Assembly: GCA_020861185.1 (NCBI GenBank)
Contig: JAJBSV010000002.1
Span: forward strand, 186,001 to 250,000
Reading direction: 5' to 3'
Length of the DNA stretch: 64,000 nucleotides
From: Ruminococcus sp.
GTDB taxonomy: Bacteria > Bacillota > Clostridia > Oscillospirales > Ruminococcaceae
Shown: positions 1 to 64,000 of the stretch, in pieces
How the letters are laid out: every line of letters starts with the position of its first letter
How positions within the stretch are numbered: position 1 is the stretch's first letter
The notes under the pieces: generated by a model
The model's database searches: none
Told to the model about the DNA's origin: nothing
What the model saw: only the letters and a program-made list of their open reading frames with translations
Position numbers and translations under genes: made by a program

Positions 1-2
1 CA

Positions 3-1073
3 TCCTATATCGACACTTATCTTAAAAACAACAACAAGTACCTCAAGAACGAGACGAAGATTCAGTTCACGGACATCGAGGACTGCCTTATCATGGTTTC
101 GAGCTCCTTCTCAACGCAGACCTCATACGAGAATCAGACCAAGAAGGCTATCAACAACAGATTCATATATGATGCGGCTGTTGCGTTTCTGAAGCATCAG
201 CTTGAGGTCTACTTCATCGAGAAGCCGGACGATGCGCAGAAGATTCGCGACCAAGTCTTAATCAACAAGCGCTCGCGTGAGAGCGCCGAAAAGACGAGAA
301 TCAACACAAAGAAGCTCTATGCCGAGAAGCTTGACATGGCGAACATGATCAAGAAGTTCGTCGATTGCAGAACGAAGGACATCTCCCGCCGTGAGCTCTA
401 TATCGTGGAGGGCGATTCGGCGCTCGGTTCTGTAAAGCTCGCAAGAAACGCCGAGTTTCAGGCGGTTATTCCGATTCGAGGCAAAATCCTGAACTGCCTC
501 AAGGCAAGCTACAACAAGATTTTCGAGAGCGAGATTATAACCGACCTGATGAAAGTTCTCGGCTGTGGCGTTGAGATAAAGAGCGCGAAGAATAAAGATT
601 TGTCATCGTTCAATTTAAACAATCTCAGATGGAGCAAGGTCATCATCTGCACCGATGCCGACTATGACGGCTTCCAGATTCGAACCCTTGTCCTCACGAT
701 GATTTACACCCTCTGCCCCACTCTTATCGAAAAGGGATATGTATTCATCGCGGAATCGCCGCTGTATGAGATAAATACGAAGGACAGAACCTATTTTGCA
801 TACGACGAGAGCGAGCGAGCCGAAATCATGAAGATGATTGGCGACAAGAAGTTCACCATCCAGCGCTCAAAAGGACTCGGTGAAAACGAGCCGGACATGA
901 TGTCTCTTACGACCATGAACCCGGAGACGAGGCGACTTATTCAGGTCTCGCCCGACGAGGCTGAGCACACAAAGTTTATGTTTGATATGCTACTCGGAGA
1001 CAATCTGTCCGCAAGAAAAGAATTCATCAATAATAACGGTCACGATTATCTCGAAATGGCTGACATCAGTTAA
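3..1073 (+). CDS. parE: DNA topoisomerase IV subunit B (type IIA), C-terminal part
   Basis: The reading frame is open from the left edge, so the N-terminal GHKL ATPase domain lies outside the window. What remains is the end of the transducer domain plus the TOPRIM domain. The TOPRIM signature is visible as EGDSALGS followed by TDADYDG, whose Glu and Asp residues bind the catalytic Mg2+, and RSKGLGE near the C-terminus is typical of GyrB/ParE. With the next gene it would form the A2B2 enzyme that decatenates or supercoils DNA by ATP-driven strand passage. The stop codon is 14 bp before the partner subunit, so the two are co-transcribed. Assignment to ParE rather than GyrB rests on the adjacent GyrA-like subunit lacking a canonical GyrA box; it is likely, not proven. 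Confidence 0.85.
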   Translation, partial: SYIDTYLKNNNKYLKNETKIQFTDIEDCLIMVSSSFSTQTSYENQTKKAINNRFIYDAAVAFLKHQLEVYFIEKPDDAQKIRDQVLINKRSRESAEKTRINTKKLYAEKLDMANMIKKFVDCRTKDISRRELYIVEGDSALGSVKLARNAEFQAVIPIRGKILNCLKASYNKIFESEIITDLMKVLGCGVEIKSAKNKDLSSFNLNNLRWSKVIICTDADYDGFQIRTLVLTMIYTLCPTLIEKGYVFIAESPLYEINTKDRTYFAYDESERAEIMKMIGDKKFTIQRSKGLGENEPDMMSLTTMNPETRRLIQVSPDEAEHTKFMFDMLLGDNLSARKEFINNNGHDYLEMADIS

Positions 1074-1087
1074 GGGAGGGAGAGAAT

Positions 1088-3334
1088 ATGCCAAGAAAGA
1101 AAAAGCCGACTGAGGACAAGCCGGTCAAGCTTACTGAAAGACAGCGTGATGCCTATATAGGTGGCGCCGGAACGGTCGTTGATGAGCCGATAACCGTCAC
1201 GCTTGAAAAGAACTATATGCCCTATGCGATGAGTGTTATCGTCTCGAGAGCTTTCCCCGAAATCGACGGCTTCAAGCCCTCTCACCGCAAGCTTCTTTAT
1301 ACAATGTACAAGATGGGGCTTCTGACCGGTCCGAGAACCAAATCGGCGAATATTGTCGGTCAGACGATGAAGCTTAATCCCCACGGAGACCAAGCCATCT
1401 ATGAGACTATGGTCCGACTCGCCCGTGGCAACGAAGCGCTCCTGCACCCATATATTGATTCGAAGGGAAACTTCGGCAAAGCGTATTCAAGCGACATGGC
1501 TTTTGCGGCTCCGAGATACACCGAGGCGAAGCTTGAGCCCATCTGCAATGAGCTTTTCGGGGACATTGACAAGGACACCATCAACTTCGTCCCGAACTAT
1601 GACAACACCATGCTCGAGCCGGAGCTTCTGCCGGTCACCTTCCCCTCTATACTCGTAAACTCAAACGTCGGTATCGGCGTTTCGATGGCGAGCTCGGTCT
1701 GCCCGTTTAACTTGCGTGAGCTATGTGAGGCGACAATTAATATCATCCGTGACCCCGATTTTGATGCCCTTGAAGTCATGAAGGGTCCAGACTTTCCCGG
1801 CGGAGGATATATGATTAACGAGCCGGACAAGCTCAGGCAGATTTTCGACACGGGTAGGGGCTCTGTCAAAGTAAGAGCGAAGTATACATTCGATAAAGAA
1901 GCCGGTTGCATCGAGATTACCGAAATCCCGCCGACCACGACGGTTGAGGCTATCATCGAAAAAGTCATCGACCTCGCCAAGAACGGCATGAAGGAAATTG
2001 CCTATATCAGAGACGAAACCGACCTCGACGGCTTGAAGATTGCTATTGACGTCAAGCGTGGAACCGACCCCGACCTTCTCATGAAGAAGCTCTATGCGAA
2101 GACTCCTCTGCAGGACAACTACTCGGCGAACTTCAACATCCTTGTCAACGGCTATCCGAAGGTACTCGGCGTCAACGACATCATAAGAGAATGGATAAAG
2201 TTCCGTGTTGAATGCGTTAAGAGAAGGACCGCTTTCGATTTAAAGAAAAAGAACGAAAGACTGCATTTACTCGAAGGTCTCGAGAAGATACTTCTTGACA
2301 TCGACAAGGCAATAAAGATTGTAAGAGAAACCGAGGAGGAGTCAGACGTTGTCCCGAACCTTATGATCGGATTCTCGATTGATGAGATTCAGGCGGAGTA
2401 TGTCGCTGAAATCAAGCTGAGACACCTGAACCGTGAATTTATCTTAAACCGCTTGGCGGACGTCGAGCAGTTAAAGGCTGAGATTGACGAACTGAACGGA
2501 ATCTTAGGCTCTGAAAGAAAAGTAAAGCTCATCATCATCGACGAGTTAAAGAGAGTTGCCGACAAATACGGTCAGCCGAGAAGAACCGAGATTATCTATG
2601 TTTCCGACGAGCCGCTCCCGAAGGAAGAAAAGACCGTTTCCGATTATCCCTGCAGAGTCTTCCTGACCAGAGAGGGCTACTTCAAGAAGATCACTCCTCA
2701 GTCGCTCAGAATGTCAGGCGAGCAGAAGGTCAAGGAAAACGACGTTATGATGCAAGAGTTCGACACCACGAATTCCGCTGAGCTTCTCTTCTTCACGAAT
2801 TTCCACAACGTCTATAAGACGAAGGTGGCGCAGTTCAGCGACTCGAAGGCGAGCCTCTTGGGCGATTATATCCCCGTCACGCTCAAATTCTCGGAGGGCG
2901 AGACTGTCGTCAGGATGGCTGTAACGCAGAACTACTCGGGATGCCTCTTGTTCGTCTACAAGAACGGCAAGGTCGCGAAAGTGCCGCTTGAATCATATCA
3001 GACGAAGACGAACCGCAAGATGCTCCAGAATGCTTATTCCGACAAGGAAGAGCTTGTCGAAATGCTCGATGTCGGCGAGGGTGCGGATGTTATGCTCCGG
3101 TCTTCGAACGGCAGAGCGATTCTCTTCAACACCGGCATGATTCTCCCGAAGGCGACGAAGAACACCATCGGCGTTCAGGCGATGGCTCTCAAGGCTAAAG
3201 GAAGCTACATCGACTCGGCTGTTATCGTCACCGAAGAGAAGGCTAAGGAGCTCTCGAAGTATCGCACGAAGACGATTCCCGCCGCGGGACCCTTTGCAAA
3301 GGACCTCGAAGACCCGAACCAATACACGCTGTAA
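1088..3334 (+). CDS. parC: DNA topoisomerase IV subunit A (GyrA/ParC family)
   Basis: A 748-residue breakage-reunion subunit of a type IIA topoisomerase. The N-terminal winged-helix/tower region contains MPYAMSVIVSRAFPEIDGFKPSHRK and the strand-cleaving tyrosine in APRYTEAK at about residue 144, which forms the phosphotyrosyl link to DNA. A coiled-coil arm near residues 370-480 precedes a C-terminal beta-pinwheel of degenerate repeats. I do not see the QRRGGKG-type GyrA box that gives gyrase its DNA wrapping, which favours decatenating topoisomerase IV. The start ATG follows a GGGAGGGAGAG ribosome binding site. It lies 14 bp after the B subunit, the usual clostridial parE-parC arrangement. 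The subunit type is an inference from family features. Confidence 0.87.
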   Translation: MPRKKKPTEDKPVKLTERQRDAYIGGAGTVVDEPITVTLEKNYMPYAMSVIVSRAFPEIDGFKPSHRKLLYTMYKMGLLTGPRTKSANIVGQTMKLNPHGDQAIYETMVRLARGNEALLHPYIDSKGNFGKAYSSDMAFAAPRYTEAKLEPICNELFGDIDKDTINFVPNYDNTMLEPELLPVTFPSILVNSNVGIGVSMASSVCPFNLRELCEATINIIRDPDFDALEVMKGPDFPGGGYMINEPDKLRQIFDTGRGSVKVRAKYTFDKEAGCIEITEIPPTTTVEAIIEKVIDLAKNGMKEIAYIRDETDLDGLKIAIDVKRGTDPDLLMKKLYAKTPLQDNYSANFNILVNGYPKVLGVNDIIREWIKFRVECVKRRTAFDLKKKNERLHLLEGLEKILLDIDKAIKIVRETEEESDVVPNLMIGFSIDEIQAEYVAEIKLRHLNREFILNRLADVEQLKAEIDELNGILGSERKVKLIIIDELKRVADKYGQPRRTEIIYVSDEPLPKEEKTVSDYPCRVFLTREGYFKKITPQSLRMSGEQKVKENDVMMQEFDTTNSAELLFFTNFHNVYKTKVAQFSDSKASLLGDYIPVTLKFSEGETVVRMAVTQNYSGCLLFVYKNGKVAKVPLESYQTKTNRKMLQNAYSDKEELVEMLDVGEGADVMLRSSNGRAILFNTGMILPKATKNTIGVQAMALKAKGSYIDSAVIVTEEKAKELSKYRTKTIPAAGPFAKDLEDPNQYTL

Positions 3335-3371
3335 CCCCTTTTGTCGCAATACTGAAAGGAATCCCTCGCAA

Positions 3372-4142
3372 ATGCTCTCTCTCAATCACTTTATATGGAT
3401 AGGAATCTCGGTTGTCCTGATTGTAATTGCACTCACACTTCTGCATAAATACCGACCGCCGATGAAAAACGTTCTGACGGCATGCTGTGTGATGGCGGTA
3501 TTATCCGAGGTTACGAAAGTACTGAGCATGGTGAAGCTCGTCCCGTCGAGCGACGGCTCGATGATGACGCCGTACCTCGAGCTCAACCAGCTTCCGTTCA
3601 ACCCGTGCTCTGTTCAGATTATATTCATATTCATTGCAAGGCTGACGAGTAACGAGAGCATTCGGAGGACAGCACTTGGATTCATGTATCCCACCTGCAT
3701 TGGCGGAGCTGTCGGAGCTATTCTGCTCCCGATAATATTCACCTACAGTATTGACGCTTCGCAGGCGTTCACCCATCCCTTGGGATATCAGTATTTCCTC
3801 TATCACTCGATGCTCCTCGCCTTAGGAGTGTACATTCCGATGTCGAGGGAGGCTCACCTCGGGAGAAGGCAATATGCCACAACAATGGGGCTCTTCTTCT
3901 CGATGGGATTCGCGTCTATCTATATTAACGCGCTTTGTGCTTCTCCCACATATGTCAACGGCGAGCTCATAAGCGTGGACTTTGCGACGAACTTCTTCTT
4001 TACCGGCAGTCAGAGCTGGCTGATGAACTTCACGGACATAAGTCAGTGGCGGCTCTATTTCCTCGGAATAGTGCTTTTCGCCGCCGTGGGAATAACGGCT
4101 GTCTACATTCCCTACATAAGAAAGCCGAAAAAGACGGAATAA
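3372..4142 (+). CDS. YwaF/TIGR02206-type integral membrane protein
   Basis: A 256-residue polytopic membrane protein with about six or seven hydrophobic segments, starting MLSLNHFIWIGISVVLIVIALTLL. The spacing of charged loops (LHKYRPPMKN, LELNQLPFNPCSVQ) and overall length resemble the YwaF/TMEM164-like integral membrane family, whose bacterial members have no firmly established reaction. I chose the ATG at 3372, preceded by GAAAGGA at a suitable distance, rather than an upstream in-frame start that would overlap parC. It follows parC by 37 bp and could be read through from it. A strong inverted repeat follows its stop codon. Function is not known. Confidence 0.7.
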   Translation: MLSLNHFIWIGISVVLIVIALTLLHKYRPPMKNVLTACCVMAVLSEVTKVLSMVKLVPSSDGSMMTPYLELNQLPFNPCSVQIIFIFIARLTSNESIRRTALGFMYPTCIGGAVGAILLPIIFTYSIDASQAFTHPLGYQYFLYHSMLLALGVYIPMSREAHLGRRQYATTMGLFFSMGFASIYINALCASPTYVNGELISVDFATNFFFTGSQSWLMNFTDISQWRLYFLGIVLFAAVGITAVYIPYIRKPKKTE

Positions 4143-4151
4143 AGAATATAT

Positions 4152-4201
4152 CACCCTTTCCCAAAATAAACTTGTACAAAGCTTATTTTAAGGAAAGGGT
4201 G
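4152..4201 (+). promoter_or_regulatory. Inverted repeat that buries the next gene's Shine-Dalgarno
   Basis: CACCCTTTCC (4152-4161) is the exact complement of GGAAAGGGTG (4192-4201), and inside it AAAATAA (4163-4169) pairs with TTATTTT (4183-4189). The only plausible ribosome binding site for the following flippase (AGGAAAGGG) is the 3' arm. No long U-run follows, so it may be a weak terminator for the YwaF-like gene, a translational control hairpin, or both. Confidence 0.6.
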
Positions 4202-4247
4202 TTATTTTACGGGCAGGAAAACAGCACTTAAGGGCTCACTTGTACTT

Positions 4248-5894
4248 TTGGTCTCTGTCGTTATTTCAAGGGCGGCAGGGCTTCTTTTAAAAATTCCGCT
4301 TACAAATCTCTTGGGCGGCACCGGAATGGGATATTATTCGGGAGCGTATGCAGTTTTCATGCCGCTGTATTCTCTGTGTGCGGGAAGCCTGTCTATAGCC
4401 GTGGCGCAGATGGTCTCGGAGAGCTCGGCGTTCGGAAACAGGCGAAGAATGCTTCTTATAAGGCGGCTTTCCGTCATATTCTTCGGGACAATCGGGCTGT
4501 TTCTTACCCTCATTCCTCTGCTGTTTTCGGGCTTCATCGCAGAAAGGCTTATCGGAATCCCCGAGGCGAAGCTGTCGATTATGGCTATTTCGCCTTGCGT
4601 ATTCCTTGGGACGATTACGGCGATTCTTCGGGGATATTACGAAGGGCTCGGAGACATGACGCCGTCGTCGGTGTCGCAGACGGTCGACGCGATTGTGAAG
4701 CTTGCGGTCGGGCTCGGGCTGTCGATGGCGGTGAAGGGCTATGCCGTCGGGCTTTTCGAGACAGGAGAAGCAGTTTTCGGGGTATACTGCTCAACCGAAT
4801 CCGAAGCTATTGAAATTGCTTTGCCGGTTATAGCCTGTGCCGCCGTTCTCGGAACTGCGGCGGCTGACCTTGCGGGAATGCTGAGCCTTTGCATCTTCGG
4901 GAGATTCCGCAGAGACAGGAACGTCATCTGTGATAGACCCGAAAGAGCCGAGCAAAAGGAAATCATCAGACGGCTCGTGAAGCTCTGTGCACCGATTTCG
5001 CTTGCGTCGGTGGTCTCGAGCCTTCTTAACACGATAGATTTGTCGACTATTGTTATGCTGATAGGAAACAGCCTCAGAAATAACCCCGAGCTCTACACGA
5101 CCGAGTATGCCGCCGTGATCGAGAGCGGTGTGAGCCTAAAAGACCTGCCGAGCTTTCTTTATGGGTCATTTACCGGGCTTTCGATGTCGATATTCACGCT
5201 TGCGCCGTCACTCTGCGCCGTTTTCGGGAGAAGCGCGTTCCCGTCGGTTTCCGAGAACAATGCCCGAGGGAACAAAGAAGCGGTTTCAAAAGAAATAAGA
5301 AGAGTGATCTCCCTGTCGCTCTATATTTCGATTCCGGCGGGGATAGGGCTCTGCCTCTATTCGAGGCAGATTCTCGGGCTTATCTTCCCTTCCCGACCGG
5401 CGGAGGTGTCCGTTTCGTGGATGCCTCTGGCGATACTCTCCACTTCAACGGCGTTTATGACCGTCTTGGGGTCTGCCTGCTCGATGCTACAGGCACTCGG
5501 CAGGACGGATATTCCTCTCAAAATTAATCTCGGCGGCGCGATTTTGAAGCTTGCCTTAAACATGATTTTTATCCCGAACAGCAGATATGGGCTTTCGGGG
5601 GCGGCGATGGCGACGGTCGTGTCATATTCGGCGATGTGCATAGCCTCCGTAGTGACTCTTTACCGACTCACGGGCACTAAGCCAAGGCTTTTCTATTCGG
5701 TCGCCATACCGACAATTTTGGGCGTTATTGCCTGCATTTCCTCGACTTATGTCTACAGATATGCAATAACATATTTATCCTTGACAATTTCCCTCTTGAT
5801 TTCTGTTATATTTGCTGTAATAACCTACATTTTGATGGTCGAATTATTGGACATAACCCACAAAAATCGAATTCGAACGCAAATTTTTGAATAA
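4248..5894 (+). CDS. SpoVB/MurJ-like polysaccharide flippase (MATE/MOP superfamily)
   Basis: A membrane protein of about 550 residues with 12-14 predicted membrane segments. It opens with the family signature ISRAAGLLLKIPLTNLLGGTGMGYYSGAYAVF, typical of SpoVB/YabM-like lipid-linked oligosaccharide flippases that move cell-wall or spore-cortex precursors across the membrane. The start is uncertain. The frame is open from 4170 with KTALKGSLVLLVSVV before this point, as expected for the family, but has no ATG, GTG or TTG until TTG 4248, which would cut into the first membrane helix. A GTG at 4199 is in another frame. A non-canonical start or a one-base indel near 4217 is possible. In related clostridia the gene precedes mazG, hup and yabO; here mazG is absent and hup follows directly. 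Confidence 0.82.
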   Translation: MVSVVISRAAGLLLKIPLTNLLGGTGMGYYSGAYAVFMPLYSLCAGSLSIAVAQMVSESSAFGNRRRMLLIRRLSVIFFGTIGLFLTLIPLLFSGFIAERLIGIPEAKLSIMAISPCVFLGTITAILRGYYEGLGDMTPSSVSQTVDAIVKLAVGLGLSMAVKGYAVGLFETGEAVFGVYCSTESEAIEIALPVIACAAVLGTAAADLAGMLSLCIFGRFRRDRNVICDRPERAEQKEIIRRLVKLCAPISLASVVSSLLNTIDLSTIVMLIGNSLRNNPELYTTEYAAVIESGVSLKDLPSFLYGSFTGLSMSIFTLAPSLCAVFGRSAFPSVSENNARGNKEAVSKEIRRVISLSLYISIPAGIGLCLYSRQILGLIFPSRPAEVSVSWMPLAILSTSTAFMTVLGSACSMLQALGRTDIPLKINLGGAILKLALNMIFIPNSRYGLSGAAMATVVSYSAMCIASVVTLYRLTGTKPRLFYSVAIPTILGVIACISSTYVYRYAITYLSLTISLLISVIFAVITYILMVELLDITHKNRIRTQIFE

Positions 5895-5899
5895 AACTC

Positions 5900-5928
5900 T
5901 TGTATTTTTAAAAAAATCAGTGTAAGAT
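5900..5928 (+). promoter_or_regulatory. hup promoter
   Basis: TTGTAT (5900-5905), a 17-bp spacer and TAAGAT (5923-5928) make a good sigma-A type promoter just after the flippase stop codon, giving hup its own start site about 100 nt upstream of its ATG. Confidence 0.65.
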
Positions 5929-5942
5929 AAGTGTATCAAGTT

Positions 5943-6000
5943 GTCGGTGTATGCCGACGCATTTGCGAGTGCAAATACGGTTTATGGATATCGTATTTGC
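5943..6000 (+). promoter_or_regulatory. Two hairpins in the hup 5' leader
   Basis: GTCGG/CCGAC (5943-5958) forms a small stem. GCAAATACG (5971-5979) and CGTATTTGC (5992-6000) form a perfect 9-bp stem with a 12-nt loop, ending about 18 nt before the ribosome binding site. Such structures could stabilise the transcript or autoregulate HU synthesis; this role is inferred. Confidence 0.55.
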
Positions 6001-6030
6001 CATGGCGAAATAATTACGGAGGAAGTCATC

Positions 6031-6300
6031 ATGACAAAAGTTGAATTAGTAAGCAAGGTTGCGGATAAGTCCGGTCTCTCGAAGAAAGATTCCGAGAAGG
6101 CTGTATCGGCTGTAGTTGCCGCAATCACAGAGGCTCTTTCCGAGGGCGAGAAGGTTTCCCTTATCGGTTTCGGCACATTTGAAGTAAGAGAGCGTCAGGC
6201 TAAGGAGGGCATCAACCCCAGAACCGGCGAGAAGATTCAGATTCCCGCAAGAAAGGTTCCCGCTTTCAAGCCCGGCAAGGCTCTTAAGGAGTCCGTTTGA
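6031..6300 (+). CDS. hup: HU-family DNA-binding protein
   Basis: An 89-residue histone-like protein that bends and compacts DNA as a dimer. It begins [20 protein letters not shown] and carries the HU signature [24 protein letters not shown], with the beta-arm residues [10 protein letters not shown] that insert into the minor groove, then the usual FKPGKALKE end. Length and motifs match Firmicute HU exactly. The ATG at 6031 is preceded by GGAGGA with good spacing. An upstream in-frame start would add residues unlike HU and is rejected. It has its own promoter and a strong UUCG-loop terminator, so it is largely monocistronic. The hup-rqcP order is conserved in clostridia. Confidence 0.96.
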
Positions 6301-6316
6301 TTTTATAACGAAAGAC

Positions 6317-6346
6317 AAAAGCCGACTTCGGTCGGCTTTGTTTTTT
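6317..6346 (+). terminator. hup Rho-independent terminator
   Basis: AAAAGCCGAC, a TTCG tetraloop and GTCGGCTTT followed by GTTTTTT give a textbook intrinsic terminator. Confidence 0.92.
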
Positions 6347-6369
6347 GAGATTAAAAAGGGAGAGATTAT

Positions 6370-6612
6370 ATGAGACTTGACAAATACTTAAAGGTCAGCC
6401 GCCTTATAAAGCGGAGAACCGTTGCCAACGAAGCCTGCGATGCGGGAAGAATCGTGACGAACGGCAAGCCGGCAAGGGCTTCCTATGAAGTGAAGGTCGG
6501 CGACATCATCGAGATCAATCTCGGGAAAAATCCGCTCAAGGTGAGAGTCCTGTCCGTTTCGGAATACGCAACGAAGGAAACCGCTGCGGGACAGTACGAA
6601 ATTATATCCTGA
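6370..6612 (+). CDS. rqcP: S4-domain RNA-binding protein RqcP (YabO)
   Basis: An 80-residue single S4 domain: MRLDKYLKVSRLIKRRTVAN, then DAGRIVTNGKPARASYEVKVGDII. This matches RqcP/YabO, which in Bacillus works with RqcH on stalled 50S subunits carrying peptidyl-tRNA to drive alanine tailing in ribosome quality control. It is distinct from Hsp15 mainly by its short length and its place after hup. The ATG follows GGGAGAGATTAT. In many spore-formers yabP and yabQ follow; here a terminator and a two-component system follow instead, so the sporulation part of the cluster is absent at this locus. Confidence 0.85.
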   Translation: MRLDKYLKVSRLIKRRTVANEACDAGRIVTNGKPARASYEVKVGDIIEINLGKNPLKVRVLSVSEYATKETAAGQYEIIS

Positions 6613-6620
6613 TTCAATCC

Positions 6621-6660
6621 GACCGAGGTCTTAAATAAGCCTCGGTCTTTGAATTTTCTT
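6621..6660 (+). terminator. rqcP terminator
   Basis: GACCGAGG (6621-6628) pairs with CCTCGGTC (6640-6647), followed by the T-rich TTTGAATTTTCTT. Confidence 0.8.
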
Positions 6661-6684
6661 CTGTTTTTTCTGATATTCACCGAA

Positions 6685-6721
6685 ATTTAAGGTAGATTTT
6701 AAGTTGGAATGGTATTATAAT
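6685..6721 (+). promoter_or_regulatory. Promoter with TTAAG direct repeats before the response regulator
   Basis: TTTAAGGTAGATTTTAAG (6686-6703) holds two TTTAAG half-sites 12 bp apart, then TATAAT at 6716-6721. The repeat occupies the -35 region, the usual place for OmpR/PhoB-family activators. A very similar element precedes the VTC gene at 8723-8739, suggesting autoregulation and regulation by this two-component system. Confidence 0.6.
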
Positions 6722-6749
6722 AGTAACAGTAAATAAGGGAGGACAGGAT

Positions 6750-7430
6750 ATGAGACTTCTTCTTGCGGAAGACGAAAAGGCTTTATCAAAAGCGTTGGTT
6801 GCTATTCTGGAAAGAAACAACTACTCGGTCGATGCCGTTTATGACGAGCAGGAAGCGCTCGACTATCTCGAGGCGGACAACTATGACGGGGTGATACTAG
6901 ACATAATGATGCCGAAGGTCGACGGGTTCACCGTCCTCAAAGAAATGAGGGCAAAAGGAAACCAGATTCCCGTTCTCATGCTCACAGCCCGCTCGGAGGT
7001 GAGCGACAAGGTTGCGGGGCTCGACCTCGGGGCGAACGACTACCTCACTAAGCCGTTCAATTCGCAGGAGCTTCTGGCACGAATCAGGGCGATGACAAGA
7101 ACCTCGACCCAGCATCAGAGCTCGCAGATAAAATTCGGAAACGTAACTCTGGACAGAGCCACTTTTGAGCTCTCAACTCCTTCGGGAAGCTTAAGACTTG
7201 CCAACAAAGAGTTCCAGATGCTCGAGTTCCTCATGAGCAACCCGCACACCATTATCCCCTCCGAGAGATTCCTCGAGAAAATCTGGGGCTATGACAGCGA
7301 ATCGGAGATAAACGTCGTCTGGGTTTATATCTCCTACCTGCGAAAGAAGCTTGACGCACTCAAGGCGAACATCCAGATCAAGGCTGTCAGAAACGCAGGC
7401 TACTCTTTGGAGGAGATTCCCGATGATTAA
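6750..7430 (+). CDS. OmpR/PhoB-family response regulator
   Basis: A 226-residue transcription factor. The receiver domain (about 1-115) has the acidic pair in LLAEDEK, the phospho-acceptor Asp51 in VILDIMMPKVDG, the switch Thr in LMLTARSE and the Lys in YLTKPF. A linker leads to a winged-helix DNA-binding domain (about 128-223) ending VWVYISYLRKKLD...VRNAGYSLEE. Its stop overlaps the start of the kinase gene by 8 bp, so the two are translationally coupled. Binding to the TTAAG direct repeats at its own promoter and at the VTC promoter is inferred from their similarity. The signal is unknown. Confidence 0.93.
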   Translation: MRLLLAEDEKALSKALVAILERNNYSVDAVYDEQEALDYLEADNYDGVILDIMMPKVDGFTVLKEMRAKGNQIPVLMLTARSEVSDKVAGLDLGANDYLTKPFNSQELLARIRAMTRTSTQHQSSQIKFGNVTLDRATFELSTPSGSLRLANKEFQMLEFLMSNPHTIIPSERFLEKIWGYDSESEINVVWVYISYLRKKLDALKANIQIKAVRNAGYSLEEIPDD

Positions 7431-8697
7431 TAATCTACGCCTCAAGCTCATCGGCGCCACGATGTTTTCACTCATAATAGTTCTTTCGGTTGTGGTCGGG
7501 GTTATCACCTATTCTACTTATCGCGGAATTATCGACGATGCGGATGCCGTTCTGGCACTCTTGGCGGACAACGGCGGAGACTTCCCCGACAAGGTGGAAA
7601 CGCCTCCGGACGACGACGGCATAGACCCGAGCGGCGGAAACGGCGGTGCGAACAACAGGCAGAACGCCATTCTTGAATCCCCTGAGCTCGAATATGAAAC
7701 GAGATACTTCACCGTCACCTTCAACAACCGCTCGGGAAATCTTGTTTCCATCAATACCGGCAAGATTGCCGCCGTTGATAGCTCAGCCGCCGTCGAATAT
7801 GCCGAGAGCGTTCTCGAAAAGAGATCGACAAAAGGCTTTGTCGACGATTACAGATATCTTGTTCATGAGAGCGAGACCGAAACGACGGTCGTATTCCTTG
7901 ACTGTGCAAGAAACCTCTCGACCTTCAGAACAGTTATCACGGCGAGCCTCGGAATTTCGGTTGCCGGACTTGTGATGGTGCTTGTTCTCCTGATTTTCCT
8001 TTCGGGAAGAATTGTCAAGCCTTTCTGGGAAAACTATGAGAAACAGCGCAGGTTCATCACCGACGCCGGTCACGACCTCAAAACTCCCCTGACGGTTATC
8101 GGTGCCGATGCCGAAGTATTGGAGATGGATATCGGTGAAAACGAGTGGATAACCGACATCCGGAATCAGGTCACCCGCCTTACCGACATGACAAACAGCC
8201 TTATAACGCTGTCAAGGATGGAAGAGCCGGAACCGCAGTATCAGATGATTGACTTCCCTCTTTCGGACATTGTTGAAGAGACCCTTGAAGAATACCGGTC
8301 TCTGGCGAAGACTCAGGGCAAGAACCTTTCCGGCTCCGTTCAGCCGATGATAAGCCTCTGCGGAGACGAAAAGGCGATAAGAAGGCTTCTTGCGGTACTT
8401 CTTGACAACGCAATGAAATATTCGGACGAGAACGGCACCATAAGTCTTACCCTCGAACAGCAGAGGGGCTCAATCCGGCTGTCGGTGTTCAACACCTGCC
8501 CCTATATGCCGAAGGATAGCCTGCCGCACCTCTTTGACAGATTCTATCGGACGGATGAAAGCCGCAACTCGCAGACAGGCGGCTATGGCTTGGGGCTTTC
8601 GATTGCCGCGGCTATCGTCACCGCCCACAAGGGAAAGATTTCCGCCTCGACTACGGACGAGAAATCGCTCCTGATGACTGTCACATTACCTTCATGA
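7423..8697 (+). CDS. Membrane sensor histidine kinase
   Basis: A 424-residue kinase starting MINNLRLKLIGATMF at the ATG overlapping the regulator's stop. TM1 is at about 10-33. An extracytoplasmic domain of roughly 130 residues includes a low-complexity acidic/glycine stretch (PPDDDGIDPSGGNGGANN). TM2 lies at about 165-188. I see no clear HAMP domain before the dimerisation helix. The H-box GHDLKTP places the phospho-accepting histidine at about residue 217. The catalytic domain shows the N-box DNAMKYS, the F-box region LFDRFYR and the G-box GGYGLGLSIA. It should phosphorylate the preceding regulator in response to an envelope or extracellular cue. Confidence 0.92.
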   Translation: MINNLRLKLIGATMFSLIIVLSVVVGVITYSTYRGIIDDADAVLALLADNGGDFPDKVETPPDDDGIDPSGGNGGANNRQNAILESPELEYETRYFTVTFNNRSGNLVSINTGKIAAVDSSAAVEYAESVLEKRSTKGFVDDYRYLVHESETETTVVFLDCARNLSTFRTVITASLGISVAGLVMVLVLLIFLSGRIVKPFWENYEKQRRFITDAGHDLKTPLTVIGADAEVLEMDIGENEWITDIRNQVTRLTDMTNSLITLSRMEEPEPQYQMIDFPLSDIVEETLEEYRSLAKTQGKNLSGSVQPMISLCGDEKAIRRLLAVLLDNAMKYSDENGTISLTLEQQRGSIRLSVFNTCPYMPKDSLPHLFDRFYRTDESRNSQTGGYGLGLSIAAAIVTAHKGKISASTTDEKSLLMTVTLPS

Positions 8698-8722
8698 AAC
8701 TTTGACCTTATTTTCACTTTTA

Positions 8723-8760
8723 TTTAAGGCAGACTTAAGGAATGTAAAGTATACTTTAAG
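8723..8760 (+). promoter_or_regulatory. Promoter with TTAAG repeats before the VTC operon
   Basis: TTTAAGGCAGACTTAAGG (8723-8740) has two TTAAG half-sites exactly 11 bp apart. TATACT (8750-8755) lies 10 bp downstream as a likely -10, and another TTTAAG sits at 8755-8760. The layout copies that at 6686-6721. From here to the VTC start at 8895 is an untranslated leader of about 130 nt that contains GGGGATCCCC and other small palindromes but no riboswitch I recognise. Confidence 0.58.
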
Positions 8761-8894
8761 CAATCCCTGAGGCGCATCCGCCATTCGTACCCTTTCTGAA
8801 CTCCTTTCGGAATCCCAATAGCTGGTGTGCCCGGGGATCCCCCCATTTATGATTTAGAATTCGCAAACACCCTGAAATCTTAAGGAGGACCACA

Positions 8895-9653
8895 ATGGAC
8901 TATCAAGTCACGTTCAAGCGCTATGAAGTCAAGTATATGCTGACCCGCGCCCAGAAGTACGCGATAAAAGAAGCAATGCGACCTTATATGGAGCTCGACA
9001 AGTACGGAAGAACGACAATCAGAAACATATACTTCGATACCGAAAACTACCGCCTCATAAGGCACTCGCTCGAAAGCCCTACTTACAAAGAAAAATTAAG
9101 ACTTCGGAGCTATAAGAAGGTCGGTCCCGAGGATCCGGCTTTTGTGGAGCTCAAGAAGAAATACAAGTCGGTCGTCTACAAAAGAAGGCTCGAGATGCCC
9201 GCAGGCGAAGCGACACTTTGCTTACTGCATGGTATTCCCCTTCCCGTTCACTCGCAGATTGCGAACGAGATTGAATATTTCAGAAGCTACTACGGCGACT
9301 TAAGACCGGCAATGTTTATCTCCTATGAAAGAGAAGCATACTATTCGGACGACGGCTCGGATTTCAGAGTCACGTTTGACGAAAACATTCTCTCCCACCA
9401 GGACGACTTTTCACTTGCAAGTGACGCCTATGGGCTTTCGCTTCTCCCGGACGGCATGACACTTATGGAAATTAAGACCTCGGGCGGATATCCGCTTTGG
9501 ATGAGCCACGAACTCAACCGCCTCGGAATCTTCAAAACATCCTTTTCGAAATACGGGACGGCTTATCGCAGGATGTTCGAAGAGCACAGCCTGAGCCACA
9601 CAGCACCCGTAAACACAATACAAGTAACAACCGGAGGACGTCTTTATGCTTGA
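8895..9653 (+). CDS. VTC-domain (polyphosphate-polymerase-like) protein
   Basis: A 252-residue cytosolic VTC-domain protein. In eukaryotes this tunnel-shaped domain (Vtc4) polymerises polyphosphate from ATP. The expected basic tunnel residues are visible: RYEVKYML at the start, NIYFDT, the RLRSY arginines, FVELKKKYKSVVYKRRLEMP, and MEIKTSGGYPLW near the end, where the Glu would bind metal. Bacterial VTC proteins commonly sit next to DUF4956 genes, as here, where the two overlap by 8 bp. The bacterial product and its use are not established. The conserved residues suggest an active NTP-dependent polymerase. The AAGGAGG site is ideal, and the upstream regulator sites suggest signal-dependent expression. 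Confidence 0.88.
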   Translation: MDYQVTFKRYEVKYMLTRAQKYAIKEAMRPYMELDKYGRTTIRNIYFDTENYRLIRHSLESPTYKEKLRLRSYKKVGPEDPAFVELKKKYKSVVYKRRLEMPAGEATLCLLHGIPLPVHSQIANEIEYFRSYYGDLRPAMFISYEREAYYSDDGSDFRVTFDENILSHQDDFSLASDAYGLSLLPDGMTLMEIKTSGGYPLWMSHELNRLGIFKTSFSKYGTAYRRMFEEHSLSHTAPVNTIQVTTGGRLYA

Positions 9654-10341
9654 CAATCTTTTCAAAGGAATTTTCGATTCGGACACTGCTTCAACTATCG
9701 CTGTTTCAGACTTCTTGACCTGCGTGGTTTCCGCACTTTTAATAGGACTGATTCTGGCGTTATGCTATATGTACAAGACCAGATATACAAAGAGCTTTGT
9801 TGCGACAATCGCGCTTTTGCCGGCGGTTGTGTGCGTTGTTATAATGATGGTAAACGGCAATATCGGCACTGCGGTTGCGGTTGCGGGAGCTTTCAGCCTC
9901 GTGAGATTCCGTTCCGCCGCGGGAACAGCAAAGGAAATACTGGCAATCTTTCTCGCAATGGGCACAGGGCTTGTCGTCGGAATGGGCTACATAGGATTCG
10001 GATTCCTGTGCGCCGTTCTCTTCGGAGCTGTAAGCATGCTCTACTCTACCCTTGACTTCGGTGTGAAGAAGAGAGCCCAGAAATACAAGACTATTCACAT
10101 CACTATTCCCGAAGACCTCGACTATACGGGAGTTTTCGACGACCTCATGAAGGAGTACACCTCCGAGCATGAGCTCACCCACGTCAAGACCACCAACATG
10201 GGAAGTCTTTATCGTCTTACTTATGACATCGTTCTTAGAGACCCCTCAAAGGAAAAAGAATTTATCGACCAGCTCCGTTGCCGCAACGGCAACCTTGAGA
10301 TTTCCATCTCGAAGCAGGAAAATCAGGTTGCGGAGCTCTGA
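9646..10341 (+). CDS. DUF4956 membrane protein
   Basis: A 231-residue protein with four predicted membrane helices in the first about 140 residues. They include the conserved NGNIGTAVAVAGAFSLVRFRSAAGTAKEI segment diagnostic of DUF4956. A soluble C-terminal domain of about 85 residues follows (IHITIPEDLDYTGVFDDLMKEY...), ferredoxin-fold-like by eye. The gene overlaps the VTC gene by 8 bp, so the proteins are probably made in equal amounts and may form a complex, with the VTC enzyme feeding a product through or onto the membrane. No reaction is established for the family. The fixed VTC-DUF4956 pairing across clostridia is the main functional clue. Confidence 0.85.
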   Translation: MLDNLFKGIFDSDTASTIAVSDFLTCVVSALLIGLILALCYMYKTRYTKSFVATIALLPAVVCVVIMMVNGNIGTAVAVAGAFSLVRFRSAAGTAKEILAIFLAMGTGLVVGMGYIGFGFLCAVLFGAVSMLYSTLDFGVKKRAQKYKTIHITIPEDLDYTGVFDDLMKEYTSEHELTHVKTTNMGSLYRLTYDIVLRDPSKEKEFIDQLRCRNGNLEISISKQENQVAEL

Positions 10342-10377
10342 TACGCGGTTTGTGACTGCGTAAGGAGAATAGAAAAT

Positions 10378-13170
10378 ATGAATCACAGGATAAAGAAAAT
10401 TTTGTCGCTTATGACTGTGGTGGCTTTGCTTACTACATGTCTTGCGGGATGCTCATCGAGCGCTTCAAGCACCGACAATCCCCTTGTGACCATCGACTCG
10501 AGCGAGATGTTCCTTGAGATAGTCGATTCGGAGATTATCGAAGCTGACCCCGAGACGATGTTTACAGATGCCACCTCTTCCGATTCGGGCGAGCTGTTCA
10601 GCGACGAGGATTACGAAATCGGCTATGACGAAGAAACGAGCGACACCATTACCCTTTCGGGTACGTCGGCTTCGAGCGATTCTTCGTCGGTCACAATTTC
10701 GGGAAGCACCGTTACAATCACCGATGAAGGAACCTATATTGTAAGCGGAACCCTCGACGACGGCATGATTATTGTCGACGCCGACAGCAAGGACGATATC
10801 CAGATTGTCCTGAACGGCGTTTCAATCACAAGCAAGACCTCTGCGACTATATACGTTCTCAATGCCGACAAGGTTTATATCACGACCGCCTCGGGAACCT
10901 CGAACACTCTTGCGAACGGCGGAAGCTACGTTGCCATCGACGAGAACAACATTGATGCGGTCATCTATTCAAAGGACGACCTGACCCTCAACGGGTCTGG
11001 AACCCTCACTATAAACGCCAACGCCGGTCATGGGATTGTATCGAAAGATGACTTGGTCATCACAAGCGGAACCTACGAAATTACCGCCGCAAGCCACGGC
11101 TTTAGCGGCAAGGACTGCGTCAACATTGCGGGCGGAACCTTCACCATTTCTGCCAGCAAGGACGGAATCCATTCGGAAAATTCGGATGATACATCCCTCG
11201 GCTATATTTATATCACCGGCGGAACATTCGATATCACGGCTTCCGACGACGGAATAAGTGCATCGAATAATATCACCATAAGCGACGGCAGCTTCACGAT
11301 TGATTCTGTCGACGAAGGCATCGTGGCGGATCTGGCTGTCATTATCACCGATTCGACAATCGATATAACCTCCGACAGCCACGGACTTTTGGCTTGCGAG
11401 AGCGTGAGAATCGCCGACGGCACAATTACAATAAATTCCTCGAAGGACGGAATCCACTCGGAGAGCTCCGAGGACACTACTATCGGATTTGTCTATATCT
11501 CCGGCGGAACGCTCAAGATTTCGGCTGACGATGACGGAATCAGCGCGGCGACATACGTCACCATCGAAGGCGGCAACATCACCATTAATGCGGGGCTTTC
11601 GACCTCGAATACAAGCCTGAAAGGTATTAAGGCAACAAGCTCAATAAAAGTTACAGGTGGCACCCTGACGATTGATTCGGCGGACGACGCATTGCACTCG
11701 GATGCGAGCATCACGATTTCGGGCGGAACGTTCACCATCGACGCCGAAGACGACGGAATCCATGCGGACACTACTCTTCAGATTACTTCCCTGTCATCCG
11801 CCAAGATTACGGCAGGCGGGCACGGTCTTTCTGCGGGAGAAAGCGTGAGAATCGCTAAGGGCAATTACACCATAACATCCACAAAAGACGGCATCCACGC
11901 CGAGGATTCGGACGATACCACAATCGGGTTCGTCTACATCTCGGGCGGCAACTTCACAATAAACGCCGACGGCGACGGAATCAGCGCGGCAACATATTTG
12001 CAGATTGAAGACGGCGATTTCGACATCACCACAGCAGACGGGGCGGGAGAGGTTTCGACTTCTTACACCTCAGGCGGAGCCTTCAGCTGGGACGGTTGGA
12101 GTTCGGGTTCAAGCTCGGATGACTCGTCGAGCACCAAGGGCTTGAAGGGCGGCTCATCGGTCACCGTTTCAGGCGGAACCTTCAACATAGATTCCGAGGA
12201 CGACGGCGTCCATTCGAACGGCGACGTTACCATCTCAGGTGGAACCTTTAACATTGCGACCGGCGACGACGGAATGCACGCAGACGATGCGCTTACCATC
12301 TCGGGCGGCACAATAAGCATCTCGCAGAGCTACGAAGGGCTCGAGGGCACAACGGTCGTCATCTCGGGCGGAAATATAGACCTCGTTTCGAGCGACGACG
12401 GCATCAATGCCGCAGGCGGAGGCGATTCGAGCGGCTTCGGTGGATTCGGCGGCTTCGGCGGAGACTCGTTCTCCTCGAGCAGTTCATCCTCAAGTATTAC
12501 AATTTCTGGCGGCGTCATCTATGTCAAGGCGAGCGGCGACGGACTCGATTCGAACGGAACACTTACGATGTCCGGCGGCGAGCTTTATGTCTCAGGTCCC
12601 ACGACGAGTGCCGATGCTCCCGTTGACTGGGAAACTTCCGGAACCATTACCGGCGGAACGCTCATAGCGGTCGGTGCTTCGGGAATGCAGGAGAACTTCG
12701 GCTCGAATTCGACCCAAGGCTCGATGCTTCTCTCGGCAAGCGGCTCCTTGGGCGACACCATTACTCTTAAAGATTCAAGCGGCAACGTGCTTGTCTCATA
12801 CACATGCAGTTCTTCTTACTCCTGCATCCTGATAAGCTGTCCTTCGCTCACTACCGGCTCGACCTATACAGTCACCTACGGCAATAACAGCACATCGGTT
12901 ACCCTTTCAAGCCTTATCTACAGTGAAACCACAGGCATGGGCGGAATGACCGGCGGCAACATTGGCGGCGGCAACATTGACATAGGCGGCAGAGGCGACA
13001 ATAACAACTCTGACAACGGAATGACTACTCCCGATTCCGGTTCCATTCCTGACGGAGATATGGGAGGCAACATAATGGGCGACATGGGCGGCAACCAAGG
13101 AGGCTTCGGCGGCGGAGGCGGTCGAGGCGGCGACATGGGTAGCAACATAAACGGCGGCACCCAAACTTAA
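10378..13170 (+). CDS. Large beta-helix carbohydrate-binding lipoprotein (Cthe_2159/DUF4353-like)
   Basis: A 930-residue surface protein. The signal peptide ends in the lipobox LTTCLAGC (lipidated Cys at about 25). An acidic linker follows, then from about residue 95 to 770 many 20-25-residue repeats of the type ISGGTFxIxxxDDGIHS. These predict a right-handed parallel beta-helix resembling Cthe_2159, a clostridial polygalacturonate-binding protein with calcium sites. The DDG/SDDGI loops are likely Ca2+ ligands. The C-terminus (about 855-930) is a low-complexity Gly/Asn/Asp tail (GGMTGGNIGGGNIDIGG). It lies 36 bp after DUF4956 in the same operon. I infer a pectin- or fibre-binding adhesin displayed under control of the upstream two-component system. 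No catalytic motif is visible. Confidence 0.85.
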   Translation: MNHRIKKILSLMTVVALLTTCLAGCSSSASSTDNPLVTIDSSEMFLEIVDSEIIEADPETMFTDATSSDSGELFSDEDYEIGYDEETSDTITLSGTSASSDSSSVTISGSTVTITDEGTYIVSGTLDDGMIIVDADSKDDIQIVLNGVSITSKTSATIYVLNADKVYITTASGTSNTLANGGSYVAIDENNIDAVIYSKDDLTLNGSGTLTINANAGHGIVSKDDLVITSGTYEITAASHGFSGKDCVNIAGGTFTISASKDGIHSENSDDTSLGYIYITGGTFDITASDDGISASNNITISDGSFTIDSVDEGIVADLAVIITDSTIDITSDSHGLLACESVRIADGTITINSSKDGIHSESSEDTTIGFVYISGGTLKISADDDGISAATYVTIEGGNITINAGLSTSNTSLKGIKATSSIKVTGGTLTIDSADDALHSDASITISGGTFTIDAEDDGIHADTTLQITSLSSAKITAGGHGLSAGESVRIAKGNYTITSTKDGIHAEDSDDTTIGFVYISGGNFTINADGDGISAATYLQIEDGDFDITTADGAGEVSTSYTSGGAFSWDGWSSGSSSDDSSSTKGLKGGSSVTVSGGTFNIDSEDDGVHSNGDVTISGGTFNIATGDDGMHADDALTISGGTISISQSYEGLEGTTVVISGGNIDLVSSDDGINAAGGGDSSGFGGFGGFGGDSFSSSSSSSSITISGGVIYVKASGDGLDSNGTLTMSGGELYVSGPTTSADAPVDWETSGTITGGTLIAVGASGMQENFGSNSTQGSMLLSASGSLGDTITLKDSSGNVLVSYTCSSSYSCILISCPSLTTGSTYTVTYGNNSTSVTLSSLIYSETTGMGGMTGGNIGGGNIDIGGRGDNNNSDNGMTTPDSGSIPDGDMGGNIMGDMGGNQGGFGGGGGRGGDMGSNINGGTQT

Positions 13171-13172
13171 TC

Positions 13173-13263
13173 ACGGGTAAAACCCGTCCGGATGAACGTC
13201 TTCTACATTTTCACCAGCGTTTTTTCACCCTCACTTCCTGTTAGTTCATCCGGGCGGTTTTAC
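13173..13263 (+). terminator. Long imperfect inverted repeat after the beta-helix gene
   Basis: The segment at 13177-13197 pairs almost perfectly with 13244-13263 (GTTCATCCGGGCGGTTTTAC), enclosing about 46 nt. ACGGGT/ACCCGT (13173-13187) is an alternative local hairpin that excludes it. It may be the operon's 3' end, or a small MITE-like element with about 20-bp terminal inverted repeats. Confidence 0.5.
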
Positions 13264-13310
13264 TATACTTCAACAAGAAATTAACTCTCCTCCATATTCA
13301 GATACCTCAA

Positions 13311-13350
13311 AAAAAGCCCGGGCAAGGAAATAATCCTTGTCCGGGCTTTT
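13311..13350. terminator. Bidirectional terminator
   Basis: AAAAGCCCGGGCAAGGA pairs with TCCTTGTCCGGGCTTTT. There are T-runs on both strands, so it ends both the beta-helix operon and the convergent kdgK transcript. Confidence 0.88.
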
Positions 13351-13368
13351 ATTTGTGCTTGTATTTTC

Positions 13369-14394
13369 TTATCTCCGAACTCTTCCGGATGCGTTGCCGC
13401 CGGCAAGGGACTCAACTTCCGCTACCGAGCAGAGGTTGAAGTCGTGCTCGATAGAGTGCTTCAGGCAGGAAGCCGCAACCGCGAAGTCGATTGCCTTCTG
13501 GGGCTCGTAGCCGTTCATCAAAGAATAGATGAGTCCGCCGCCGAAGCTGTCGCCTCCGCCGACACGGTCGACGATGTGCATGTGGTACTGCTTCGAGAAG
13601 TAGGCGTTGTCGCCTGTGTAGAGCATACCAGCCCAGTCGTTGTCGTTAGCGGAGATTGAGGAGCGAAGAGTGATTGCAACGTGACTGCAACCGAATCTTT
13701 CGTGGAGCTGACGGGCGACGCTGATGTAGCCCTCGTGATTGAGCTTGCCGGAGTCGATGTCGGTGTTCTCGGCTTCGATTCCGAAGACGTCCTTGGCGTC
13801 CTCCTCGTTCGAGATGCAGACGTCGACATAAGGAACAATCTTACTCATGCACTCACGAGCCTGTTCCCTTGTCCAAAGCTTCTTTCTGTAATTCAGATCA
13901 CAGCTTACGGTTACGCCCTTTGCGTGAGCCGCCTTGACTGCGTCGAGGCAGATTTCGGGGAGCTCGCCGCCGAGAGCCGGAGTGATGCCGGTGAAGTGGA
14001 ACCACTTGGCGCCCTCAAAAATCTTGTCCCAATCGAACTCTTCCCTCTTGGCAAGAGAAATCGCACTGTAGGCTCTGTCATAGATGACCTTCGAAGGTCT
14101 CTGAGAAGCGCCTTTTTCTGCAAAGTAGATTCCCACTCTGTCACCGCCTCTGATAATGTCACTTGTGTCAACGCCGTAGCGACGAAGCTCGTTTACCGCC
14201 GCCTGACCTATTTCGTGCTTCGGAAGCTTGGTGACAAACGAAGCATCCACGCCATAGTTGGCGAGCGAAACCGCAACGTTGGCTTCTCCGCCGCCGAAGG
14301 TTGCTTCGTATGAATTAGCCTGCAAAAATCTTAAATATCCTTCGGGGTTGAGTCTGAGCATAATTTCGCCGAAGGTTACCGCTTTATTTCCCAT
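13369..14394 (-). CDS. kdgK: 2-keto-3-deoxygluconate kinase (PfkB family)
   Basis: A 341-residue ribokinase-family sugar kinase. It has the N-terminal substrate-binding pattern GEIMLRLNPEGYLRF and GGGEANVAVSLANYG, and the C-terminal PfkB signature VDRVGGGDSFGGGLIYSL, whose Asp is the catalytic base and whose Gly-rich loop forms the anion hole. It phosphorylates 2-keto-3-deoxy-D-gluconate from mannonate dehydratase to KDPG. The next step is catalysed by the KDPG aldolase encoded 17 bp upstream in the same operon. The divergent uxuA-uxuB genes supply the substrate, which makes KDG the natural assignment within PfkB. Confidence 0.9.
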   Translation of the reverse strand: MGNKAVTFGEIMLRLNPEGYLRFLQANSYEATFGGGEANVAVSLANYGVDASFVTKLPKHEIGQAAVNELRRYGVDTSDIIRGGDRVGIYFAEKGASQRPSKVIYDRAYSAISLAKREEFDWDKIFEGAKWFHFTGITPALGGELPEICLDAVKAAHAKGVTVSCDLNYRKKLWTREQARECMSKIVPYVDVCISNEEDAKDVFGIEAENTDIDSGKLNHEGYISVARQLHERFGCSHVAITLRSSISANDNDWAGMLYTGDNAYFSKQYHMHIVDRVGGGDSFGGGLIYSLMNGYEPQKAIDFAVAASCLKHSIEHDFNLCSVAEVESLAGGNASGRVRR

Positions 14395-14411
14395 GTCTGT
14401 GTCCTCCTATA

Positions 14412-15371
14412 TTACTTTTTCTGTACGAGATGAATTGCGAAGCCCATGAATTCGTCCTTGAAGTATACCGCACCTGTCGGGATTGTGGACTCATCCGCAA
14501 ATTCGTAGCCCTGTGACTTGAAGTATGCAACGGCACGGGCAGTCGAATTCGTGGCGATTGCGATGTGACCGTACTTGCCGGGCTTCGGGGTCTTGCAGAT
14601 TTCAATCTTCTTATCTGCCGTGAATACCGAGGAATTGCCCTCGTTATAGCTGAAGCCAAACATAGTCTCAAAAAGCTTGGCTGCCTTCATTGCCTCCTCA
14701 GGAGCGTCGCAGTTGATTCCCATGTGAGCAAACTCGAGACCGAGCATTGCGTGAACGGCTTCTTTCGTAAGACGGGTAATTTCAGCCCAGTTTCCGGCAT
14801 CAATCAAGTCCTTCTTGACCATCCATGTGCCGCCGCAGGCGATTATCTTGTTGAACTTGATATAGTCGACGAGATTAGTTGCATTTACACCGCCGGTCGG
14901 GATGAATCTTAGCTTCTGATAGGGTGCCGAAACGGCTTTAAGCTTGGCGAGACCGCCGTTCTGCTCTGCCGGGAAGAACTTGACGATATCGAGCCCTAAG
15001 CTCATAGCCTGCTCCATTTCGCCGGGAGTTGCGGTTCCGGGCATTATGACTGCGCCCTTCGAGAGTGCGTACCTGACAATCTCAGGATTGAAGCCGGGGG
15101 TGACTATGAATTCTACTCCTGCATCGAGAGCATCGTCGACCTGCTCCTTTGTAAGAACCGTTCCCGCTCCTACGAGCATTTCGGGGAGCTCTTTTCTGAT
15201 TCTCATGATGGCTTCCTTGGCGCAGGCGGTTCTGAAGGTGATTTCAGCCGCCGGAAGACCGCCGTCGCAAAGAGCCTTCACAAGAGGAACAGCCTTGTCC
15301 GGGTCCTCAATCGCGATTACGGGGAGGATTCCGAGATTATAAATTTTATCTGCAATAGCTTGATAAGACAT
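14412..15371 (-). CDS. eda: KDPG/KHG aldolase fused to a C-terminal VOC-like domain
   Basis: A 319-residue protein. Residues about 1-205 are a class I KDPG/KHG aldolase: LPVIAIEDPDKAVPLVKALCDGG, the catalytic Glu in AAEITFRT, VGAGTVLT, the Schiff-base Lys in DIVKFFPAE, and PTGGVNATN. It cleaves KDPG to pyruvate and glyceraldehyde-3-phosphate. Ordinary Eda is about 205-215 residues. Here about 110 more residues (FAHMGINCDAPEEAMKAAKLFETMFGFSYNEGN...GHIAIATNSTARAVAYFKSQGYEF) look like a glyoxalase/VOC fold. The extra domain might bind a metal and a 2-oxo acid or dispose of a by-product; this is speculation. It shares a consensus promoter with kdgK. Confidence 0.9.
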   Translation of the reverse strand: MSYQAIADKIYNLGILPVIAIEDPDKAVPLVKALCDGGLPAAEITFRTACAKEAIMRIRKELPEMLVGAGTVLTKEQVDDALDAGVEFIVTPGFNPEIVRYALSKGAVIMPGTATPGEMEQAMSLGLDIVKFFPAEQNGGLAKLKAVSAPYQKLRFIPTGGVNATNLVDYIKFNKIIACGGTWMVKKDLIDAGNWAEITRLTKEAVHAMLGLEFAHMGINCDAPEEAMKAAKLFETMFGFSYNEGNSSVFTADKKIEICKTPKPGKYGHIAIATNSTARAVAYFKSQGYEFADESTIPTGAVYFKDEFMGFAIHLVQKK

Positions 15372-15408
15372 CGCTTTATCCGCTCCTTTGAAATTTTATT
15401 ACAGCTTA

Positions 15409-15437
15409 ATTATAAATGCTTGCGGGATAATTGTCAA
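15409..15437 (-). promoter_or_regulatory. eda-kdgK promoter
   Basis: On the minus strand TTGACA (15437-15432), a 17-bp spacer and TATAAT (15414-15409) form a perfect consensus promoter about 40 bp before the eda start. Confidence 0.85.
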
Positions 15438-15488
15438 TAATCCAGAATTCAAATTCAGAAAAAAGTCTATGCAATACTTAAAAAGGTC

Positions 15489-15517
15489 TTGAAAAGAATC
15501 ACGCAAAATGTTATTAT
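15489..15517 (+). promoter_or_regulatory. uxuA promoter
   Basis: TTGAAA (15489-15494), 17 bp, then TATTAT (15512-15517). It is divergent from the eda promoter, with about 50 bp between the two -35 boxes where a shared hexuronate regulator could bind. A leader hairpin based on GTTGC/GCAAC follows. Confidence 0.6.
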
Positions 15518-15599
15518 TATCTTGTGAAATACTGAGTTGCCGTTTGCGCGCCCAGTGCCCGCAACGGACTCTATATATATTTGAAAGGCTGTGGTTATA

Positions 15600-16685
15600 T
15601 TGAAAATGACATTCAGATGGTTCGGCAAAGACAGCGACAGCGTTACGCTCTCGCAGATTCGTCAGATTCCGAACGTAAGCGGACTTATGGGAGTCCTCGA
15701 CTACAAAGCCGCCGGCGAGGTCTGGACCGAGGAGGAAATCAAGACTTATATCGACGAGGTACATGCCGCAGGGCTTGAGTGCGAGGTTATTGAGAGCGTA
15801 AACGTCCACGAGGACATCAAGCTCGGGCTTCCCACAAGGGACAAGTACATCGAGAACTACTGCATCACAATTCGCAACCTTGCAAAATACGGTGTCAAGT
15901 GCATCGTCTATAACTTCATGCCTGTTCTTGACTGGCTGAGAACCGACCTTGCAAAACCGAATCCCGATGGCTCGACCAGCATGTATTACGACGAAGAAGA
16001 GCTTGGAAGCATGACTCCTCTCGAAATCGTTCAGAAAACCGCTGAGGACTCGAACGGCTTCACTCTCCCCGGTTGGGAGCCCGAGAGACTTGCCGACCTC
16101 GAAAAAGTTCTCAAGCAGTATGAGAGCGTCGACGAAGAACAGCTTCTTGCAAACTATAAGTACTTCCTTGAGGGAATTATCCCGACCTGCGAGGAGTGCG
16201 GAGTCGTGATGGCTTGCCATCCGGACGACCCGGGATGGAAGATTTTCGGTCTTCCGAGACTTGCCCATACTCAGGAGGGCTACGATAAGATTGTCGGTCT
16301 TGTCGACAGCCCCTGCAACACCCTTTGCCTCTGTACCGGTTCCTTGGGCTCCAACACCGAAAACGACGTCGTCTCCATCATCCGCCACTTCGGCGAGATG
16401 GGCAAGATTGGCTGTATGCATGTAAGAAATATAAAGCACCTTGGCAACGACCGCAGATTCTGCGAGACGAGTCACCTCTCCTCCGACGGCGAGCTTGACA
16501 TGTACGAGATTATGAAGGCAATCTATGAGGTCTGCCCCGACACCTATATCCGTCCCGATCACGGAAGAATGATCTGGGGTGAAACCGGCAGACCGGGATA
16601 TGGTCTCTACGACAGAGCGTTGGGCGTTTGCTACCTCAATGGTCTCTGGGAGGCTATTGACAAGAGTAAGAAGGAGTGCAAATAA
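15600..16685 (+). CDS. uxuA: Mannonate dehydratase
   Basis: A roughly 361-residue UxuA that dehydrates D-mannonate to 2-keto-3-deoxygluconate in glucuronate breakdown. Family features are the start [27 protein letters not shown], the metal ligands in [10 protein letters not shown] and [20 protein letters not shown], and the end [14 protein letters not shown] chose TTG at 15600, which gives the usual MKMTFRW start; ATG 15606 is the alternative. The start 9 bp further upstream adds atypical residues. uxuB follows after one base, so they form an operon divergent from eda-kdgK. Together the four genes turn fructuronate/mannonate into pyruvate and triose phosphate. The isomerase uxaC is not in the window. 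Confidence 0.93.
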
Positions 16686-16686
16686 A

Positions 16687-18288
16687 ATGAAGCTTTCTTT
16701 GGATTCGCTTAAGAATACTTCCGCTTGGGGAGAAATCAGACTCCCGAAGTATGACGTTGAAAAAGTAACCGAGAACACACATAAAAACCCCGTCTGGCTT
16801 CACTTCGGTGCCGGAAACATTTTCAGAGGATTCATTGCAAGCCTGCAACAGAATCTCCTCGACAACGGTCTTTCTGAAACGGGAATCATCGCCGCAGATA
16901 CTTTTGATTATGAGATTATCGACAATATCTTCAAGGCTCACGACAATCTGACCGTCAGCGCAAGCCTGTTGCCCGACGGTTCGGTCGAGAGTGAGGTTAT
17001 CGCTTCCGTTTGTGAGGCTCTGAAAGCCGATATCACCGATGAAGCTGAGATGAAGAGATTTTACGAAATTGCGAAGAGCCCGTCACTCCAGATGATTAGC
17101 TTTACCATCACCGAGAAGGGCTATGCCGTTAAGAACACTCAGGGCGAATTCACTCCCCTTGTTCAGGCTGATATTTCGGAAGGTCCGAAGCATGCAAGAC
17201 ATGCTATGAGCTTTGTAACCGGGCTGATGCTCGAAAGATATAAAGCCGGAAAGCTCCCCGTCGCGCTTGTGAGCATGGACAACTGCTCTCATAACGGCGA
17301 GAAGCTCAAGTCTTCTGTCATGACCATTGCTAACGGCTGGGTTGAGAACGGATTTGCAGACAAGGGCTTCGTAGACTATCTTAACGACGAAAGCGTCGTC
17401 GGGTTCCCGTGGAGCATGATTGACAAAATCACTCCCCGTCCGTCTGAGAAGGTCGAGGCTATTCTCACCGATGCCGGACTCGAGGAGATGTCCCCCATCG
17501 TCACCTCGAAGAAGACATTTATCGCCCCGTTTGTCAATGCCGAGAAGCCGCAGTATCTCGTTATCGAGGACAGCTTCCCGAATTCACGCCCTCCGCTTGA
17601 AAAAGCCGGCGTATATATGACTGACAGGGACACTGTAAACAACGTCGAGCGCATGAAGGTCACCACATGTCTGAATCCTCTTCATACAGCACTTGCTGTT
17701 TACGGATGCTTGCTCGGATATACCCTTATCTGCGAAGAGATGAAGGACGAGGATCTGGTCAAGCTCGTCTGCAAGCTCGGATATGATGAGGGCTTGCCGG
17801 TTGTTACAGACCCCAAGATCCTCTCGCCAAAGGCATTTATCGACGAGGTTATAAACGAGAGACTTCCGAACCCGTTCATGCCGGATGCTCCGCAGAGAAT
17901 CGCCACCGATACTTCTCAGAAGGTTGGAATCCGCTTCGGCGAGACCATCAAGAGCTATGAGGCTAACGGAAACGTTGACAAGCTCGTTGCCGTTCCCCTT
18001 GCGATTGCAGGATGGCTCAGATACCTCTTGGGCGTTGACGACAACGGCGAGGCTATGGAGATTTCGAACGACCCGCTTAAGGATGAACTGAAAGCTACGC
18101 TTTCAGGAATCGAGCTCGGCAAGCCGGAGACCGTAGGCAACAAGCTTGACAGCATCCTCTCGAATTCCGAGATTTTCGGAACCGACTTAGTTTCGAACGG
18201 TCTTTCGAAGAAGATTACCGAGATACTCTTAAAAGAGATTTCGGGCACCGGTGCGGTCAGAGCTACTCTCAAAGAGTATCTGAACTGA
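16687..18288 (+). CDS. uxuB: Fructuronate reductase (mannitol dehydrogenase family)
   Basis: A 533-residue NAD-dependent polyol dehydrogenase-family enzyme. It begins MKLSLDSLKNTSAWGEIRLPKYDVEKV and has the nucleotide-binding segment VWLHFGAGNIFRGFIASLQQ, the signature VALVSMDNCSHNGEKLK, VGFPWSMIDKITPRP, and the catalytic-Lys region NNVERMKVTTCLNPLHTALAVYG. Together with uxuA one base upstream this identifies UxuB, which reduces D-fructuronate to D-mannonate. The start at ATG 16687 lies just after the uxuA stop; an earlier in-frame start would overlap uxuA and adds non-family residues. The last codons abut the CapA-like gene. Confidence 0.92.
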   Translation: MKLSLDSLKNTSAWGEIRLPKYDVEKVTENTHKNPVWLHFGAGNIFRGFIASLQQNLLDNGLSETGIIAADTFDYEIIDNIFKAHDNLTVSASLLPDGSVESEVIASVCEALKADITDEAEMKRFYEIAKSPSLQMISFTITEKGYAVKNTQGEFTPLVQADISEGPKHARHAMSFVTGLMLERYKAGKLPVALVSMDNCSHNGEKLKSSVMTIANGWVENGFADKGFVDYLNDESVVGFPWSMIDKITPRPSEKVEAILTDAGLEEMSPIVTSKKTFIAPFVNAEKPQYLVIEDSFPNSRPPLEKAGVYMTDRDTVNNVERMKVTTCLNPLHTALAVYGCLLGYTLICEEMKDEDLVKLVCKLGYDEGLPVVTDPKILSPKAFIDEVINERLPNPFMPDAPQRIATDTSQKVGIRFGETIKSYEANGNVDKLVAVPLAIAGWLRYLLGVDDNGEAMEISNDPLKDELKATLSGIELGKPETVGNKLDSILSNSEIFGTDLVSNGLSKKITEILLKEISGTGAVRATLKEYLN

Positions 18289-18289
18289 A

Positions 18290-19543
18290 ATGCTGAAAAG
18301 AATTTTTGCAACCCTGATGGCGGGCATACTCTTGATGACCGCCGTCGGGTGCGCACAGTTGGTTGAAAGCGACCCGTCGGAAACAGAGACCGAAGTGACA
18401 GAGGCTACAACCGTAGCAACAGAAGCTACCACTGAGCCGACCACCGTCACGACCGAGGCGACGACTGTTACGACAGAAGAGACTGTCACGACAGAAGAGC
18501 CGGACATAAGAACTGTAACCCTTCTCTGCACCGGCGACAACCTTATACACTCTTCCATCTACAATCAGGCACACAGAAGAGCGAAGGCGAACGGCGACGA
18601 GGATGGATATGACTTCGACTATGTTTATGAGAAGATAGAGAGCTACCTCGAGGACGTCGACCTTGCAATCCTGAATCAGGAGACTATCGTCACCGACGAA
18701 TTAGAACCGAGCGATTATCCGAATTTCTGCTCTCCGGGAGACTTGGGGAGGAAGATGGTAGACCTCGGATTCAACGTCATCTCGATATGCAATAATCACG
18801 TTCTTGACAGAGGCGAAGAAGGTCTTTTGGCAACTCTTGATTTCTGGAAAGAGCAGGATGTCATCTGCTACGGTGCTTACGAGAGCGAAGAGGACATGAA
18901 TAATATCCGCACTACCGAGATTAACGGCATCACGTTTGCTTTCTTAGGCTATACCGAGCACACAAACGGGCTCTATCTCCCGTCGGACACCGAATGCTGG
19001 ATTATAAGAATCACAAATGCGAATATGGACCTGATTGAAGAGCAGGTCAGGTATGCCGACAGCATTGCGGATGTGGTTGTTGTGTCTGTTCACTACGGCA
19101 CGGAGGTGTCGAACGAGCTCTCAACACTTCAGAAGACCTTTACGCCAAACCTCGTTGAATGGGGCGCAGACCTCATCATCGGAACTCAAGCGCACACCGT
19201 CGAGACTATGGAATACATAGACAAGCCCGACGACGGACAGGCATTCGTCTTCTATGGACTCGGGAACCTCGTCTCCGCCATGGCTGACCCGCTTGCGATG
19301 GTCGGGATTTTAGGCAAATTAGAAATCGCCAAAAATATGGACACCGGAGAAGTGACCATCGAGAACGTCAAGGCGATTCCGATTATCACCCAGTACGGCT
19401 ATAACTACTCGAATATTCACATCGAGCCGTATGCTACTTATACCGACGACCTGCTGTCGTCGCACGGGTGCTCGGGATTCACTCAGGACACTATCGACAA
19501 AGTCCTGAGCTACATCCCCGACGAATTTCTCTCGATAGAATAA
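18290..19543 (+). CDS. CapA-family lipoprotein (PGA_cap metallophosphoesterase fold)
   Basis: A 417-residue protein with signal peptide and lipobox LLMTAVGC, then a Thr/Glu-rich linker of about 45 residues (EATTVATEATTEPTTVTTEA). The CapA/PgsA-type domain from about residue 78 shows CTGDNLIH, DLAILNQETIV, CNNHVLDRGEEG, VSVHYGTE, LIIGTQAHTVETME and FVFYGLGNLVSAM. The fold is related to calcineurin-like phosphoesterases, and the Asp/Asn/His residues are placed to bind metals. CapA proteins take part in poly-gamma-glutamate or other capsule work, but many clostridial members have no known substrate. It starts one base after uxuB, so it is co-transcribed with sugar-acid catabolism, an unusual partner suggesting a surface polymer role. 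Confidence 0.85.
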   Translation: MLKRIFATLMAGILLMTAVGCAQLVESDPSETETEVTEATTVATEATTEPTTVTTEATTVTTEETVTTEEPDIRTVTLLCTGDNLIHSSIYNQAHRRAKANGDEDGYDFDYVYEKIESYLEDVDLAILNQETIVTDELEPSDYPNFCSPGDLGRKMVDLGFNVISICNNHVLDRGEEGLLATLDFWKEQDVICYGAYESEEDMNNIRTTEINGITFAFLGYTEHTNGLYLPSDTECWIIRITNANMDLIEEQVRYADSIADVVVVSVHYGTEVSNELSTLQKTFTPNLVEWGADLIIGTQAHTVETMEYIDKPDDGQAFVFYGLGNLVSAMADPLAMVGILGKLEIAKNMDTGEVTIENVKAIPIITQYGYNYSNIHIEPYATYTDDLLSSHGCSGFTQDTIDKVLSYIPDEFLSIE

Positions 19544-19585
19544 CACCAAAATATAATCATTTATCAGGAAAGGAAGATGTAACAA

Positions 19586-21925
19586 ATGAAATTTGCAGAC
19601 GGATATTGGCTTAATCAGGTCGGGTATTCGGTAAACTACGCCAATCAGGCTTATGAGGTTGACGAAATCCCGAACGGTGTCAAAATCTTGGCTACGAATA
19701 CTAAAATCTGGAATAGAGGACAGACCCTCGGAGGACCTACCCTCGAGCTTGAAATCACCTCCACCATGGAGAACGTTATCAAGGTCTCGGTTGTCCATTA
19801 CAAGGGAACCCTCGACGATTCTCCGAAATTCGAGCTTAACGAGGACACAGGCTTCAAGCCCGTTGTCGAGAACGGCGAAAAGTGCGCCACTATCACAAGC
19901 GGCAACACCAAAGTTGTTATTAACAAAGAAAACTGGGGCATCGAGTATTACTATGGCGACAAGCATCTGACCGGCGGAAGCTACAGGGCATTAAGCTACA
20001 TCACCGAGCAGAACAGCCGTGCCGAGAAGAGGCTTGGGACCCACATTGACGACACATTCTGGACCTATCCCGCAGACCCGCACACATCCTATATCCGCGA
20101 ACAGCTCACGCTCGACGTCGGAGAGTATGTCTACGGCTTCGGCGAGAAGTTCACCCCGTTTGTAAAGAACGGTCAGACCGTTCAGGTCTGGAACTCCGAC
20201 GGCGGAACCTGCTCGGATCAGTCATACAAGTCGATTCCGTTTTATGTTTCTTCGAACAGCTACGGCGTATTCGTGAATTCTTCGGACAACGTTTCGTTTG
20301 AAGTCGCTTCCGATACCGTTTCGAAAGTCTCCATCACCATCCCCGGCGAGAGCCTTGAGTACTTTGTAATCGGCGGCGAAAACCTCGAAGAAGTTCTTTC
20401 TAACTACACCACCCTAACCGGCAAGCCGGCACTTCCTCCGGCTTATACCTTCGGTCTCTGGCTCACAACTTCGTTCACAACTCAGTATGACGAGGCTACT
20501 ATAACCTCGTTTATCGACGGCATGGCTGAGAGGGATATTCCCCTTTCCGTCTTCCACTTTGACTGCTTCTGGATGAAGGAGTATGAGTGGTGCAACTTCG
20601 AGTGGGATTTGAAGCAGTTCCCCGACCCGCCGGCAATGCTAAAGAGACTTCACGACGACAAGGGACTCAAGACCTGCGTATGGATCAACCCCTATATCTC
20701 CCAGCGTTCGAAGCTCTTTGACGAGGGCGTCGAAAATGACTACTTCATCCTGAACCCCGACGGCTCCGTCTTCCAGTGCGACATGTGGCAGCCGGGAATG
20801 GCTATCGTCGACTTCACGAATCCCGAGGCTTGCGAGTGGTATGCTTCGAAGCTTCGTGTGCTCTGCGAGATGGGCGTTGACTGCTTCAAGACCGACTTCG
20901 GCGAGAGAATCCCGACCGAATGTGTCTACTACAACGGCGCAGACCCGATCAAGATGCACAACTATTACACTTATCTTTATAACAAGACCGTTTTCAACGT
21001 TCTGAAAGATTACTATGGCGAGAACAAGGCTTGCCTCTTTGCAAGAAGCGCAACCGCCGGCTCACAGCAGTTCCCTGTTCACTGGGGCGGCGACTGCTCA
21101 GCTGAGTACAGCTCGATGGCTGAGACCCTCAGAGGCGGACTTTCACTTTCGCTCTCCGGTTTCGGATTCTTCTCGCACGATATCTCAGGCTTTGAGCAGA
21201 CTGCAACCCCCGACATCTACAAGCGTTGGTGCGCCTTCGGACTTCTCTCGACCCACTCAAGACTTCACGGAAACAGCTCCTACCGTGTTCCGTGGCTCTT
21301 TGACGACGAGGCCTGCGATGTCCTCGGCTTCTTCACAAAACTCAAGGGCAAGCTTATGCCATACATCTTCTCTCAGGCTGTCAAGACGCATAAGATTGGC
21401 GTTCCGATGATGAGAGCGATGGTTATGGACTATGCTGACGACCCGACCTGCAGAACTCTTGACATGCAGTACATGCTCGGCGACAACCTCCTCTGCGCTC
21501 CTATCATGAACGACAGAAGCGAGGCGCTCTGGTATCTCCCCGCAGGAAAGTGGACCGACGTCATCACTGGCGAGGTTTACGAAGGCGAGAAGTGGCACCG
21601 TGAAAATATGGACTACTTCCACATGCCGGTTCTTGCGAAGCCGAACTCCATCATCGTCTGGGGCGATTTCAAGAGAGACTTCGAATATGACTATCTCAAG
21701 AACGCCGAAGTCGTTATCTACGAGCTCGACGACGGCAAGTCTGCAAGTGCGGTAGTCTATGATAAAGACGCTGTTAAGATTGCTGAAATCACGGCGACAC
21801 GTTCCGGCAATACAGTAACCGTCAGCTATGACAAATGCGACTGCGACTTCACCGTCAAGCTGAGTAACACTGACAAGGCTGTCTCCTGCCCTGCCGGTTC
21901 TACCTCAGTTACTATCGAGCTTTAA
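19586..21925 (+). CDS. yicI: GH31 alpha-xylosidase (YicI-like)
   Basis: A 779-residue cytosolic glycoside hydrolase 31 with no signal peptide. The N-terminal galactose-mutarotase-like beta-sandwich (about 1-250) is followed by the (beta/alpha)8 barrel. The nucleophile Asp sits in CFKTDFGERIP, the acid/base Asp in HWGGDCSAEYSSM, and FHFDCFWMKEYEWCNFEWD is the YicI-type substrate loop. It removes alpha-linked xylose from the non-reducing ends of xyloglucan oligosaccharides such as isoprimeverose. The AGGAAAGGAAG ribosome binding site and 42-bp spacing place it in the uxuA operon. With uxuAB and the GH10 gene it suggests use of hemicellulose fragments taken up by the cell. Confidence 0.93.
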   Translation: MKFADGYWLNQVGYSVNYANQAYEVDEIPNGVKILATNTKIWNRGQTLGGPTLELEITSTMENVIKVSVVHYKGTLDDSPKFELNEDTGFKPVVENGEKCATITSGNTKVVINKENWGIEYYYGDKHLTGGSYRALSYITEQNSRAEKRLGTHIDDTFWTYPADPHTSYIREQLTLDVGEYVYGFGEKFTPFVKNGQTVQVWNSDGGTCSDQSYKSIPFYVSSNSYGVFVNSSDNVSFEVASDTVSKVSITIPGESLEYFVIGGENLEEVLSNYTTLTGKPALPPAYTFGLWLTTSFTTQYDEATITSFIDGMAERDIPLSVFHFDCFWMKEYEWCNFEWDLKQFPDPPAMLKRLHDDKGLKTCVWINPYISQRSKLFDEGVENDYFILNPDGSVFQCDMWQPGMAIVDFTNPEACEWYASKLRVLCEMGVDCFKTDFGERIPTECVYYNGADPIKMHNYYTYLYNKTVFNVLKDYYGENKACLFARSATAGSQQFPVHWGGDCSAEYSSMAETLRGGLSLSLSGFGFFSHDISGFEQTATPDIYKRWCAFGLLSTHSRLHGNSSYRVPWLFDDEACDVLGFFTKLKGKLMPYIFSQAVKTHKIGVPMMRAMVMDYADDPTCRTLDMQYMLGDNLLCAPIMNDRSEALWYLPAGKWTDVITGEVYEGEKWHRENMDYFHMPVLAKPNSIIVWGDFKRDFEYDYLKNAEVVIYELDDGKSASAVVYDKDAVKIAEITATRSGNTVTVSYDKCDCDFTVKLSNTDKAVSCPAGSTSVTIEL

Positions 21926-21927
21926 TC

Positions 21928-22236
21928 ATGTCGAGCTTTGATATAATCTACGAGACTGTAAAACTTATTCCCAAAGGAAAAGTGGCTACCTATGGACAGG
22001 TAGCCACTCTTTCGGGTAATCCGAAATGGTCTCGTGTTGTAGGATATGCCCTCCACCGCAACCCCGAGCCGGGAGTTATCCCCTGCCACCGTGTCGTCAT
22101 GAAAGACGGCTCTTTGACACCGGCATTTGCCTTTGGCGGGGAGAACAGGCAGAGGGAATTACTTAAAAGCGAGGGTGTGGAGTTTTTGGAGGATGGTAGG
22201 GTGGATATAGAAAGGTTCAGGTGGCGAAATTTGTAG
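21928..22236 (+). CDS. Short MGMT-family alkyltransferase-like protein
   Basis: A 102-residue protein equal to the C-terminal DNA-binding/active-site domain of O6-alkylguanine-DNA alkyltransferase, with no N-terminal domain. It has the helix-turn-helix PKGKVATYGQVATLSGNPKWSRVVGYALHRNP and the motif IPCHRVV. The cysteine acceptor is kept, unlike Atl-type proteins, which carry Trp at this place. It may therefore still transfer alkyl groups, or flag damage for excision repair. It starts 2 bp after the alpha-xylosidase stop. Its own TAG stop is the TAG inside a dispersed palindromic repeat, so the repeat defines its C-terminus. Confidence 0.85.
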   Translation: MSSFDIIYETVKLIPKGKVATYGQVATLSGNPKWSRVVGYALHRNPEPGVIPCHRVVMKDGSLTPAFAFGGENRQRELLKSEGVEFLEDGRVDIERFRWRNL

Positions 22237-22300
22237 GGGCGGATATTATCCGCCCGAAACAGAACCGCCGGACAACGGGCGGATGATATCCGCCCCTACA
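22232..22300. repeat. Pair of inverted palindromic repeats (GGGCGGAT family) between convergent genes
   Basis: Two 25-bp units face each other: TGTAGGGGCGGATATTATCC... (22232-22256) and its near-exact inverse (22276-22300). Each is itself a near-perfect palindrome (GGGCGGATATTATCCGCCC). The TAG in TGTAGGGG is the stop codon of both flanking genes, MGMT on plus and NUDIX on minus. A third copy lies at 63771-63795. Confidence 0.92.
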
Positions 22301-22763
22301 TCTGAACCCCATTCAACGCGACCTCCGCTAACCTATCCCCTTCATACCTGAGCTTCAGTGAGAAGAAGGGCTCGTCGCTGTCGAGTAGTTCAAAGAATAT
22401 CTTATCGCCTTCCCAGATGGGAAGGTTTTTTATTTCCGATTTTTTCACCCATTCGAGGTCGCCCTCATTGCAATCAAGGCTTAATTCGCCCTCGTAATCG
22501 GTGCAGGTGAATAAGTGCATTTGCTCGTCATAAGAGTCGTCGGTGACGAAAGTAACTATGCCACGGTATCTTGGATTCACGAGAGTGACGCCGGTCTCTT
22601 CATAGGCTTCGCGGATGACGCAGTCATAGGGCGACTCGCCGAACTCAAAATGCCCACCGATGCCAATCCACTTGTCGTGGTTCATATCGTTTTTCTTCTT
22701 GACACGGTGCATCATTAGGTATGCGTCGTCTTTTTCTATGTAACAAAGAGTAGAGTTGTCCAT
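22296..22763 (-). CDS. NUDIX hydrolase, MutT/8-oxo-dGTPase-like
   Basis: A 155-residue Nudix protein beginning MDNSTLCYIEKDDAYLMMHRVKKKNDMNHDKWIGIGGHFE. The Nudix box is complete: GHFEFGESPYDCVIREAYEETGV, matching GX5EX7REUXEEXGU, with the REAYEE carboxylates binding Mg2+. Size and start resemble 8-oxo-dGTP diphosphatases that clean oxidised nucleotides, but Nudix substrate choice cannot be read from the box alone. The gene is convergent with MGMT and its TAG stop lies in the second copy of the palindromic repeat. The M23 gene is divergent on the other side. Confidence 0.88.
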   Translation of the reverse strand: MDNSTLCYIEKDDAYLMMHRVKKKNDMNHDKWIGIGGHFEFGESPYDCVIREAYEETGVTLVNPRYRGIVTFVTDDSYDEQMHLFTCTDYEGELSLDCNEGDLEWVKKSEIKNLPIWEGDKIFFELLDSDEPFFSLKLRYEGDRLAEVALNGVQM

Positions 22764-22851
22764 GTATGTCCTCCATGTATATTTCCAAAAAATCTGTTAA
22801 TACTTAGCTTTAAAGAACGCCCGAACGGGCAGAAAGCGAGTGCAAGTTAGT

Positions 22852-23565
22852 ATGAATGATAAAGTCAAGAAGAGTCTTAAATCGAGCGGGGTGTACATTG
22901 CTCTTTGCGTGGGGATTCTGGCGGTCGGCGTGGCGACGGCTGTTGGTTACCGGACGGCGGTGGGGTCTCTGACAGAGACGCTTATCCCCGACGTAAGCGA
23001 CACGCTTGAGCTCCCCGACCTTGACGACTACGAAACGGTCGACTCGATTGTGACCGATGCCGTAAAATCGGATGAAGCGGTAATCGAAGACGACGACGCT
23101 TCGGAAGTGACCGCCGCCGACATCACCGAAGAGTTAGAGACGCTTTTCTATGAGGAGGCAAAAATGCTGCCGGTGTCGGGAGAAATCCTGACGGAATACT
23201 CGTGGGGAGAGCTTGTGAAGATGACGGGGAGCGTCTGGAAGACCCATGACGGAATCGACATCTCAGCCCCGGAAGGCACGGCAGTCAAGTCGATGACCTC
23301 GGGAACCGTTACCGACATCTATAACGACACCCTCTGGGGCAACTGCGTCGTCATCGACCACGGCGACACGGTTATAGGCTACTATTGCGGTCTGGGCGAT
23401 GATATCTCCGTAAGCGTCGGCGATAAAGTGGCATCCGGGACGGTTATCGGAACGGTCGGAAATACGGCGGATATAGAATCGGATCTTGAATCGCATCTGC
23501 ACTTTGCTCTCAAATACGAGGGCACATGGATTGACCCGATTTCCTATATCGAGCCTGTGAAATAA
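22852..23565 (+). CDS. Membrane-anchored M23 (LytM) peptidase-like protein, SpoIIQ candidate
   Basis: A 237-residue protein with one N-terminal membrane anchor (VYIALCVGILAVGVATAVGY, about 14-33). An acidic stalk of about 80 residues follows, then an M23 domain: LPVSGEILTEYSWGELVKM, THDGIDISAPEGTAVKSMTSGTVTDIY, and SHLHFAL at the end. The zinc ligands His and Asp of HDGID and the His of HLHF are present, so the enzyme may cut peptidoglycan peptides. Architecture and the TGSVWKTHDGIDI segment recall clostridial SpoIIQ, the forespore protein of the engulfment channel. I chose ATG 22852 over an earlier in-frame start that adds four residues. The SpoIIQ role is inference only. Confidence 0.82.
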   Translation: MNDKVKKSLKSSGVYIALCVGILAVGVATAVGYRTAVGSLTETLIPDVSDTLELPDLDDYETVDSIVTDAVKSDEAVIEDDDASEVTAADITEELETLFYEEAKMLPVSGEILTEYSWGELVKMTGSVWKTHDGIDISAPEGTAVKSMTSGTVTDIYNDTLWGNCVVIDHGDTVIGYYCGLGDDISVSVGDKVASGTVIGTVGNTADIESDLESHLHFALKYEGTWIDPISYIEPVK

Positions 23566-23581
23566 TCGGGCTCTACAAATA

Positions 23582-23613
23582 CGCAGTGCATCTTGATCGG
23601 TGCACTGCGCTTT
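23582..23613 (+). terminator. Terminator after the M23 gene
   Basis: CGCAGTGCA (23582-23590) pairs perfectly with TGCACTGCG (23601-23609) and is followed by CTTTGATTTT. Confidence 0.85.
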
Positions 23614-23620
23614 GATTTTA

Positions 23621-23896
23621 TCAACCCTTCAAGCCTTTCGCTTGGCGAACTATGTCCTCGACAACTATGTCATAGATTTCCCCGAGAGTGGAGCAATATT
23701 CGAGAACCTTCCAAGGCTCGTTTGTGTGGTAGTGAATCTTGATGGTTTCCTCGTCGCCGTATGCCAAGAGGCAATCGCCCTTGAAATGCTCGACAAAGTA
23801 GTCGTCAATTTCGTCCTCGTCAAGATTTTCGCCGTCGATGAGGAGCTGGGTGTCATACCTGAATTCTATCTCTTCACTGTTAAGCTGTTCGTCCAT
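23621..23896 (-). CDS. Stand-alone FakA C-terminal (Dak1_2-like) domain protein
   Basis: A 91-residue acidic protein: FRYDTQLLIDGENLDEDEIDDYFVEHFKGDCLLAYGDEETIKIHYHTNEPWKVLEYCSTLGEIYDIVVEDI. The pattern GD..LVYGDE..IKIHxHTNxPxxVLEY is that of the C-terminal domain of the fatty-acid kinase FakA (YloV), which follows the Dak kinase and linker domains in a protein of about 550 residues. Here it stands alone, without kinase domains in the neighbourhood. It could be a decayed remnant or a free-standing partner of FakA/DegV proteins; two DegV-family genes lie at 45.5-48 kb. It is 15 bp downstream of the ArsP_2-type transporter gene, so the two are probably co-transcribed. Confidence 0.72.
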   Translation of the reverse strand: MDEQLNSEEIEFRYDTQLLIDGENLDEDEIDDYFVEHFKGDCLLAYGDEETIKIHYHTNEPWKVLEYCSTLGEIYDIVVEDIVRQAKGLKG

Positions 23897-23911
23897 TGTG
23901 AACCTCCTATT

Positions 23912-24763
23912 TTACATTACAAGATTTATTATCATTCCGCTGAATGCACCTATCAGGTACAGAAGCAGAAGGATTGCTATGTTTTCTTTGAGTCTCTTGT
24001 TTGTCTTGAAGAGAACCACGATTCCAAGACCCGCTCCGGTCGAGAGCCCCGCAACTACCGAACCGAAGGAAAGACCGCCTGCGGCATACAAATTGGTAAG
24101 AAGCACCGATGCGGCGCAGTTCGGGATGAGCCCTATAAGAGCCGCCAGAAACGGCTGGAAGATGCTGTCGGTCATTAAGATGCTTCCGAGCCTGTCCTCT
24201 CCAAGAAGTTCGATTGCGAAGCCCAAGACAAGCGACGTTATGAATAAGAATATGAAAATCTGGACAGTGTGCTTCAAGGCGGAATAGACCACTCCGTGCT
24301 CCTCACATCCGCAACCCTCGCAGAGGTCGCGATAGGGCTCCTCTTCCTCGTTGCCTTTCCTATGGAAGAACCGGAGTATTGTGTCTATAAGAAGCCCCGC
24401 AAGAATCGCTATTATCAGCTTTGCCAGGATAAGCTTTCCGACGTCGGCGGCGTTTCCTCCGGACAAAAGAATCGGGATTGCTTCATCGCTCGTGGCGATG
24501 TAGACCGCCATCAGAGTGCCAAGGCTCACGAGCCTGCCCGAGAAAAGATTTGTTACGGCAACGGAAAATCCGCACTGCGGCACACAGCCGATTATCGCTC
24601 CGCCAATCGGTCCGAACGGTCCCATCTTGCGAAGAGAATTTGCAAGCTTGTCGCTCGCCCTGTGCTCCAAAAATTCTATCAGTAAGTACGCACCGAACAG
24701 AAACGGAAGCATTTTCGCCGTGTCTATGAGCGCGTCCAAAACTACATCTATAACTAAATCCAT
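23912..24763 (-). CDS. Putative manganese/arsenic-type permease (ArsP_2 family)
   Basis: A 283-residue polytopic membrane protein with eight to ten hydrophobic segments in two related halves. The first half has GPFGPIGGAIIGCVPQCGFSVAVTNLFSGRLVSLGTLMAVYIATSDEAIPIL and the second LIGLIPNCAASVLLTNLYAAGGLSFGSVVAGLSTGAGLG. The paired GxxPxCxxS motifs in re-entrant-type loops are typical of the family annotated as putative manganese transporter or arsenic efflux. A central cytoplasmic loop holds Cys and His residues (CEGCGCEEHG) that may bind metal. The transported ion is not established. Expression runs with the small FakA-like gene downstream. Confidence 0.78.
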   Translation of the reverse strand: MDLVIDVVLDALIDTAKMLPFLFGAYLLIEFLEHRASDKLANSLRKMGPFGPIGGAIIGCVPQCGFSVAVTNLFSGRLVSLGTLMAVYIATSDEAIPILLSGGNAADVGKLILAKLIIAILAGLLIDTILRFFHRKGNEEEEPYRDLCEGCGCEEHGVVYSALKHTVQIFIFLFITSLVLGFAIELLGEDRLGSILMTDSIFQPFLAALIGLIPNCAASVLLTNLYAAGGLSFGSVVAGLSTGAGLGIVVLFKTNKRLKENIAILLLLYLIGAFSGMIINLVM

Positions 24764-24825
24764 ACAAAACCCCCATTTTAATTTCTAACTCTTCCATTTT
24801 ACATTAATTGAGTAAGGCTGTCAAG

Positions 24826-24854
24826 TTGATTTTCACGCTTTTTTGTGCTACAAT
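24826..24854 (+). promoter_or_regulatory. maf operon promoter
   Basis: TTGATT (24826-24831), 17 bp, TACAAT (24849-24854). It lies about 30 bp before the maf ATG and is divergent from the permease gene. Confidence 0.75.
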
Positions 24855-24884
24855 AGACTTAGATTGTACTATGGAGGAATCTGT

Positions 24885-25460
24885 ATGGCTATAAAATACA
24901 TATTGGCATCAAGTTCGCCAAGAAGACATGAGCTTTTTGCATTCATCACCAAAGATTTCGAGGTTATCTCGCCCGACTGCGATGAAGTGCTCCCAAAAGA
25001 GACCGAACCTTATTCGGTTCCGGAAATTCTGGCAGTCAGGAAGGCTATGAGCGTCGCAAAGAATCATCCCGACGAGATTGTCGTTGGATGCGACACGGTT
25101 GTGATTGTAGATGGCGTCATTTTCGGGAAACCGAAGGACGAAGCGAACGCTTACGACATGCTCGGGACTCTTTCGGGAAGAACACACACCGTTGTCAGCG
25201 GCGTCTGCATCTGCTACAATGGCAAGACGCTTTCCTTCTCGCAGGAGACGGATGTCGAGTTCTATCCCCTCTCGGATTCCGAGATTCGGAACTATATTGC
25301 CGAATTCAAGCCTTTCGACAAAGCCGGCTCCTATGGCGTTCAGGACGGCGGTGCGCTCTTTATAAAGGGCATAAGCGGCGACTATTACAACGTCATGGGG
25401 CTTCCGATTGCGAAACTCAAGCGTGAAATCGACAAACTCATCACGCTGGCGGGAGGCTGA
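24885..25460 (+). CDS. maf: Maf-family nucleoside triphosphate pyrophosphatase
   Basis: A 191-residue Maf protein: YILASSSPRRHELF (the family SSSPRR phosphate-binding motif), DEIVVGCDTVVIVDG, FGKPKDEANAYDMLGTLSGRTHTVVSGVC, and the catalytic Asp region KPFDKAGSYGVQDGGALFIKGISGDYYNVMGLP. It hydrolyses dTTP/UTP or modified pyrimidine nucleotides to monophosphates. Start at ATG 24885 after GGAGGAAT; the in-frame TTG further upstream lies inside the promoter and is rejected. It leads a three-gene operon with a small hypothetical gene and a lipid kinase, separated by 3 and 12 bp. Confidence 0.93.
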   Translation: MAIKYILASSSPRRHELFAFITKDFEVISPDCDEVLPKETEPYSVPEILAVRKAMSVAKNHPDEIVVGCDTVVIVDGVIFGKPKDEANAYDMLGTLSGRTHTVVSGVCICYNGKTLSFSQETDVEFYPLSDSEIRNYIAEFKPFDKAGSYGVQDGGALFIKGISGDYYNVMGLPIAKLKREIDKLITLAGG

Positions 25461-25463
25461 GAG

Positions 25464-25778
25464 ATGGGACTCTTCAAGAAGAAGGACAAGTATGCGCTAT
25501 CTCAGAAAGATTTAGCCAAGTTCAACGGCAAGTCGATTCAGTACGCCGTCGAGAGGATTGACGGGCAGGAAAAGGTTCTCGGAAAGAACGGCGGGATTAT
25601 AATCCTCGGCGACGTTATCGTCGTCATGTGCGAAGCTCACGAGGTTTTCAGATGCCGCATCAAGGACGCCACCATGGGCGAGCTACTGAGCGGAAACGGC
25701 GTTGAAATAGTCGGCTATGACGACTACACCGGCGAGAAGCGCTTTGTCACGGCACACTATTCCTACTATCGAAAATAG
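25464..25778 (+). CDS. Conserved hypothetical protein, beta-rich, 104 residues
   Basis: I do not recognise a named family. The protein starts with a basic stretch (MGLFKKKDKYALSQKDLAKFNGKSIQYAVERIDGQEKVLGKNG) and continues as alternating hydrophobic strands (GGIIILGDVIVVMCEAHEVFRCRIKDATMGELLSGNGVEIVGYD), compatible with a small all-beta domain. It ends aromatic-rich (VTAHYSYYRK). There is no signal peptide or membrane segment. It sits 3 bp after maf and 12 bp before the lipid kinase, so it is certainly translated as part of that operon, and its codon use matches its neighbours. Confidence 0.7.
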   Translation: MGLFKKKDKYALSQKDLAKFNGKSIQYAVERIDGQEKVLGKNGGIIILGDVIVVMCEAHEVFRCRIKDATMGELLSGNGVEIVGYDDYTGEKRFVTAHYSYYRK

Positions 25779-25790
25779 GAGGCGAATCTA

Positions 25791-26693
25791 ATGAACGAGA
25801 AGCGGCTGTTACTCGTATATAACCCCAATTCGGGGACGAAAACCATTGCGAAAAAGCTTTCGGACATCGTAGATACCTTCACAAAAGGCGGCTATGAGGT
25901 CACCGTCCATCCGACGCAGAGACGGCTCGACTGTCTTGAGACGGTCTCCGAGCGCTGTAACCTTGGCTATGACAGAATCGTGATTGCCGGCGGCGACGGG
26001 ACTCTGAACGAAGCCGTCAACGGGTTCATCAAAGCCGATTATCAGAGTAGCTTTGGCTATATCCCCTGCGGGTCGACAAACGATTTCTCGAAATCCGTTG
26101 GAATCCCGACGAGGACGCTCGATGCGGCTAAGACAGCTATAGAAGGCGTGCCCTTCGTCTGCGATGTGGGGAGCTTAAACGGCAGGTATTTCACCTATGT
26201 TGCGGCTTTCGGGACGCTTGCCGAGGTCTCCTACAGCACGCCCCAGAACGCAAAGAATCAGCTTGGATTCAGCGCATATATCCTTGAGGGCTTGGCTTCC
26301 CTTCCGGCGATGACCTCCTATAAACTCACATTCGAATCGGAGGAAAGATGCGGCAAGGGCGACTATCTCCTTGGGCTTATCTTAAACACCGTTCATGTCG
26401 GCGGAATGAAGATTCGGGGCGTCGACGACATCCGCCTTGACGACGGAAAGTTCGAGGTTCTGCTCATCAAAAATCCCAAAAACACCGCAGAGCTCAACCA
26501 CATCATAGCTTCGGTCATGAAGCTGGATTTTGACAACGAGTATATGGACGGGTTCAAGACATCGAAGCTCACGCTTAAATGCAAGACGCCTATCGCTTGG
26601 ACAGTCGACGGCGAAAAGGGCGGAGAGTTCAACGAATCGGTTATTGAGGTTGTTCCGGATGGGATAAGAGTGTTGGTGCAGAAGAAAAATTGA
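25791..26693 (+). CDS. Diacylglycerol kinase-family lipid kinase (YegS/BmrU/DgkB)
   Basis: A 300-residue DAGK-catalytic-domain protein: LLVYNPNSGTKTIAKKL at the start, the phosphate-binding IAGGDGTLNEAVNGF at about 65-79, GYIPCGSTNDFSKSVGIP, and the C-terminal beta-sandwich with AWTVDGEKGGEF. It transfers phosphate from ATP to diacylglycerol or a related lipid. In Firmicutes DgkB recycles diacylglycerol from lipoteichoic acid synthesis. Which lipid this copy uses cannot be decided from sequence. It is the last gene of the maf operon, followed by a bidirectional hairpin shared with the convergent spermidine-synthase-like gene. Confidence 0.88.
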   Translation: MNEKRLLLVYNPNSGTKTIAKKLSDIVDTFTKGGYEVTVHPTQRRLDCLETVSERCNLGYDRIVIAGGDGTLNEAVNGFIKADYQSSFGYIPCGSTNDFSKSVGIPTRTLDAAKTAIEGVPFVCDVGSLNGRYFTYVAAFGTLAEVSYSTPQNAKNQLGFSAYILEGLASLPAMTSYKLTFESEERCGKGDYLLGLILNTVHVGGMKIRGVDDIRLDDGKFEVLLIKNPKNTAELNHIIASVMKLDFDNEYMDGFKTSKLTLKCKTPIAWTVDGEKGGEFNESVIEVVPDGIRVLVQKKN

Positions 26694-26710
26694 TTGTGAA
26701 ATAATAAAAA

Positions 26711-26746
26711 TGCCGCCTCGATGATGGATCAGGGCGGTTGTTTTTA
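26711..26746. terminator. Probable bidirectional terminator
   Basis: GCCGCCT and AGGGCGGT form an imperfect stem between convergent genes. TTGTTTTT follows on plus and ATTTTTATT on minus. Confidence 0.6.
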
Positions 26747-26759
26747 TGTTTGGTTCACA

Positions 26760-28346
26760 TCAAGCAATCAGATACTGATACAGCTCAGAAACGCTCATGT
26801 CCTGCATCATCCTTTTCAGGGATTCGAGTTCGGATGAGATCATCTCGTCGAGGACCTGCATGCCGAGGAGCTCGACCGGGGCTTTATCGTCGGTCAGGAT
26901 TAAATCGCTGGGCTCGACTTCGGTCATGCGGTTATAGACTCGGGTCATGAAGGTATTTACCGTGCCGTCAAGGGAATCAAGGCTCGCACCGAGCTGGTCA
27001 TAGCAATCATAGCTGTTCGAGGCGAAAAGAACGAGGTTCGAGCCGCTTGTTGCGACTGTGTAGACGCTGTCGAAGACGGATTTTATCGTTCCGCAAAGAT
27101 AGTCGTTGATGCTGTCCTCTTCACCCGTCGAGTACATGTTCATGTTGACGACCATTACTCCGCCGTCGTTAAGGTGTTCGGCGACCTCCTCAAAGAACTC
27201 AACGCTCGACATCTGGCACGGGATTGTTATGTCCTGATAGGCGTCGACCATAATCACGTCATAGGTCTCGTCGGTCAGGTTGATATAGGCTCTGCCGTCC
27301 TGAGTGTAGGTCGTGACGCAATCGGAGAGGTCGAAGTATTCATAGGCAAGGTCGATAATCTTTTGGTCAATCTCAACGCCGTCGATGTCGGTGATTCCGA
27401 AATAGTACTCGCACTGCGTGGCAAAGGTGCCGGTACCTAGTCCAAGAATCAGGACGGAGGTATCTTCATCCTCGGCGGCTCCCGCCATTACCGGTGCGGC
27501 AAGGGCGTAGTCATAATACATGCCCGTCAGACCGGTCGTCTTCATCTTGACCGACTGAACGCCGAAGAGGACGTTCGTCGACAGGTAAATCGAGTCCTCG
27601 TCCTCCTCAACTCTCAAGTAGTTATAGATTGATTCGCCCTCATAGAGGATATCCGTCTCCCAGAAAGCGACGCCGATATTGTTCGAGAGAATTCCCAGTG
27701 CAAACACCACTACCATCGCGATTCCCTTGCCAACGAAGCGCTTCTTTTTCATAATCCAGTAAACTATGCAGACGATGTAGAGAATGCTTGCGAACAGAAC
27801 GAAGGTCATCGCAGTGCCGATGTTCGGAATTGTGACGAAGGTCGGCAGGAACGTGCCGATTATCGAGCCAATAGTGTTGCAGGCTTCAATACGTCCAACG
27901 GTTCTGCCGCTCTCCTCAAGGCTCGAGGTTGCATATTTGACGAGGTTCGGGGTTACCATGCCGAGAACCAGAAGTGGAAAAACGAAGACGATTATGCAGG
28001 AGACGAAAGCCGCAACGATGAGATAATTCGTCGTCACGAACATCGCAAGCACCAATGCAACTCCGGCGATGATGAACTTTCCGACAAGAGGGATGAGCAT
28101 TGTCCACGTTGCCGCTCCGAAAAGCCAGCCGAAGAGATAGTCAGGGTTGTTGTGCTTGTCCGCCATCTTTCCGCCGAGGACGTTTCCTATCGCCATCGCA
28201 ATCATTATGGTGCCGATGACTATCGTCCAGACTATCTGACTCGATGAGAAATAGGGAGCCAGAAGCCTTTGTGCGCCGAGCTCTATCGCCATTACCGACA
28301 GTCCCGAGAAGAACGCCGTGGCATAAAACAGCCATTTGTTTTTCAT
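26760..28346 (-). CDS. Membrane-fused spermidine synthase-like protein
   Basis: A 528-residue protein. The first about 220 residues are MFS-like with seven or eight membrane segments (WLFYATAFFSGLSVMAIELGAQRLLAPYFSSSQ, GWLFGAATWTMLIPLVG and so on). The rest is a spermidine-synthase fold: SVLILGLGTGTFATQCEYYF, DGVEIDQKIIDLAYEYF, YTQDGRAYI, YDVIMVDAYQD. The GxGxG nucleotide loop and the acidic VEID fit an aminopropyltransferase or related methyltransferase-fold activity. The usual catalytic GGGDG of polyamine synthases appears as GLGTG, so the substrate may differ. Such fused proteins are common in clostridia and remain poorly characterised. Confidence 0.82.
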   Translation of the reverse strand: MKNKWLFYATAFFSGLSVMAIELGAQRLLAPYFSSSQIVWTIVIGTIMIAMAIGNVLGGKMADKHNNPDYLFGWLFGAATWTMLIPLVGKFIIAGVALVLAMFVTTNYLIVAAFVSCIIVFVFPLLVLGMVTPNLVKYATSSLEESGRTVGRIEACNTIGSIIGTFLPTFVTIPNIGTAMTFVLFASILYIVCIVYWIMKKKRFVGKGIAMVVVFALGILSNNIGVAFWETDILYEGESIYNYLRVEEDEDSIYLSTNVLFGVQSVKMKTTGLTGMYYDYALAAPVMAGAAEDEDTSVLILGLGTGTFATQCEYYFGITDIDGVEIDQKIIDLAYEYFDLSDCVTTYTQDGRAYINLTDETYDVIMVDAYQDITIPCQMSSVEFFEEVAEHLNDGGVMVVNMNMYSTGEEDSINDYLCGTIKSVFDSVYTVATSGSNLVLFASNSYDCYDQLGASLDSLDGTVNTFMTRVYNRMTEVEPSDLILTDDKAPVELLGMQVLDEMISSELESLKRMMQDMSVSELYQYLIA

Positions 28347-28374
28347 TGTAACTCCTTTCGCAATTTGAATGGGT

Positions 28375-29964
28375 TTACCTATAGTTTTCTACTGCCGCTC
28401 TCTCAGCGGGGAGCATGCTCTCGTATCTCTTCATGTAGCTATTGAAGCCTTCGATGTCACTCTCAGTCGGAGCCTCTGTCGTGGACTTCATGTTGTCGCC
28501 GCAGAAGATGTTATTCTCGAGGTAATCGGCAAGGGGTTCGCCTTCGGACTTAAGAGCCATATACTGCGCCAGAAGTGCCATTCCCCATGCGCCGCCTTCG
28601 CCGGCTGTCTCCATGACGGAAACGGGAGTGTTCATCACCGCCGCAAGGAGCTTCTGCCCGACGCCTTTGGTCTTGAAGTAGCCGCCGTGACCTGTAATCC
28701 GGTCGATTTCCACTTTTTCAGCCGCCAGAATATCGAGACCCATCTTGAGGGTCGCGAGTGCCGAGAAGAGATTGTTTCTGATTAAATTTGCAAGCGTGAA
28801 ATTGCCGTCGGGAATTCTCACGAGGAGCGGTCTGCCCTCGTCAAGCTTGGTGATGCTTTCGCCGGAAAAGTAGTTGCAGGAGCAGACGCCTCCGCAATCG
28901 GGGTCGCCCGTCATCGCATGAGTCAACAAGAGGTCATAGAGGTCGGGCTTTCTCATCGGATGACCGGAAAGAGTGGCGAACTCCATGAAAATCTTCATCC
29001 AGGCGTCAAGGTCGGAGGAGCAGTTGTTGCAGTGAACCATCGCAACCGGCTTGCCGTCGGGAGTCGTGACCATGTCAATCTCGGGATAATACTTCGAGAG
29101 GGGCTTGTCAAGAACCACCATCGCGAATACCGAGGTTCCCGCCGAGACATTGCCGGTCTTCACTCTTACGCTGTTTGTCGCCGCCATCCCGGTGCCTGCG
29201 TCGCCCTCGGGAGGGCAAAGAGGAATCCCGGGCTGAAGCCTACCGGTCGGGTCGAGGAACTTCGCACCCTCCGGAGTGAGAATTCCCGCATTTTCTCCCG
29301 CCATGAGAATGTCGGGAAAAATCTCGGAAAGCGTCCATGAGAAGCCATAGGGCTTGACAAGCTCGTCGAACTTCTCGACCATTCCGGCATCGAATCTTCC
29401 GGTTTCGGAATCAATCGGGAACATTCCCGAAGCTTCGCCGACACCGAGAACTCTGTTACCCGTCAGCATGTAGTGGATATATCCGGCGAGAGTGAGGACA
29501 TAGGAAATCTCCTTGACGTGCTCTTCGCCGTTAAGGATTGCTTGGTAAAGATGCGCTATCGACCAACGCTCGGGGATATTGAACCGGAAGAGCTCGGAGA
29601 GCTCCCCTGCCGCCTGTGCCGTGATGGTGTTGCGCCATGTTCTGAACGGAACGAGGAGGTTACCATCCTTATCGAAAGCCATATAGCCGTGCATCATTGC
29701 GCTGAAGCCCATTGCGCCCATCGTGGTGAGCGGCTCGCCGTACTTCGACCCAAAATCGCTTGCCAGCGAGGCGTAGCAGTCCTGCAAACCGGTGTGGATA
29801 TCCTGAAGAGAATATGTCCAGATGCCATTTTCGAGACGGTTTTCCCAGTCGTGAGCGCCCGACGCAAGAACTTCGCCTTTAGTGCCGGTCAAAATTGCCT
29901 TGATTCTGGTGGAGCCGAATTCTATTCCCATAAAGGTTTTCTTCTGATCTATCGCAGTTGTCAT
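28375..29964 (-). CDS. FGGY-family carbohydrate kinase
   Basis: A 529-residue sugar kinase of the FGGY fold: [32 protein letters not shown] in the N-terminal ATPase lobe, [15 protein letters not shown] (the substrate-binding MH motif seen in xylulo- and ribulokinases), [31 protein letters not shown], and the C-terminal [27 protein letters not shown] and [12 protein letters not shown]. The substrate is probably a pentulose, but this longer clostridial subtype is not assigned. The start at 29964 follows CGGAGGAC; a longer in-frame extension covers the promoter and is rejected. A consensus promoter with a CcpA-like half-palindrome in its spacer suggests catabolite control. Confidence 0.85.
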
Positions 29965-29998
29965 TACATAGTCCTCCGAAAGTAAAATGTTACCTTTA

Positions 29999-30027
29999 AT
30001 TATACCCGTAAAAGCGCTTATTGTCAA
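29999..30027 (-). promoter_or_regulatory. FGGY kinase promoter with cre-like core in the spacer
   Basis: Minus strand TTGACA (30027-30022), 17 bp, TATAAT (30004-29999): perfect consensus. The spacer contains AAAGCGCTT (30010-30018), the core of a CcpA catabolite-responsive element, though the outer bases match the consensus poorly. Confidence 0.75.
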
Positions 30028-30069
30028 TCGTGAAGAGAAAATCTTTCGGGATTTGTTTTCGTATTTTCC

Positions 30070-30088
30070 TTTGTGCAATATGCACAAA
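30070..30088. promoter_or_regulatory. Perfect 8+8 palindrome, candidate operator
   Basis: TTTGTGCA, ATA, TGCACAAA. It lies about 40 bp upstream of the FGGY kinase -35 and about 30 bp upstream of the murA -35. Size and symmetry fit a dimeric regulator, perhaps of the kinase gene. Confidence 0.55.
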
Positions 30089-30117
30089 TCAGGGCTGAAA
30101 TTGTAACAAAATTGTAA

Positions 30118-30151
30118 TTGTAATTTCTTCCGAAGTGTGATACAATATAAT
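30118..30151 (+). promoter_or_regulatory. murA promoter
   Basis: TTGTAA (30118-30123), 17 bp, TACAAT (30141-30146) with an extended TGA before it; an overlapping TATAAT at 30146-30151 is an alternative -10. Confidence 0.65.
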
Positions 30152-30253
30152 GGGTTGAGAAAGCGGAACGGCTTTACAGCTTTTTGAGTCGCTCCCGAAC
30201 CCGAATTTTCAGCTTATTGCTTTAGCTTATTTGCTCTCAGGAGATAAACATAT

Positions 30254-31537
30254 ATGGAAGAAAAATTAGTTATCAACGGCGGAAAGCCCCTCAAGGGCGA
30301 CGTCTATATCAGCGGCGCAAAGAATGCCGCAGTAGCCATTGTTGCCGCAACAATCCTTTGCGACGAGCCCGTTACACTTGAAAATGTCCCCGAAATCGGC
30401 GACATCGGAATCTGCGTCAAAATCCTCTATGAGATGGGCGCAAGCATCAAAATCATCGACAAAAACACCATAAGAATAGACACAAGAGGAATCAGTGATC
30501 CGGTCGTCCCCTATGAACTCGCCAGATCTATCAGAGCTTCGAGCTACTTTATGGGAACGCTCCTCGGCAGATTCAAGAAAGCCGACGTTCCGCTCCCCGG
30601 CGGATGCGACCTCGGCGACAGACCGATTGACCAGCACATCAAGGCATTCAATGCCCTTGGCGCCGAATATTCGCTCGAAGGCGGAATCGTAAGGCTCAGA
30701 GCCGACGAGCTTATCGGAAATCAAATTTACTTTGACAAGCACACCGTTGGCGGAACCATCAACGCAATTTGCGCCGCCGTTAAGGCAAAAGGCTTGACTG
30801 TCATCGAGAACGCCAACAAGGAGCCGCACATTGTCGACCTTGCCAACTTCCTGAACTCCATGGGAGCCGACATCATGGGCGCAGGCACTGACGTTATAAA
30901 GATAAGAGGCGTCGACTACCTCAAGGGTATCACCTACTCCGTAATCCCCGACCAGATTGAAGCCGGAACCTATATGGTTGCCGCCGCCGCAACAAAGGGC
31001 GACGTGTGGGTCAAGAACGTAATCCCGAAGCACCTTGAATCAATCACCGCAAAACTCCGAAAAGTCGGCGCGACGGTTGAAGAATATGACGAATGCGTGC
31101 ATGTCTATGTTGACGGTCCGCTTCTCAAAACGACGCTCAAGACCCTTCCCCACCCCGGTTTCCCGACCGATATGCAACCGCAGTTCTCGACTCTTCTGAC
31201 AATCGCCGAAGGGACAAGCGTCGTAACGGACGACATCTTCGACAACCGCTTCAGGTACGCCAATGAGCTGAGAAGAATGGGCGCAGACATCACCGTCGAG
31301 GGCACAACAGCCGTCATTCAGGGCGTTTCCGGGCTCAACGGAGCCGCGGTGAGAGCGCCCGACCTCCGTGCCGGAATCGCGCTTGTAATCGCCGGGCTCA
31401 TGGCGAACGGAACGACAGTCGTCGAGAACATCTACCACATCGGGAGAGGCTATGAGAACATCGAGGACAAGCTCATGGGGCTCGGTGCCGATATTGTCAG
31501 AGTCAGAGAGTACGACACCGTAAAGAGAACCGGCTGA
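30254..31537 (+). CDS. murA: UDP-N-acetylglucosamine 1-carboxyvinyltransferase
   Basis: A 427-residue enolpyruvyl transferase that adds PEP to UDP-GlcNAc, the first committed step of peptidoglycan synthesis. It has the UDP-GlcNAc-binding KPLKGDVYISGAKNAAVAI, the active-site loop VPLPGGCDLGDRPIDQHIKAF with the PEP-reactive, fosfomycin-sensitive Cys at about residue 117, HVDGPL-like inside-out barrel repeats, and PHPGFPTDMQPQF. Length and motifs are those of Firmicute MurA. It has its own promoter and an SD CAGGAGAT 8 nt before ATG, and is followed by a hairpin terminator, so it is probably monocistronic. Confidence 0.95.
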   Translation: MEEKLVINGGKPLKGDVYISGAKNAAVAIVAATILCDEPVTLENVPEIGDIGICVKILYEMGASIKIIDKNTIRIDTRGISDPVVPYELARSIRASSYFMGTLLGRFKKADVPLPGGCDLGDRPIDQHIKAFNALGAEYSLEGGIVRLRADELIGNQIYFDKHTVGGTINAICAAVKAKGLTVIENANKEPHIVDLANFLNSMGADIMGAGTDVIKIRGVDYLKGITYSVIPDQIEAGTYMVAAAATKGDVWVKNVIPKHLESITAKLRKVGATVEEYDECVHVYVDGPLLKTTLKTLPHPGFPTDMQPQFSTLLTIAEGTSVVTDDIFDNRFRYANELRRMGADITVEGTTAVIQGVSGLNGAAVRAPDLRAGIALVIAGLMANGTTVVENIYHIGRGYENIEDKLMGLGADIVRVREYDTVKRTG

Positions 31538-31560
31538 TAAATACCACAGATAATAATTCT

Positions 31561-31601
31561 CCTGCGTATCTCCTTTGCGGGATTTACGCAGGGTTTGTTT
31601 T
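31561..31601 (+). terminator. murA terminator
   Basis: CCTGCGTA (31561-31568) pairs with TACGCAGG (31585-31592), followed by GTTTGTTTT. Confidence 0.8.
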
Positions 31602-31629
31602 GCCCAGATTCAGAAAGGGACGTGTCACG

Positions 31630-32415
31630 TTGTCAAGAATATATCCGCTGTTTTCGTCAAGCTCGGGAAATTCCTGTTTTATTGGAAATCCGAGCGAAGG
31701 GATTCTCATAGATGCCGGCTTGAGCTGTCGGAAGCTCACTCAGGCACTGCTACAGAACGACATCCCCGTAGAAGCGGTAAAAGCCGTCTTCATAACCCAC
31801 GACCACACCGACCACATCGCGGCTCTCAAAGTCTTCAACAAGCACTATGACATCCCCGTCTATGCCTCAGCGAAGACGATGAGGTGGCTCATCGACCACG
31901 GACATCTGAGCCGTGGATGCTGTCAGCAGGAGGTCGGCGAGGAGATTGTCGTCGGAGATTTTGCGATTAAGTCGTTCAAGACGCCGCACGACGCCATCGA
32001 AAGCGTCGGATATAAGATTGAAATGCCGGACGGCAAGACCTGCGTCTACTGCACCGACCTCGGGCACGTCACGAAAGAGGTCGACGAGAACTTAAGGCTT
32101 GCGGATCTCGCATTCTTAGAATCAAACTACGATGAGAACCTTCTCCGGAACGGTCCCTACCCGTTCGCCTTGAAGCAGAGAATTGCCTCGCCTGACGGGC
32201 ATCTTTCGAACAGTGCGAGCGCAAAAGAGCTCCACAGCCTCATAGAAAACGGGCTCACGAAGATAGTTCTGGGGCACCTGAGCCGCGAGAACAACACCCC
32301 GCAGATTGCCGAGAATTCGCTTGTGAGGGAGCTCGGAGACGAGTTCACGCGAAACCGGGATTATCTTCTGTACATAGCGCCTGTCGAAACAAGCGGAATG
32401 GCGGTGACCTTCTGA
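31630..32415 (+). CDS. MBL-fold metallohydrolase (WalJ/YycJ-like)
   Basis: A 261-residue metallo-beta-lactamase-fold protein: RIYPLFSSSSGNSCFIGN, GILIDAGLSCRKL, the metal-binding FITHDHTDHIAALKVF, CVYCTDLGHVTKE, FLESNYDENLL and LGHLSRENNTP. The SSSSGN start and these motifs match YycJ/WalJ, a probable 5'-3' DNA exonuclease linked to cell-wall regulation in low-GC Gram-positives. I chose TTG 31630 (LSRIYPLF) because AGAAAGGGA lies about 10 nt before it; a TTG 30 bp upstream sits in the murA terminator. It overlaps the start of rlmH by one base, the conserved walJ-rlmH neighbourhood of Firmicutes. Confidence 0.87.
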   Translation: MSRIYPLFSSSSGNSCFIGNPSEGILIDAGLSCRKLTQALLQNDIPVEAVKAVFITHDHTDHIAALKVFNKHYDIPVYASAKTMRWLIDHGHLSRGCCQQEVGEEIVVGDFAIKSFKTPHDAIESVGYKIEMPDGKTCVYCTDLGHVTKEVDENLRLADLAFLESNYDENLLRNGPYPFALKQRIASPDGHLSNSASAKELHSLIENGLTKIVLGHLSRENNTPQIAENSLVRELGDEFTRNRDYLLYIAPVETSGMAVTF

Positions 32416-32897
32416 TGAACATATCCATTATCGCCGTCGGGAAGCTTAAGGAGAGCTACTGGCGGGAGGCTATAGCGGAATATTCGAAGAGAATTTCCCG
32501 ATTCGCTCATTTTGAGATTGTGGAACTCCCCGAGTCAAGGCTTTCTGACAATCCCTCCGACGCTGAGATTTTCTCGGGACTCGAGAATGAGGCGAAACTC
32601 ATGCAACCGTACCTCGAAAAGAAGGGCGCATATAACATCGCCATGTGCGTTGAAGGCAAGCTCATCTCGAGCGAGGAGCTTGCAAGCGAAATCGACTCCG
32701 CCGGAGTGAATGGATTCTCAAACATCAACTTCTTCATCGGCAGTTCCTTCGAGCTTTCGGACAGCGTCAAGAAATCCTGCAAACTGAGAATTTCGATGTC
32801 AAGGATGACTTTGCCGCATCAGTTAGCACGGGTGGTGCTCAGTGAGCAAATTTATAGGGCGTTGACGATTAATGCAGGAATCAGATACCATAAGTAA
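32415..32897 (+). CDS. rlmH: 23S rRNA pseudouridine-1915 N3-methyltransferase
   Basis: A 160-residue SPOUT methyltransferase: MNISIIAVGKLKESYWREAIAEYSKRISRFAHFEIVELPES, the knot region INFFIGSSFELSDSVKKSCKLRISMSRMTLPHQLARVVLSEQIYRALTI, and the end GIRYHK. It methylates pseudouridine 1915 in helix 69 of 23S rRNA on assembled ribosomes, using AdoMet bound in the trefoil knot. Length and start match the family. The start overlaps the stop of the upstream MBL gene. Its TAA stop is directly joined to the first base of a terminator-like dispersed repeat. Confidence 0.95.
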   Translation: MNISIIAVGKLKESYWREAIAEYSKRISRFAHFEIVELPESRLSDNPSDAEIFSGLENEAKLMQPYLEKKGAYNIAMCVEGKLISSEELASEIDSAGVNGFSNINFFIGSSFELSDSVKKSCKLRISMSRMTLPHQLARVVLSEQIYRALTINAGIRYHK

Positions 32898-33031
32898 ACC
32901 CCTCCACCATGCTCCGCATGGTCCCCCTCCCCTTTCAGGGGAGGCTTTTTTCGTTCTCTCAAAAGTTTGTGCAGAATACAAAAAGGCTCCCCTGAAAGGG
33001 GAGCTGGCGCCCGAAGGGCGACTGAGGGGTT
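32897..33031. repeat. Two inverted copies of a terminator-type dispersed repeat
   Basis: Copy A (32897-32951, plus) and copy B (33031-32980, minus) each read AACCCCTC, then a variable hairpin (CATGCTCCGCATG in A; CGCCCTTCGGGCG in B), then CTCCCCTTTCAGGGGAG and a CTTTTT run. Each is an intrinsic terminator for the gene whose stop codon it touches: rlmH for A, carD for B. Confidence 0.9.
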
Positions 33032-33539
33032 ATCCCTCCATCTCGCAACTGCGAATTATATATCCTCTGACATCGGCAGGTTTGATGTTCAGGGCGAAGC
33101 CGAGTTCGCCGTAGAGCATATCCTCGGCAATCTTCATGTACCGAAGGTCGACAGCCGGAACGTTCTTCTTCTCGGCGACAAGCTCCTTCTGCTTCTCGAA
33201 GACGTGCTTGATAATGCTGATGAGCTTTTCGCATTCGTGAGTCTTAACAAGGGACTTATAGAACTCCATCGCGAGCTTCGAATCCCTTGGGACGTCAAGA
33301 GCGGGGCTTATCTCGGTTATTCTTGAAATCAGTGCCTCGGCGTTTTCCTTTGATATGACCTTACGCATAAGAATGGTTGAATCGGTCGGTGTGTAAATTT
33401 TACCCTTTCTGTAGAAGGGCACAAGAGTGTAATACTCCTTCTGCTTGTCCAGCCCCGATATCGAGGGCTTGCCGATGTCTTCAACCCTGCAAACGCCTTC
33501 GTTGCCATAGACAACGTAATCATTCACACAAAACATCAT
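33030..33539 (-). CDS. CarD-family transcriptional regulator
   Basis: A 169-residue CarD/CdnL-type protein: FCVNDYVVYGNEGVCRVEDIGKPSISG (the RNA-polymerase-interacting Tudor-like domain), KEYYTLVPFYRKGKIYTPTDSTILMRKVIS, then an all-helical C-terminal DNA-binding domain ending YIIRSCEME. CarD proteins bind RNAP beta and stabilise open promoter complexes at rRNA and other promoters; roles in clostridia are less defined. Two adjacent ATGs (33539 and 33536) follow GAGGTAG, and either may start. It has its own extended -10 promoter and ends in a dispersed-repeat terminator. Confidence 0.9.
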   Translation of the reverse strand: MMFCVNDYVVYGNEGVCRVEDIGKPSISGLDKQKEYYTLVPFYRKGKIYTPTDSTILMRKVISKENAEALISRITEISPALDVPRDSKLAMEFYKSLVKTHECEKLISIIKHVFEKQKELVAEKKNVPAVDLRYMKIAEDMLYGELGFALNIKPADVRGYIIRSCEMEG

Positions 33540-33580
33540 TACTACCTCTTTACTGTCTGTATTTCAATTACTATGAGTTA

Positions 33581-33609
33581 ATTATAGCACATTTCAGTCC
33601 AAAATTCCA
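33581..33609 (-). promoter_or_regulatory. carD promoter
   Basis: Minus strand TGGAAT, 17 bp, TATAAT (33586-33581) with TGC directly before it, an extended -10 that compensates for the weak -35. Confidence 0.65.
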
Positions 33610-33680
33610 GAGGCAATTTGCACAAAATGAAAAAAATTATTAGCTTTCCGCCGTGATTCTACGCCGTTTGACGGCATTTT

Positions 33681-33709
33681 TTGCGAAGGCTTGACATGTG
33701 TGTTATAAT
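33681..33709 (+). promoter_or_regulatory. thyA-folA promoter
   Basis: TTGCGA (33681-33686), 17 bp, TATAAT (33704-33709), with TGT before the -10 as an extended element. Confidence 0.7.
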
Positions 33710-33734
33710 AGTTATAGAATGAGAGGTGTGTGCT

Positions 33735-34640
33735 ATGTCAAAGTGGGACGATGAATATGTCCGCCTTTTGAAGAAAATAAGACAGGACGGCATCGAGGTC
33801 GAAAACCGCACGGGCGTCAACTCGGTGAAGATTCCTTCGTGGCATTTTTCACTCGATATCGGCGAGGAGTTCCCTGTTCTTACGACGAAGCAGCTTTTTA
33901 TCCGTCAGGCGGTGCTCGAAATGCTCTGGATTTACCAGGTGCAGTCGAACGACGTGAGGTGGCTTCAGGAAAGAAACGTCAACATCTGGAACGAGTGGGA
34001 AATTGGTGAAGACGGCTTCTGGACTGCGACGCAGATGGTTCCGGACGGAAACGGCGGGCTTATAAAAAAAGAAATCAGAAAAGAATTCGGCAAGGAATGG
34101 GCGCACACCATCGGCACAGCTTACGGCTGGATTGTCCATAAATTCGGGCTCATAGATGAGCTCATAAATAAGCTCAAATACAATAGAACCGACAGAAGAA
34201 TGGTTATGTCGCTATGGCAGAACGACTATCTCGAGAGTGCGGTTCTCCCCTCCTGCGTGTGGAGCAGTGAGTGGGACGTCACGGACGGAAAACTCAACGC
34301 ATGGGTTCATCAGAGAAGCTGTGACGTGCCTTTGGGGCTTCCCTTCAACGTGACACAGTATTCAGTGCTTCTCTGCATGCTGGCGCAGGTTACGGGGCTC
34401 AAGCCGGGAACAATAGACTGGTCTATAAAGGATGCGCACATCTATGTCAACCAGATTTCCGGCATCGACGAGCAAATCCGGCGCTATGACGAGAACGGCG
34501 GAGGATATCCTGCCCCGAAGCTCTGGCTGAACCCCGAAGTCGACGATTTCTATAAGTTCGACAACTCGGCGGATTGCCTTGACGTCAAGCTCGTGGATTA
34601 CAAGCACATGGGTAAGATTTCCTTCCCGATTGCGCAGTGA
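33735..34640 (+). CDS. thyA: Thymidylate synthase
   Basis: A 301-residue ThyA that methylates dUMP to dTMP with methylene-tetrahydrofolate, releasing dihydrofolate. It has NRTGVNSVKIPSWHFSLDIGEEFPVLTTKQLFIRQAVLEMLWI, the nucleophile region LPSCVWSSEWD (Cys attacks dUMP C6), the phosphate-binding and core motif HQRSCDVPLGLPFNVTQYSVLLCMLAQ, and DAHIYVNQ. PSC replaces the more common PPC, a tolerated variation. I chose ATG 33735 (MSKWDDEY) after GAGAGGTG. folA follows 12 bp later, so dihydrofolate is recycled by the co-expressed reductase. Confidence 0.95.
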   Translation: MSKWDDEYVRLLKKIRQDGIEVENRTGVNSVKIPSWHFSLDIGEEFPVLTTKQLFIRQAVLEMLWIYQVQSNDVRWLQERNVNIWNEWEIGEDGFWTATQMVPDGNGGLIKKEIRKEFGKEWAHTIGTAYGWIVHKFGLIDELINKLKYNRTDRRMVMSLWQNDYLESAVLPSCVWSSEWDVTDGKLNAWVHQRSCDVPLGLPFNVTQYSVLLCMLAQVTGLKPGTIDWSIKDAHIYVNQISGIDEQIRRYDENGGGYPAPKLWLNPEVDDFYKFDNSADCLDVKLVDYKHMGKISFPIAQ

Positions 34641-34652
34641 GGAGACAAGCGT

Positions 34653-35123
34653 ATGATTAAGATTGTTGCAGCTGTCGGGAAAAACCGGGAGCTCGGGCGA
34701 AATAATTCGCTCATCTGGCATCTCCCCACGGACATGAAGCTTTTCAGAGCCGAAACCCTCGGACAGACGGTTGTAATGGGGCGGCTTACATACCTTTCAA
34801 TCGGCAGACCGCTCTCGAAGAGAAGAAATATAGTAATTACAAGAGACAAGAGCCTTAAGATTGACAGCGTTGAGATTGCGGGCTCGCTTGAGGAAGCGTT
34901 TGAGCTTTGCAATAGTAATTGCTGTGTAATCGGCGGGGCGCAGGTGTACTCGCAGGCGTTAGAGCTTGCCGACGAGCTTGTTCTCACCGAAATAGATGCC
35001 GAATGTCCCGAAGCGGACGCTTTCTTCCCGAAATTCGACAAGACGAAATATCAGGCTGAGATTGCGGCTGAGGGCGAGGATGACGGGATAGCGTTCAGAC
35101 AGGTAAGGTATAAGAAAATCTGA
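34653..35123 (+). CDS. folA: Dihydrofolate reductase
   Basis: A 156-residue DHFR: MIKIVAAVGKNRELGRNNSLIWHLPTDMKLFRAETLGQTVVMGRLTYLSIGRPLSKRRNIVITR. The substrate-binding acid normally found just after the LIWHLP(T)DM segment is Asp, and the NADPH-binding GRLTYLSIGRPL and VIGGAQVYSQAL motifs are present. The usual MGR(R/K)TxxS appears as MGRLTYLS. It regenerates tetrahydrofolate from the dihydrofolate made by the upstream ThyA. The start ATG follows GAGGAGACAAG. A bidirectional terminator ends the pair. Confidence 0.94.
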   Translation: MIKIVAAVGKNRELGRNNSLIWHLPTDMKLFRAETLGQTVVMGRLTYLSIGRPLSKRRNIVITRDKSLKIDSVEIAGSLEEAFELCNSNCCVIGGAQVYSQALELADELVLTEIDAECPEADAFFPKFDKTKYQAEIAAEGEDDGIAFRQVRYKKI

Positions 35124-35134
35124 CATAAAAACAA

Positions 35135-35165
35135 CCCCTTCCAAAATCCGGAAGGGGCTTTATTA
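35135..35165. terminator. Bidirectional terminator between folA and the P-type ATPase gene
   Basis: CCCCTTCC (35135-35142) pairs with GGAAGGGG (35150-35157). CTTTATT follows on plus and TTGTTTTT on minus. Confidence 0.85.
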
Positions 35166-35174
35166 TGCTTACTG

Positions 35175-37223
35175 TCAGTCCTTCGGCAGGGTCAGGTCCA
35201 TTTTTTTGATTCTGACGCTGTTGAAGAGGACGGCGACGGTGGAGACGGCGAGGCAGACAAGGCAGATGAACGCGTCTATCGTCGGGTTGGAGATTATGAA
35301 GGGCGAGAACGCCATTAGCGGCACCGTTACGGCGTTAAATATCATTCCGAAGAGGAAGTTCGAGGAGATGGTCTTCTTCGTTTCTGACGAGATCCTGACG
35401 GCATTGGAGGCATCCCGCAGGTCGTTCTTGAGAAGAACTATATCGGAGGCTTCGAGCGCAACGTCCGAGCCGTCCTTCATCGAAATTCCGACATCGGCGG
35501 CGGCAAGGGCGAGAGCGTCGTTGGAGCTGTCCCCTATCATCGCGACGGTTCTTCCGCCGTAGCGAAGCTTGCGAATCATCTCGGCTTTCTTTGATGGCGA
35601 AACGTTTTCGGCATGGTCGTAAACCCCGATTTCCTCAGCGACCGATTTTCCGGTGCCTTGGCTATCGCCGGTGACCATTATGGTGCGGATTCCGAGCTTG
35701 GCGAGGCGTTCAACCCCGGCTTTACTCGTCGGCTTGAGCTTGTCCTGAAACGCGATTGCACCTATCGGTGTGCCGTTCCTGGTGACGGCGGCTATCGTCT
35801 TGCCATCGTCGCTTAAATGCTGGCAGACGGCGGCATAGCCCTCAAATTCATCGATAAACACTGCATCCGCTCTTCCGACGGAAACGCTGTCCTCCTCGAT
35901 AACGCCCTTGACTCTGAAGCCCTCGACCGACTCGAAAACGTCGCAATCAAGCGGCTCGATGTCGTTCTTCTTGGCATAATCAAGGACCGCCGAAGCAATC
36001 GGATGGGTTGAGTGGGACTCAAGAGAAGCGGCTATCATGACGACCTCAACGGCGTCGGTGCCGAACGGGATAACGTCGGTGACAAAAGGCTTGCCGACGG
36101 TGATGACGCCGGTCTTGTCCATGACGACGGTGTTGATAGACTCAATCTTTTCGAGCGCAGAAGGGCTCTTATAAACAACGCCTTCACGCTCGCCACGGGA
36201 AACGGCGGCATTCACGGCAAACGGGATTGCAAATCCGACCGCACATGGGCAGGACGTGAGAAGCATCCTCTCGAGGACCTCAAGAGACCTTGCGAAATCG
36301 CCCGAAGCCATCAGCCAGATGAAGAAGACCAAAACCGACACTCCGACGACACACAAGGAATAAACCCTCTCGTCTCTCTGGAGGTGAGTATAGACCTTCG
36401 AATCGGTGCTCTTGACAGCTTCTGCATTGCGGGCGGCGATTATCATCTTGCCGAGGTTCGACTCATCGCCCAAAACTTCGGCTTTAATTGTTATAAATCC
36501 GCTCCGGCAGACGGTTCCCGCAAAAATCCCGTCATCGACCGTTTTCTCAACCGGGATTGTCTCTCCGGTGAAGAGGCTCTCGTCGACGCCGGCTCTTCCC
36601 GAAAGAACCGAGCCGTCGCAGGGGAAGCTCTGCCCGGGCTGGATGAGAATCGTGTCGCCCTCGGAAATCTCCGAGACGGAGACGGTATATTCAACATTAT
36701 TTCTTACAACAGTGACGTTCTTCGGGAAAAGCTCCTGAAGCTTGTCGGCGGTTGAGCCCTTTGACTTGTTCAGCTTCTCCCCGAGATACTCAGCCCACAT
36801 CATGAAAAGAATTATCACGGCGCAGGCTTCGAAGTGGATTCTGTCGGCATATTCCTCGCGGCTGATTATTACCATTACGAGGGAGTAGAAAGAAGTCGCC
36901 GTCGCAAGAGTTGTCGCAATTGCCGCAAGGCTGTCGATGTTCGGATTGAATTTTACGAGCCTTCCGAAGCCACGGATATAGATTTCCTTCCCCAGAAACA
37001 GAATCGGGACGAACAGCGCAAGCCGCACAAGCGACATTATCGCCACATTTTCGTCAAGGAACGGAATTGGCAGACCAAACGCCCTCACTCCCGCAAGATA
37101 GAGAAGCAAGAGAGTGAGAACCAGAACTCCGGCTATGTCTCCTCGAGTGATTGAATGACCGGCTTCTTTTGATTTTTTATTCGAAACAGGAACGACTTTT
37201 TTTGCCGCATCGTTACCTTCCAT
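35175..37223 (-). CDS. P1B-type heavy-metal-translocating ATPase without an HMA domain
   Basis: A 682-residue cation ATPase: two N-terminal membrane helices directly after a short basic tail, the actuator motif FTGETIPV, the transmembrane metal site SCPCAVGFAIPFAV, the phosphorylation site VVMDKTGVITVG, the HP motif SHSTHPIASAVL, and the hinge MIGDSSNDALALAAADVGISM. The CPC plus the terminal FNAVTVPL and FNSVRI segments resemble Cu+/Ag+ (P1B-1) pumps, but the N-terminal CxxC metal-binding domain usual in CopA is absent. Start at ATG 37223 after AAGGGGTGAT. It has its own promoter and no copper chaperone or CopY/CsoR gene beside it. Confidence 0.87.
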   Translation of the reverse strand: MEGNDAAKKVVPVSNKKSKEAGHSITRGDIAGVLVLTLLLLYLAGVRAFGLPIPFLDENVAIMSLVRLALFVPILFLGKEIYIRGFGRLVKFNPNIDSLAAIATTLATATSFYSLVMVIISREEYADRIHFEACAVIILFMMWAEYLGEKLNKSKGSTADKLQELFPKNVTVVRNNVEYTVSVSEISEGDTILIQPGQSFPCDGSVLSGRAGVDESLFTGETIPVEKTVDDGIFAGTVCRSGFITIKAEVLGDESNLGKMIIAARNAEAVKSTDSKVYTHLQRDERVYSLCVVGVSVLVFFIWLMASGDFARSLEVLERMLLTSCPCAVGFAIPFAVNAAVSRGEREGVVYKSPSALEKIESINTVVMDKTGVITVGKPFVTDVIPFGTDAVEVVMIAASLESHSTHPIASAVLDYAKKNDIEPLDCDVFESVEGFRVKGVIEEDSVSVGRADAVFIDEFEGYAAVCQHLSDDGKTIAAVTRNGTPIGAIAFQDKLKPTSKAGVERLAKLGIRTIMVTGDSQGTGKSVAEEIGVYDHAENVSPSKKAEMIRKLRYGGRTVAMIGDSSNDALALAAADVGISMKDGSDVALEASDIVLLKNDLRDASNAVRISSETKKTISSNFLFGMIFNAVTVPLMAFSPFIISNPTIDAFICLVCLAVSTVAVLFNSVRIKKMDLTLPKD

Positions 37224-37246
37224 AATATCACCCCTTATTGACAACA

Positions 37247-37275
37247 ATTATAGCACATTATTTGACATAAAGCAA
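37247..37275 (-). promoter_or_regulatory. P-type ATPase promoter
   Basis: Minus strand TTGCTT (37275-37270), 17 bp, TATAAT (37252-37247) with an extended TGC. Confidence 0.65.
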
Positions 37276-37289
37276 CTTATTGAGACAAA

Positions 37290-37339
37290 AAGAGAAAGCG
37301 AACGCTCCTGATAGAACTATGAATTCTATCAAGAGCGTT
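37290..37339 (-). terminator. Terminator after phoR
   Basis: AACGCTC and GAATTCTATC-type arms (37301-37339) form a long interrupted stem. On the minus strand a T-rich TTTCTCTTTTTG follows. It separates the pho locus from the ATPase gene. Confidence 0.7.
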
Positions 37340-37371
37340 TTCTCACACTACTTATGAAAAGGCTTTTGGCG

Positions 37372-39045
37372 TTACTGACTTACTTTCGGGAACTCGATTG
37401 TTATCGTGGTTCCGACGTTTTCTTTACTGTCAAGGGTGATTTTTGCGTCGTGGTAGATGGCGCCGTGCTTGACTATCGAAAGACCCAAGCCTGTGCCCGG
37501 AACTTCGCCGGAACGGCTCTTGTCGACGCGGTAGAACCGCTCGAAGACTCTGTCCGTCTCCGACTGCGGGATTCCGCAACCGGTGTCGGCAACTTTCAAG
37601 ACCACGCTATCGGTGGTTTCGCTCACACTGATATTTGCCTTGCCGCCTTGGCGGTTGTACTTTATGGCGTTGTCGGCGAGGTTATATATCATTTCGTCGA
37701 GAATTCTGAGAATTCCGTTGACATGTGCGCTCTCGCCCTCGACGGTGAGCTCGACTCCCTTCTTTTCGGCTTCTTGCGAAAGACGCTGTCTGACGCTTTC
37801 GGAAAGGGTCAGTAGGTCGACATCTTCGCGGTCGAGCCCTCCCACATTGCCTTCGTCAAGTTCACTCAGCTTGATTATGTCGCCAATAAGCGCTATCAGC
37901 CGCTGTGCTTCGTCATAAATGGACTTCGAGAAATCCTTTGAAAGATCATTAGGCACATCCCCCGCCATCAGCATCTCGGCAAAGCCGGAGATTGATGTGA
38001 GCGGCGTTTTCAGCTCGTGGGAGACGTTCGAGGTAAATTCGCGTCTTAGCTGTTCCCTCTCCTGACTTTCGGTCACGTCGAGGATTATGATTACCGCGCC
38101 GATTACGGCGTTTTCTTCATATACGGGGCTTGCGATAAGGCTGTAGCACCGTCCGGATACCTCCATCGAGCTCTCGGCTTTCTCACCGGAAAGCGCAGAC
38201 TCGATGGCGGTTCTCAACCCCTTTGTGCGGTTGTATCGGAGGACGCTTCCACTGACGGGAGTGCTGAGTCCGAGAAGGCTCAGAGCCGCACTGTTGTATG
38301 TCAGGATGCAGAGGTCTTTGTCGATGACGAGGAAACCCTCTGTCATGTTTTCGGTTATGAGTCGGAACTCCGACTGCTGTTTTTCGGCACTCTTTATCTG
38401 CTCCGCTATCGTCCTTCTCTGAACCGAAAGCTTGTTGAGAAGAGGCGTAAACTCCTCATAGGTTTCGTTCTTTTCGGGAGAGTCGAGATTGAGGTTGTTG
38501 ATTGGCTCGACTATCGACTTCGAAGCCCTGAGCGAAAGGAGAAGCGAGAGAACAAGCGCAATCGTAAGGACAACGAGTATCGGTCTTACAAGCCCAAGAA
38601 GGACAGTCACAACCGTGTACTGAGTTGCCGCAACTCTCAGAACGCTTCCGTCGTCAAGAAGAATCGCATAATAGATTGTCTTTTCGGTGAGGGTTTCGGA
38701 GTAACGGGTGCTCGAACCGGTTCCGGTCGCAAGAGCCTCGATTATCTCCTCGCGGTCGGAGTGGTTCTCGAGGGTTTCCACATCGGCGGCAGAATCATAA
38801 ATAACCGTTCCGTCGGAGGCGATAACGCTGATTCTCGATTCCTCGTCGCCATAGCCTTCGATAAGCTCGATTCCCTCTTGGTTGACGGCGTAAGCTATAT
38901 ACTCCGCCTTTTCCTGTAGCTGAGATTCGAGACTCGTTTCGAAGTAGTCGAAGAGTACGCCCATAATAAGGGCGATGCAGGCAATCAGCACAAGAAGTGC
39001 CACCAAAATTACCGAATGAAATATTTTTTTACTGAGTGTGCTCAA
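37372..39045 (-). CDS. phoR: Phosphate-responsive sensor kinase PhoR
   Basis: A 557-residue membrane histidine kinase: TM1 at about 12-33, an extracytoplasmic domain of about 110 residues, TM2 at about 150-172, then a PAS domain (EFRLITENMTEGFLVIDKDLCILTYNSAALSLLG). The DHp domain has TSNVSHELKTPLTSISGFAEML with His at about 341. The catalytic domain shows the N-box DNAIKYNR, the G1 box VADTGCGIP, the F-box RFYRVDKSRS and the G2 box GTGLGLSIVKHGA. TM-ecto-TM-PAS-HisKA is the PhoR layout. It starts at TTG 39045, three bases after the regulator's stop. It should phosphorylate PhoB when Pst transport is low, with PhoU as the inhibitory link. Confidence 0.92.
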   Translation of the reverse strand: MSTLSKKIFHSVILVALLVLIACIALIMGVLFDYFETSLESQLQEKAEYIAYAVNQEGIELIEGYGDEESRISVIASDGTVIYDSAADVETLENHSDREEIIEALATGTGSSTRYSETLTEKTIYYAILLDDGSVLRVAATQYTVVTVLLGLVRPILVVLTIALVLSLLLSLRASKSIVEPINNLNLDSPEKNETYEEFTPLLNKLSVQRRTIAEQIKSAEKQQSEFRLITENMTEGFLVIDKDLCILTYNSAALSLLGLSTPVSGSVLRYNRTKGLRTAIESALSGEKAESSMEVSGRCYSLIASPVYEENAVIGAVIIILDVTESQEREQLRREFTSNVSHELKTPLTSISGFAEMLMAGDVPNDLSKDFSKSIYDEAQRLIALIGDIIKLSELDEGNVGGLDREDVDLLTLSESVRQRLSQEAEKKGVELTVEGESAHVNGILRILDEMIYNLADNAIKYNRQGGKANISVSETTDSVVLKVADTGCGIPQSETDRVFERFYRVDKSRSGEVPGTGLGLSIVKHGAIYHDAKITLDSKENVGTTITIEFPKVSQ

Positions 39046-39048
39046 TTT

Positions 39049-39714
39049 TTATTCACCTATTCTGTAACCGACTTTTTTTACTGTCTGGATAAGGCTTCCC
39101 GATTCGCCTAACTTCTGGCGAAGCGTCCTTATGTGGACGTCAAGGGTTCTCGACTCGCCGTAGTACTCACCCCAGATGTGGTTAAGGAGCTCTTCCCTGC
39201 CGACAACCTTGCCGTTCGCCTGCAAGAGCATCAGAAGGATGCTGTACTCCTTGAAGGAAAGTGACACAGGCTCGTCGCCGACCCTGACAGTGTGCTTTTC
39301 GGAATCGAGGTGTACGTTTCCGACATTATATTCGGTCGACTTGTCAATCGCCTTGCCGCTTCTGCGGAGGACAGCTCTGACACGGGAGGAAAGCTCAGTC
39401 ATACCGAAGGGCTTTGTGATGTAGTCGTCGGCGCCGAGGTCAAGACCGGTTGCCTTGTCGAACTCGCTTCCCTTTGCTGTAAGCATTATAACAGGCATAT
39501 CTGATTCGGCTCTGACTTTCTTCAGGATAGAGAGTCCGTCCTCCTCGGGGAGCATTATATCAAGAAGCAGTAGCTCCGGCTTCTCCTGCCGATATTCATC
39601 CCAGAACTCTGCGGGAGTCGGGAAGCCGACTATGTCGTGACCTTCTTTTGAAAGTGCGTAGCAGATGAGCTTTCTTATATTGTCGTCATCCTCTATGAGA
39701 TAAATCCTTGCCAA
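39049..39714 (-). CDS. phoB: Phosphate regulon response regulator PhoB/PhoP
   Basis: A roughly 221-residue OmpR-family regulator: RIYLIEDDDNIRKLICYALSKEGH with the acidic pocket, the phospho-accepting Asp in LLLLDIMLPEEDG, MLTAKGSEFDKATGLDLGADDYITKPFGM, and a winged-helix domain ending SRTLDVHIRTLRQKLGESGSLIQTVKKVGYRIGE. I prefer TTG 39714 because AAGGAG lies 8 nt before it; ATG 39720 would have only a 2-nt spacer, and GTG 39723 overlaps the SD. It should bind the TTAACA repeats upstream of pstS. A separate promoter in front of it lets phoBR be expressed independently of pst. Confidence 0.92.
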   Translation of the reverse strand: MARIYLIEDDDNIRKLICYALSKEGHDIVGFPTPAEFWDEYRQEKPELLLLDIMLPEEDGLSILKKVRAESDMPVIMLTAKGSEFDKATGLDLGADDYITKPFGMTELSSRVRAVLRRSGKAIDKSTEYNVGNVHLDSEKHTVRVGDEPVSLSFKEYSILLMLLQANGKVVGREELLNHIWGEYYGESRTLDVHIRTLRQKLGESGSLIQTVKKVGYRIGE

Positions 39715-39745
39715 GACCATCACTCCTTAGACAGTTTACACGGCT

Positions 39746-39774
39746 ATTATATCACGATTCAAGCCGTCTTGCAA
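39746..39774 (-). promoter_or_regulatory. Internal phoB-phoR promoter
   Basis: Minus strand TTGCAA, 17 bp, TATAAT (39751-39746) with extended TGA. ACGGCT/AGCCGT (39740-39745 and 39762-39767) flanks the -10 as a 6-bp inverted repeat. Confidence 0.7.
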
Positions 39775-39786
39775 TAGTAACACTTC

Positions 39787-40443
39787 TCAGGCTTGGGGTC
39801 TTTGTTTGTGTTCGCCACTGACGGAATAGATAACCCACTCGGCTATGTTGACGGCGTGGTCGCCGATTCTCTCGAAGTACTTTGCAATCATGAGTAAATC
39901 GATATAGAGCTCGCCTGCGCCGCTCTTACTCTCGATTGCCGCAATAAGCTCGTTCTTGACGGCGTCGAAAAGTCTGTCGACAACGTCGTCCATGGCGATA
40001 ACCGCTTTTGCGGCGGCTACGTCCTTTGTTACGAACGAGTTGACGCTTTCGGTTACCATTCTGACTGTGGCTTCCGCCATGTCGTAAATCTGGATTTCTC
40101 CTCCGACCTTGAGAGGCGCGATGTTCTTTGCGACATCCGAGATATCAAAAGCCTGATCGCCGATTCTCTCCATGTCGGAGGTCATACGGAGTGCGGAAGA
40201 AATGACTCGCAGATCGGTTGCAACCGGTTGCTCGCGGATTATGAGCTTCATGCAAAGGTCTTCGATTTCGCGCTCCTGACGGTCAATCTGTCTCTCCGCC
40301 TCGGCGGCATTATCCAAAAGCTTATTGTCAGCCGTCGAGAGATATTTTACAGCGGATGCGATTGCGTCCTCGCAAAGGGCACCCATTTCTATAAGCTCAT
40401 TATTCAAAAGTTCAAGCTGCCTTGAAAGATTTTCTCTCATCAT
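39787..40443 (-). CDS. phoU: Phosphate transport system regulator PhoU
   Basis: A 218-residue all-helical protein of two PhoU repeats: [36 protein letters not shown] with [53 protein letters not shown] in the first, and a matching [22 protein letters not shown] in the second. The ExxxDxxxER-type clusters bind metal. PhoU links the PstB transporter state to PhoR and keeps PhoB dephosphorylated when phosphate is plentiful. Its start overlaps the pstB stop (ATGA), showing translational coupling; two ATGs at 40443 and 40440 are possible. Confidence 0.95.
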
Positions 40444-41276
40444 CCGAACCTCCCCGTTATGTATGCTTCTGTGCGGTCGTCAGAGGGCGAGGAGAACATC
40501 TTGTTGGTGTCACCGTACTCGACCAGCTCGCCCAAGAGGAAGAACGCCGTCTTGTCGGCAATTCTCGCCGCCTGTTGCATATTGTGTGTTACTATTACGA
40601 TTGTGTAATTCTTGCGGAGCTCCAATGCGAGCTCTTCTATTTTTGATGTTGAAATCGGGTCAAGAGCCGAAGTCGGTTCGTCCATGAGGACCACCTCGGG
40701 CTCTACCGCTATTGTTCTTGCGATGCAAAGACGCTGTTGCTGTCCACCGGAAAGTCCCAAGGCGCTTTTCTTCAGTCTGTCCTTGCACTCGTCCCAGATT
40801 GCCGCCTGTCGGAGCGAACGCTCAACCGCTTCGTCAAGCTGAACACGGGATCTGACACCCTGAACTCTCAAGCCATAGGCAACGTTGTCATAGATGCTCA
40901 TCGGGAAGGGGTTCGGCTTCTGGAAGACCATGCCGACACGTCTTCTGAGGACCGACACATCTATGTCTTTGTATATGTCTACACCGGCAAGTGTGAGCTT
41001 GCCCTCTATCTTTACGCCTTCAACCAGGTCATTCATACGGTTGAGGGACTTTAAAAACGTTGATTTTCCGCAGCCGGAAGGTCCTATCAGTGCGGTTATG
41101 CGGTTCCGCGGGATTGCAAGGCTTACGTCCTTGATTGCGTGATTTTCGCCGTACCAGAGATTCATATGCTCGACATCTATCAAGGTTTCGCCATCGGAAA
41201 GAATCTCCGAATTCTGAACTTCTCTTATTTCTTTGTCGTCGTTTTCGACCCTTGTTATATCAATCTCAGCCTTCAT
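40440..41276 (-). CDS. pstB: Phosphate ABC transporter ATPase PstB
   Basis: A 278-residue ABC ATPase: an acidic N-terminal extension of about 30 residues, then [51 protein letters not shown] (Walker A), the signature [35 protein letters not shown] (Walker B with catalytic Glu), and the H-loop [42 protein letters not shown] is specific to PstB. It powers high-affinity phosphate uptake through PstC-PstA. The start overlaps pstA by 11 bp. Confidence 0.96.
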
Positions 41277-42156
41277 TCTCCGTCCTCCTCTTTAGCTTCT
41301 TGCCGGCAATCTTTGCGGCTGTATTTATTATAAGTGTAAGAATAAGCAGTATGAACGCGATTGCAAACGCCGTTCCCGAATCGGCACGCTCCTTGGCGTA
41401 GACATAAAGTGCAACCGCCAGTGTCGAGCCAGAATGGTTCGGGGTTATAGCCTCAAGAGGCGTGTAGATGACGTCCGCCATGCCTGCGGTGAAGAGAAGC
41501 GCCGCACTTTCGCCGACGATTCTTCCTATTGACAGGATACAGCCGGTGACGATACCGTCTATAGCCGAGGGAAGGACAACGGTGCGGACCATGTGCCACT
41601 TTCCGGAGCCGAGTGCCAAGGAACCCTCGCGGTAGCTATTGGGAACAGTCTTCAAGCTCTCCTGAACTGTTCTGACTATCGTCGGAAGAGTCATGATTAC
41701 GAGTGTAAGTGAACCCGCAAGAAGGCTTGTCTTGAGCTTGAAGGTCTGGACGAAGATAAGCATGCCGACCAAGCCATAGATGATTGACGGGATTCCCGCA
41801 AGCGTTTCGGTCGCAAATTCGATTACCGCAACTGCTTTCTTGTTTTTTGCATATTCATTTAAGTATATCGCCGCTCCCGTTCCGACGGGGAGAACGATTA
41901 CAAGCGTCATGATTACCACATAGATGGTGTTTAAGATGTTCGGGAGAATTCCCGTTATGCCTTTTAAGTAGCTGACGCCGTTCGAAAGGAATTCCCAGCT
42001 GATATTCGGAAGTCCTCTTATTACTATCACCACTACCACAAACAGCACTGCGGCTATGATTAATACCGCTGAAAGATAGACAAGTGTCTTGAGAATCGCT
42101 GTTTTTACTTTTCTGGAAGTGGATATACTGCCATTGTTCTTTTTCAAATCTTTCAT
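41266..42156 (-). CDS. pstA: Phosphate ABC transporter permease PstA
   Basis: A 296-residue inner permease with six predicted membrane helices. PstA landmarks are GIKPN-like [55 protein letters not shown], and the ATPase-coupling EAA loop region [51 protein letters not shown]. The N-terminal tail is basic and cytoplasmic. With PstC it forms the phosphate channel. It ends 11 bp inside pstB and begins 3 bp after the pstC stop. Confidence 0.95.
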
Positions 42157-42159
42157 AAG

Positions 42160-43038
42160 TTATTTGTCCTTCTTGCGTTTTACAACAAGATTCAGTATTA
42201 GGTTTACTATCATGATGAATACGAAGAGTACCAATGCTATGCTGAACAGTGCCTGACGCTGGAGACCCGAAGAGTAAGCCATTTCGCTTACTATAGCCGT
42301 TGTCAGGAATCTGACGCTCTTGAAGAGCCCGGGCATATTCGCAACGTTTCCGGCTACCATCATTACCGCCGTAGCCTCGCCGATTGCTCTACCTGTTCCC
42401 AATACCAGAGACGCGAGGATTCCGCTCTTCGCCGCAGGAATCGTGACATTGAAGATGGTTTCTGTCTTGTTGGCACCGAGTGCCAAAGACGCTTCTTCAT
42501 ACTCCTTGGGAACTGCCCTTATCGCGGTTTCGGACATCGAAATTACCGACGGGAGAATCATTATTATCAGGACTACTATTGCGGAGAAGAGATTTGCTCC
42601 GTCGGGAAGGTTGAACATCTCTCTGACTGCGGGAACAACATAAATCATTCCGACGAGTCCGAAGACTACCGACGGGATTCCACTCATGAGGTCGACTATC
42701 GAACGCATTATTCCAGAGAATCTCTTGCCGGACATCTTTGCTATGCACACCGCACATAAGAGTCCGAGAGGAAAACCGATGAGCATTGCTCCACAGGTTC
42801 CAAAGACGCTCGTCAGGATGAACGGAAGTATTCCGTAGGATGGATTTTCGCCTGTTGACTTCCAGACGGTTCCGAAGAGGAATTTGAAGACTCCTATTTC
42901 CTTTATTGCCGGTATGCCTGATACAACAAGATATACTGTTATTACTACTACAAGTGCAACAGCTAAAAAGCCGCAGATTATGAATATAGCGTTCATTATC
43001 CTATCGAGGGCATGTGCTGTCTTTTTTACTTTATCCAT
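42160..43038 (-). CDS. pstC: Phosphate ABC transporter permease PstC
   Basis: A 292-residue permease with six membrane helices: FIICGFLAVALVVVITVYLVVSGIPAI first, then SYGILPFILTSVFGTCGAMLIGFPLGLLCAVCIAKM, IPSVVFGLVGMIYVVPAV, and the EAA loop EYEEASLALGANKTETIFNVTIPAAKSGILASLVLGTGRAIGEATAVMMVAGN. It pairs with PstA to carry phosphate delivered by PstS. A 108-bp gap separates it from pstS, long enough for an mRNA structure that would lift PstS yield above the permeases, but I did not resolve one. Confidence 0.95.
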   Translation of the reverse strand: MDKVKKTAHALDRIMNAIFIICGFLAVALVVVITVYLVVSGIPAIKEIGVFKFLFGTVWKSTGENPSYGILPFILTSVFGTCGAMLIGFPLGLLCAVCIAKMSGKRFSGIMRSIVDLMSGIPSVVFGLVGMIYVVPAVREMFNLPDGANLFSAIVVLIIMILPSVISMSETAIRAVPKEYEEASLALGANKTETIFNVTIPAAKSGILASLVLGTGRAIGEATAVMMVAGNVANMPGLFKSVRFLTTAIVSEMAYSSGLQRQALFSIALVLFVFIMIVNLILNLVVKRKKDK

Positions 43039-43146
43039 TCTTAAGTATCCTTTTGTAGCTTTGTTTGCCGTTCTCCCCGAGAAGTGTCCGAGGCAAGAGC
43101 ACTTCTCGAAGATGAAAGCATATATTGGGTTTTGAAACTATCTGAA

Positions 43147-43956
43147 TCAGTTTACAGGTACGCAACCTGCGGCCTCTACATACTCGTTTACAGCGGAGCT
43201 GGTGCAGAAGTCATAGAATGCCTGAGCGGCATCCGAGAGAGCGGTGTCCTTCTTGGTTACGAAGACGAAGTTTCTCTGGATTGCATACGAGCCGTCAAGG
43301 ACTGTAGCACTGGTCGGGAATACTCCCTCAACGGAGATTGCACTTACGGTGTCGTTTACGGAAGCGAGCGAAACATAGCCGATTGCGTTCGGGTTCGAGG
43401 AAACTGCGCTTACAACGTCGCCGGTAGAGGTGAGCTCCTGAGAGTAGACGCAAGCATCAGCGGTTCCGGTGATGGACTCGAAGCCGTCACGGGTACCGGA
43501 GGAAGCTTCACGTCCGATGCAAACGATGGGGAGATCCTCGCCGCCTACTTCACTCCAGTTGGTGATTTCGCCGGTGAAGATGGAAGCGATCTGAGCGATT
43601 GTGAGGTCGGATACGGTGTTAGAGGTGTTTACGATTACTGCGATGCCGTCGATTGCAACAACAGTCTGGTCGCAGGTCTCAAGCTCGGTGTCCTTCAAGT
43701 TACGGCTTGCAAGACCGATGTCGCAGGTGCCGTCGATTACAGCCTGAATTCCGGAGCCGGAACCGGTGGGATTGTAAGTAACGGTGATGTTTTCGTTCTC
43801 CTCCATGAAGGCTTCCATGAAGTAACCCATGACCTTCTCCATTGAGGTGGAACCGTCGGTAGAGACCGACTGAGCTTCGGTTTCACCACAAGCGGTGAAG
43901 CAGCCGAGTGCCAGTACAAGGCACATAATAAGCGCAAATATTCTTGCTTTTTTCAT
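43147..43956 (-). CDS. pstS: Phosphate-binding lipoprotein PstS
   Basis: A 269-residue lipoprotein: basic start MKKARIF, hydrophobic stretch, lipobox LGCFTAC. The binding protein fold shows VSTDGSTSMEKVMGYFMEAF (Ser/Thr/Gly phosphate contacts), TYNPTGSGSGIQAVIDGTCDIGLASRNL, FTGEITNWSEVGGEDLPIVCIGREASSGTRDGFESI (the SGTR phosphate loop) and AIGYVSLASV. I chose ATG 43956 because the ATG 12 bp upstream lies directly on the SD. It is the first gene of pstSCAB-phoU-phoBR and is preceded by three TTAACA half-sites. Confidence 0.95.
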   Translation of the reverse strand: MKKARIFALIMCLVLALGCFTACGETEAQSVSTDGSTSMEKVMGYFMEAFMEENENITVTYNPTGSGSGIQAVIDGTCDIGLASRNLKDTELETCDQTVVAIDGIAVIVNTSNTVSDLTIAQIASIFTGEITNWSEVGGEDLPIVCIGREASSGTRDGFESITGTADACVYSQELTSTGDVVSAVSSNPNAIGYVSLASVNDTVSAISVEGVFPTSATVLDGSYAIQRNFVFVTKKDTALSDAAQAFYDFCTSSAVNEYVEAAGCVPVN

Positions 43957-44015
43957 TTCAAATAACATCCTTTCAGATAATACAAGTGAGACGGACTTTT
44001 GCCGTCCATGGCTCT

Positions 44016-44071
44016 AATATAGCGCACCGAATGTTAAGTCTGAAAGCACTGTTATGTTAAATCTATGTTAA
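44016..44071 (-). promoter_or_regulatory. Pho box and pstS promoter
   Basis: On the minus strand TTAACA occurs at 44071-44066, 44060-44055 and 44037-44032, so the starts are 11 and 23 bp apart (one and about two helix turns). TATATT (44021-44016) follows 10 bp later as the -10, so the repeats cover the -35. This matches the Firmicute PhoP/PhoB box of TTAACA-type direct repeats with 11-bp period. Confidence 0.82.
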
Positions 44072-44079
44072 ATATCGCT

Positions 44080-44120
44080 CCGAAAAAGAAAAAGCGGCAA
44101 AAGGCTGAACCCCTGCCGCT
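44080..44120 (-). terminator. Terminator after the tetR fragment
   Basis: AGCGGCA and TGCCGCT arms (44093-44120) are followed on the minus strand by TTTTTCTTTTT. It isolates the pst promoter from upstream read-through. Confidence 0.85.
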
Positions 44121-44125
44121 GTATT

Positions 44126-44626
44126 TTATTTAATGCCCACAACTGCTTCCGCCGCCTGACCGATAAACGACACAACATCCTCCGGCGGGAGTGTCTTACA
44201 ATACTTCTGATACACCATATACGCTCCGTTAATCGTATAGGTCAGTATCATTTTCTCTACATTGCTAAGCTCGGGATTTTGCATTTTTACACATTCCATC
44301 AATTCCTCTTCAAGCCGTACCAACAAAACCGTGGACTGCGTTCCCGAAAACAAAATTTCTATCAAGGTTTGCTGTGAATAAAACGAATAAAACAGTTCCT
44401 CCGTAAATATCGCACAATTTGTCAGACAATATTCGGGATGTGCCAGACCATTAAAAATGCTTTTGATAACTTCATCTTGCAACTGTTCGGATAAGTCGTA
44501 AATATCCTTATAATGAAGATAAAATGTCGCCTTGCTGATTTCTGCTTTTTCGGCAAGCTCTTTGATGGTTATCCGCTCAAGCGGCTTCTTTCGGCGTAGC
44601 TCCAAAAACGCGTTCCTTAAAAGCAA
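44126..44626 (-). pseudogene. TetR/AcrR regulator, 5'-truncated
   Basis: A 166-residue frame matching a TetR-family regulator: LLRNAFLELRRKKPLERITIKELAEKAEISKATFYLHYKDIYDLSEQL is helix 1 and the helix-turn-helix, and the remainder is the ligand-binding/dimer domain to a normal C-terminus. About 15 residues that usually precede helix 1, including the start codon, are missing. The only start available is TTG 44626, with no ribosome binding site. It sits head to head with a 5'-truncated glgB; both lose homology within about 15 bp of each other. Base composition is more AT-rich than the flanks. Probably a non-functional remnant, although weak expression of a shortened protein cannot be excluded. 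Confidence 0.75.
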
Positions 44627-44640
44627 GTCACAAGGGTTGC

Positions 44641-45444
44641 ATGCTTATCGCCGAGGATTCGACAAATTATCCAAGGGTGACACATTCTCTCGAAAATGAC
44701 GGGCTTGGATTTGATTATAAATGGGACATGGGTTGGATGCATGATACGCTTGAATATTTCCAGCTCCCTCCCTGCATGCGTTCGAAGAATTATCACAAAC
44801 TGACGTTTTCGATGATGTATTTTCACAGCGAAAATTATCTGCTGCCGTATTCGCATGATGAGGTTGTACACGGCAAAGCAACTATTCTACAGAAGATGAA
44901 CGGTCAATACGAGGATAAATTCCCGCAGGCAAGAGCGATGTATTTGTATATGCTTGTACACCCAGGCAAGAAGCTGAATTTTATGGGCAACGAAATCGGA
45001 CAGCTCCGAGAATGGGACGAAAAGCGCGAGCAGGATTGGGACTTGCGAAAATATCCGATTCACGACAGCTTTTACCGATTTATGAACGATTTAAATCATA
45101 TTTACCTTTCCCATCCCGCATTGTCCGAATGGGACTATAAAGAGGAGGGCTTCTCGTGGATTGATTGCCATCAAGAGGATAAATGCGTATATGTCATAAG
45201 CCGAAAAAGCAGAAAAGAGGAGCTGATAGCAATTTTTAACTTCAGCGATATGCCGCAAACGTATAATTTTACGAGTGAGTACGCGAACAAAAAATGTGAG
45301 TTGCTGTTAAACACAGAGTGGGAACAATACGGAGCGACTGTACCGTATAATAACAGCATGCCGCCGTTTGCGCTTGATGAGAAAATAACATTGGAAAGGT
45401 TTTCCGGAATCCTGCTAAAAACAATAAAGCAAAGCCTGAGATAA
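44641..45444 (+). pseudogene. glgB: 1,4-alpha-glucan branching enzyme, C-terminal fragment
   Basis: About 267 residues equal to the last 40 percent of GlgB. It starts at MLIAEDSTNYPRVTH, with the acid/base Glu, and continues GLGFDYKWDMGWMHDTLEYF, LPYSHDEVVHGKATILQKM with the transition-state Asp, MGNEIGQLREWDEKREQDWDL, and the C-terminal beta domain. The CBM48 domain and the first half of the GH13 barrel, including the nucleophile Asp, are missing, so it cannot be active. The frame runs a little upstream of this ATG without homology. No other glycogen gene is nearby. It ends with a proper terminator, so the 3' side is original and the 5' side was lost in a rearrangement or, if this is an assembled metagenome, in a misjoin. 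Confidence 0.85.
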
Positions 45445-45470
45445 TCTCAAGCTTTGCTTTAGCGGATTTT
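45426..45470 (+). terminator. Terminator after the glgB fragment
   Basis: AAAGCAAAGCCTGAG (45426-45440) pairs with CTCAAGCTTTGCTTT (45446-45460) with one mismatch. Confidence 0.75.
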
Positions 45471-45484
45471 TGAAGCGATATTTA

Positions 45485-46345
45485 TTATTTATGAATTCCT
45501 CTGAAGAACAAAGCTATCGTTCCCGGTCCGGCATGACCGCCGGTTACGGGCTCGTACTGCTCTATCATGGCGTTGCCGGTGAGGCCGATGGCTTTTAGTT
45601 GTTCCAAGAGCGTCATCGCTCCCGCTTCGTTGTCGGCGTGGGCGATGCTTATGTCGAGGGACATATCCGAACAGAGCTTCTGATACTTGTCGGCGAGTGT
45701 GGCGATGGCACGCTTCTCTCCCCTTGCGACACCGTTGAAGACGATGTGACCGGTGTTGTCGCCCATGAGAATCGGCTTGACGTTGAGGAGCGAGCCGGCA
45801 AACGCGACTGTTCCGGAAACTCTTCCGCCCTTCTTGAGATACTTCATGTCGTCGATGGTGAAGTACTGGCAAAGATGCTCACGACGGTTATAGAGCTCGT
45901 TGACGACAACGTCGATTCTCTCGCCCTTCTCGATGAGCTCGGCGGCGTCGAGGACGTGCATGCCCTCGCCCAGAGAGGCGGCATATGAATCGAAAACGAC
46001 TATCGAGCGCTCGGGATAGGACTCCTGAAGCTCGCTTGCGGCGATTTTTGCGGAAGCAATCGCTCCGCTTATGCCCCCTGCCATTCCGACATAGAGGACG
46101 TCGTCGCCGTTCTGGAGGGCTGGCTCGAAAGCCTTCATATAATCGACGATATTTACCATCGAGATCTTGATGTCTGCGCCCTCACGCATGGCTTTATAGA
46201 ACGACTTACCGTCGAAGCCCTCAAGGGTGTTATACTCTATAACCTCGTCATTTATGCTATAGTGAAAATGTACAAGCTCAACATTATGCTCCTTAAGAAC
46301 CGCGGGGCTCAGATTTGCGGAGGTATCGGTGAAAAGTCTTATCAT
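45485..46345 (-). CDS. DegV-family fatty-acid-binding protein
   Basis: A 286-residue DegV/FakB-type protein: IRLFTDTSANLSPAVLKEHNVELVHFHYSIND, YVGMAGGISGAIASAKIAASELQESYPERSIVVFDSYAASLGEGMHVLDAAELIEKG, YLKKGGRVSGTVAFAGSLLNVKPILMGDNTGHI, and GPGTIALFFRG. FakB proteins hold a fatty acid in a closed pocket for phosphorylation by the kinase FakA. Thr in TDTSAN and the VKPIL/GPG loops are the conserved phosphate-site elements. FakA itself is not in the window, only an orphan C-terminal FakA-like domain at 23.6 kb. It has its own promoter and is unlinked by strand from the glgB fragment. Confidence 0.9.
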   Translation of the reverse strand: MIRLFTDTSANLSPAVLKEHNVELVHFHYSINDEVIEYNTLEGFDGKSFYKAMREGADIKISMVNIVDYMKAFEPALQNGDDVLYVGMAGGISGAIASAKIAASELQESYPERSIVVFDSYAASLGEGMHVLDAAELIEKGERIDVVVNELYNRREHLCQYFTIDDMKYLKKGGRVSGTVAFAGSLLNVKPILMGDNTGHIVFNGVARGEKRAIATLADKYQKLCSDMSLDISIAHADNEAGAMTLLEQLKAIGLTGNAMIEQYEPVTGGHAGPGTIALFFRGIHK

Positions 46346-46390
46346 TTTTATTGTCTCCTTATAATCTTATGGGATTTTTGCTTGCAGATT

Positions 46391-46419
46391 ATAATACCAC
46401 TTTGGTTTGAAAATTTCAA
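46391..46419 (-). promoter_or_regulatory. degV promoter
   Basis: Minus strand TTGAAA (46419-46414), 17 bp, TATTAT (46396-46391); an overlapping TATAAT lies 3 bp further on. Confidence 0.6.
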
Positions 46420-46446
46420 CCGGTACCCGAAAAAATCGTCTCTACT

Positions 46447-46492
46447 CTTAAAAATGAAGCGGTAGAGTCCCAAATCAAGGAATTCTACCGCC
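46447..46492 (-). terminator. Terminator after the XRE gene
   Basis: GCGGTAGA (46459-46466) and TCTACCGC (46484-46491) form an 8-bp stem, followed on the minus strand by TTCATTTTTAAG. Confidence 0.75.
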
Positions 46493-46499
46493 ATAATTA

Positions 46500-47102
46500 T
46501 TACTTCGATTCGTCTTTTTTATGGTTCACATGAAACAGTCGGAAGCTCAGGACTATCAGTGCCTCCGCAGGAATCTCTATTAAGAATAACTGCCACCAGT
46601 TGTGCTTAAGGAAGACGACATACAGGGTTGTGACTATACTTAGGACCAGAAGCGAAACTATTACAAAGTTGTATTTGCCGTCATGCCAGATTGAGTTGAG
46701 AACCAACAGCACCGTAAAAAGAACCGGCAGAGCATAAACAAACACCTGCCAATATATCAAGCCCCTCAACCAGAAGATGATGAAGAGAATCGTTGCAACC
46801 GTCATAATTCCGACAGAAGTGATTGCCATTATAATCTGATATGGGATGGTGGTCTTGACGGAATCGAGGATGCTTATCTTCTCCTCCGGGTCGTGAGGGC
46901 GAACGAGATAGTCGACCGTCACGCCGAAGATGTCGGCGATATTGCGGAGGACTATTACATCCGGCAGAGCCTCAGCTCGTTCCCACTTGGAGACGGACTT
47001 GTCGGAATAGTTGAGCTTTTCGGCAAGCTCAAGCTGGGTCATGCCCGCTCGGGTTCTGAGCTCTATTATATTACTGGCTATAGTGGTTTCAATTTCTTTC
47101 AT
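46500..47102 (-). CDS. XRE-family regulator with C-terminal membrane segments
   Basis: A 200-residue protein. The N-terminal helix-turn-helix of about 65 residues reads IASNIIELRTRAGMTQLELAEKLNYSDKSVSKWERAEALPDVIVLRNIADIFGVTVDYLV, the common Firmicute Cro/CI type. After a short linker (RPHDPEEKISILD) come four predicted membrane helices (IIMAITSVGIMTVATILFIIFWL, VFVYALPVLFTVLLVLNSI, FVIVSLLVLSIVTTLYVVF, LFLIEIPAEALIVLSFRLF). It is thus a membrane-tethered DNA-binding protein that may sense the membrane state. It lies between two DegV genes on the same strand, 14 bp after the upstream one, which suggests a link to lipid metabolism. Confidence 0.85.
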   Translation of the reverse strand: MKEIETTIASNIIELRTRAGMTQLELAEKLNYSDKSVSKWERAEALPDVIVLRNIADIFGVTVDYLVRPHDPEEKISILDSVKTTIPYQIIMAITSVGIMTVATILFIIFWLRGLIYWQVFVYALPVLFTVLLVLNSIWHDGKYNFVIVSLLVLSIVTTLYVVFLKHNWWQLFLIEIPAEALIVLSFRLFHVNHKKDESK

Positions 47103-47116
47103 GAATACCTCTGCTT

Positions 47117-47965
47117 CTATTTTTCGAAGAAGACTACTCCTATCGCTCCGGGTCCGATGTGTGTGCCGATTGTCGCGCCTATCCTCATAACGGGGAGTTT
47201 GTCGGTTTCATCCTCCCAGAGATTTCTTGAATCCTCGACATATTTGTTAAGGAAGCTCATGTCGTTGCCGGTGTATGCCAAAGAATAAGGCTTTGAGAAG
47301 TCGACGCCGTTGCCCTTGTTGATGAGCTCATTGAGGAGGTTATTCCCCTTCTTCGAGCCTCTGGCTTTTCCGACCATCACTACTTCGCCTTCAACAACGC
47401 CGATAACCGGCTTTATCTGGAGAAGGCTTCCCGCAAACTCTACCGCCGCGGAAATTCTGCCGCCTTTTCTTAAGTACTCAAGAGTATCAAGGAGCGCAAG
47501 GATTCTAATCTTGTGTCTGGCTTCATTAAGGGCTTTCTCTAACTCTTCGGCTTCCATGCCATCGCGTATAAGGGAATCCGCATATCTTATGAGAATAGCC
47601 TCGCCGAATGTGGCACTCAGGCTGTCCACCACTATCGCCTTGCCGCCGCAGGACTCCGCCGCTATGCAGGCTGACTGATAGGTTCCGGAAAGCTTTGACG
47701 AAACCACGATTGCAAAAGGCGTGTCGCCCTCCGCGATAACCTTCTCGAACGCTTCCTCGTAGTCAACGGGTGTGAGCTGAGATGTGTGGGGAAGCTCGTC
47801 CGACTCGACAAGCATGTCATAGAATCTGTCGGGGGTGATGTCGACTCCGTCCTTATACTGGGTGTCACCGAAGGTTACTGTGAGCGGAAGAAGAACCCAA
47901 CCGTGTTCCTTTGCTTCCTCTACCGTTATGTCGGATGCCGAGTCGATTACAAGTCTTAGTGCCAT
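47117..47965 (-). CDS. DegV-family fatty-acid-binding protein, second copy
   Basis: A 282-residue DegV/FakB protein: LRLVIDSASDITVEEAKEHGWVLLPLTVTFGDTQYKDGVDITPDRFYDML, VVSSKLSGTYQSACIAAESCGGKAIVVDSLSATFGEAILIRYADSLI, YLRKGGRISAAVEFAGSLLQIKPVIGVVEGEVVMVGKARG, and HIGPGAIGVVFFEK. It differs clearly from the copy at 45.5 kb, so the two probably bind different fatty acids, as FakB1 and FakB2 do in Staphylococcus. It lies 28 bp downstream of aroQ on the same strand and upstream of the XRE gene. It may receive transcription from the aromatic operon. Confidence 0.9.
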   Translation of the reverse strand: MALRLVIDSASDITVEEAKEHGWVLLPLTVTFGDTQYKDGVDITPDRFYDMLVESDELPHTSQLTPVDYEEAFEKVIAEGDTPFAIVVSSKLSGTYQSACIAAESCGGKAIVVDSLSATFGEAILIRYADSLIRDGMEAEELEKALNEARHKIRILALLDTLEYLRKGGRISAAVEFAGSLLQIKPVIGVVEGEVVMVGKARGSKKGNNLLNELINKGNGVDFSKPYSLAYTGNDMSFLNKYVEDSRNLWEDETDKLPVMRIGATIGTHIGPGAIGVVFFEK

Positions 47966-47992
47966 AGGAGTGCTCCTTTAGTTATGAAAAAT

Positions 47993-48433
47993 TTATTGCT
48001 TCTTGGTGAGATAATTCTCTAAGAATTTTACGGCTTCGATATAACCGTTAAAGCCGAGTCCCATATAGGTTTTTACGCACGCTTTGCCCGCATATGAAAT
48101 CTGCCGGAAGTCTTCACGCTCGTTGACAGCCGAGATATGAACTTCAACCGCAGGAATAGACACGGCTTTCAACGCATCCAAGATTGCAACGCTTGTGTGA
48201 GTGTAAGCCGCCGGATTTATGACGATTCCGTCAAAAACGCCGTAGGCTTCCTGAATTCTGTCGACGATTGCGCCTTCGTGATTAGACTGGAAGAAGTCGA
48301 CTTCGATTCCCCTGCTGTCGCAATATTCGGATATCAGCTTTACAAGCGAGGCATAGGTCTCGGAGCCGTAGATTCCTGGCTCCCTGATTCCGAGCATGTT
48401 CAGATTCGGACCGTTTATTACGAGTATTTTCAT
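47993..48433 (-). CDS. aroQ: Type II 3-dehydroquinate dehydratase
   Basis: A 146-residue type II dehydroquinase: KILVINGPNLNMLGIREPGIYGSETYASLVKLISEYC (the mobile active-site loop with Arg and the catalytic Tyr in PGIYG), FFQSNHEGAIVDRIQEA, DGIVINPAAYTHTSVAILDAL, and EVHISAVNEREDFRQISY. It forms the usual dodecamer and dehydrates 3-dehydroquinate to 3-dehydroshikimate, pathway step 3. Its ATG shares a base with the aroE-aroK stop. It is the last pathway gene of the operon led by aroF. Confidence 0.95.
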   Translation of the reverse strand: MKILVINGPNLNMLGIREPGIYGSETYASLVKLISEYCDSRGIEVDFFQSNHEGAIVDRIQEAYGVFDGIVINPAAYTHTSVAILDALKAVSIPAVEVHISAVNEREDFRQISYAGKACVKTYMGLGFNGYIEAVKFLENYLTKKQ

Positions 48434-49677
48434 TATACCATGCCCTCGATTTCTTTTATAATCCTGTCGACGGTTTCCGCAACCGTTCCGTTGTTGTCGA
48501 CCTTTATGTCTGCGAAGCGCTCGTACATGGGCTTGCGCTTTGCGTAGAGCTCCGATAGATCCGACTTCTGGGAAATGGGTCTGCCGTCTGTCGGGAGCTT
48601 ATTGGTGTCACGCTCGAGCCAGACGATGATTCCGTTTTGATGGAGGAGATTGTAGTTTTCTTCTCTCGTGACAACTCCGCCGCCGGTGGAGATGATTCGC
48701 TCGGAAAGCTTGCCCGAGGCTTGCATCTCGGCGGTTTCGAGCCTTCTGAACTCTTCCTCGCCGGAGCGCTCGAAGATTTCAGGGATGCTCATTCCCGCAT
48801 TCTTCACGATTTCCGCATCGGTTTCGATGACCTGCCTATGTAGCCTCTGACCAAGAGCCTGAGCTACAACCGATTTGCCACTGCCGGGCATACCTATTAA
48901 TATAATGTTTTCGAGCTCTTTTGTCAACGATTTTTCGATAAATGTAACCGAATCGTCACTGATTTTTTTATTCTGGAATCGCTCGGAGCTGTATTTTGCC
49001 TGCGCAACGAGCATGTGAAGCCCGCTCTTGTGCTTAAGTCCGAGAGCTTCGGCTTGCAGAATTAATGCAGTTCTCATCGGGTTGTAGATTACGTCGAGGA
49101 CGCACTCGCAGGACGGAATTCTTCTTAAATCGAGAGGCGAAACGCCGTTTTTCGGGTACATTCCCACGGGTGTCGCGTTTACTACGAGGACAGCATCCGA
49201 ATGCTTTTCGATGTTGTCGTAGTTGTCTTCGCCCGAGCGGCTTATCGGGATTACTTCGGCACCCATTTCACTCAAAACCTTCTGAACGGTCACACCGGTG
49301 CCGCCGGTGCCTAAAACCAAGGCTTTTTTTCCGGAGAGTCGGACGCCGGTTTCAAGGACCATGCTTTTGAATCCGTAATAGTCGGTGTTATAGCCGTAGA
49401 TTTTGCCGTCGCGCTTGACAAGGGTGTTGACGCTTCCGAGGCTTTTGGCGATGTCCGAAAGCTCGTCGCAGAGGGATGCGGCGACTTTTTTATACGGTAT
49501 CGTGACGTTCAAGCCGTCCCAGTCGCCGTGAAGTATGAAATCCTCGACTTTATTCTTCGGGACTTCGTAGAGACGGTAGTCATAATCGCCTAAATAAGCG
49601 TGAATTCTCGGAGAATAGCTATGCCCCAAAGTTTCGCCAAGAAGCCCACAACGGAGTTGACATGAAACTTGTTTCAT
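48433..49677 (-). CDS. aroE-aroK: Bifunctional shikimate dehydrogenase / shikimate kinase
   Basis: A 414-residue fusion. Residues about 8-245 are AroE: CGLLGETLGHSYSPRIHAYLGDYDYRLYEV (the SxS shikimate site), LNVTIPYKKVA with catalytic Lys, LGSVNTLVKRDGKIYGYNTDYYGF, and the NADP-binding ALVLGTGGTGVTVQKVL. Residues about 255-414 are AroK: IILIGMPGSGKSVVAQALGQRL (Walker A), ETDAEIV, FRRLETAEM and IISTGGGVV, plus the lid RPIS. It performs reduction of dehydroshikimate and phosphorylation of shikimate, steps 4 and 5. The domain order is E then K. It lies 2 bp before pheA's stop on the upstream side and overlaps aroQ by one base. Confidence 0.93.
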   Translation of the reverse strand: MKQVSCQLRCGLLGETLGHSYSPRIHAYLGDYDYRLYEVPKNKVEDFILHGDWDGLNVTIPYKKVAASLCDELSDIAKSLGSVNTLVKRDGKIYGYNTDYYGFKSMVLETGVRLSGKKALVLGTGGTGVTVQKVLSEMGAEVIPISRSGEDNYDNIEKHSDAVLVVNATPVGMYPKNGVSPLDLRRIPSCECVLDVIYNPMRTALILQAEALGLKHKSGLHMLVAQAKYSSERFQNKKISDDSVTFIEKSLTKELENIILIGMPGSGKSVVAQALGQRLHRQVIETDAEIVKNAGMSIPEIFERSGEEEFRRLETAEMQASGKLSERIISTGGGVVTREENYNLLHQNGIIVWLERDTNKLPTDGRPISQKSDLSELYAKRKPMYERFADIKVDNNGTVAETVDRIIKEIEGMV

Positions 49678-49679
49678 GT

Positions 49680-50867
49680 TTATATTACCTCACGGTACGA
49701 GCCTAAGTAATTGTATTTGCTACAGATATCTCCGAGCTCGCTCATCAGTTGAAGGAACTGAGGAGAATAGACGGAGGTGTCGAGGTCGAAATAGAACATG
49801 AACTCGAAATCCTTGTCGGGAATCGGACGGCTCTCGAGCTTCGAAAGGTTGATTCCGAAAGCATAGAGCCTTGAAAGAAGCTTATAGAGCGAACCGGGCT
49901 TATCCTCGAGAACTACCATAAGGCTGGTTCTGTCGGCATCGGGATAGATTTCGAGGTCCTTTGAGATGCAGATGAATCTTGTGTAGTTGTTGTCGTTGTC
50001 CTGAACAGCGGACTTGAGGCATTCGAGACCATAGAGCTTCTGGCATTCGCTCGAGGAGAGGGTTGCGATATCGTTTCTGTCCGATTCGGCGACCATCTTG
50101 GCGGCAACGGCGGTGTTCTCGCAAGGAATGACTTTGACTCCCTTCAATGTGGAGAGAAACTCTGCACACTGGGTTATCGCCTGCTGGTGAGAGTAAATCT
50201 CGGTGACGTCTTCGAGCTTTGTGCCGCGCTTTGCAAGAAGATTGTGCTCAACCTTCAGGCGGATACTGCGAACAATACTGAAGCTGTGCTTGGTCATGAG
50301 GTCATAGACGGAATTGACCGAGCCGGCGGTGCTGTTCTCAAGAGGGATTACGCCGTACTTGCAGAAACCCTTTTCGATTGCGGTGAAGACAGCATCGAAG
50401 GTCGAGAAGTACATGACATTCGGCGACTTGAAGAGCTTACCTGCGGCTATTGAAGAATATGCGCCCTCAATCCCCTGACATGCGACTACGGCACGCTTGG
50501 GGAAAAGCTTGGGAGTGTTCTCTATTGCCGAGGAAATTTTTGAGCTGAGTTCGTTTCCCTGACCGATAAGACGGTTCTGATAGCCGCGGCTGAGCTCCAA
50601 TATGAAGGAATAAAGAAGCTCGGTGTATTCCTTGAGCTCGTCGGGAGTCTTGTCGACGACGTCCTGAATCTTTTCGCGTTCACGACGGATATCGAGGACG
50701 GGAAGGCTGTGCTCCTTCTTGAAGGATGCCAAGCCTGCGGCGGTCTCCATTCTCTCGCCGAAAAGTCTGACTATTTCGTTGTCAATTTCATCAATCTTGT
50801 TGCGATAGACCTTTCTGCCGTCGGCGGTGTCGGGTGTAATCTTCTCGGTTTCATCTACAATAGCCAT
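49680..50867 (-). CDS. pheA: P-protein: chorismate mutase / prephenate dehydratase with ACT domain
   Basis: A 395-residue bifunctional enzyme. Residues about 18-105 are a helical AroQ-class chorismate mutase (YRNKIDEIDNEIVRLFGERMETAAGLASFK, RGYQNRLI). Residues about 125-300 are prephenate dehydratase (VACQGIEGAYSSIAAGKLF, GVIPLENSTAGSVNSVYDLM, HQQAITQCAEFLSTLKGVKVIPCENTAVAAKMV with the catalytic Thr-type NDIATLSS segment). The C-terminal ACT domain has EDKPGSLYKLLSRLYAFGINLSKLESRPI, the Phe-binding ESRP motif that gives feedback inhibition. It makes phenylpyruvate from chorismate. A 52-bp gap that is almost pure A/T separates it from aroC. Confidence 0.94.
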   Translation of the reverse strand: MAIVDETEKITPDTADGRKVYRNKIDEIDNEIVRLFGERMETAAGLASFKKEHSLPVLDIRREREKIQDVVDKTPDELKEYTELLYSFILELSRGYQNRLIGQGNELSSKISSAIENTPKLFPKRAVVACQGIEGAYSSIAAGKLFKSPNVMYFSTFDAVFTAIEKGFCKYGVIPLENSTAGSVNSVYDLMTKHSFSIVRSIRLKVEHNLLAKRGTKLEDVTEIYSHQQAITQCAEFLSTLKGVKVIPCENTAVAAKMVAESDRNDIATLSSSECQKLYGLECLKSAVQDNDNNYTRFICISKDLEIYPDADRTSLMVVLEDKPGSLYKLLSRLYAFGINLSKLESRPIPDKDFEFMFYFDLDTSVYSPQFLQLMSELGDICSKYNYLGSYREVI

Positions 50868-50919
50868 ATGTCATGTCCTTTCGTGTCTAATATATAATAT
50901 ATTATTAATATATAGTATA

Positions 50920-51987
50920 TTATAAATATTTCTTATATTCGAGATAAGCGTCGTAAACAGCGATTGCGGCGGCGGCTTCAACGCAAGGAACCGCACGGGG
51001 TACTATGCAGGGGTCGTGGCGACCCTTGACCACAAGCTCGCCCTCCGTCATGGAATCGAGCCTTACTGAGTGCTGTTTTTGGGAGATTGACGGCGTCGGC
51101 TTGAATGCGGCTCTGAATGTAAGCGGCATTCCGGTTGTAATGCCGCCGAGGATGCCTCCGCAGTTATTGGTGGTAGTGACTATTTTGCCGTCCTTGATTT
51201 CAAACGGGTCGTTGTTCTGACTGCCTTTTAATTTTGACGCCTCGAAGCCAATCCCGAACTCTATCCCCTTTACTGCCGGGATTCCGAAGACGATGTTTGC
51301 AATCCTGTTTTCCATTCCGTCAAACATCGGGTCTCCGAGTCCTACGGGAAGCCCCAAGACTTTACACTCGACCACTCCGCCGACCGAATCGCCCTCGCTC
51401 TTGGCGGACGCTATGCACTCCTGCATTTTAACGGCGCTCTCGTCGCTAACCGTCGGGAAGGGCTTATCTGCAGTCGATTCAAGGAGCTCGCCTTCGTCGG
51501 AAACATCACCTATAGAAGCGATTCGGGAAATAACGGTGATTCCTAAGGATTCGAGAATCTGGAGGACTATTCCTCCGGCAACGCACAACGGCGCTGTCAG
51601 TCTGCCCGAGAAGTGCCCGCCGCCGGCATAATCCTGAAATCCGCCGTATTTGACGGATGCCGTGAAGTCAGCGTGACCGGGTCTTGGCAAAATTTTAAGC
51701 TCCGAGTAGTCGTTCGAGCGGGTGTCGGTGTTCCTTATGATTGCCGTGAGCGGTGCGCCGCAGGTGACGCCGTCGCGAAGTCCCGAAACGAACTCCGGCT
51801 TGTCGGTTTCCTTGCGAGCTGTAGAATAGGCATTCTTGCCGGGAGCACGGCGGGATGTGAAAGCCTCCAGCTTGTCAAAATCGATTTTTATTCCCGCAGG
51901 GAGCCCCTCGAGGGTCATTCCGATAGCCGCCGAGTGAGACTGCCCGAATATGGTGAGCCTGATGTTACTGCCGATACTGCTTGCCAT
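50920..51987 (-). CDS. aroC: Chorismate synthase
   Basis: A 355-residue enzyme that converts EPSP to chorismate using reduced FMN. Signatures are LTIFGQSHSAAIGMTLEGLPAGIKIDFDKLEAF (first conserved His of the FGQSH/GESH type), RRAPGKNAYSTARKETDKPEFVSGL, RPGHADFTASVKYGGFQDYAGGGHFSGR (second catalytic His region), and RHDPCIVPRAVPCVEAAAAIAVYDA. It is slightly shorter than the roughly 360-390 of many AroC proteins but complete. The start lies 16 bp after the aroA stop. Being FMN-dependent without an obvious reductase domain, it is probably monofunctional. Confidence 0.95.
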   Translation of the reverse strand: MASSIGSNIRLTIFGQSHSAAIGMTLEGLPAGIKIDFDKLEAFTSRRAPGKNAYSTARKETDKPEFVSGLRDGVTCGAPLTAIIRNTDTRSNDYSELKILPRPGHADFTASVKYGGFQDYAGGGHFSGRLTAPLCVAGGIVLQILESLGITVISRIASIGDVSDEGELLESTADKPFPTVSDESAVKMQECIASAKSEGDSVGGVVECKVLGLPVGLGDPMFDGMENRIANIVFGIPAVKGIEFGIGFEASKLKGSQNNDPFEIKDGKIVTTTNNCGGILGGITTGMPLTFRAAFKPTPSISQKQHSVRLDSMTEGELVVKGRHDPCIVPRAVPCVEAAAAIAVYDAYLEYKKYL

Positions 51988-52003
51988 CTTGCACCGTCCT
52001 TAT

Positions 52004-53251
52004 CTATAATTTTATCTTAAGTGTGGAGAAGTCCTCCCAGAAGTCGGGATAGGACTTTCTTACGCACATGCTGTCAAGCGCTGTTACTTTACCGGTTGAT
52101 GCACAGCTTGCGACCGCCGCGCTCATTGCGATTCGGTGGTCGTTACAGCTGTCGACCGTACCGCCGGTCAGATTTTTGACGCCTGTTATGATTATACCGT
52201 CGGGGAGCTCACTCGCATTGCCTCCCGAATTGTTTATAAGAGCGCAGGTCGAGGCGATTCTGTCCGATTCTTTGATTCTGAGGCGTTCGGCGTTGATGAC
52301 TCTTGTCTCGCCCTCGCAGACGGACGCCACGACGCAGAGCGTCGGAATCAGGTCGGGAATCTGAGAAGCGTCAATCGTGACGCCGTGAAGACTTCCCTTT
52401 CTGACGGTCACCGAGTTGCCGTCTATAGCAATATCTGCGCCCATTTCCTTGAGGACTTCGATTGCCGCCTTATCGCCTTGAGTTGAGTCGGGGTTCAAGC
52501 CGGTAACCGTGACTCCCTCATCAGAAAGCGCACCCATGCAGAGATAAAATGCCGCATTGGAATAGTCGCCCTCGACGGTGAAGCTCTCGCCCAAGTCGGG
52601 CTTCTGGGAACCTTTTATATAGTAGATGTCGCCGGTGTGATTGTATTCGATGCCTGACTTCCGAAGAAGCTCTTCGGTCATTGCAATATAGCCCTTTGAC
52701 TGGAGCACTCCCGTCACCCGAAGGGTCGAATCCCCTTCAAGAAGCGGCAATGCCAGAAGAAGCCCCGTTATGTACTGTGAGGAAACGCCCCCGGGGATTT
52801 CGTATTCGCCCGAGGTGAGCATGCCGGAAACCCGGATTGTGGTTTCGGTCTTCGAAATGCTCATGCCGTGAGCAGTGAGTACTTCGTCCAGAGGGCTCAG
52901 CGGGCGGTCGATGAGCCTGCCCTTTGGGATAAAGTCCCCTCCTACTCCCAAAGCTCCGAAAACGGGAATCAGGAATCTAAGCGTCGAGCCGCTTTCTCCG
53001 CACTCGAAAGTGTCTGAGTGCTGACTTGAAACCGGTGAGACGTGCATTTTGTTGTCCTGAATCTCTATATTTGCGCCTGCCGAGTTCATGCAGTCGGCGG
53101 TGGCGATGATGTCATTGGAGATGCCTTTACAGGTGATTTCGACATCATGCGACCCAAGAGCCGCTAAAATCACGGCTCTGTGCGCCTGAGATTTGGATGC
53201 AGGGACGGCTATCGTCCCTGTCCTTTCACCGGGGATGAGTTCTCTTGTCAT
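52004..53251 (-). CDS. aroA: 3-phosphoshikimate 1-carboxyvinyltransferase (EPSP synthase)
   Basis: A 415-residue enolpyruvyl transferase: GTIAVPASKSQAHRAVILAAL (the KSxxxR PEP/shikimate site), ECGESGSTLRFLIPVFGALG, GRLIDRPLSPLDEVLTAHG, GGVSSQYITGLLLALPL, IDASQIPDLIPTLCVVA and the end LRIKESDRIASTCALI plus NDHRIAMSAAVA. It joins PEP to shikimate-3-phosphate. The PEP-loop GESGSTLRF differs from the class I LFLGNAGTA pattern. This places it with class II-like glyphosate-tolerant enzymes by motif, a point that would need assay. It lies one base after aroB's stop. Confidence 0.95.
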   Translation of the reverse strand: MTRELIPGERTGTIAVPASKSQAHRAVILAALGSHDVEITCKGISNDIIATADCMNSAGANIEIQDNKMHVSPVSSQHSDTFECGESGSTLRFLIPVFGALGVGGDFIPKGRLIDRPLSPLDEVLTAHGMSISKTETTIRVSGMLTSGEYEIPGGVSSQYITGLLLALPLLEGDSTLRVTGVLQSKGYIAMTEELLRKSGIEYNHTGDIYYIKGSQKPDLGESFTVEGDYSNAAFYLCMGALSDEGVTVTGLNPDSTQGDKAAIEVLKEMGADIAIDGNSVTVRKGSLHGVTIDASQIPDLIPTLCVVASVCEGETRVINAERLRIKESDRIASTCALINNSGGNASELPDGIIITGVKNLTGGTVDSCNDHRIAMSAAVASCASTGKVTALDSMCVRKSYPDFWEDFSTLKIKL

Positions 53252-53252
53252 A

Positions 53253-54293
53253 TCAAAGCCAATCCTTAAGCTGAGATTTCGGGAGCTTCATGAGCTCGCA
53301 ATGCCCGATTCTACGGGGGACGATTATAGTAATGGAGTCGCCTGAGCCCTTCTTGTCGGAAAGGGCGAGGGTGTACATATCGTCGACCGTGTATTCTGTA
53401 TCGGTCGGGAGACCGTATTTCTCTAAGAGTGCAATAATTCTCTCGCAATCACCATCGCTCAGGTAGCCATACTTTGCGGCGGAACGCGAAATGGTCGCAA
53501 GACCGATGGCGACAGCCTGACCGTGAAGGGTCTTAAAGCCGCTCAAGCCCTCGACTGCGTGACCAACGGTGTGCCCGAGGTTAAGCAGCATTCTCTCGCC
53601 GGTGTCGAACTCGTCGGCCTTGACGATGTCGCGCTTCATGGTGACGCAGGTGGTGATGACGTTTTCGAGCTGATCCTTGGCAGGGGTCTCCTCAAGCTCG
53701 GAGAAGAACTCCTCGCTGAAAAGAACAGCATACTTTATAACTTCGGCACAGCCGCAGAGGTATTCCTCCTCTGGAAGTGTCGAGAGGGTTTTCGGATCGC
53801 ATATAACAGCCGACGGCTGATAGAAGGAGCCGACCTGATTCTTGCCGTTCTCGAGGTTTACAGCGGTTTTTCCGCCGACGGAGGAGTCGACCATCGCAAG
53901 AAGGGTTGTCGGAATCTGGACGAACTGCACTCCGCGCTGATAGGTTGCCGCCGCGAAGCCGCATAAGTCCCCTACCACTCCGCCGCCGAGAGTGACAAGC
54001 AAATCGCTTCTTGTGACGCCGCTTTCGAAGAGGAATTCAAGAAGGTTGATATATGAGCTCAGGCTCTTCGAGCGTTCGCCGTGCGGGACGACGAATTCCT
54101 TCACAACGAAGCCCTCGCTCTCGAGGCTCTTCGTGACTCTCTTACCATAGAGAGGAAAGACGTTGTCATCCGAGACGATGACGGCGGTTTTGCCCTTGAC
54201 AAGGGGCTTGCAGAACTCGCCGCATTTGTCGAGTATTCCGTCTGAAACGGTTACATCGTAACTCCGGGATGCCGTAACATTTACAACACTCAT
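53253..54293 (-). CDS. aroB: 3-dehydroquinate synthase
   Basis: A 346-residue NAD- and Zn-dependent cyclase turning DAHP into 3-dehydroquinate, step 2. Conserved elements are AVIVSDDNVFPLYG, VVPHGERSKSLSSYINLLEFL, LVTLGGGVVGDLCGFAAATYQRGVQFVQIPTTLLAMVDSSVGGKTAVNLENGKNQVGSFYQPSAVICDP, the metal-binding GERMLLNLGHTVGHAVEGLSGFKTLHGQAVAIGL, and VLSDKKG-like ALSDKKGSGDSI. All are present at the usual spacing. The start overlaps the tyrA stop by 4 bp. Confidence 0.96.
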   Translation of the reverse strand: MSVVNVTASRSYDVTVSDGILDKCGEFCKPLVKGKTAVIVSDDNVFPLYGKRVTKSLESEGFVVKEFVVPHGERSKSLSSYINLLEFLFESGVTRSDLLVTLGGGVVGDLCGFAAATYQRGVQFVQIPTTLLAMVDSSVGGKTAVNLENGKNQVGSFYQPSAVICDPKTLSTLPEEEYLCGCAEVIKYAVLFSEEFFSELEETPAKDQLENVITTCVTMKRDIVKADEFDTGERMLLNLGHTVGHAVEGLSGFKTLHGQAVAIGLATISRSAAKYGYLSDGDCERIIALLEKYGLPTDTEYTVDDMYTLALSDKKGSGDSITIIVPRRIGHCELMKLPKSQLKDWL

Positions 54294-55123
54294 CTTCCGT
54301 CTACCTCCGCTTTTATCTTTCTGCCGTCGTCAAGGAGCTTGACAAGCTCTTCTTTATTGTTTTCACGGATTGCCGTGCGATATTGGTCGAGATTTTCGAC
54401 CAGGATATCAAGCTCTTTTATCAAGTTGTCGCCGTTTTCGAGGAACAGCTCCGCCCACATTTCGGGGTTAAGCCAGGCGACGCGAGTCATGTCCTTATAG
54501 CTTCCCGCCGAGAAGCCCTTGTGCTCGCGAGCCGTGGGGCTCTTGATATATGCGTTCGAAACAACGTGGGCAAGCTGGGAGGTGAAAGCAATCATCTCGT
54601 CGTGCTTTTCGGCAGTCGTGACCGAGATGCTTCCGAATCCCGCAGGCTTCAAGAGCTCCTTTGTGTGGCTTAAAAGCTTGATGCTCGGCTCGCCGTTCGG
54701 TACGAGCACCATCGGTGCGCCCTTGTACATGTCGGCTCTGGCGTACTTATAACCGGAATTATGCGTTCCCGCCATCGGGTGTCCGCCGACAAAGGTGAAG
54801 CCGTATTCATCGGCAAGCTTAAAGCCGACCTCGGTGACCTTCCGCTTGGTGCCGCAACAGTCGATTACAACCGGCTTCGAGCCGAAATGCGGCGCGGCTT
54901 TCTCGAGATACTCTATGCAGGCATCGGGATAGACGGATATCAAAACTATGTCGCACTCTGAGAGATTATCCGTAGTCAGTTCGTCATCGACGTCGCCCGC
55001 AAGCTTGAGGTAGTCAAGAGCGGATTTACTTCTGTTCCAGCCGAGGACGGTGTGTCCCGCCTCTTTATAAACCTTGGCAAACGAGGCTCCTATAAGCCCC
55101 AAACCCACGATTCCGGCAATCAT
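54290..55123 (-). CDS. tyrA: Prephenate dehydrogenase
   Basis: A 277-residue NAD(P)-dependent enzyme that oxidatively decarboxylates prephenate to 4-hydroxyphenylpyruvate on the way to tyrosine. It has GIVGLGLIGASFAKVYKEAGHTVLGWNRS (the Rossmann GxGxxG), ECDIVLISVYPDACIEYL, GTKRKV, and the active-site GGHPMAGTHNSGYKYARADMYKGAPMVLVP with the catalytic His, then FTSQLAHVVSNAYIKS. It is the short form with no ACT domain, so tyrosine control must act elsewhere; the Tyr-rich leader peptide is a good candidate. It overlaps aroF and aroB by 4 bp each. Confidence 0.94.
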   Translation of the reverse strand: MIAGIVGLGLIGASFAKVYKEAGHTVLGWNRSKSALDYLKLAGDVDDELTTDNLSECDIVLISVYPDACIEYLEKAAPHFGSKPVVIDCCGTKRKVTEVGFKLADEYGFTFVGGHPMAGTHNSGYKYARADMYKGAPMVLVPNGEPSIKLLSHTKELLKPAGFGSISVTTAEKHDEMIAFTSQLAHVVSNAYIKSPTAREHKGFSAGSYKDMTRVAWLNPEMWAELFLENGDNLIKELDILVENLDQYRTAIRENNKEELVKLLDDGRKIKAEVDGR

Positions 55124-56124
55124 CCGAGTGCAGCCTCCCTGACAGCAGTGATTTTACTGGATAATTTCTCGAACTCTTCAGGACGAAGCGACTGTGCGCC
55201 GTCGCAAAGAGCGTGCATCGGGTCGTTATGAACCTCGATAATGAGTCCGTCGGCGCCTGCCGCTGTAGCCGCCATAGCCATCGGAGGCACAAGTCTTGCC
55301 ATGCCTGTTGCGTGGCTCGGGTCTGCGATTACGGGAAGATGCGAAAGCTCGTGAAGCATCGGGATTGCCGAGATATCCATCGTGTTTCTCGTGTAGTCGC
55401 TGTAGGTTCTGATTCCTCTTTCGCAGAGCATGACCTTCTCGTTGCCGGATGCCATAATGTACTCAGCACTCATGAGAAGCTCCTTGAGGGTATTTGCAAG
55501 ACCACGCTTGAGTAAAATCGGCTTGTCAGTTTTGCCGAGCTCCTTGAGCATTTCGAAGTTCTGCATATTTCTTGCGCCGACCTGCAAAACATCGACGTCC
55601 TCGAACAAATCAAGGTCGTTGGTGCTCATGATTTCGGTTACAATCGGGAGACCTGTTTCAGCGCGGGCAATCTTCAAAAGCTCCAAGCCACGAGCGTGGA
55701 GACCCTGGAAATCATAGGGCGAGGTTCTCGGCTTGAACGCGCCACCTCTTAGCATGTTTGCGCCCGCCGCCTTGACAGCCTTGGCAACCGCAACAATCTG
55801 GTCTTCGCTTTCGACAGAGCAAGGACCGGCTATCATGCAGAAGTTACCGCCGCCGATTTTAACGCCCTTTACGTCTATAACGGTGTCGTCGGGATGGAAT
55901 TCGCGGTTACAGCACTTGAAAGCCTCGGTGACTCTGGTGACGGAATCGACTATGTCAAGACTCTCTATCAAATCCTTGTCGACCTTGGTGGTGTCGCCGA
56001 TGAGACCGAGGACGGTTGTGTACTCACCCTCGGAAATATGGACCTTGATGCCCATTCCGCCGAGCCATTCGATAAGCTGGTTGCGCTTTTCTTCCGATAC
56101 ATTCTTCTTTAATGCTACTACCAT
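55120..56124 (-). CDS. aroF: 3-deoxy-7-phosphoheptulonate synthase (DAHP synthase, class I beta)
   Basis: A 334-residue DAHP synthase, the entry step of the pathway. Residues about 1-70 form a ferredoxin-like regulatory domain ([42 protein letters not shown]), as in Thermotoga, where aromatic amino acids inhibit through it. The barrel (about 85-334) shows [63 protein letters not shown], and [23 protein letters not shown] with the metal ligands. As first gene it sits about 255 nt behind the promoter, after the leader peptide and attenuator. Ribosome binding site GAAAGGAC. Overlaps tyrA by 4 bp. Confidence 0.95.
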
Positions 56125-56181
56125 AATAATTAGTCCTTTCTTTATCCGGAAAGCGGTCTGCCGGTCACTTTGGCAGTTTCA

Positions 56182-56212
56182 CAAAAAAGCTGCACAAGTA
56201 ACCTGTGCAGCT
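56182..56212 (-). terminator. Attenuator terminator before aroF
   Basis: Minus strand AGCTGCACA (56212-56204) pairs perfectly with TGTGCAGCT (56196-56188), 7-nt loop, and the stem is followed by TTTTTTG (56188-56182). It lies 58 bp before the aroF ATG, so it must be bypassed for the operon to be expressed. Confidence 0.93.
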
Positions 56213-56277
56213 GATAAACAAAACTTTTTTGTTGCAACACAAATCACTTTACCTGAGGAATTAGCGCATGGTAAAGT
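56196..56277 (-). promoter_or_regulatory. Pause hairpin and antiterminator of the aro attenuator
   Basis: Minus strand. Segment 1 ACTTTACC (56277-56270, in the Tyr-Phe-Thr codons of the leader peptide) pairs with segment 2 GGTAAAGT (56253-56246). Segment 2 continues as AAGTGATTTGTG (56249-56238) and can instead pair over 12 bp, three of them G-U, with segment 3 CACAGGTTACTT (56207-56196), which is the 5' arm and loop of the terminator. Pairings 1:2 plus 3:4 stop transcription; 2:3 allows it. Confidence 0.85.
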
Positions 56278-56332
56278 AATAATAATATGCAAAGCAGAAA
56301 ACATTGGCAGAGCCAACAGTTTGTTTTGACAT
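56261..56332 (-). CDS. Phe/Tyr-rich leader peptide of the aromatic operon
   Basis: A 23-codon frame too short for usual gene calls: M-SKQTVGSANV then FCFAYYYYF then TMR and TAA. It holds three Phe codons (two TTT, one TTC) and four consecutive Tyr codons (three TAT, one TAC), with no Trp. The start ATG at 56332 has an excellent SD, GGAGAG (56345-56340), 7 nt upstream, and a consensus promoter about 55 bp before it. The Tyr-Phe codons overlap segment 1 of the pause hairpin. A ribosome stalled for charged tRNA-Tyr or tRNA-Phe would therefore cover segment 1, free segment 2 and prevent the terminator. The design is that of pheL/trpL. Function inferred from sequence architecture. Confidence 0.9.
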   Translation of the reverse strand: MSKQTVGSANVFCFAYYYYFTMR

Positions 56333-56359
56333 CGTGCAACTCTCCGTAAATAGTTCATT

Positions 56360-56377
56360 TGAACGCTTCCACGTTCA
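56360..56377 (-). promoter_or_regulatory. 5'-end hairpin of the aro leader RNA
   Basis: TGAACG/CGTTCA, 6-bp stem with a 6-nt loop, within the first about 20 nt of the predicted transcript. It may stabilise the RNA. Confidence 0.4.
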
Positions 56378-56386
56378 TCTTTAATG

Positions 56387-56415
56387 ATTATATACGACCC
56401 GACGAAGTTTGTCAA
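56387..56415 (-). promoter_or_regulatory. aro operon promoter
   Basis: Minus strand TTGACA (56415-56410), exactly 17 bp, TATAAT (56392-56387): full consensus. Such a strong promoter fits control by attenuation rather than by initiation. Confidence 0.9.
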
Positions 56416-56622
56416 GGGGTTTTTGAGAATTTGTTGCTTTAAATCAGCAAATCCGTTTTCGTGTCACATAATTTGAGAAATGTGTACAAATCCGAACCTC
56501 GTTATCCACAAATCTTCAAATCCACGCCCGAACGTTTCACCGCTCTTTCCCCTTTGCATAATGAGATTTTAAAAATCCGGCGCTATAATCTCAACATAAA
56601 CTTCCTAAGGAGGAACGCTAAT

Positions 56623-57060
56623 ATGAAACTCAGAAGATTTTTAGCAATACTCATGAGCCTGTCGCTTATGGTGATGTTGGTCGGATGCACATCAGCTGAT
56701 GACGACACAGAAGACGAAGCCGAAACCACAACAGCGGCGACCACGGCGGAAACCGAAGCAGAGGAAACCGAAGACGACGTTACGGTCGAGGATGAATCCA
56801 CCGAGGACGAAGAGTCAACCGACGACGGCACTGCGGAAGATACCGAATCAGAAGAAGCGGAAGCTACCGAAGATGAGGAATCTACCGACGATACAGAAGC
56901 CGAAGAATCCGAAGATACTGAATCCGAAGAGTCCGAAGACGCTGTAGCCACCGACACGGACAGTGAAGAGGAATCCACCGACGATGAGTCGACAGAAGAC
57001 GAAGTCGCCGAAGACACCGATTCGGAAGAATCTACGGAATCCGAAGACACAGAAGAGTAA
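56623..57060 (+). CDS. Acidic low-complexity lipoprotein
   Basis: A 145-residue secreted lipoprotein: basic start MKLRRFLAILMSLSLMVMLVGC with the lipobox VGC (lipid Cys at about 22). After this the whole mature chain is made of Asp, Glu, Ser and Thr with a few Ala and Val (EDEAETTTAATTAETEAE and many EESTDD/EDTESEE units). It has no hydrophobic core and almost no basic residue, so it should be an intrinsically disordered, highly negative surface filament or Ca2+-binding brush. ATG 56623 follows AAGGAGGAACG. The 5' flank (56416-56622) holds one perfect DnaA box at 56502-56510 and a TATAAT near 56583 but nothing else I recognise. No known family. Confidence 0.75.
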   Translation: MKLRRFLAILMSLSLMVMLVGCTSADDDTEDEAETTTAATTAETEAEETEDDVTVEDESTEDEESTDDGTAEDTESEEAEATEDEESTDDTEAEESEDTESEESEDAVATDTDSEEESTDDESTEDEVAEDTDSEESTESEDTEE

Positions 57061-57081
57061 CCCCGATAATTCTCCTATACT

Positions 57082-57120
57082 AAAAGAAAATCGCTTGCTT
57101 TTGCAGGCGATTTTCTTTTG
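57082..57120 (+). terminator. Terminator after the acidic lipoprotein gene
   Basis: AAAAGAAAATCGC (57082-57094) pairs over 13 bp with GCGATTTTCTTTT (57107-57119). Confidence 0.88.
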
Positions 57121-57170
57121 TAAAAATACCATAGGTGTTTTCTGCTTTTCACAAAACTTTCACACAATTC

Positions 57171-57207
57171 TTAAGCTTAGTTTAAGCTTAATGAGAGAAA
57201 ATATAGC
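57171..57207 (+). promoter_or_regulatory. TTAAG direct repeat before the tannase-like gene
   Basis: TTAAGCTTAGT and TTAAGCTTAAT are in tandem with 11-bp period (TTAAG at 57171 and 57182). TATAGC at 57202-57207 is a weak -10 candidate. The half-site and period equal those before the VTC gene. Confidence 0.5.
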
Positions 57208-57241
57208 ATTAAAGTTTACTTATTACCGAAAGGGTGATATA

Positions 57242-59614
57242 ATGAATATCAGAATTAAAAAACTGATCTCCATTGTCACATGCCTTTGCATGATACTGAC
57301 GCTTGTCGGGTGCGGTAGCTCTTCCACAGATTCGGATACTACCGAAGCCGAAGCAGCCGAAAACAATGCAGATGCAGAGGCTCAGGAGACTTCATCGGAG
57401 GCTACTATTGTGTCTGATAAAGAATACATCGAATATACCCTGAATCTTGCGAACAACACCGACTACACCTGGACCTACCAGACTAACTCGTGGGTTATGT
57501 CTATCGTATCGGCGGTTGCCTATCCCGAGATTGAGGACGAAGAGGGCGTTTCGGTCTGCGTTCCGGCGGCTTACGTCACCGGTATCGACACCGACGGCGA
57601 CGGCACTGCCGACATAACGGCTGAAAACTATTCAGAACCGGTAAACGGTACTCTCGTTATCGACTATGACGCAGAAATCACGAGCACAAACGGACAGGTC
57701 TATACAGCAAGCACCGCTCCCGTTATCCTCAATACAGGTGCGGCGGGATATGGCAATTCAACGAATACACTTGCTTCATCGACCTATGCCGAAGAAGGCT
57801 ATATCAACGTAGCTTGCGGCAACAGAGGAAAGCAGGACATCGCCACCGACGAGGACGGCAACACCTACTATACCGGCGACGCTCCCTCCTGTCTCGCAGA
57901 CCAGAAGGCGGCGGCAAGGTTCGTCAAGTACAACATTCTCCTCGGCAACCTTCCCGGAAGTGTTGATTACCTCGTTTCGACCGGCGGTTCGGGCGGCGGA
58001 GCACATGCCACTATGTTTGCGGCGACCTCGAACAATCCGGACTTCTATCCCTATCAGGAAGAGGTCGGAGCGGTCGGATGCTATCTCTGTGACGACGGAA
58101 CCTATACCACGACCGTCACCATCGACGGCGAAGAGGTTTCACTCTCGGACGGTGCCTGGGGCTGTATTGCCTACAGTGCGATTACTTCTCTTTACGAAGC
58201 GGACATGACACTTGCTTTTGAGTACTACATGGACACCACCTATGACTTCGGAAGCTCGTTCCAGAAGCAACTGGCGGCTTATCTCTCGGAAGCTTATATG
58301 GAATATATCAACGAGCAGAACCTCACCGTAGAGGAAAGCGCAGTCGGCTTTGACCTCGACGGCGACGGAGAGCTCAATTCTACGATTGCTCTCACGATAG
58401 AATGCGACCCGGACGAATATCCCGAGACAAACGGCTATCACGGAACTTACCTCGATTTGTATCTTGCTGAGTTCACGGAGAATTTGCAGTGGTATCTTGA
58501 GAACTTAGATTATGCCGACGGCTGGACCTGGTTTGACGAGGACGGCAATGCCCTTTCGGACGAAGAGGTCGCGGCGATGACTACTCAAGAAAAAGCAGAA
58601 GCTTTCATCGAGGGCAGATACTCGAAATCGAGCTCGACCGGAATGGCTACAGGCGACCTTCCCAGCGGAATGAACGGAGCACTTGACTTTGACCATTCGG
58701 ATGCCGAAACAGGCAGAGACGAAATGACGGGCGGTAGAGGAGACACCTCCGGAGATATCTCCGGCGACTTTGCTGGCAGTGACCTTCCCGACGGTGAAAT
58801 CGGTGATATTGCTGGCGGAAATCTCCCCGACGGAGAAATCGGCGATATTGACGTTGGCACTTCCGAAGTCGGCACCGAGGGCTCTGGCGACTCAATGGTC
58901 GTAGGCACTCCCGATGCGGGAACCACGCAGTCTGCCTCCGGCAGCCGGGACTCTGCGAACTACTCGACTTACGACGAAATGCTCGAAGCTTACGAGACCG
59001 ACATTGCCTCAATCCTTGAGGGCGACGAATACGGAAACAACATCGTTTCGCTCTATAATCCTCTCAACTATATCGGCGATGACGACACCGAAAACCCGAC
59101 TTGGGTCAGAATCCTCTGCGGTGCTTCCGAGGGCGACATCTCGATGTTCAACTCTTTGAATCTCCAGATTGCAATGCTCAACGCAGGAATCGACTGCAAT
59201 ATCGAGTGGCAGTGGGACGGCGAACATGTTCCGTCGGAAATCCTCGGCGATTCGTTTGCACTCTATGTCGATGAGATGTACGGCGAGTACGTCAGTGGCG
59301 TGACAACTGAGAAAGCCGAGGCAGAAGCGCAGACCACCAACGGCACTTCCGAATCGGCAACAGGCACAGACCTCAGCTCTTGGGTAACTCTCAATGACGA
59401 CGGAACGGTTTCGTTCAGTCTTGCAGATGCTGTAGCCTACAGAACAGCAGGCGCAAGCAAGGCAATGCCCGGCTTCGACGTCATCGACTACGGTCAGGAG
59501 GACTACGTCTTCGGCAACACCGAGCAGGACGCAAGGCACTGGGACACCTACCTCTTGGAGATACTTGAGGAGTACAGAGACGTACTCGAACCGCTCTTCA
59601 ACAGCGGAAATTAA
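57242..59614 (+). CDS. Secreted tannase/feruloyl-esterase-like alpha/beta-hydrolase lipoprotein
   Basis: A 790-residue lipoprotein: lipobox LTLVGC, acidic linker, then an alpha/beta-hydrolase. The segments VPAAYVTGID, APVILNTGAAGYGNS, GYINVACGNRGKQD, and DYLVSTGGSGGGAHATMFAATSNNPDFYPYQEEVGAVGCYLCDDG hold the presumed nucleophile in the G-G-S-G-G-G elbow and resemble bacterial subtype tannases. The C-terminal GASKAMPGFDVIDYGQEDYVFGNTEQDARHW carries the expected acid and His. Between about residues 458 and 575 lies a disordered Gly/Asp/Ser insert with a repeated LPDGEIGDI unit. Such enzymes cut gallate or ferulate esters from plant polymers. Substrate is inferred from resemblance and from the GH10 neighbour. 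Confidence 0.72.
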   Translation: MNIRIKKLISIVTCLCMILTLVGCGSSSTDSDTTEAEAAENNADAEAQETSSEATIVSDKEYIEYTLNLANNTDYTWTYQTNSWVMSIVSAVAYPEIEDEEGVSVCVPAAYVTGIDTDGDGTADITAENYSEPVNGTLVIDYDAEITSTNGQVYTASTAPVILNTGAAGYGNSTNTLASSTYAEEGYINVACGNRGKQDIATDEDGNTYYTGDAPSCLADQKAAARFVKYNILLGNLPGSVDYLVSTGGSGGGAHATMFAATSNNPDFYPYQEEVGAVGCYLCDDGTYTTTVTIDGEEVSLSDGAWGCIAYSAITSLYEADMTLAFEYYMDTTYDFGSSFQKQLAAYLSEAYMEYINEQNLTVEESAVGFDLDGDGELNSTIALTIECDPDEYPETNGYHGTYLDLYLAEFTENLQWYLENLDYADGWTWFDEDGNALSDEEVAAMTTQEKAEAFIEGRYSKSSSTGMATGDLPSGMNGALDFDHSDAETGRDEMTGGRGDTSGDISGDFAGSDLPDGEIGDIAGGNLPDGEIGDIDVGTSEVGTEGSGDSMVVGTPDAGTTQSASGSRDSANYSTYDEMLEAYETDIASILEGDEYGNNIVSLYNPLNYIGDDDTENPTWVRILCGASEGDISMFNSLNLQIAMLNAGIDCNIEWQWDGEHVPSEILGDSFALYVDEMYGEYVSGVTTEKAEAEAQTTNGTSESATGTDLSSWVTLNDDGTVSFSLADAVAYRTAGASKAMPGFDVIDYGQEDYVFGNTEQDARHWDTYLLEILEEYRDVLEPLFNSGN

Positions 59615-59636
59615 GCCATCACCTTCCCTTCCACAT

Positions 59637-59695
59637 AAAAGCAAAGCGGCATCCTCCCCGAGGGTGCCGGCTTTGCTTTTAAAATTTTTTTGATT
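59637..59695 (+). terminator. Terminator after the tannase-like gene
   Basis: AAAAGCAAAGC (59637-59647) pairs with GCTTTGCTTTT (59670-59680), with further GGCA/TGCC pairing inside, then an A/T-rich run with TTTTTT. Confidence 0.88.
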
Positions 59696-59716
59696 TCCAT
59701 ATTCCATTCTTCCTTG

Positions 59717-59745
59717 AAGTGTGGTATAATATCTTCATCACACTT
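59717..59745 (+). promoter_or_regulatory. GH10 promoter flanked by an inverted repeat
   Basis: TATAAT (59725-59730) with extended TGG is flanked by AAGTGTG (59717-59723) and CACACTT (59739-59745), a perfect 7-bp inverted repeat that could be a repressor operator. Confidence 0.55.
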
Positions 59746-59764
59746 TGTGAAAGGAATACATATT

Positions 59765-61078
59765 ATGAAAACTTCATTCAAACGAATCCTTGCGATTGTT
59801 CTTTCGGCTTGTATGATGCTCTCGCTTGTCTCCTGCGGAGAAGAGGCTGAGGTCGATTACCTTACGGAGCTTACCGACCAATCGCTCACCTACACTCTTG
59901 ATGAGCTTTATGACATCGAAACCGAGACCCTCTATGCCGCCGACTATGAGCTTCCGGCACTTTACAAGTATTTCGAGGGGCTCTGCAACATCGGCGTGGC
60001 GTTCACGTCTGACCAGATTGTCGACCTCGAGGACGACATCACCAAGAGTATCTTGAAGCACTACAGAGTTTACACTCTCGGCAACGAGCTCAAACCCGAC
60101 CACGTCAACCCTTCCGAGGGCGAATATAACTTTGACGATGCGGACGCATTTGTCGAGTTCGGACAGCTCACCGATGCCACCCTCCGTGGACATACTCTCG
60201 TATGGCACTCGCAGGTTCCCGACTGGTGGTTCAAGGCTGACCCCTCGGACGAAAGCTCACTTGAAGATTGCCTTGCAAACGGCACTCTTGCGACGAGCGA
60301 CCAACTTATCGAGAGAATGACTGAATATATCACTACTGTCGTCTCAAGATATGCCGACACTATCGACATCTGGGACGTCTGCAACGAAGTTCTTAACGAC
60401 TCGGGAACGGGCGTAAGAGGCATTAACGACAGCTCCTACTGGTCCTATATCATCGGTGACCTTGACGGCGACGGATACTCGGACGACTATATCCAGATTG
60501 CGTTTGAAGCCGCAAGAGCCGCTAACGAGGATGCAGTCCTTATGATTAACGACTACAACATGGAATGGTCCTCGGCTAAGTGCCAGCAGATGTATAATCT
60601 CGTTCTCAGAATGTTCGAAAAGGGCGTAAGAATCGACGGCGTCGGCTTCCAGTCCCACATCGAGCTCGACTGCGACGTTGAGACCTACAGAGAAAATCTC
60701 GAGCTTATCGCAAGCCTTTCGGACCTCTACGACGAGTACTTCCCCGAGTATGCAGGAAACTTCAGAATCACCATTACCGAGCTTGACATGGACATGTTCA
60801 TCGGCTCCAATTCCGACGGCGGATATTACGTCTGGTCGGACGAAGAGTTTGAACAGCAGGCTGAAAAGTATGCCGAGCTTATCGACATGTTCCTTGACTT
60901 TGCAGATGAGGGCGTCATCGACACCATCATCTTCTGGGGCACCGACGACGAGAACTCGTGGCTCAACTCAACCCCGAAGATAAGAAGAAACGCTTCCCTG
61001 CTCTTCGACAGAGACCTCTCGGTCAAGCCCTGCTTCTACTCGATTGCGGAAGCGGCACTGACACATGTGTCAGATTGA
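59765..61078 (+). CDS. GH10 endo-1,4-beta-xylanase lipoprotein
   Basis: A 437-residue xylanase with lipobox LSLVSC and a short acidic linker, so it is surface-anchored. The GH10 barrel shows YTLGNELKPDHVNPSEGEYNFDDAD, GHTLVWHSQVPDWWF, IDIWDVCNEVLNDSG (acid/base Glu in CNEV), GVGFQSHIELD, RITITELDMDMF (nucleophile Glu in TELD) and FWGTDDENSWL. It cleaves internal beta-1,4 links of xylan; released glucuronoxylan oligomers would feed the alpha-xylosidase and uxuAB-kdgK-eda genes at 13-22 kb. ATG 59765 follows GAAAGGAA. The last four codons and stop fall inside a 17-bp tandem repeat. Confidence 0.94.
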   Translation: MKTSFKRILAIVLSACMMLSLVSCGEEAEVDYLTELTDQSLTYTLDELYDIETETLYAADYELPALYKYFEGLCNIGVAFTSDQIVDLEDDITKSILKHYRVYTLGNELKPDHVNPSEGEYNFDDADAFVEFGQLTDATLRGHTLVWHSQVPDWWFKADPSDESSLEDCLANGTLATSDQLIERMTEYITTVVSRYADTIDIWDVCNEVLNDSGTGVRGINDSSYWSYIIGDLDGDGYSDDYIQIAFEAARAANEDAVLMINDYNMEWSSAKCQQMYNLVLRMFEKGVRIDGVGFQSHIELDCDVETYRENLELIASLSDLYDEYFPEYAGNFRITITELDMDMFIGSNSDGGYYVWSDEEFEQQAEKYAELIDMFLDFADEGVIDTIIFWGTDDENSWLNSTPKIRRNASLLFDRDLSVKPCFYSIAEAALTHVSD

Positions 61079-61111
61079 CGCATACGTCAGATTGACGCAT
61101 GGGTCGGATTA
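61061..61111 (+). repeat. Three 17-bp tandem repeats across the GH10 stop codon
   Basis: Units ACACATGTGTCAGATTG, ACGCATACGTCAGATTG and ACGCATGGGTCGGATTA are directly adjacent. The TGA stop spans the junction of units 1 and 2, so the repeat number does not change the reading frame. Confidence 0.85.
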
Positions 61112-61137
61112 AAATTGCCATCTCCATCTCTCACCAT

Positions 61138-61183
61138 GGTGCGCTTTGGTTCTATTCGGAACCGGGCGCACCGCCTTTTTTTA
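61138..61183 (+). terminator. GH10 terminator
   Basis: GGTGCGC (61138-61144) pairs with GCGCACC (61166-61172), with an inner GGTTC/GAACC stem, followed by GCCTTTTTTT. Confidence 0.9.
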
Positions 61184-61215
61184 AAAATAATTTTTCAATT
61201 AGCGTGCTGTAACTA

Positions 61216-61244
61216 TTGACATTTTGGCACGCTCTGCTTATAAT
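61216..61244 (+). promoter_or_regulatory. dapA operon promoter
   Basis: TTGACA (61216-61221), 17 bp, TATAAT (61239-61244): perfect consensus. AGCGTGC (61201-61207) and GCACGCT (61227-61233) form a 7-bp inverted repeat around the -35. Confidence 0.88.
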
Positions 61245-61250
61245 ATAGAA

Positions 61251-61440
61251 GAGGTAGAGGCGCGGTATGCCAAGAGTAGCGATGCCATGTTGACCGCCGA
61301 GGTCGGCATTTGCGAAAGGGACTACTGCCGAGGACGCTTTACGGCAAAAAAGTGATCCGGCAATGCGGTTAATATCCGTTTTGCTGTCGCACCAAAAGTG
61401 TGGAGAGCTATCGACGTTTCATACTGCGCGGCTGTACGCG
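61251..61440 (+). ncRNA. Lysine riboswitch (L box)
   Basis: Conserved L-box blocks occur in order: GAGGTAGAGGCGCG, CCAAGAGTAGC (loop-E-like turn), GCGAAAGGGACTACTGCCGAGG, TTGCTGTCGC and GTGTGGAGAGCTATCGACG. It lies just after a consensus promoter and before dapA, with a terminator hairpin at its 3' end. Binding of lysine should favour the terminator and switch off diaminopimelate and lysine synthesis. The exact 5' and 3' limits are approximate. Confidence 0.92.
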
Positions 61441-61456
61441 CTTATAATGAATCGGC

Positions 61457-61490
61457 GGCAGCTGCTCTTTGCGGCTGTCTTTTTGTTTTG
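61457..61490 (+). terminator. Expression-platform terminator of the lysine riboswitch
   Basis: GGCAGCTGC (61457-61465) pairs with GCGGCTGTC (61471-61479), two G-U pairs, followed by TTTTTGTTTTG. Confidence 0.8.
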
Positions 61491-61533
61491 TAATCCAAAT
61501 CTAACTCAAAATAAACAATAAGAGGTTATCATC

Positions 61534-62421
61534 ATGAAGCACACTGTATTCAAGGGAGCGGCAACCGCTCTTATCACTCCGTTCAAGGACGGGGCTGTCG
61601 ACTATGAAAGCTACGAAAGAATTCTCGAACAGCAGATTTCCGGAGGCATTGCGGCTCTGGTCGTAGCCGGAACCACCGGCGAGGGCTCAACCCTTACCGA
61701 TGAGGAGCACAAGAAAATAATCGAATTCACCGTCGAGAAGGTCAACCATCGCGTTCCTGTAATTGCCGGAACCGGTTCGAACGACACGGCTTATGCCGTC
61801 GAGCTCTCAAGATTCGCAACTCAGGCGGGAGCGGACGCGCTTCTCCTCGTTTCGCCCTACTACAACAAGGCGACTCAGGAAGGGCTTTATCAGAGCTTCA
61901 AGCTCATTGCGGAGTCCTGCGGCGCACCCTGCATCCTCTATAACGTTCCGTCAAGAACGGGATGCAACATCCAGCCCGCAACAGTGGCAAGGCTTGCTGA
62001 GATTGACAACATCGTCGCAATCAAAGAGGCATCGGGAGATATTTCTCAGGTAGCGGAATTAGCGGCTCTTGCCGGCGACAAGCTTGATATCTACTCGGGC
62101 AACGACAACCAGATTGTGCCGATTCTTTCCCTCGGCGGTGCGGGAGTTATCTCTGTTCTTTCGAACGTTCTTCCGCATGAGACCAACGAAATCTGCACGA
62201 AGTTCTTCGAGGGAGACGTTGCGGGCTCACGCGAAATGCAGCTCAAGTACCTTCCACTTATAGACGCCCTCTTCTGCGAAGTCAACCCGATTCCCGCAAA
62301 GGCGGCGATGGCGGCTATGGGGCTTTGCGAAAACGAGCTGAGGCTTCCGCTTACACCCATGGAAAAAGAGCACCTTGACAAGATGCTGGGAATTATGAAA
62401 AACGAAGGATTGATTAAATAA
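61534..62421 (+). CDS. dapA: 4-hydroxy-tetrahydrodipicolinate synthase
   Basis: A 295-residue class I aldolase-type barrel enzyme: GAATALITPFKDGAVDYESYERIL, VVAGTTGEGSTLTDEEH, VIAGTGSNDTAYAVELSRFATQAGADALLLVSPYYNKATQEGLYQSF, YNVPSRTGCNI (catalytic Tyr), and IVAIKEASGDISQVAEL (Schiff-base Lys at about 162). It condenses pyruvate with aspartate semialdehyde, the first step towards diaminopimelate and lysine. It is the first gene of dapA-lysA-dapF behind the lysine riboswitch. Ribosome binding site AAGAGGTT. The lysA start is 1 bp after its stop. Confidence 0.96.
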   Translation: MKHTVFKGAATALITPFKDGAVDYESYERILEQQISGGIAALVVAGTTGEGSTLTDEEHKKIIEFTVEKVNHRVPVIAGTGSNDTAYAVELSRFATQAGADALLLVSPYYNKATQEGLYQSFKLIAESCGAPCILYNVPSRTGCNIQPATVARLAEIDNIVAIKEASGDISQVAELAALAGDKLDIYSGNDNQIVPILSLGGAGVISVLSNVLPHETNEICTKFFEGDVAGSREMQLKYLPLIDALFCEVNPIPAKAAMAAMGLCENELRLPLTPMEKEHLDKMLGIMKNEGLIK

Positions 62422-62422
62422 T

Positions 62423-63742
62423 ATGGAGACCATCCAACAGAACTACGTTCTGACAGACAACGTGACTGTCCGCGACGGCGAGCTTTACTTCTCGGAGCAA
62501 AGCGCGCCTTCGCTCGCAAAAAAATACGGCACTCCCCTTTATCTCATGGATGAAGGGAGAATCCGCCGGAACTGCCGTGAATACAAGGAAGCTCTTGACG
62601 AGTTCTATGGCAACGGCTCGGAAGCTATCTATGCCGGAAAAGCGTGTTGCTTCAAGGCGATTTATAAGATTATTAACGAAGAGGGCTTGGGAGCGGATTT
62701 GGTCTCGGTCGGTGAAATCCACACGGCTAAGCTTGCGGGCTTCCCTCTCGAAAAAGCCTACTTCCAGGGGAACAACAAGACCGACAGCGATATTGAATAC
62801 GCGATAGACGCCGGTGTCGGCTATTTCGTCTGCGACAATGTCGAAGAAGTCAATGCTATTTCCGAAATCGCCGGTAAAAGAGGCGTTACTCAGAAGATTC
62901 TTTTGAGACTTACCCCGGGCATTGACCCTCATACATATGACGAAGTGGCGACCGGAAAAGTCGATTCGAAGTTCGGCACTGCTATCGAAACAGGTCAGGC
63001 GGAGGAGATTGCGAAATACACCCTCACGAAGCCGAACATCAAGCTTTCCGGCTTCCATTGCCATGTCGGGTCGATGGTGTTCGACTCGAGCACTTTCGTA
63101 AGAAGTGCCGAGATTATGCTCGCCTTCTGCAAGCTGATGAATGAGAAATACGGCTACGTCACCGAAATACTCGACCTCGGCGGAGGATATGGCGTAAGAT
63201 ACGTCGAATCACAGCCGGTTATCAGCATTCGCGACAACATAAAAGAAGTTTCTGAGTTTATAAAAGCTGAGTGCGGAAAGCTCGGCATCCCGCTCCCCTC
63301 TCTCAGATCGGAGCCCGGAAGGAGCATCGTTGCCGATGCGGGAATGACGCTTTATACCGTCGGCACCGTCAAGAGGATTACGGGATATAAGAACTACGTC
63401 TCCATCGACGGCGGCATGACCGACAACCCGAGATATGCGCTCTATCACTCGGCTTATACGGTTCTGACCGCGAACAAAGCAAGTGAAGAGAAAACATTGA
63501 AGTGTGATTTGGTAGGCAGATGCTGTGAGTCGGGAGATATCGTCCAACCGGATGTAATGTTCCCCGAGAGCATCCAAAGGGGCGATATCGTTGCGGTGCT
63601 CACAGCAGGCGCCTACAACTACTCGATGGCTTCGAATTACAACAGAATTGCCCGACCGCCGGTTGTTATGGTTGACGGCGAGAATGATTATTTGGCTGTA
63701 AGGCGCGAGAGTCTTGAAGACCTGACGGCTTGCGATTTGTGA
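62423..63742 (+). CDS. lysA: Diaminopimelate decarboxylase
   Basis: A 439-residue PLP enzyme of the alanine-racemase-barrel type: the start contains LAKKYGTPLYLMDEGRIRRN, then YAGKACCFKAIYKI (PLP Lys in the YAxKA context), DNVEEVNAISEIAG, LRLTPGIDPHTYDEVATGKVDSKFG, SGFHCHVGSMVF, ILDLGGGYGVRY (phosphate-binding Gly loop), RSEPGRSIVADAGMTLYTVG, and GRCCESGDIVQPD with the catalytic Cys. It turns meso-diaminopimelate into lysine, the last pathway step. Only one base separates it from dapA, so it depends on re-initiation. A palindromic repeat sits between it and dapF. Confidence 0.95.
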   Translation: METIQQNYVLTDNVTVRDGELYFSEQSAPSLAKKYGTPLYLMDEGRIRRNCREYKEALDEFYGNGSEAIYAGKACCFKAIYKIINEEGLGADLVSVGEIHTAKLAGFPLEKAYFQGNNKTDSDIEYAIDAGVGYFVCDNVEEVNAISEIAGKRGVTQKILLRLTPGIDPHTYDEVATGKVDSKFGTAIETGQAEEIAKYTLTKPNIKLSGFHCHVGSMVFDSSTFVRSAEIMLAFCKLMNEKYGYVTEILDLGGGYGVRYVESQPVISIRDNIKEVSEFIKAECGKLGIPLPSLRSEPGRSIVADAGMTLYTVGTVKRITGYKNYVSIDGGMTDNPRYALYHSAYTVLTANKASEEKTLKCDLVGRCCESGDIVQPDVMFPESIQRGDIVAVLTAGAYNYSMASNYNRIARPPVVMVDGENDYLAVRRESLEDLTACDL

Positions 63743-63770
63743 TTTGGCAACGGGTTGCGATTGATTTTTG

Positions 63771-63795
63771 CGGGCGGATGATATCCGCCCCTACA
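63771..63795 (-). repeat. Single copy of the GGGCGGAT palindromic repeat
   Basis: The 25 bases starting CGGGCGGATGATATCC are identical to 22276-22300. Here the unit stands alone inside the lysA-dapF gap; its TAG-bearing end points away from lysA. It can fold into a hairpin in the operon transcript without a U-run. Confidence 0.92.
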
Positions 63796-63812
63796 TAAAG
63801 AAAGGACCGGAT

Positions 63813-64000
63813 ATGAGATTTACGAAAATGCACGGAGCAGGAAACGATTATATCTATTTCAACTGCTTCGAGGAAAAGATTGACGACCCGGAGGCTTTGT
63901 CCATCAAGCTTTCCGACAGGCATTTCTCGGTCGGAGGAGACGGAATCGTGCTTATTATGCCCTCGGAGGTTGCCGATTTCAGGATGCGAATGTTCAACAC
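63813..64000 (+). CDS. dapF: Diaminopimelate epimerase, N-terminal part
   Basis: The window ends inside this gene; 62 residues are visible. [52 protein letters not shown] is the standard DapF start: MHGAGNDY binds the diaminopimelate backbone, and the SVGGDG loop is conserved. DapF converts LL- to meso-diaminopimelate by a two-cysteine mechanism; the first catalytic Cys lies beyond the window. Meso-DAP feeds both lysA and peptidoglycan. ATG 63813 follows GAAAGGACC. It lies 70 bp after lysA with a palindromic repeat between, probably in the same riboswitch-controlled operon. Confidence 0.94.

Follow-up and report, generated by a model that had tools for sequence, protein, structure and literature searches.

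The classical ribosome-mediated attenuators are trpL, pheL and hisL of Proteobacteria. In Firmicutes, amino-acid operons are as a rule ascribed to T-box control, and leaders regulated by TRAP carry a series of spaced GAG/UAG repeats. Leader peptides are nevertheless on record in this phylum and beyond it. A his attenuator of the classical type is summarised in PMC9413887, which also covers his-operon leader peptides in Peptostreptococcaceae, Erysipelotrichales and the B. cereus group; a His leader-peptide system in bacilli was reported as new at the time (PMC2965389), and PMC4833913 cites earlier predictions for hisZ and lysQ. Among ilv leaders, Listeria Rli60 (PMC5864092) and the S. aureus ilvD attenuator peptide (PMC5794164) are described as having experimental support, and Trp attenuators have been predicted before trpB2A of C. 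diphtheriae (PMC1262725). The nearest described system is uORFC-13-1 at aroF of Acholeplasma, given in PMC8632094 with 24 representatives from Acholeplasma and environmental DNA only. A first-pass annotation of the DNA studied here held that Firmicutes normally place amino-acid operons under T-boxes or TRAP; as a general rule this agrees with custom, but it has to be qualified by the His and ilv leaders and the Phe uORF of Acholeplasma, which are precedents for leader-peptide attenuation.

The window, the whole stretch of DNA that was analysed, comprises 64,000 nucleotides of a Ruminococcus sp. genome (Bacillota; Clostridia; contig JAJBSV010000002.1, positions 186,001 to 250,000), and coordinates below count from its first letter. 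Judged from its sequence and that of its relatives, the leader ahead of aroF in the window very probably acts as a ribosome-mediated transcription attenuator, with charged tRNA-Tyr and tRNA-Phe as the signals it senses. The leader and the operon behind it contain the following features:

56387..56415, minus strand: promoter TTGACA-17-TATAAT (TTGACA 56415-56410, TATAAT 56392-56387), consensus match 12/12
56340..56345, minus strand: Shine-Dalgarno GGAGAG of the leader ORF, 7 nt ahead of the ATG at 56332
56261..56332, minus strand: leader ORF MSKQTVGSANVFCFAYYYYFTMR*, 23 codons; a Phe/Tyr-rich ORF recurs in relatives
56270..56277, minus strand: strand 1, ACTTTACC, within the Tyr-Phe-Thr codons; 8/8 pairs with strand 2
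56234..56253, minus strand: strand 2, GGTAAAGTGATTTGTGTTGC; alternative partners strand 1 and strand 3
56196..56212, minus strand: strand 3; partner in the antiterminator (56207-56196) and 5′ arm of the terminator
56183..56212, minus strand: intrinsic terminator 3:4 with U-tract; stem 56212-56188
55120..56124, minus strand: aroF, DAHP synthase, first gene of the operon; NCBIfam NF006421 and TIGR01361, over cut-off
54290..55123, minus strand: tyrA, prephenate dehydrogenase; right NCBIfam families, under their cut-offs
53253..54293, minus strand: aroB; TIGR01357
52004..53251, minus strand: aroA; TIGR01356
50920..51987, minus strand: aroC; TIGR00033
49680..50867, minus strand: pheA, chorismate mutase/prephenate dehydratase (CM-PDT); 211.5 bits against a cut-off of 219
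48433..49677, minus strand: aroE-aroK fusion; both halves match the right NCBIfam families, under curated cut-offs
47993..48433, minus strand: aroQ, type II dehydroquinase; TIGR01088

Transcription would start near 56380. The leader ORF contains four consecutive Tyr codons, three Phe codons and no Trp codon. Strand 1 (ACTTTACC, 56277-56270) is fully complementary to GGTAAAGT (56253-56246), and the antiterminator joins AAGTGATTTGTG (56249-56238) to CACAGGTTACTT (56207-56196) in 12/12 pairs, three of them G-U. The terminator reads AGCTGCACA/GGTTACT/TGTGCAGCT (56212-56188) with 9/9 pairs, runs into a T-tract (six residues including the last stem base) and lies 58 bp from the aroF ATG (56124). The first-pass annotation had named all of these elements, from the perfect promoter, Shine-Dalgarno sequence and Trp-free 23-codon frame to the three pairings and the distance to aroF, and every one proved exact when checked by position. 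Its argument that a Trp-free leader fits the operon content also holds: tyrA and pheA are present, and an NCBIfam scan found no trp gene among the eight operon genes.

When the 300 bp ahead of aroF were shuffled 2000 times with dinucleotide content kept, no shuffle yielded an ATG- and SD-led ORF with seven Phe/Tyr in nine residues (0/2000), and a chance ORF as the source of the leader frame was rejected on the shuffle tests. A consensus scan returned three promoter-like sites (0.8 in shuffles) and four terminator-like sites (0.3 in shuffles). A divergent lipoprotein-like ORF with a long tail rich in Glu, Asp, Thr and Ser lies at window positions 56623-57060 (+).

The leader was compared across loci collected by AroF similarity, a non-random sample that combines 31 genomes assigned to the genus with 80 named-record loci (111 upstream stretches in all; L001 duplicates L002, and the two sets have several genomes in common). 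A short ORF (ATG, GTG or TTG) with at least five Phe/Tyr in nine residues and a terminator-like hairpin behind it was found in 82/111 upstream stretches, equal to 70 distinct leaders, the ORFs being picked in relatives by scripts biased toward aromatic-rich ORFs. By a strict rule (ATG, SD, ≥6 Phe/Tyr in 9 residues, ≤300 nt), 56/99 distinct aroF upstreams retain such an ORF, against a mean of 0.0 and a maximum of 0 in 20 shuffle rounds; the short Tyr/Phe ORF that the first-pass annotation expected at orthologous aroF genes does recur.

In the genus set, 15/31 genomes have the full leader at aroF; the leader of L011 is interrupted by the contig end with its terminator retained, and G017 is one further genome outside the count. 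No such leader was seen at aroF in 14/31 (L018-L031; AroF 51-64% identical), and a covariance-model search of three of these leader-less genomes (G018, G022, G025) gave no match. Most of the named loci are from MAGs that carry the label Oscillospiraceae, Ruminococcaceae, Lachnospiraceae or Clostridia. Among those with the label Bacteroidaceae, Colivivens or Tidjanibacter, the sole leader candidate is L110. This MAG, labelled Tidjanibacter, combines a Phe/Tyr ORF (NAYFYYFFT) with a terminator-like hairpin ahead of aroF; it may be mislabelled, or its leader transferred or independent. At another locus (L176), tandem attenuators precede aroF (1327-1438 and 1501-1618, minus strand), with Phe-rich leaders that contain one and no Tyr codon.

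Exclusion of six leaders of doubtful structure (L066, L072, L081, L091, L103, L110) left 64 of the 70 for alignment. Measured from where the strand-2 core begins, the stop codon falls between −22 and +14 nt in 61/64 (18 leaders at −9, 14 at +4), and in 3/64 it lies further downstream; the offset in the window leader is about −20.

To follow the spread of the leader, we used a covariance model, R1, that contains helices 1:2 and 3:4 only (E ≤ 0.01), and a second model, R2, rebuilt from 95 matches (E ≤ 0.001). R1 matched 68/394 genomes of the order, with an aromatic gene behind the match in 60/68, and 8/398 genomes of a phylum sample (6/8 with an aromatic gene behind). R2 matched 40/391 genomes of the class and 10/398 of the phylum. 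The own genome is counted for both models, and strict search filters were used, which lose weak matches. Reading 78 R1 matches placed aroF behind 60, trpB2 behind five, a TrpX-like gene behind one and none of these behind 12. Among the 46 R2 matches read, aroF lies behind 39 (tblastn), and the other seven precede a lone pheA (2), a pheA-first operon (1), a tyrA-first operon (1), a paaK-like gene (1) or no aromatic gene (2; L281, L285).

From these 124 matches, 14 without an aromatic-amino-acid gene were dropped, and the remaining 110 rows form a codon table, with leader ORFs again chosen by scripts that lean toward aromatic-rich frames (G791:C8 is counted twice, and two rows come from the tandem site L176). 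Leaders of aro operons, with aroF, pheA or tyrA first (101 rows), mix Tyr and Phe; Trp occurs in four, inside the aromatic block in two of them, and Tyr is missing in one, which belongs to the tandem pair. All five trpB2 leaders (L147, L148, L164, L165, L166; 3/5 from one genus) contain Trp, with blocks such as FIWWRF, KYWRYF and KYWYFYF, and the two leaders of a lone pheA (L282, L297; both one genus) have seven and eight Phe and no Tyr. Relatedness among rows makes the p values of both contrasts optimistic: Trp in 5/5 trpB2 against 4/101 aro leaders (Fisher p = 1.2e-6), and absence of Tyr in 2/2 lone-pheA against 1/101 aro leaders (Fisher p = 5.7e-4). The gene behind L147 matches TIGR01415/NF009057 over cut-off and the other four trpB2 genes are its relatives; the best NCBIfam match of the lone pheA gene is prephenate dehydratase, slightly under cut-off.

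A genome with a lone pheA (G934) also has an aroF-operon leader (L296) with both Tyr and Phe, and in the 7.2 kb read of that operon (L305) tyrA is present and pheA was not seen (by eye; last gene scanned). Where a pheA-first (L302) or tyrA-first (L303) operon holds both genes, the leader again mixes Tyr and Phe. That codon identity tracks the controlled gene is the strongest functional evidence the sequences offer, and the comparison supports the earlier reading of the aromatic operon as controlled by a Tyr/Phe leader-peptide attenuator.

The codon table also bears on an arrest peptide of the type represented by TnaC, in which a free aromatic compound bound in the ribosome tunnel, rather than tRNA charging read through codons, would set the response. 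Such a peptide could equally appear as a short recurring aromatic sequence before aromatic genes, and its RNA switch would look identical. It is nonetheless an improbable account of leaders in which Phe and Tyr interchange, the block varies in length, the N-terminal half differs from one leader to another, and the codons change with the gene, Trp appearing before trpB2 and Tyr disappearing before a lone pheA.

Several leaders have neighbours or forms of their own. In both leaders of a lone pheA, about 6 nt separate the TATAAT box from the ATG that follows it and the SD is not clear, so the leader peptide may come from a leaderless mRNA. A second short ORF with Trp codons lies between the terminator and trpB2 in L164, L166, L148 and L165 (MRIILYWRWRVRAVNK.., MRRLDKLWRFC.., MPLSKRW*) and perhaps adds a further, translational layer of control by Trp, in series with the first. 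Ahead of another trpB2 (L229, G106:C3), at a distance of about 230 nt, MNNNHNSVFFGFWCGYWFSCSFVVLELEQ with a hairpin behind it, missed by R1, is a candidate for a diverged or separate Trp attenuator. One match (L288/L304, G909:C158) has eight Phe and two Tyr in its leader and precedes a paaK-like gene (best match phenylacetate-CoA ligase, under cut-off), with an adjoining small protein that resembles an ACT domain; elsewhere (L307) a paaK-like gene comes after trpB2 and a sodium symporter gene. These neighbours may point to arylacetate use in amino-acid synthesis. A Tyr/Phe leader without Trp (L190/L306, G368:C1) precedes a gene whose product resembles the ABC binding protein TrpX (232.7 bits against a cut-off of 390); an ABC ATPase gene lies downstream, and the substrate there may be Tyr/Phe rather than Trp.

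We counted paired changes in an alignment of 47 distinct leaders (A1), obtained from the 64 by excluding 11 near-duplicates and six long-insert or divergent forms. RNAalifold on A1 recovered the terminator only; helices 1:2 and 2:3 were designated from the alignment and then counted, and the shuffle controls keep the relatedness of the leaders. In the terminator, 95.5% of cells are paired, with 51 double-sided changes against 18.2 in shuffles (score 0.402 vs 0.168). In the antiterminator, 90.2% are paired, with 31 against 8.9 (score 0.253 vs 0.156); pairing drops to at most 56.8% of cells when the strands are slid, and one pair (58-114) is broken in 24/47 leaders. Both helices exceed the shuffles on 5/5 pairing measures. 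The 1:2 helix (83.8% of cells paired; 42 double-sided changes vs 15.0; score 0.258 vs 0.172) exceeds them on 3/5. The other two measures, pairs with double changes (3 vs 2.8) and pair types (16 vs 14.7), show no excess and are matched by 296 and 143 of 500 shuffles, and the double-sided changes are confined to three outer pairs. The compensatory changes anticipated by the first-pass annotation are thus clear for 2:3 and 3:4 and limited for 1:2.

Pairing 2:3 was absent from the search models and could be examined in 108 rows by comparing each leader's own strand 3 with swapped ones. The mean pairing energy of strand 2 is −16.0 kcal/mol with the strand 3 of the same leader and −11.1 with those of others (Wilcoxon p about 1e-17); the own pairing ranks in the best 5% for 46/108 rows, with a median rank of 7.5%. 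The lone-pheA leaders retain the pairing although their letters are wholly different (in L282, GTTCACTGC with GCAGTGAAC), and pairing is weak in the TrpX-like and paaK-like cases (L190, rank 0.23; L288, rank 0.38).

If strand 1 merely had to be U/A-rich for pairing, the Phe/Tyr codons could be its by-product, with a protein or other factor in control. Strand 1 does overlap the Tyr-Phe-Thr codons, and one of the three outer 1:2 pairs involves the synonymous third position of Thr (ACC/ACT), which covaries with its partner (columns 22-40: UA 15, CG 14, UG 10, other 8). The aromatic codons, however, extend upstream of strand 1 in frame with the ATG, their third positions are both T and C (the anchor being imprecise for some rows), and Trp codons occupy the block before trpB2. 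We consider this explanation very improbable, and conservation from pairing alone is rejected on the codons upstream of strand 1 and the gene-dependent codon identity.

In an Rfam scan of the window, only a lysine riboswitch reaches its gathering score. The leader stays below every threshold, its six matches up to E 10 being all far under those of their families, and the search for a matching leader family that the first-pass annotation had proposed therefore names none. The T-box (RF00230) has no match in the window, and its covariance model does not pick out the leader. The riboswitch (RF00168, 76 bits; window 61247-61418, plus strand) lies upstream of dapA-like and diaminopimelate-decarboxylase-like genes (named by eye).

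T-boxes are nonetheless common in these genomes. The source genome has eight matches at E ≤ 0.001, at least three of them over cut-off, and four precede cysE-cysS-, leuA-, valS- and alaS-like genes (by eye); all 31 genomes of the genus set have matches at E ≤ 0.001, 28 over cut-off. Among 20 trpB2 loci, four of which are attenuator loci, a T-box at gathering score was found in four (L232, L234, L237, L240), so trpB2 has likely switched from one type of sensor to another. For all this abundance, a misread T-box or other known RNA leader is scarcely credible at aroF, and was rejected, with no Rfam match at threshold on the leader and no T-box at 20 aroF loci from relatives.

For the window leader, the folding z-scores are −4.25 for the terminator, −2.83 for the 1:2 hairpin and −2.79 for the antiterminator, and as separate stretches 2:3, 3:4 and 1:2 fold at −17.6, −14.9 and −7.5 kcal/mol. 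From strand 1 through the U-tract, the form with 1:2 and 3:4 is the minimum (−27.6 vs −22.6 for the 2:3 form), so the terminator form would win without a stalled ribosome. For the complete leader of 198 nt the two forms are level in energy (−55.2 and −55.1), and the one printed fold is 2:3. If strand 1 is cut off and strand 4 kept, the terminator makes up 0.91 of the equilibrium ensemble and the antiterminator 0.09: a free strand 2 favours strand 3 only as long as strand 4 is missing, and antitermination must therefore rest on timing, before strand 4 is made. Formation of the antiterminator ahead of strand 4 is the customary assumption for ribosome-mediated attenuation.

The leader has the parts of a classical attenuator: an SD-led ORF with codons for the product amino acids, a terminator, an antiterminator sharing strand 3, a 1:2 hairpin over the regulatory codons and a stop codon placed to allow masking of strand 2. 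In the mechanism we propose, polymerase would transcribe the leader while a ribosome initiates on the 23-codon ORF. With charged Tyr- or Phe-tRNA in short supply, the ribosome would stall at the YYYYF codons and cover strand 1, strand 2 would pair with the newly made strand 3 before strand 4 exists, and aroF-tyrA-aroB-aroA-aroC-pheA-aroE/K-aroQ would be transcribed. When both tRNAs are plentiful, the ribosome would get to the stop codon, which adjoins or lies inside strand 2 in the leader family. With strand 2 masked by the terminating ribosome, or paired with strand 1, the 3:4 terminator would form and transcription would end after about 198 nt. Sequence and comparison establish the elements, the recurring codons, the pairings and a codon identity that tracks the gene; the stalling, the direction of control, the start site, the timing and the coupling of ribosome and polymerase are our inference. 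Bacillus subtilis reportedly runs transcription ahead of translation, which, if true here, would weaken the attenuation mechanism.

Our search of the open-access PMC literature, with subscription papers outside its scope, found no report of Tyr/Phe leaders in Clostridia. The leaders probably constitute an undescribed Clostridia family in which a change of codons redirects a single RNA scaffold: Tyr and Phe at aro operons, Phe at a lone pheA, and Trp, mostly together with Tyr/Phe, at trpB2, where other genomes of the order have T-boxes; the TrpX-like and paaK-like genes would be single cases of the same family. The family is large and new but of a known kind, because leader-peptide attenuators of Firmicutes and the Acholeplasma Phe uORF are published. 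A large family without a match in the copy of Rfam that was scanned would achieve control of the T-box type through translation. Its spread, if true, would imply that ribosome and polymerase keep in step over the leaders in mostly uncultured lineages, and transcription-translation coupling in Clostridia becomes testable through them. A common scaffold with other codons before another gene amounts to a natural codon-swap experiment, and the leaders can hint at the substrates of genes such as aromatic transporters or arylacetate ligases.

Compared with known systems, the leader shares with T-boxes, also present in the source genome, the control of amino-acid genes by tRNA charging; T-boxes differ in binding tRNA directly and in having no ORF. 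The Firmicutes His leaders, as presented in PMC2965389 and PMC9413887, are likewise leader-peptide attenuators that replace T-boxes, and differ in their His codons, his genes and other lineages. Rli60 and the ilvD peptide (PMC5864092, PMC5794164) share ribosome-mediated attenuation in Firmicutes and are set apart, by description, by branched-chain codons and the ilv-leu operon. In uORFC-13-1, too, aroF is preceded by a uORF that contains Phe codon(s), together with a promoter, an RBS and a terminator, and attenuation is proposed; its description in PMC8632094 differs in giving at least one Phe and mentioning no Tyr block. Like trpL, pheL and hisL, with which the Rfam scan was the sequence comparison, the leader combines a short ORF of regulatory codons, helices 1:2, 2:3 and 3:4, and a terminator before a biosynthetic operon; unlike them, it belongs to another phylum, would sense Tyr and Phe together and has the whole shikimate-Tyr-Phe operon behind it.
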